Assembly (NCBI GenBank): GCA_030620925.1
Contig: JAUXIQ010000084.1
Coordinates: 1-7,648, forward strand
DNA from: JAUXIQ01 sp030620925 [NCBI: Nitrospinota bacterium]
GTDB lineage: Bacteria > JAUXIQ01
DNA length: 7,648 bases
Reading direction: 5' to 3'
Made by a program: the position numbers and the translations under genes
Part shown: positions 1-7,648 of the stretch, piece by piece
Layout: each line of letters starts with the position of its first letter
Numbering within the stretch: position 1 is the stretch's first letter
The notes under the pieces: model-generated
Seen by the model: the letters and a program-made list of their open reading frames with translations, nothing else
Told to the model about the DNA's origin: nothing
The model's database searches: none

Positions 1-22
1 ACATATCGAGGAGACTGAATGA

Positions 23-1027
23 GTGCCCTCTTTTCAGAAAAGAATTACTATAATAGTACTGCTCCTGGTAATTATAGTTTCGGCGGGCACCATCGGCTAC
101 CGGATTATGGGATGGACTTTGCTGGATGCCGTTTTCATGACGGTCATCACCCTGACCACGGTGGGTTACGAAGAAGTGCATACCCTCTCGGAAGGAGGCA
201 AAGTATTCACCATCTTTCTGATATTATCCGGCCTTGGTGTCCTTTTTTACGGGATAACTAATATCACGGCGTTTATAGTAGAAGGCGAGTTGACAGATAT
301 CCTGACAAGGAGAAAGATGGAAAAGGCCGTATCGAAATTAAAAGATCACTTCATAGTTTGCGGGCTGGGCAAGACGGGGAAGCACGTCATCGAAGAGCTG
401 ATTAAGAATGAGTCTAAGTTCGTAGCCATCGAAAAGGGCATGGACAAGATAGAAGAAGCCAGGAGGATGGGAGATATCTTGTGCGTCCACGGGGATGCAA
501 CGAAAAACGAAACTTTGCTCGATGCCAACATAGAGCACGCCGGTGGCCTGGTTACCACGCTGCCCGCGGACAGTGAAAACCTGTTCGTGGTCCTCTCCGC
601 CAGAGAGATGAATCCCGACCTGCGAATAGTTAGCAGGGTAATCGAGGAAGACGCCGAGCATAAGCTCTACAAGGTCGGCGCCAACTCGGTTGTTTCCACC
701 GATTACATCAGCGGCCTGAGAATGGCCTCCGAGCTTATAAGGCCGTCAGTCGTCTCTTTCCTGGACTTGATGTTCAGAGACTCGAGCAGGACCCTGCGGG
801 TGAGCGAGATGGATATCCCTGATAAATCCAAGATGTCGGGGATTACCATACAGGATGCGGAATTGAGGGAGAAGGCGGGGGTACTGGTTCTGGCTATAAG
901 GAGGAAGGGGGAAAAAGATTTCATTTACGGCCCCTCCGCCCGCGAAAAAATTCAGGAGGGTGATACGCTCATCCTCCTGGGGGATTTAGACCAGTTGAGA
1001 ACGCTTGAAGAGCTTTTTAAGCCGTGA
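23..1027 (+). CDS. Two-TM potassium channel with C-terminal RCK (TrkA-N/TrkA-C) domains, MthK-like
   Basis: Predicted homotetrameric inner-membrane K+ channel gated through a cytoplasmic RCK ring. The 334-residue protein is the usual MthK-type size. TM1 is at about residues 8-29, followed by a pore helix and filter (TTVGYEE, 45-51). TM2 is at about 61-86 with several glycines that could act as a hinge. An RCK Rossmann domain starts near 108 with the nucleotide motif GLGKTG (114-119), and a TrkA-C-like domain covers roughly 250-333. The GTG start at 23 is the first possible start because TGA (20-22) lies directly upstream in frame. GAGGAGA at 8-14 gives an 8-nt spacing. The filter ends in Glu where canonical channels have Gly, so ion selectivity is uncertain. 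Methionine 99 at the pore/RCK junction could be an internal start. The channel assignment is secure; ligand and direction of flux are not visible. Confidence 0.92.
   Translation: MPSFQKRITIIVLLLVIIVSAGTIGYRIMGWTLLDAVFMTVITLTTVGYEEVHTLSEGGKVFTIFLILSGLGVLFYGITNITAFIVEGELTDILTRRKMEKAVSKLKDHFIVCGLGKTGKHVIEELIKNESKFVAIEKGMDKIEEARRMGDILCVHGDATKNETLLDANIEHAGGLVTTLPADSENLFVVLSAREMNPDLRIVSRVIEEDAEHKLYKVGANSVVSTDYISGLRMASELIRPSVVSFLDLMFRDSSRTLRVSEMDIPDKSKMSGITIQDAELREKAGVLVLAIRRKGEKDFIYGPSAREKIQEGDTLILLGDLDQLRTLEELFKP
307..319 (+). promoter_or_regulatory. Candidate internal ribosome binding site and start for a soluble RCK fragment
   Basis: AAGGAG at 307-312 precedes the in-frame ATG at 317-319 (Met99) by 4 nt. 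This Met lies between TM2 and the RCK domain, close to where the archaeal channel MthK uses an internal Met107 to make free RCK subunits. Use here is inferred. The spacing is short and the purines also encode ordinary residues (T-R-R-K). Confidence 0.35.
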
Positions 1028-1048
1028 TGGTTCTGAATGCGGTTTACC

Positions 1049-1077
1049 TTGATTTAGGGAGACAGCAATTCTCTGAT
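1049..1077 (+). promoter_or_regulatory. Weak candidate promoter for the mutase gene
   Basis: TTGATT (1049-1054) and TCTGAT (1072-1077) are separated by exactly 17 nt in the 83-nt gap between the channel and mutase genes. Each box matches the sigma-70 consensus at only 4 of 6 positions. No terminator is evident after the channel gene, so read-through is equally possible. Confidence 0.2.
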
Positions 1078-1095
1078 CTTACACACCGTATTTCA

Positions 1096-1104
1096 TAAGG
1101 AGGT
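1096..1104 (+). promoter_or_regulatory. Strong Shine-Dalgarno sequence of the mutase gene
   Basis: TAAGGAGGT is a perfect match to the anti-Shine-Dalgarno end of 16S rRNA, with 6 nt to the ATG at 1111. It fixes the start and is the strongest ribosome binding site in the window, suggesting that the mutase is well translated. Confidence 0.85.
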
Positions 1105-1110
1105 ATACCC

Positions 1111-2754
1111 ATGGCGGGCAAGTCGAATGAACAAGAAAAGCGAGCCCCGGTCGACGGAGCGCCCGGAAGCCTGAAGACGATTTCGGGAGTGCCTCTGAAA
1201 CCGGTCTATACAGAAGAGGATTTAAAGGATTTCGATCCCGGGAAGGATTTGGGAGCTCCCGGCGAGTATCCTTACACGCGGGGTGTTCACAGGGATATGT
1301 ACCGTAAACGGAACTGGACTTACAGGCTCTATGCCGGTTACGGTCAGGGCGAGGATACCAATGAGCGTTTCAAGTTCCTGCTGAACAACGGCCAGACAGG
1401 GCTGAGCATGGCCCTCGATCTGCCCACCCAGTTGGGGCTCGATTCTGATGATCCCAAATCCTACGGCGAGGTGGGGAGGGTAGGGGTGGCCATCGACTCC
1501 CTGAAGGATATGGAGCACATTTATGAAGATATATCACTGGACGGCATCAGCACCTCCTTTACCATAAACGCTACCTCCAACATATTGCTGGCGATGTATC
1601 TGGCGGTGGCCGAAAATCAGGGTGTCCCGCAAGAAAAGGTGAGGGGAACCGTTCAGAACGACATACTCAAAGAATACCTGGCCCGGGGCACGTATATCTT
1701 TCCGCCCAAACCGTCCATTCGCCTCATCGGAGACACCGTTGAGTATTGCCTGAAGCATGTTCCCAAATTCAATGCAGTGAACGTGGCCGCCAGCCACATG
1801 CGCTCCGCCGGCGCCACCTACATTCAATCAACGGCCTACATGTTCCTTAACGCCATGGAATATACAAAGGAGGTGCTCAGACGGGGTTACTCCGTAGACG
1901 ACTTTGCCAGCAACATCTCTTTTCTATCCGGTGCCAACAGCGACTTTTTCGAGACCGTCGCCAGGCTGCGGGCTTCCCGCCGGCTGTGGGCGCGGTTGAT
2001 GAAGGAAAGGTTCGAGGCCAAAGAAGCCAAATCCACCATGTTCAGAGTGGCCACCGGCGGCGACTGCCTGAGTATGACAATGGAGCAGCCCATCGTAAAC
2101 GTTGCCCGCATAACCCTCCAGGCCCTCTCAAACGTCTTCGGGGGGACACAATCCATGCTGCTCCCTGCATACGATGAAGCCTACGCCATACCCACCGAGG
2201 AATCCGCCCGCGTATCGCTGCGCATCCAGCAGGTGCTTTCCAACGAAGCGGGGGTCACCAACGTGGTGGACCCGCTGGCCGGCTCCTACTTCGTGGAATC
2301 GCTGACTTCCCAGGTGGAGAAAGAGATAGTGGCCGTCATGGAGAAGATGGAGGAGAGCGGCGGAATGGTTAACGCCATCGAGAACGGGAGCATACAGCGT
2401 CAAATGGCCCGACAGGCCGTAGAGATGCAGAGGGAGTGGGATGAGGGCCATCGGCCTCTGGTGGGGCATAACTGCTACACCGTGGAAGAGAGCATAGAAG
2501 ATTACGAGGCCGAGATGTTCACCATGGAACCGGAGGTTTACAACCGGCAGGTGGAGCGACTCAAAGAAATCCGAGCCTCACGGGACAACGCACTGGTGAA
2601 TCAGAAGCTGGATGCCCTGCGCGGTGCCGCTCAGGGGACGGAGAACACCTTGCCCTATCTTATAGAGGCCATTAAAGCTTATGCCACGGTAGGCGAGATT
2701 ACCACCGTTCTTAAGGAAGTCTTCGGCGAATATCGTCAGCCCACTGCGCTCTGA
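1111..2754 (+). CDS. Methylmalonyl-CoA mutase family protein, large (substrate-binding) subunit, divergent active site
   Basis: Catalytic TIM-barrel subunit of an adenosylcobalamin-dependent acyl-CoA carbon-skeleton mutase. The 547 residues match the stand-alone large subunit. No C-terminal B12-binding DxHxxG domain is present, so a separate small subunit is needed. Aligned by eye to Propionibacterium MCM, it retains R67, T70, R72 and Y74 (R82, T85, R87, Y89), S99 (S114), Q182 (Q197), R192 (carboxylate-binding R207), K219 (K234), H229 (H244), Q347 (Q361) and E356 (E370). It differs at S228 (Y243), N268 (R283), A314 (H328), G316 (Q330) and C319 (G333). The usual HTNS before DEA is LLPA (350-353). 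Keeping Y74 and R192 argues against isobutyryl-CoA mutase (Phe) and 2-hydroxyisobutyryl-CoA mutase (Ile) and favours a carboxylated acyl-CoA. The true substrate is unknown; a larger alkyl- or arylmalonyl/succinyl-CoA is my inference. The family call is very secure, methylmalonyl-CoA specificity is not. Confidence 0.93.
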   Translation: MAGKSNEQEKRAPVDGAPGSLKTISGVPLKPVYTEEDLKDFDPGKDLGAPGEYPYTRGVHRDMYRKRNWTYRLYAGYGQGEDTNERFKFLLNNGQTGLSMALDLPTQLGLDSDDPKSYGEVGRVGVAIDSLKDMEHIYEDISLDGISTSFTINATSNILLAMYLAVAENQGVPQEKVRGTVQNDILKEYLARGTYIFPPKPSIRLIGDTVEYCLKHVPKFNAVNVAASHMRSAGATYIQSTAYMFLNAMEYTKEVLRRGYSVDDFASNISFLSGANSDFFETVARLRASRRLWARLMKERFEAKEAKSTMFRVATGGDCLSMTMEQPIVNVARITLQALSNVFGGTQSMLLPAYDEAYAIPTEESARVSLRIQQVLSNEAGVTNVVDPLAGSYFVESLTSQVEKEIVAVMEKMEESGGMVNAIENGSIQRQMARQAVEMQREWDEGHRPLVGHNCYTVEESIEDYEAEMFTMEPEVYNRQVERLKEIRASRDNALVNQKLDALRGAAQGTENTLPYLIEAIKAYATVGEITTVLKEVFGEYRQPTAL

Positions 2755-2770
2755 CAAAAGCGGCCGATGA

Positions 2771-2801
2771 TCCCCGTACACAGCGGGGAGTAAACTATTT
2801 T
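2771..2801 (+). terminator. Possible weak hairpin terminator or attenuator after the mutase gene
   Basis: TCCCCG (2771-2776) pairs with CGGGGA (2784-2789) around a 7-nt loop, starting 17 nt after the mutase stop. The following stretch is AT-rich (ACTATTTTATT) but has no uninterrupted T run close to the stem, so it may attenuate or stabilise the transcript rather than end it. Confidence 0.3.
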
Positions 2802-2817
2802 ATTAAGTTAATAGGGC

Positions 2818-2862
2818 GCCCCGCGGCATAGGGGCAGCCGCACCGGAAGTCCCGCCTGCGGC
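2818..2862 (+). other. Two adjacent GC-rich hairpins in the mutase/CoA-transferase spacer
   Basis: GCCCC (2818-2822) pairs with GGGGC (2831-2835) around an 8-nt loop. Immediately after, GCCGCA (2837-2842) pairs with TGCGGC (2857-2862), enclosing an inner CGG/CCG stem (2844-2846 with 2852-2854). GGGCGCCC (2814-2821) is also a perfect palindrome and could compete with the first stem. I do not recognise a known riboswitch; the region is too short for a cobalamin riboswitch. The role could be mRNA processing, translational control or a repeat remnant. Confidence 0.4.
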
Positions 2863-2867
2863 GGAAA

Positions 2868-2885
2868 ATAGTAGATATAGTAGAT
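2868..2885 (+). repeat. Perfect tandem duplication of a 9-bp unit
   Basis: ATAGTAGAT occurs at 2868-2876 and again directly at 2877-2885. The second copy runs up to the GAGGT ribosome binding site (2886-2890) of the CoA-transferase gene. It is AT-rich, contrasting with the GC-rich hairpins just upstream, and would leave the ribosome landing site unstructured. It may simply be slippage. Confidence 0.85.
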
Positions 2886-2897
2886 GAGGTATTGCCT

Positions 2898-4088
2898 ATG
2901 AAGGGACCATTGGCAGGAGTGAAAGTGCTGGACTTGACCCGGGCGCTGGCCGGTCCTTATGGCTCTATGATACTTGGCGATCTGGGGGCGGATATAATCA
3001 AGGTGGAGGGGCCGGATGGTGATTTCACCCGAAAGGTGCCCCCTCACTTCCATATGGGCCAGAGCATGTATTTCATATCCATGAATCGAAGCAAGAAGAG
3101 CGTAGGCATAGACCTTAAAAGCGAAGGGGGGAGGGAGGTCTTTTATCGGTTGACCGAGCACGCCGACGTAGTCTTCGATAATTTCAGAGGCGGCGTTACA
3201 GCCAAGCTGAAGCTGGACTATAAAACCCTCAAAGCCGTTAACCCCCGGATAATAACGTGCTCACTGTCGGGCTACGGCAGCAAAGGGCCCCTTGCCGATC
3301 AGCCCGCCTACGATCTTCCAATACAAGCCTTCAGCGGCGGAATGAGCATCACCGGCGAACCGGGGAGACCCCCCGTAAGGGCGGGCATACCCATTTCCGA
3401 CCTGTGCGCCGGAATGTTCGCCGCCCACGGCATAATGGCCGCCCTCTACGCCAGGGAAAAAACGGGGGAAGGGCAGCCTGTGGAAGTTTCTCTGATGAGC
3501 GGCCAGATAGGCATGCTGGCCTACATGGCGGGATACTACTTCAAGTCGGGCCAGATACCCGGCCCCGTCGGTTCGGGCCATCAGACCACCGTCCCCTACG
3601 GGGCTTTTAAGACCACCGACGGATGGATAGCCTTCTCCGGCGGCCAGGACCAGTTCTGGCCCAAGCTGTGCCGGGCGATAGGAATGGAGGAGATGGCGTC
3701 CGACGAGAAATTCCGTGATAAGAAAAACCGCCAGGAAAACCGGGACGTGCTCTACGAAATATTGAGCGAGAAGTTCGCCCAAAAGAGCACCGAGGAATGG
3801 TTGAAAATAATGATGGATTACGATATACCCGCCTCCCCCGTCCATAACCTTGAGCAGGCCCTTAACCATCCCCAGGTGCTGGCCAATAATATGGTGCTCG
3901 ACCTCACGCCCCCCGAGGGGCCGCCCATAAAGGTTGCGGGAAACCCCATAAAGATGCCCTCGATTCCTGATAAGGATTATGCCTATCCGCCTCTTTTAGG
4001 CCAGCACACCGATGAAATCCTCACCTCGCTGCTGGGTTATTCCTCAGAGCGGATTGCGAAACTGAGAGAAGAGGGAGTAATTTTTTAA
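2898..4088 (+). CDS. Family III CoA-transferase (CaiB/BaiF/Frc; alpha-methylacyl-CoA racemase superfamily)
   Basis: Predicted cytoplasmic enzyme that moves CoA between carboxylic acids, or epimerises 2-methylacyl-CoA esters, acting as an interlocked dimer. The N-terminus has the family signature LxGVKVLDLTRxLAGP, then LGADIIKVEGP. The catalytic Asp is D168 in the PISDLCAGM motif, matching Asp169 of formyl-CoA transferase. GEGQPVEVSLM follows, and a glycine loop SGGQ lies at about 247-250. At 396 residues it has normal family length. I chose ATG 2898 because GAGGT (2886-2890) is 7 nt upstream; an in-frame TTG at 2892 is too close to it. It follows the mutase gene by 143 nt on the same strand, so a shared pathway is likely: activation of a substrate to its CoA ester or adjustment of its stereochemistry before rearrangement. 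Transferase versus racemase cannot be decided by eye. Confidence 0.9.
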   Translation: MKGPLAGVKVLDLTRALAGPYGSMILGDLGADIIKVEGPDGDFTRKVPPHFHMGQSMYFISMNRSKKSVGIDLKSEGGREVFYRLTEHADVVFDNFRGGVTAKLKLDYKTLKAVNPRIITCSLSGYGSKGPLADQPAYDLPIQAFSGGMSITGEPGRPPVRAGIPISDLCAGMFAAHGIMAALYAREKTGEGQPVEVSLMSGQIGMLAYMAGYYFKSGQIPGPVGSGHQTTVPYGAFKTTDGWIAFSGGQDQFWPKLCRAIGMEEMASDEKFRDKKNRQENRDVLYEILSEKFAQKSTEEWLKIMMDYDIPASPVHNLEQALNHPQVLANNMVLDLTPPEGPPIKVAGNPIKMPSIPDKDYAYPPLLGQHTDEILTSLLGYSSERIAKLREEGVIF

Positions 4089-4101
4089 TACTAGACCTGA
4101 T

Positions 4102-4137
4102 GCACGACTCTGTGCTGTCTCTCAGTCGGCATTTATT
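4102..4137 (+). terminator. Possible terminator downstream of the CoA-transferase gene
   Basis: CGACT (4105-4109) pairs with AGTCG (4124-4128), extended by GC/GC (4102-4103 with 4129-4130) across a bulged A. ATTTATT follows. The stem is short, the loop is 14 nt and the T run is broken, so this is tentative. Its position 14 nt after the stop is right. Confidence 0.25.
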
Positions 4138-4150
4138 GAAATATTATAAT

Positions 4151-4248
4151 CGCAGGAGCGGCATCTTGGCGCGATTGCCAGCATTATCTTAACCGTAACC
4201 CGGGTTTGTCGCTCGGTTGCGATTCGCGCCTGGAATGCGCTCCTACAG
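4151..4248. repeat. REP-like inverted pair (two units facing each other)
   Basis: The left unit (4151-4177) begins CGCAGGAGCG and contains GGCGCGATT. The right unit, read on the minus strand (4247-4222), begins TGTAGGAGCG and contains GGCGCGAAT. AGGAGCG (4154-4160) pairs with CGCTCCT (4238-4244), and GGCGCGA (4168-4174) with TCGCGCC (4224-4230); both arms have 7-nt spacers between these blocks. The layout between convergent genes resembles the REP/BIME elements of other bacteria, whose units often begin with a similar GTAGGAGCG-type head. No coding sequence is apparent here. Confidence 0.6.
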
Positions 4249-4264
4249 TATGAAAACGTATAAT

Positions 4265-4293
4265 CGAGTGCGGCGGGATGCCGCTCCATCCCG
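4265..4293 (-). repeat. Third REP-like unit, reverse orientation
   Basis: Read on the minus strand, GGAGCGGCATC (4287-4277) is an exact 11-bp match to the left unit of the neighbouring pair (4155-4165), and CCGCCGC follows. It is thus a third copy of the same unit, 8 nt after the end of trkH. Confidence 0.55.
4274..4293 (-). terminator. Hairpin after trkH, possible terminator or mRNA 3' end stabiliser
   Basis: CGGGATG (4274-4280) pairs with CATCCCG (4287-4293) in a 7-bp stem with a 6-nt loop, 7 nt beyond the trkH stop. No T run follows directly; TTTT appears about 16 nt later. It may act as a REP-type transcript stabiliser or bidirectional boundary rather than a classical terminator. Confidence 0.35.
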
Positions 4294-4300
4294 TAGTCTT

Positions 4301-5743
4301 TTACTGTCGCCAGTAGGTGGCGGTGAAGAGCACCAGGACCGTATAAATCTCAAGCCTCCCCATGAGCATGCACACAATCAGCACCCATTTCCCCAGGATC
4401 GGTATATGGGCGTAGTCGTGGGTGGGCCCTACCAGCCCGAAGCCGGGGCCTATATTCCCCAGCGTGGCCGCCACCGAGCCCAGAGAGGTGACGATGTCGT
4501 ACCCTAAGCCGGCCATTATCAGGGAAGCCAGCAGGAAGGTGCCCGTATAAACGAGGAAAAACGCCATGGCGCCGTGTATGACCTCAGAGGGCACGGGTTT
4601 CCCGCTGATTTTCATGCTGATGACCGCCTTGGGGTGCACCAGCCGGGAAAGCTCATAGTAGCTCTGCTTGATGAACATAAGCATGCGTCCCTGTTTCATG
4701 GCGCCCCCGGTGGAGCCCGCACAACCGCCCATGAAGATCAGTATGAACAGCACCAGCCTGGATAAAAACGGCCATTGTTCGTAGTTCGCCGTCCCGTAGC
4801 CGGTGGTCGTAGTCATACTGATCACCTGGAATATGGAATACCTGAAAGCTTTGGATAGTGAACCGTAGATGTCGATCCTCGTCTGCACGGTGATGATCAG
4901 GGTGGCCACCAAAAGCACGGTGACATAAAAAAGAAACTCGCTGTCCCTGAAATAAGCTGTCGGTTTTCCCCTGATGGCGCTGTAATGCAGCACGAAATTA
5001 ACGCCCGCCAGGAACATGAAGACGGTGATGACTGTATCCACGTAGGCGCTATTATATGCTCCGATGCTGGTCGCCTTCGTGGAGAAGCCTCCGGTGGCCA
5101 TGGTGGTGAAGGCGTGAGACACCGCCTCGTACAGCGAAACGTCGCCCAGGTAGAGGAGCACCACCTCGGCGGCGGAGAATATGAGGTAGGTCACCCACAG
5201 CAGCCTGGCGGTCTCCTTGATGCGGGGGCTGAGCCTGTCGGGGGTGGGGCCGGGGACTTCGGCCCTGAATATCTGCATCCCTCCCACACCCAGCGTGGGC
5301 AGAATAGCAAGAGAGAGGACGATGATCCCCATCCCCCCCAGCCACTGGATAAGGCTGCGCCATAGCAGGATGCCGTGGGGTTGGGCTTCTATGTTGGTGA
5401 GTACCGTAGCCCCCGTGGTTGTGAAACCGGACATGGATTCGAAAACGGCGTCGGTAAAACCACCGAAGGAGCCGTAAAATAGAAAGGGGAGGCTCCCGAA
5501 GAACGCCGCCGAAACCCACCCCAGCGTTACCACGGCGAAAGCCTCTCTGGTGCCCATTTCGCCGGGGGATCTGGACAGCAAGACGAAGGCCAACCCGACG
5601 GAGACGGTCAGGAGAGAAGAATAGAGGAAGGAGTTGGCGTCGCCTTCTCCGAAGTAGATCGAGACTCCCAGGGGGGCCAGCATGCAAAGGCCCACGGCGG
5701 CTATGAGCGCGCCGATGATATAGAGGATGACCCTTAAGTTCAC
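4301..5743 (-). CDS. trkH: Trk system potassium uptake protein TrkH
   Basis: Membrane-embedded translocating subunit of the Trk K+ uptake system, gated by TrkA. The 480 residues match TrkH. The four pore-loop repeats are all present: GFTTTGAT (106-113), TMATGGFST (214-222), TTTTGYGT (311-318) and TLGNIGPGFG (427-436). Other hallmarks are QWLGGMGI (133-140) and the GGCAGSTGGAMK loop (339-350) that lies between repeat units. Hydrophobic helices fill the rest, and the first (about 4-24) is typical of the family N-terminus. The start is GTG at 5743, 18 nt after the trkA stop. No convincing Shine-Dalgarno is visible in that gap, so translation is probably coupled to trkA. The key filter glycines (G111, G218/219, G315, G432) are intact, so it should be functional. 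Na+ versus proton coupling cannot be read from the sequence. Confidence 0.96.
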   Translation of the reverse strand: MNLRVILYIIGALIAAVGLCMLAPLGVSIYFGEGDANSFLYSSLLTVSVGLAFVLLSRSPGEMGTREAFAVVTLGWVSAAFFGSLPFLFYGSFGGFTDAVFESMSGFTTTGATVLTNIEAQPHGILLWRSLIQWLGGMGIIVLSLAILPTLGVGGMQIFRAEVPGPTPDRLSPRIKETARLLWVTYLIFSAAEVVLLYLGDVSLYEAVSHAFTTMATGGFSTKATSIGAYNSAYVDTVITVFMFLAGVNFVLHYSAIRGKPTAYFRDSEFLFYVTVLLVATLIITVQTRIDIYGSLSKAFRYSIFQVISMTTTTGYGTANYEQWPFLSRLVLFILIFMGGCAGSTGGAMKQGRMLMFIKQSYYELSRLVHPKAVISMKISGKPVPSEVIHGAMAFFLVYTGTFLLASLIMAGLGYDIVTSLGSVAATLGNIGPGFGLVGPTHDYAHIPILGKWVLIVCMLMGRLEIYTVLVLFTATYWRQ

Positions 5744-5761
5744 GTTGTGCTTTCGAGGAAT

Positions 5762-7102
5762 TTAGCTATCGAATAGGTCTTCTACTTTCTTCAACTGGTC
5801 AGGCAGCGTGAGAATGATGACCCTGTCATCGGGCATAATGACATCTTCGCCATGGGGGATGATGACTTTTTCCCCCCGAACGATGGCCCCGATAAGAGAA
5901 CCCCGGGGGACCTTTAAATCCTTTATCGGCGTGCCCACGCATTTGGAAGTAGGGGATGCTGCTATCTCCACGGTTTCAGCCTTATCTTCGAGCAGCGTTG
6001 CCATGGACAATATTTTGGTTTTGCGGATCAGCTTCAGGATGAAGTCAGACGTGAGCTGCATGGGGTTAATGGGCACGTCGATCCCCAACGAAGAGGCCAG
6101 GGGGACGAACTCCTCGTCGGTGATGAGGCAGATGGACTTTTGGACATTGTTCTGCTTGGCCAACAGCGCGGCAAGGAGGTTGACTTCGTTCTGGTCGGTG
6201 GCGGACACAAAAGTGTGTGTGTTCATTATGCCCTCCTGCATGAGCAGTTTCCTGTCTTTGCCGTCGCCGTTGAGCACCAGCGTTTTCTTCAGATGTTCCG
6301 ATAAAAAATTGCACCTCTTGAGGTCTCTTTCGATGAGGGTAACGTTGAGGTTATCTTCATCCAGCCTTTGCGCTATGTTGAAGCCCACCCTTCCTCCACC
6401 CACGATGACTATCTTCCGGGTTTCGTCCGGTTTATCCTTGTTAACCAGGCGGAGAACTTTTTTCAGCGACTCGTCCTTGGTTATCACGAACAGCTTATCA
6501 CCGGCCAGCACGTGGTCCTCTCCGGAGGGAATTATAGGAGTGTCGTTTCGGATTATGGCGGCCACCCGAAAAGAGGGTATGTTGGGAATCTCGCTCAGTT
6601 TGTTATGGGCTATGGGGGCTTCACTGGTAATCTTGAACCCCATCAGCTTTATCTTGCCTTCAGCAAACTCATACCAATCGGTCAAGCCGGGGGTTTTGGC
6701 TATCTGCGCTATTTCCTGTGCCACGAGGCGGTTGGGGTTGATAGCGTGATCAACGCCCAGCCTTTCAAGGGGAATAGAGAAGTCTTTAGTAGTGAACTCT
6801 TGTTCACGGATGCGGGCCACGGTGATGGGAACGCCGCACTCCTTGGCTATCAGGCAGGCCAGGATGTTCTTTTCGTCCATCTCGGTGACCGCAAGAACCA
6901 TGTCTGCATCTCTTACACCCACGGCATCCAGCACGGTCAGATTTGTGCCGCTGGCCTTGAAGGTCTGAACGTCCATCTCTTCCATCGCGCGGCGAATAAC
7001 CTCTTCCCGCTCGTCGACGATGACTACCTCGACACCCTCTTTTACCAGGTTGAGGGCCAGGTTGAAGCCCACAACGCCTGCGCCTATAACGATAACCTTC
7101 AC
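5762..7102 (-). CDS. trkA: Trk system potassium uptake regulatory protein TrkA (double RCK)
   Basis: Peripheral cytoplasmic protein that forms the nucleotide-binding gating ring under TrkH. The 446 residues hold the full duplicated architecture: RCK-N1 beginning MKVIVIGAGVVG (GAGVVG at 7-12, acidic D30/E31 ending the second strand), RCK-C1 (about 138-220), RCK-N2 with GGGRVG (235-240) and acidic E258, then RCK-C2 to the end. I chose the GTG at 7102, which gives the classic family N-terminus and has GGGAGA (7115-7110) 7 nt upstream. An in-frame TTG at 7117 would overlap that site and add five atypical residues. It is the first gene of a two-gene operon with trkH. The two nucleotide motifs look intact; which nucleotide (NAD(H) or ATP/ADP) is bound cannot be settled from sequence. 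Confidence 0.96.
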   Translation of the reverse strand: MKVIVIGAGVVGFNLALNLVKEGVEVVIVDEREEVIRRAMEEMDVQTFKASGTNLTVLDAVGVRDADMVLAVTEMDEKNILACLIAKECGVPITVARIREQEFTTKDFSIPLERLGVDHAINPNRLVAQEIAQIAKTPGLTDWYEFAEGKIKLMGFKITSEAPIAHNKLSEIPNIPSFRVAAIIRNDTPIIPSGEDHVLAGDKLFVITKDESLKKVLRLVNKDKPDETRKIVIVGGGRVGFNIAQRLDEDNLNVTLIERDLKRCNFLSEHLKKTLVLNGDGKDRKLLMQEGIMNTHTFVSATDQNEVNLLAALLAKQNNVQKSICLITDEEFVPLASSLGIDVPINPMQLTSDFILKLIRKTKILSMATLLEDKAETVEIAASPTSKCVGTPIKDLKVPRGSLIGAIVRGEKVIIPHGEDVIMPDDRVIILTLPDQLKKVEDLFDS

Positions 7103-7167
7103 TCTAAGGTCTCCCAAAAATATTAAAAGACTTTCGCCCTTCCGGCCAAAGTCCGATTCGTTTCATC

Positions 7168-7225
7168 AATTTATATATAGTTCTCTTAGTATCAATAAGC
7201 TATTATACACAATCCGGGCGGTCAA
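7168..7225 (-). promoter_or_regulatory. AT-rich candidate promoter region of trkAH
   Basis: Read on the minus strand, a perfect TATAAT lies at 7207-7202 behind TTGACC (7225-7220), but the 12-nt spacing is too short for a standard sigma-70 promoter. A second candidate is TTGATA (7195-7190) with TATAAA (7175-7170, spacing 14) or TAAATT (7173-7168, spacing 16). The segment is distinctly AT-rich within the 206-nt divergent intergenic region, so a promoter is likely here even though the exact boxes are uncertain. Confidence 0.35.
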
Positions 7226-7262
7226 GCATAGTATGAGAGGTGTTGCGCCATGATTTTTAAGA

Positions 7263-7280
7263 GGGATAAAAAGTTTTCCC
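7263..7280. promoter_or_regulatory. Imperfect palindrome upstream of the dehydrogenase gene
   Basis: GGGATAAAAAGTTTTCCC is an imperfect 18-bp dyad (GGGA pairing with TCCC, A-rich against T-rich) 28 nt before the dehydrogenase start. It might be an operator, but there is only one copy and no regulator gene in the window. Confidence 0.2.
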
Positions 7281-7308
7281 GGGGCGCTGTAACGCAGGGG
7301 GGAGAAAG

Positions 7309-7648
7309 ATGAAGGCGGCGGTTTTAAGGGGCTTAAGAGATATTGTATGCGAGGAAGTTCCTGATCCACAGCCGGGGCCGGGTGAAGTTCTGATTAAGGT
7401 CCGTTACTGCGGTATTTGCGGCTCCGATATACATGGTTACAGAGAAGGTCTTTTCCCGCCGGGCACGGTTATGGGGCACGAGTTTTCGGGTGATGTGGTT
7501 GAGGTGGGGTCGGGGGTGGAAAATATAAGCGTTGGTGAAAAAGCAACGGTGAACCCCGCGAACCCGTGCGGTGAATGCCGATGGTGCAGGAATGGGCGGT
7601 ATTCACTCTGCCCCACGGGGATGGCCGCGGGGATAGGCTTGAGCGACT
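7309..7648 (+). CDS. Zinc-dependent medium-chain alcohol/polyol dehydrogenase, N-terminal part (cut by window end)
   Basis: First 113 codons of a medium-chain dehydrogenase/reductase that oxidises an alcohol or polyol with NAD(P)+. Catalytic-zinc ligands are visible as C37 in CGICGSDIH and H57/E58 in the GHE motif. The structural-zinc lobe is complete: C87, C90, C93 and C101 with C-x2-C-x2-C-x7-C spacing. The cofactor-binding Rossmann domain lies beyond the window. The start is ATG 7309, with a G-rich Shine-Dalgarno (GGAG at 7301-7304) 4 nt upstream. The sequence resembles the threonine, sorbitol and butanediol dehydrogenase branch, but the substrate cannot be assigned from this fragment. It is divergent from trkA with a 206-nt gap, so it is probably an independent transcription unit. 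The truncation is only due to the window boundary. Confidence 0.9.
   Translation, partial: MKAAVLRGLRDIVCEEVPDPQPGPGEVLIKVRYCGICGSDIHGYREGLFPPGTVMGHEFSGDVVEVGSGVENISVGEKATVNPANPCGECRWCRNGRYSLCPTGMAAGIGLSD

What the first reader, a model, noticed from the sequence alone, without database searches (positions are those of the whole stretch)
1111..2754. Methylmalonyl-CoA-mutase-like subunit with a rebuilt active-site loop: possible new acyl-CoA mutase specificity
By-eye alignment to Propionibacterium MCM works with almost no gaps, so the differences stand out. CoA and carboxylate contacts are kept (R67, T70, R72, Y74, Q182, R192, K219, H229). Y243 becomes S228, R283 becomes N268, H328 becomes A314, Q330 becomes G316 and G333 becomes C319. 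The near-invariant HTNS before DEA becomes LLPA. These changes cluster around the acyl and adenosyl sites. Smaller side chains (Tyr to Ser, His to Ala, Gln to Gly) would enlarge the pocket. The signature residues of isobutyryl- and 2-hydroxyisobutyryl-CoA mutases are absent. I infer a carboxylated but bulkier substrate.
Basis: partly seen in the sequence, partly recalled or inferred. Interest (0 to 1): 0.65.

Follow-up and report, generated by a model that had tools for sequence, protein, structure and literature searches.

The report
B12 mutase for bulkier acids
A bacterium of uncertain ancestry carries a vitamin-B12 enzyme of the methylmalonyl-CoA mutase type whose reaction pocket is altered, partly at the same positions as in mutases encoded with plant-hormone breakdown genes, so it probably rearranges a larger, still unidentified acid.

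Summary
ORF 1111-2754 is a complete mutase large subunit (PF01642, no B12 domain). The listed substitutions align as stated; Y89, R207, H244 and E370 are kept. The inference is largely supported, with limits. On a tree built without the pocket columns, the window protein joins two paralogues of its own genome and two betaproteobacterial genes (98/96), inside a wider group with mutases of indoleacetate (iaa) clusters, plasmid operons and HCM; union with true methylmalonyl-CoA mutases is rejected. All 17 readable group members, window included, lost H328, Q330 and the HTN motif; 0 of 77 outside rows of the same scan lost H328 and Q330 together. A class III CoA-transferase lies within 6 kb of 13 of 18 group members and 0 of 75 controls. 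Best reading: the CoA-transferase activates a substituted dicarboxylic acid, which the mutase isomerises between R-succinyl-CoA and R-methylmalonyl-CoA forms. The genome shows no glycyl radical enzyme, and its five closest IaaF-like dehydrogenases lack the IaaF motif, so neither alkane nor indoleacetate degradation is indicated. Substrate and activity are untested. The genome carries at least 17 such mutases; a separate class has 14-30 matches per genome.

The parts
1111..2754 (+). Large (substrate-binding, TIM-barrel) subunit of a B12-dependent acyl-CoA mutase, 547 aa, no B12-binding domain
   Evidence: model pLDDT 88.2, pTM 0.90; best structures 4r3u HCM Z 52.7 and 2xiq/4req MCM Z 50.8/50.7
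1097..1103 (+). AAGGAGG ribosome-binding-like sequence before the mutase ATG
   Evidence: read from the sequence
1330..1332 (+). Y74 (P. shermanii Y89), kept
1684..1686 (+). R192 (R207, carboxylate-binding Arg by recall), kept
1792..1797 (+). S228-H229 (Y243 lost, H244 kept)
1912..1914 (+). N268 (R283 lost)
2050..2067 (+). A314-T-G-G-D-C319 in place of H328-S-Q-T-S-G333
2158..2169 (+). LLPA 350-353 in place of HTNS 364-367
2892..4088 (+). Class III (CaiB/BaiF) CoA-transferase, 398 aa, 137 bp after the mutase, same strand; proposed to make the mutase's CoA substrate
   Evidence: PF02515 438 bits; best NCBIfam succinate--glutarate CoA-transferase 316.7 bits, under its cut-off of 750; 48% to the CaiB of L025/L028

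Best explanation
The ORF is the substrate-binding subunit of a coenzyme-B12-dependent acyl-CoA mutase that is not a methylmalonyl-CoA mutase. It belongs to a CoA-transferase-linked group that also contains the mutases of indoleacetate (iaa) clusters. Proposed mechanism: (1) the neighbouring class III CoA-transferase puts CoA on a free, substituted dicarboxylic acid (R-succinate type), with succinyl-CoA as donor or by moving CoA between the two carboxyls; (2) the mutase, with a small B12 subunit supplied from elsewhere in the genome (candidate C13:335-736), generates the 5'-deoxyadenosyl radical, and the thioester carbonyl migrates, turning R-succinyl-CoA into R-methylmalonyl-CoA or back; R192, Y74 and H229 hold the carboxylate and thioester as in MCM; (3) the loss of Y243, R283, H328, Q330 and HTNS gives room for, or fits, the substituent R; (4) decarboxylation and beta-oxidation follow. 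Shown: family, residues, tree group, linkage to CoA-transferases, exclusion from the MCM branch. Inferred: activity, order of steps, partner subunit, class of substrate. The identity of R is unknown.
For: Residue tables. Trees: all columns, quick: 14-row clade 97, window + L025/L028 96, these with C374/C41 98; pocket columns removed, careful: the 5 rows 98/96; 19 rows with iaa, delta, plasmid and HCM rows 94/99. AU tests. H328 and Q330 both lost in 17 of 17 readable group rows (window included), against 0 of 77 rows outside it from the 80-locus scan, 5 of 40 rows of L107-L150 and 4 of 15 other own-genome rows. CoA-transferase within 6 kb of 13 of 18 group mutases and of 0 of 75 control loci (Fisher p 3e-12, nominal because rows are related), the latter still 0 of 75 at 10 kb and E 1e-3; 0 of 14 other mutases of the same genome, whose flanks are shorter. 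The profile was built from eight CoA-transferases of the group itself. iaa clusters: hydantoinase, acyl-CoA dehydrogenase with the GGG motif, Mo-dehydrogenase, CaiB (motif and IaaL/IaaGH roles from PMC8360864). The window's CaiB is closest to those beside its sister mutases, L025/L028 (48%).
Against: No B12 subunit, GTPase or decarboxylase lies in the window. The CoA-transferase starts 137 bp downstream, so one transcript is not shown. Paralogue C374 has an enoyl-CoA hydratase but no CoA-transferase on its contig, and L121-L123 of the group have an AMP-forming ligase instead. L025/L028 have N at position 89. HCM, which acts on a non-carboxylated substrate, joins the wider group when pocket columns are dropped. 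Pocket enrichment is weak. R283 and H328 are CoA or active-site contacts by recall; their loss could also mean reduced activity. Group members were found by similarity to the window or to L071, so they are not an independent sample. No substrate was tested.
Confidence: 0.6

Rival explanations
1. It is an ordinary methylmalonyl-CoA mutase with unusual side chains; nearby residues take over the lost roles.
For: Y89, R207, H244, E370 kept; the whole MCM fold predicted.
Against: AU p 0.011 and 4e-7 against union with MCMs; the genome has a separate mutase, C176, with 1 deviation in 119 conserved columns, behind genes for a biotin/lipoyl carrier and an OAD_beta sodium-pump decarboxylase subunit.
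Confidence: 0.07
2. It is a phenylsuccinyl-CoA/benzylmalonyl-CoA mutase (IaaG role) in indoleacetate degradation.
For: Same wider group and several of the same lost positions as mutases of iaa clusters; CoA-transferase neighbour as IaaL.
Against: Six iaa-type mutases form their own 100/100 clade without the window and share I328-A-G/A-G-G-G and ALC(C/S), against the window's A-T-G-G-D-C and LLPA. No hydantoinase or Mo-dehydrogenase in the window. Of 35 acyl-CoA dehydrogenase matches in G000 the five best were read: none has GGG; 30 were not read.
Confidence: 0.1
3. It acts on a non-carboxylated branched or hydroxylated acyl-CoA, as HCM does.
For: HCM is the best structural match (Z 52.7) and joins the wider group.
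Against: R207 and Y89 are kept where HCM has Q and I; HCM keeps H328, Q330 and HTN; the neighbouring transferase resembles dicarboxylate CoA-transferases (below their cut-offs).
Confidence: 0.1
4. The pocket is degenerate: an inactive or structural subunit, like the small subunit MutA of MCM.
For: Several normally invariant contacts are gone; no B12 subunit adjacent.
Against: R207, H244, Q197, T195 and E370 kept; 17 of 17 readable group rows share the change, and 13 of 18 lie near a CoA-transferase; L025, L159-L161, L164-L166 and L201-L203 have a B12 subunit next to the mutase.
Confidence: 0.1

Closest known systems
Phenylsuccinyl-CoA / benzylmalonyl-CoA mutase IaaGH with CoA-transferase IaaL (Aromatoleum aromaticum; roles from PMC8360864)
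   Same: Same family and wider tree group; H328, Q330 and HTNS lost in the iaa-cluster mutases found here; a class III CoA-transferase neighbour; R207, Y89, H244 kept
   Different: 45-46% identity to the L071/L075 mutases; Y243 and R283 kept there, lost here; no iaa genes in the window. The A. aromaticum sequence itself was not retrieved; iaa mutases were recognised by operon content
2-Hydroxyisobutyryl-CoA mutase large subunit (HCM, 4r3u)
   Same: Separate B12 subunit, closest solved structure (Z 52.7), 45% identity, wider tree group
   Different: HCM has I89, Q207, H328, Q330, HTNG; window has Y, R, A, G, LLPA
Methylmalonyl-CoA mutase (1req/4req, 2xij, 6oxc)
   Same: Whole fold; Y89, R207, H244, Q197, E370
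   Different: Y243, R283, H328, Q330, G333 and HTNS replaced; union rejected; no fused B12 domain
Fused isobutyryl-CoA mutase IcmF (4xc6)
   Same: Fold only
   Different: F89, Q207, fused GTPase; 33% identity

Membership tests
MM_CoA_mutase family PF01642 (large subunit) | Match over the curated cut-off, full length | tested here: met
   630 bits against 22.1, profile 1-512
Methylmalonyl-CoA mutase (EC 5.4.99.2) | Carboxylate and thioester contacts Y89, R207, H244 | tested here: met
Methylmalonyl-CoA mutase (EC 5.4.99.2) | Y243, R283, H328, Q330 and the HTN of the 364-366 motif as in the three solved MCMs | tested here: not met
Methylmalonyl-CoA mutase (EC 5.4.99.2) | Falls in the clade of proven MCMs | tested here: not met
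   AU p 0.011; 4e-7 with C176/L139
Methylmalonyl-CoA mutase (EC 5.4.99.2) | Turnover of methylmalonyl-CoA | not testable with these tools
   needs an enzyme assay
2-Hydroxyisobutyryl-CoA mutase | I89 and Q207 signature (as in 4r3u and Methylibium HcmA) | tested here: not met
   Y and R in the window
Isobutyryl-CoA mutase | F89 and Q207 signature (as in IcmF) | tested here: not met
IaaG (phenylsuccinyl-CoA mutase of iaa clusters) | Inside the clade of iaa-cluster mutases | tested here: not met
   six such rows form a 100/100 clade without the window
IaaG (phenylsuccinyl-CoA mutase of iaa clusters) | Neighbours: hydantoinase A/B, IaaF-type GGG dehydrogenase, Mo-dehydrogenase | tested here: not met
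   none in the window; elsewhere in the genome only the five closest of 35 dehydrogenase matches were read, none with GGG; hydantoinase was not searched there
B12-dependent two-subunit acyl-CoA mutase | Dedicated B12-binding small subunit | tested here: inconclusive
   none in the window; seven stand-alone ones read elsewhere in the genome; pairing unknown
Ethylmalonyl-CoA mutase | Membership of the ECM clade | not tested
   no ECM reference sequence was retrieved
(1-methylalkyl)succinyl-CoA mutase of anaerobic alkane degradation | Alkylsuccinate synthase (glycyl radical enzyme) in the genome | tested here: not met
   PF02901: 0 matches in G000, which is 89% complete

The most novel reading that the evidence does not exclude
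The window enzyme is one of at least 17 mutases with which this bacterium breaks down a wide range of branched or carboxyl-rich acids by B12-radical carbon-skeleton rearrangement, each paralogue with its own pocket. The same strategy defines a separate class of uncultured bacteria in which all 8 held genomes carry 14-30 mutase-like matches. The CoA-transferase-linked group described here would be a new set of substrate specificities beyond the mutases known to me.
Probability: 0.35. Interest if true: 0.75.

Novelty: new variant of a known kind. Interest (0 to 1): 0.52.

Why it matters
By recall only a handful of B12-dependent acyl-CoA mutase specificities are proven or assigned (MCM, ICM, ECM, HCM, pivalyl-CoA, phenylsuccinyl- and alkylsuccinyl-CoA). 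A group marked by tree, pocket and CoA-transferase linkage, found in Betaproteobacteria, Rokubacteria, Hyphomicrobiales, plasmids and uncultured lineages, gives concrete enzymes and candidate substrates to assay. Genomes with tens of mutases would point to an unrecognised route for degrading branched acids.

Tried and rejected
Ordinary MCM: rejected by tree tests and by a separate canonical-pocket mutase in the genome. Alkylsuccinate pathway in this genome: no glycyl radical enzyme (89% complete). Indoleacetate pathway in this genome: not supported (5 of 35 dehydrogenase matches read). Window orthologue in the phylum of L042 (Nitrospinota by its title), the nearest searched lineage by RpoB: best 49% identity; 12 of 77 genomes had any match. 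No Rfam match at gathering cut-offs in 16 sources, one being the window. Promoter and terminator scans gave nothing clearly above shuffles. A statistical claim that substitutions are enriched in the pocket was tested and found weak.

Literature: searches (open-licence PMC only). PMC8360864: introduction, part 1 of 2 of the discussion, and found passages. PMC5214803, PMC5395668, PMC9386147, PMC11599936, PMC10356863: found passages only. Other papers: search listings only. None of the listings or passages seen described a CoA-transferase-linked mutase group or genomes with tens of mutases. Roles of residues in 1REQ, the pocket list and the pathway of alkane degraders are recalled.

Limits of counts: one search was given 50 of the 80 named loci, and 49 were searched (L060 not held); the same, with a RpoB match in 44 of 49. 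One search drew 399 genomes from a larger order. Of the six matches at 68-70% (five genomes), four were put into the tree and read for context; L174 and the second copy in G522 were not. Trees used chosen rows: 66 and 51. One row, L036_1775-6259, was dropped as a mixed-frame artefact. Neighbour names in own-genome contigs and loci are by eye or by phmmer to session proteins; ten of them were then checked by Pfam. Counts of mutase matches per genome can include split genes.

Full report
OBSERVATION. The ORF at 1111-2754 (+) encodes a 547-residue large subunit of the methylmalonyl-CoA mutase family. Y89, R207, H244, Q197, R82, T85, R87 and E370 are kept. An AlphaFold model from 44 sequences has mean pLDDT 88.2 and pTM 0.90 and matches HCM 4r3u best (Z 52.7, 1.6 A over 529 residues), then MCM (Z 50.8).

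CHANCE. Of 141 columns conserved in at least 90% of 116 reference rows, the window departs at 30. Eight lie in 20 conserved pocket columns (p 0.033, list recalled and partly circular); with a stricter list it is 4 of 14 (p 0.34). So the protein is broadly divergent, and clustering in the pocket alone is weak evidence.

OWN GENOME. The window is contig C39 of a 2.5 Mb, 445-contig assembly, 89.5% complete and 3.6% contaminated. It holds 19 PF01642 matches; 17 include the same N-terminal region and so are distinct genes, unless some contigs are contaminants. Forty other genomes of the same domain hold 0-4. Of 49 genomes reached through named loci, 42 hold 1-4 and seven hold 6-24. One paralogue, C176, departs at 1 of 119 conserved columns and follows genes with a biotin/lipoyl domain and an OAD_beta sodium-pump decarboxylase subunit: a good candidate for the real MCM. 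C374 (56%) and C41 (58%, partial) are the closest paralogues and show related changes (C374: P243, S283, A328, G330, LLAA; C41: P243, cut before 283). By RpoB the closest of 49 genomes searched (44 with a match) are two Nitrospinae MAGs, 66-67% over the full length; the relatives tool offered only genomes of the same domain, so the lineage is uncertain.

RELATIVES. The best, two betaproteobacterial MAGs (L025, L028; 50-53%), share the altered pocket. Plasmid relatives in Paraburkholderia, Marinobacter and Diaphorobacter (44-45%) lie in operons; in the two annotated ones the order is enoyl-CoA hydratase, mutase, B12 protein, CoA transferase, then a GTP-binding protein (Diaphorobacter) or a hypothetical protein (Marinobacter). 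L071 and L075 (Hyphomicrobiales), and L201, L203 and L204 from the order of L028's genome, carry the mutase near hydantoinase genes (B subunit seen in L071, L201, L203, L204; A subunit in L071, L203, L204; L075 by eye) and an acyl-CoA dehydrogenase with the sequence IGGGTSE, plus Mo-dehydrogenase genes (L075 by eye) and, except L075 whose contig ends, a CoA-transferase within 6 kb. That GGG motif is the reported mark of IaaF, and the iaa operon contains CoA-transferase IaaL and mutase IaaGH (PMC8360864); A. aromaticum also has a gamma-lactamase of the hydantoinase family for this pathway (PMC5214803). I therefore take these mutases as IaaG orthologues by context; L202, in the same clade, has only B12 protein and CoA-transferase beside it. 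The A. aromaticum sequence itself was not retrieved.

TREE. With all columns, the window sits in a 14-row clade (97) with these relatives and next to L025/L028 (96) (quick search). With 28 pocket columns removed, careful search, five rows (window, C374, C41, L025, L028) are held at 98/96, and a 19-row group with the iaa, plasmid, delta and HCM rows at 94/99. Leaving HCM out is not rejected (p 0.344); uniting the window clade with three solved MCMs is (p 0.011), and with C176/L139 strongly (p 4e-7).

TWO TRAITS OF THE GROUP. First, H328 and Q330 are both lost in 17 of 17 readable rows of the group (window included), as is HTN; Y89+R207+H244 are kept in 15 of 17 (L025 and L028 have N89). Outside it: 0 of 77 rows from the genome scan, 5 of 40 rows from genome-search loci L107-L150 and 4 of 15 own-genome rows lost both. 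Second, a class III CoA-transferase lies within 6 kb of 13 of 18 group mutases, of 0 of 75 control loci and of 0 of 14 other own-genome mutases, whose flanks average only 3.9 kb; the controls stay at 0 of 75 at 10 kb and E 1e-3. The profile came from eight CoA-transferases of the group, 27-92% identical to one another, so very distant ones could be missed. The exceptions are C374 (enoyl-CoA hydratase upstream), L075 (contig end) and L121-L123, where MeaB, B12 protein, MmgE/PrpD and an AMP ligase surround the mutase. The window's CaiB is 48% identical to those of L025/L028, its highest among the seven compared.

MECHANISM. The simplest reading that fits both traits is a CoA-transferase that activates a substituted dicarboxylic acid and a mutase that shifts the thioester group between R-succinyl-CoA and R-methylmalonyl-CoA, as IaaL and IaaGH do. 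Retained R207 and Y89 argue for a carboxylated substrate; the shared loss of His, Gln and the HTN loop argues for a substituent. The small B12 subunit is not in the window; seven stand-alone ones were read elsewhere in the genome, and the one most like the partners of the relatives is at C13:335-736 (140.7 bits; PF02310). The genome has 20 matches to this CoA-transferase family, no glycyl radical enzyme match, and its five closest IaaF-like dehydrogenases of 35 lack GGG. Hence neither the alkylsuccinate nor the indoleacetate route is indicated, and the substituent stays unknown.

VERDICT. It is a new variant of a known kind. The larger surprise is the number of mutases: at least 17 here, and 14-30 matches in each of 8 of 8 held genomes of the class that contains L059, with pockets that differ from one paralogue to the next.

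Noticed in passing
L059, L064, L065, L070, L086 and their class (8 genomes): All 8 held genomes of one class, named members titled 'Deltaproteobacteria', 'Desulfobacterales' or 'bacterium' (1.9-3.1 Mb), carry 14-30 mutase-like matches, where most genomes looked at have 0-4; split genes may inflate some counts.
   Followed up: partly
own genome contigs C282, C122, C118, C330, C439, C154, C97 (L006, L011, L014-L016, L018, L021): Other mutase paralogues of the window's genome appear to have lost the carboxylate Arg (207 to G/A) and the His at 244 (to D/N/A/S); their substrates, or activity, must differ again. The alignment near 207 is unsure in these rows.
   Followed up: partly
L013 639-4147: Canonical-pocket mutase C176 follows a biotin/lipoyl-domain gene and an OAD_beta sodium-pump decarboxylase subunit: probably the genome's true methylmalonyl-CoA mutase.
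   Followed up: partly
genome of L086 (G077): 27 PFL-like glycyl radical enzyme matches in a 2.8 Mb genome that also holds 24 PF01642 matches; some lie on the same contigs (C83, C254).
   Followed up: no
L159 7107-11220, L160 5168-10155, L161 5105-9978: Plasmid-borne operons with enoyl-CoA hydratase, altered-pocket mutase, B12 protein and CoA-transferase in Paraburkholderia, Marinobacter and Diaphorobacter; a cultivable place to learn the substrate.
   Followed up: partly
L036/L170 5631-14401, CoA-transferase at G046:C264:14830-15930: Rokubacteria GWA2_73_35 has three mutase genes and an enoyl-CoA hydratase close together, followed by a CoA-transferase; 9 mutase matches in its genome.
   Followed up: partly
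own genome L015 3762-7312 and L164 12001-13359: MmgE/PrpD-family genes stand beside mutase and B12 genes both in the window's genome (C122) and in the mutase-rich class.
   Followed up: no
L232 (G041:C3:7643-8767): The genome of the window's sister mutase L025 has an acyl-CoA dehydrogenase with a GGG motif (IGGGASEV), about 35% to the IaaF-type one, on another contig.
   Followed up: no
L040, L049, L061: Chloroflexi mutases keep H328 and Q330 but have ALSC in place of HTNS: another pocket variant, outside the window's group.
   Followed up: no
window 23-1027 +, 4301-5743 -, 5762-7117 -: K+ channel with TrkA domains, TrkH and TrkA: an ordinary potassium uptake set around the mutase pair; an alcohol dehydrogenase starts at 7309.
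   Followed up: no
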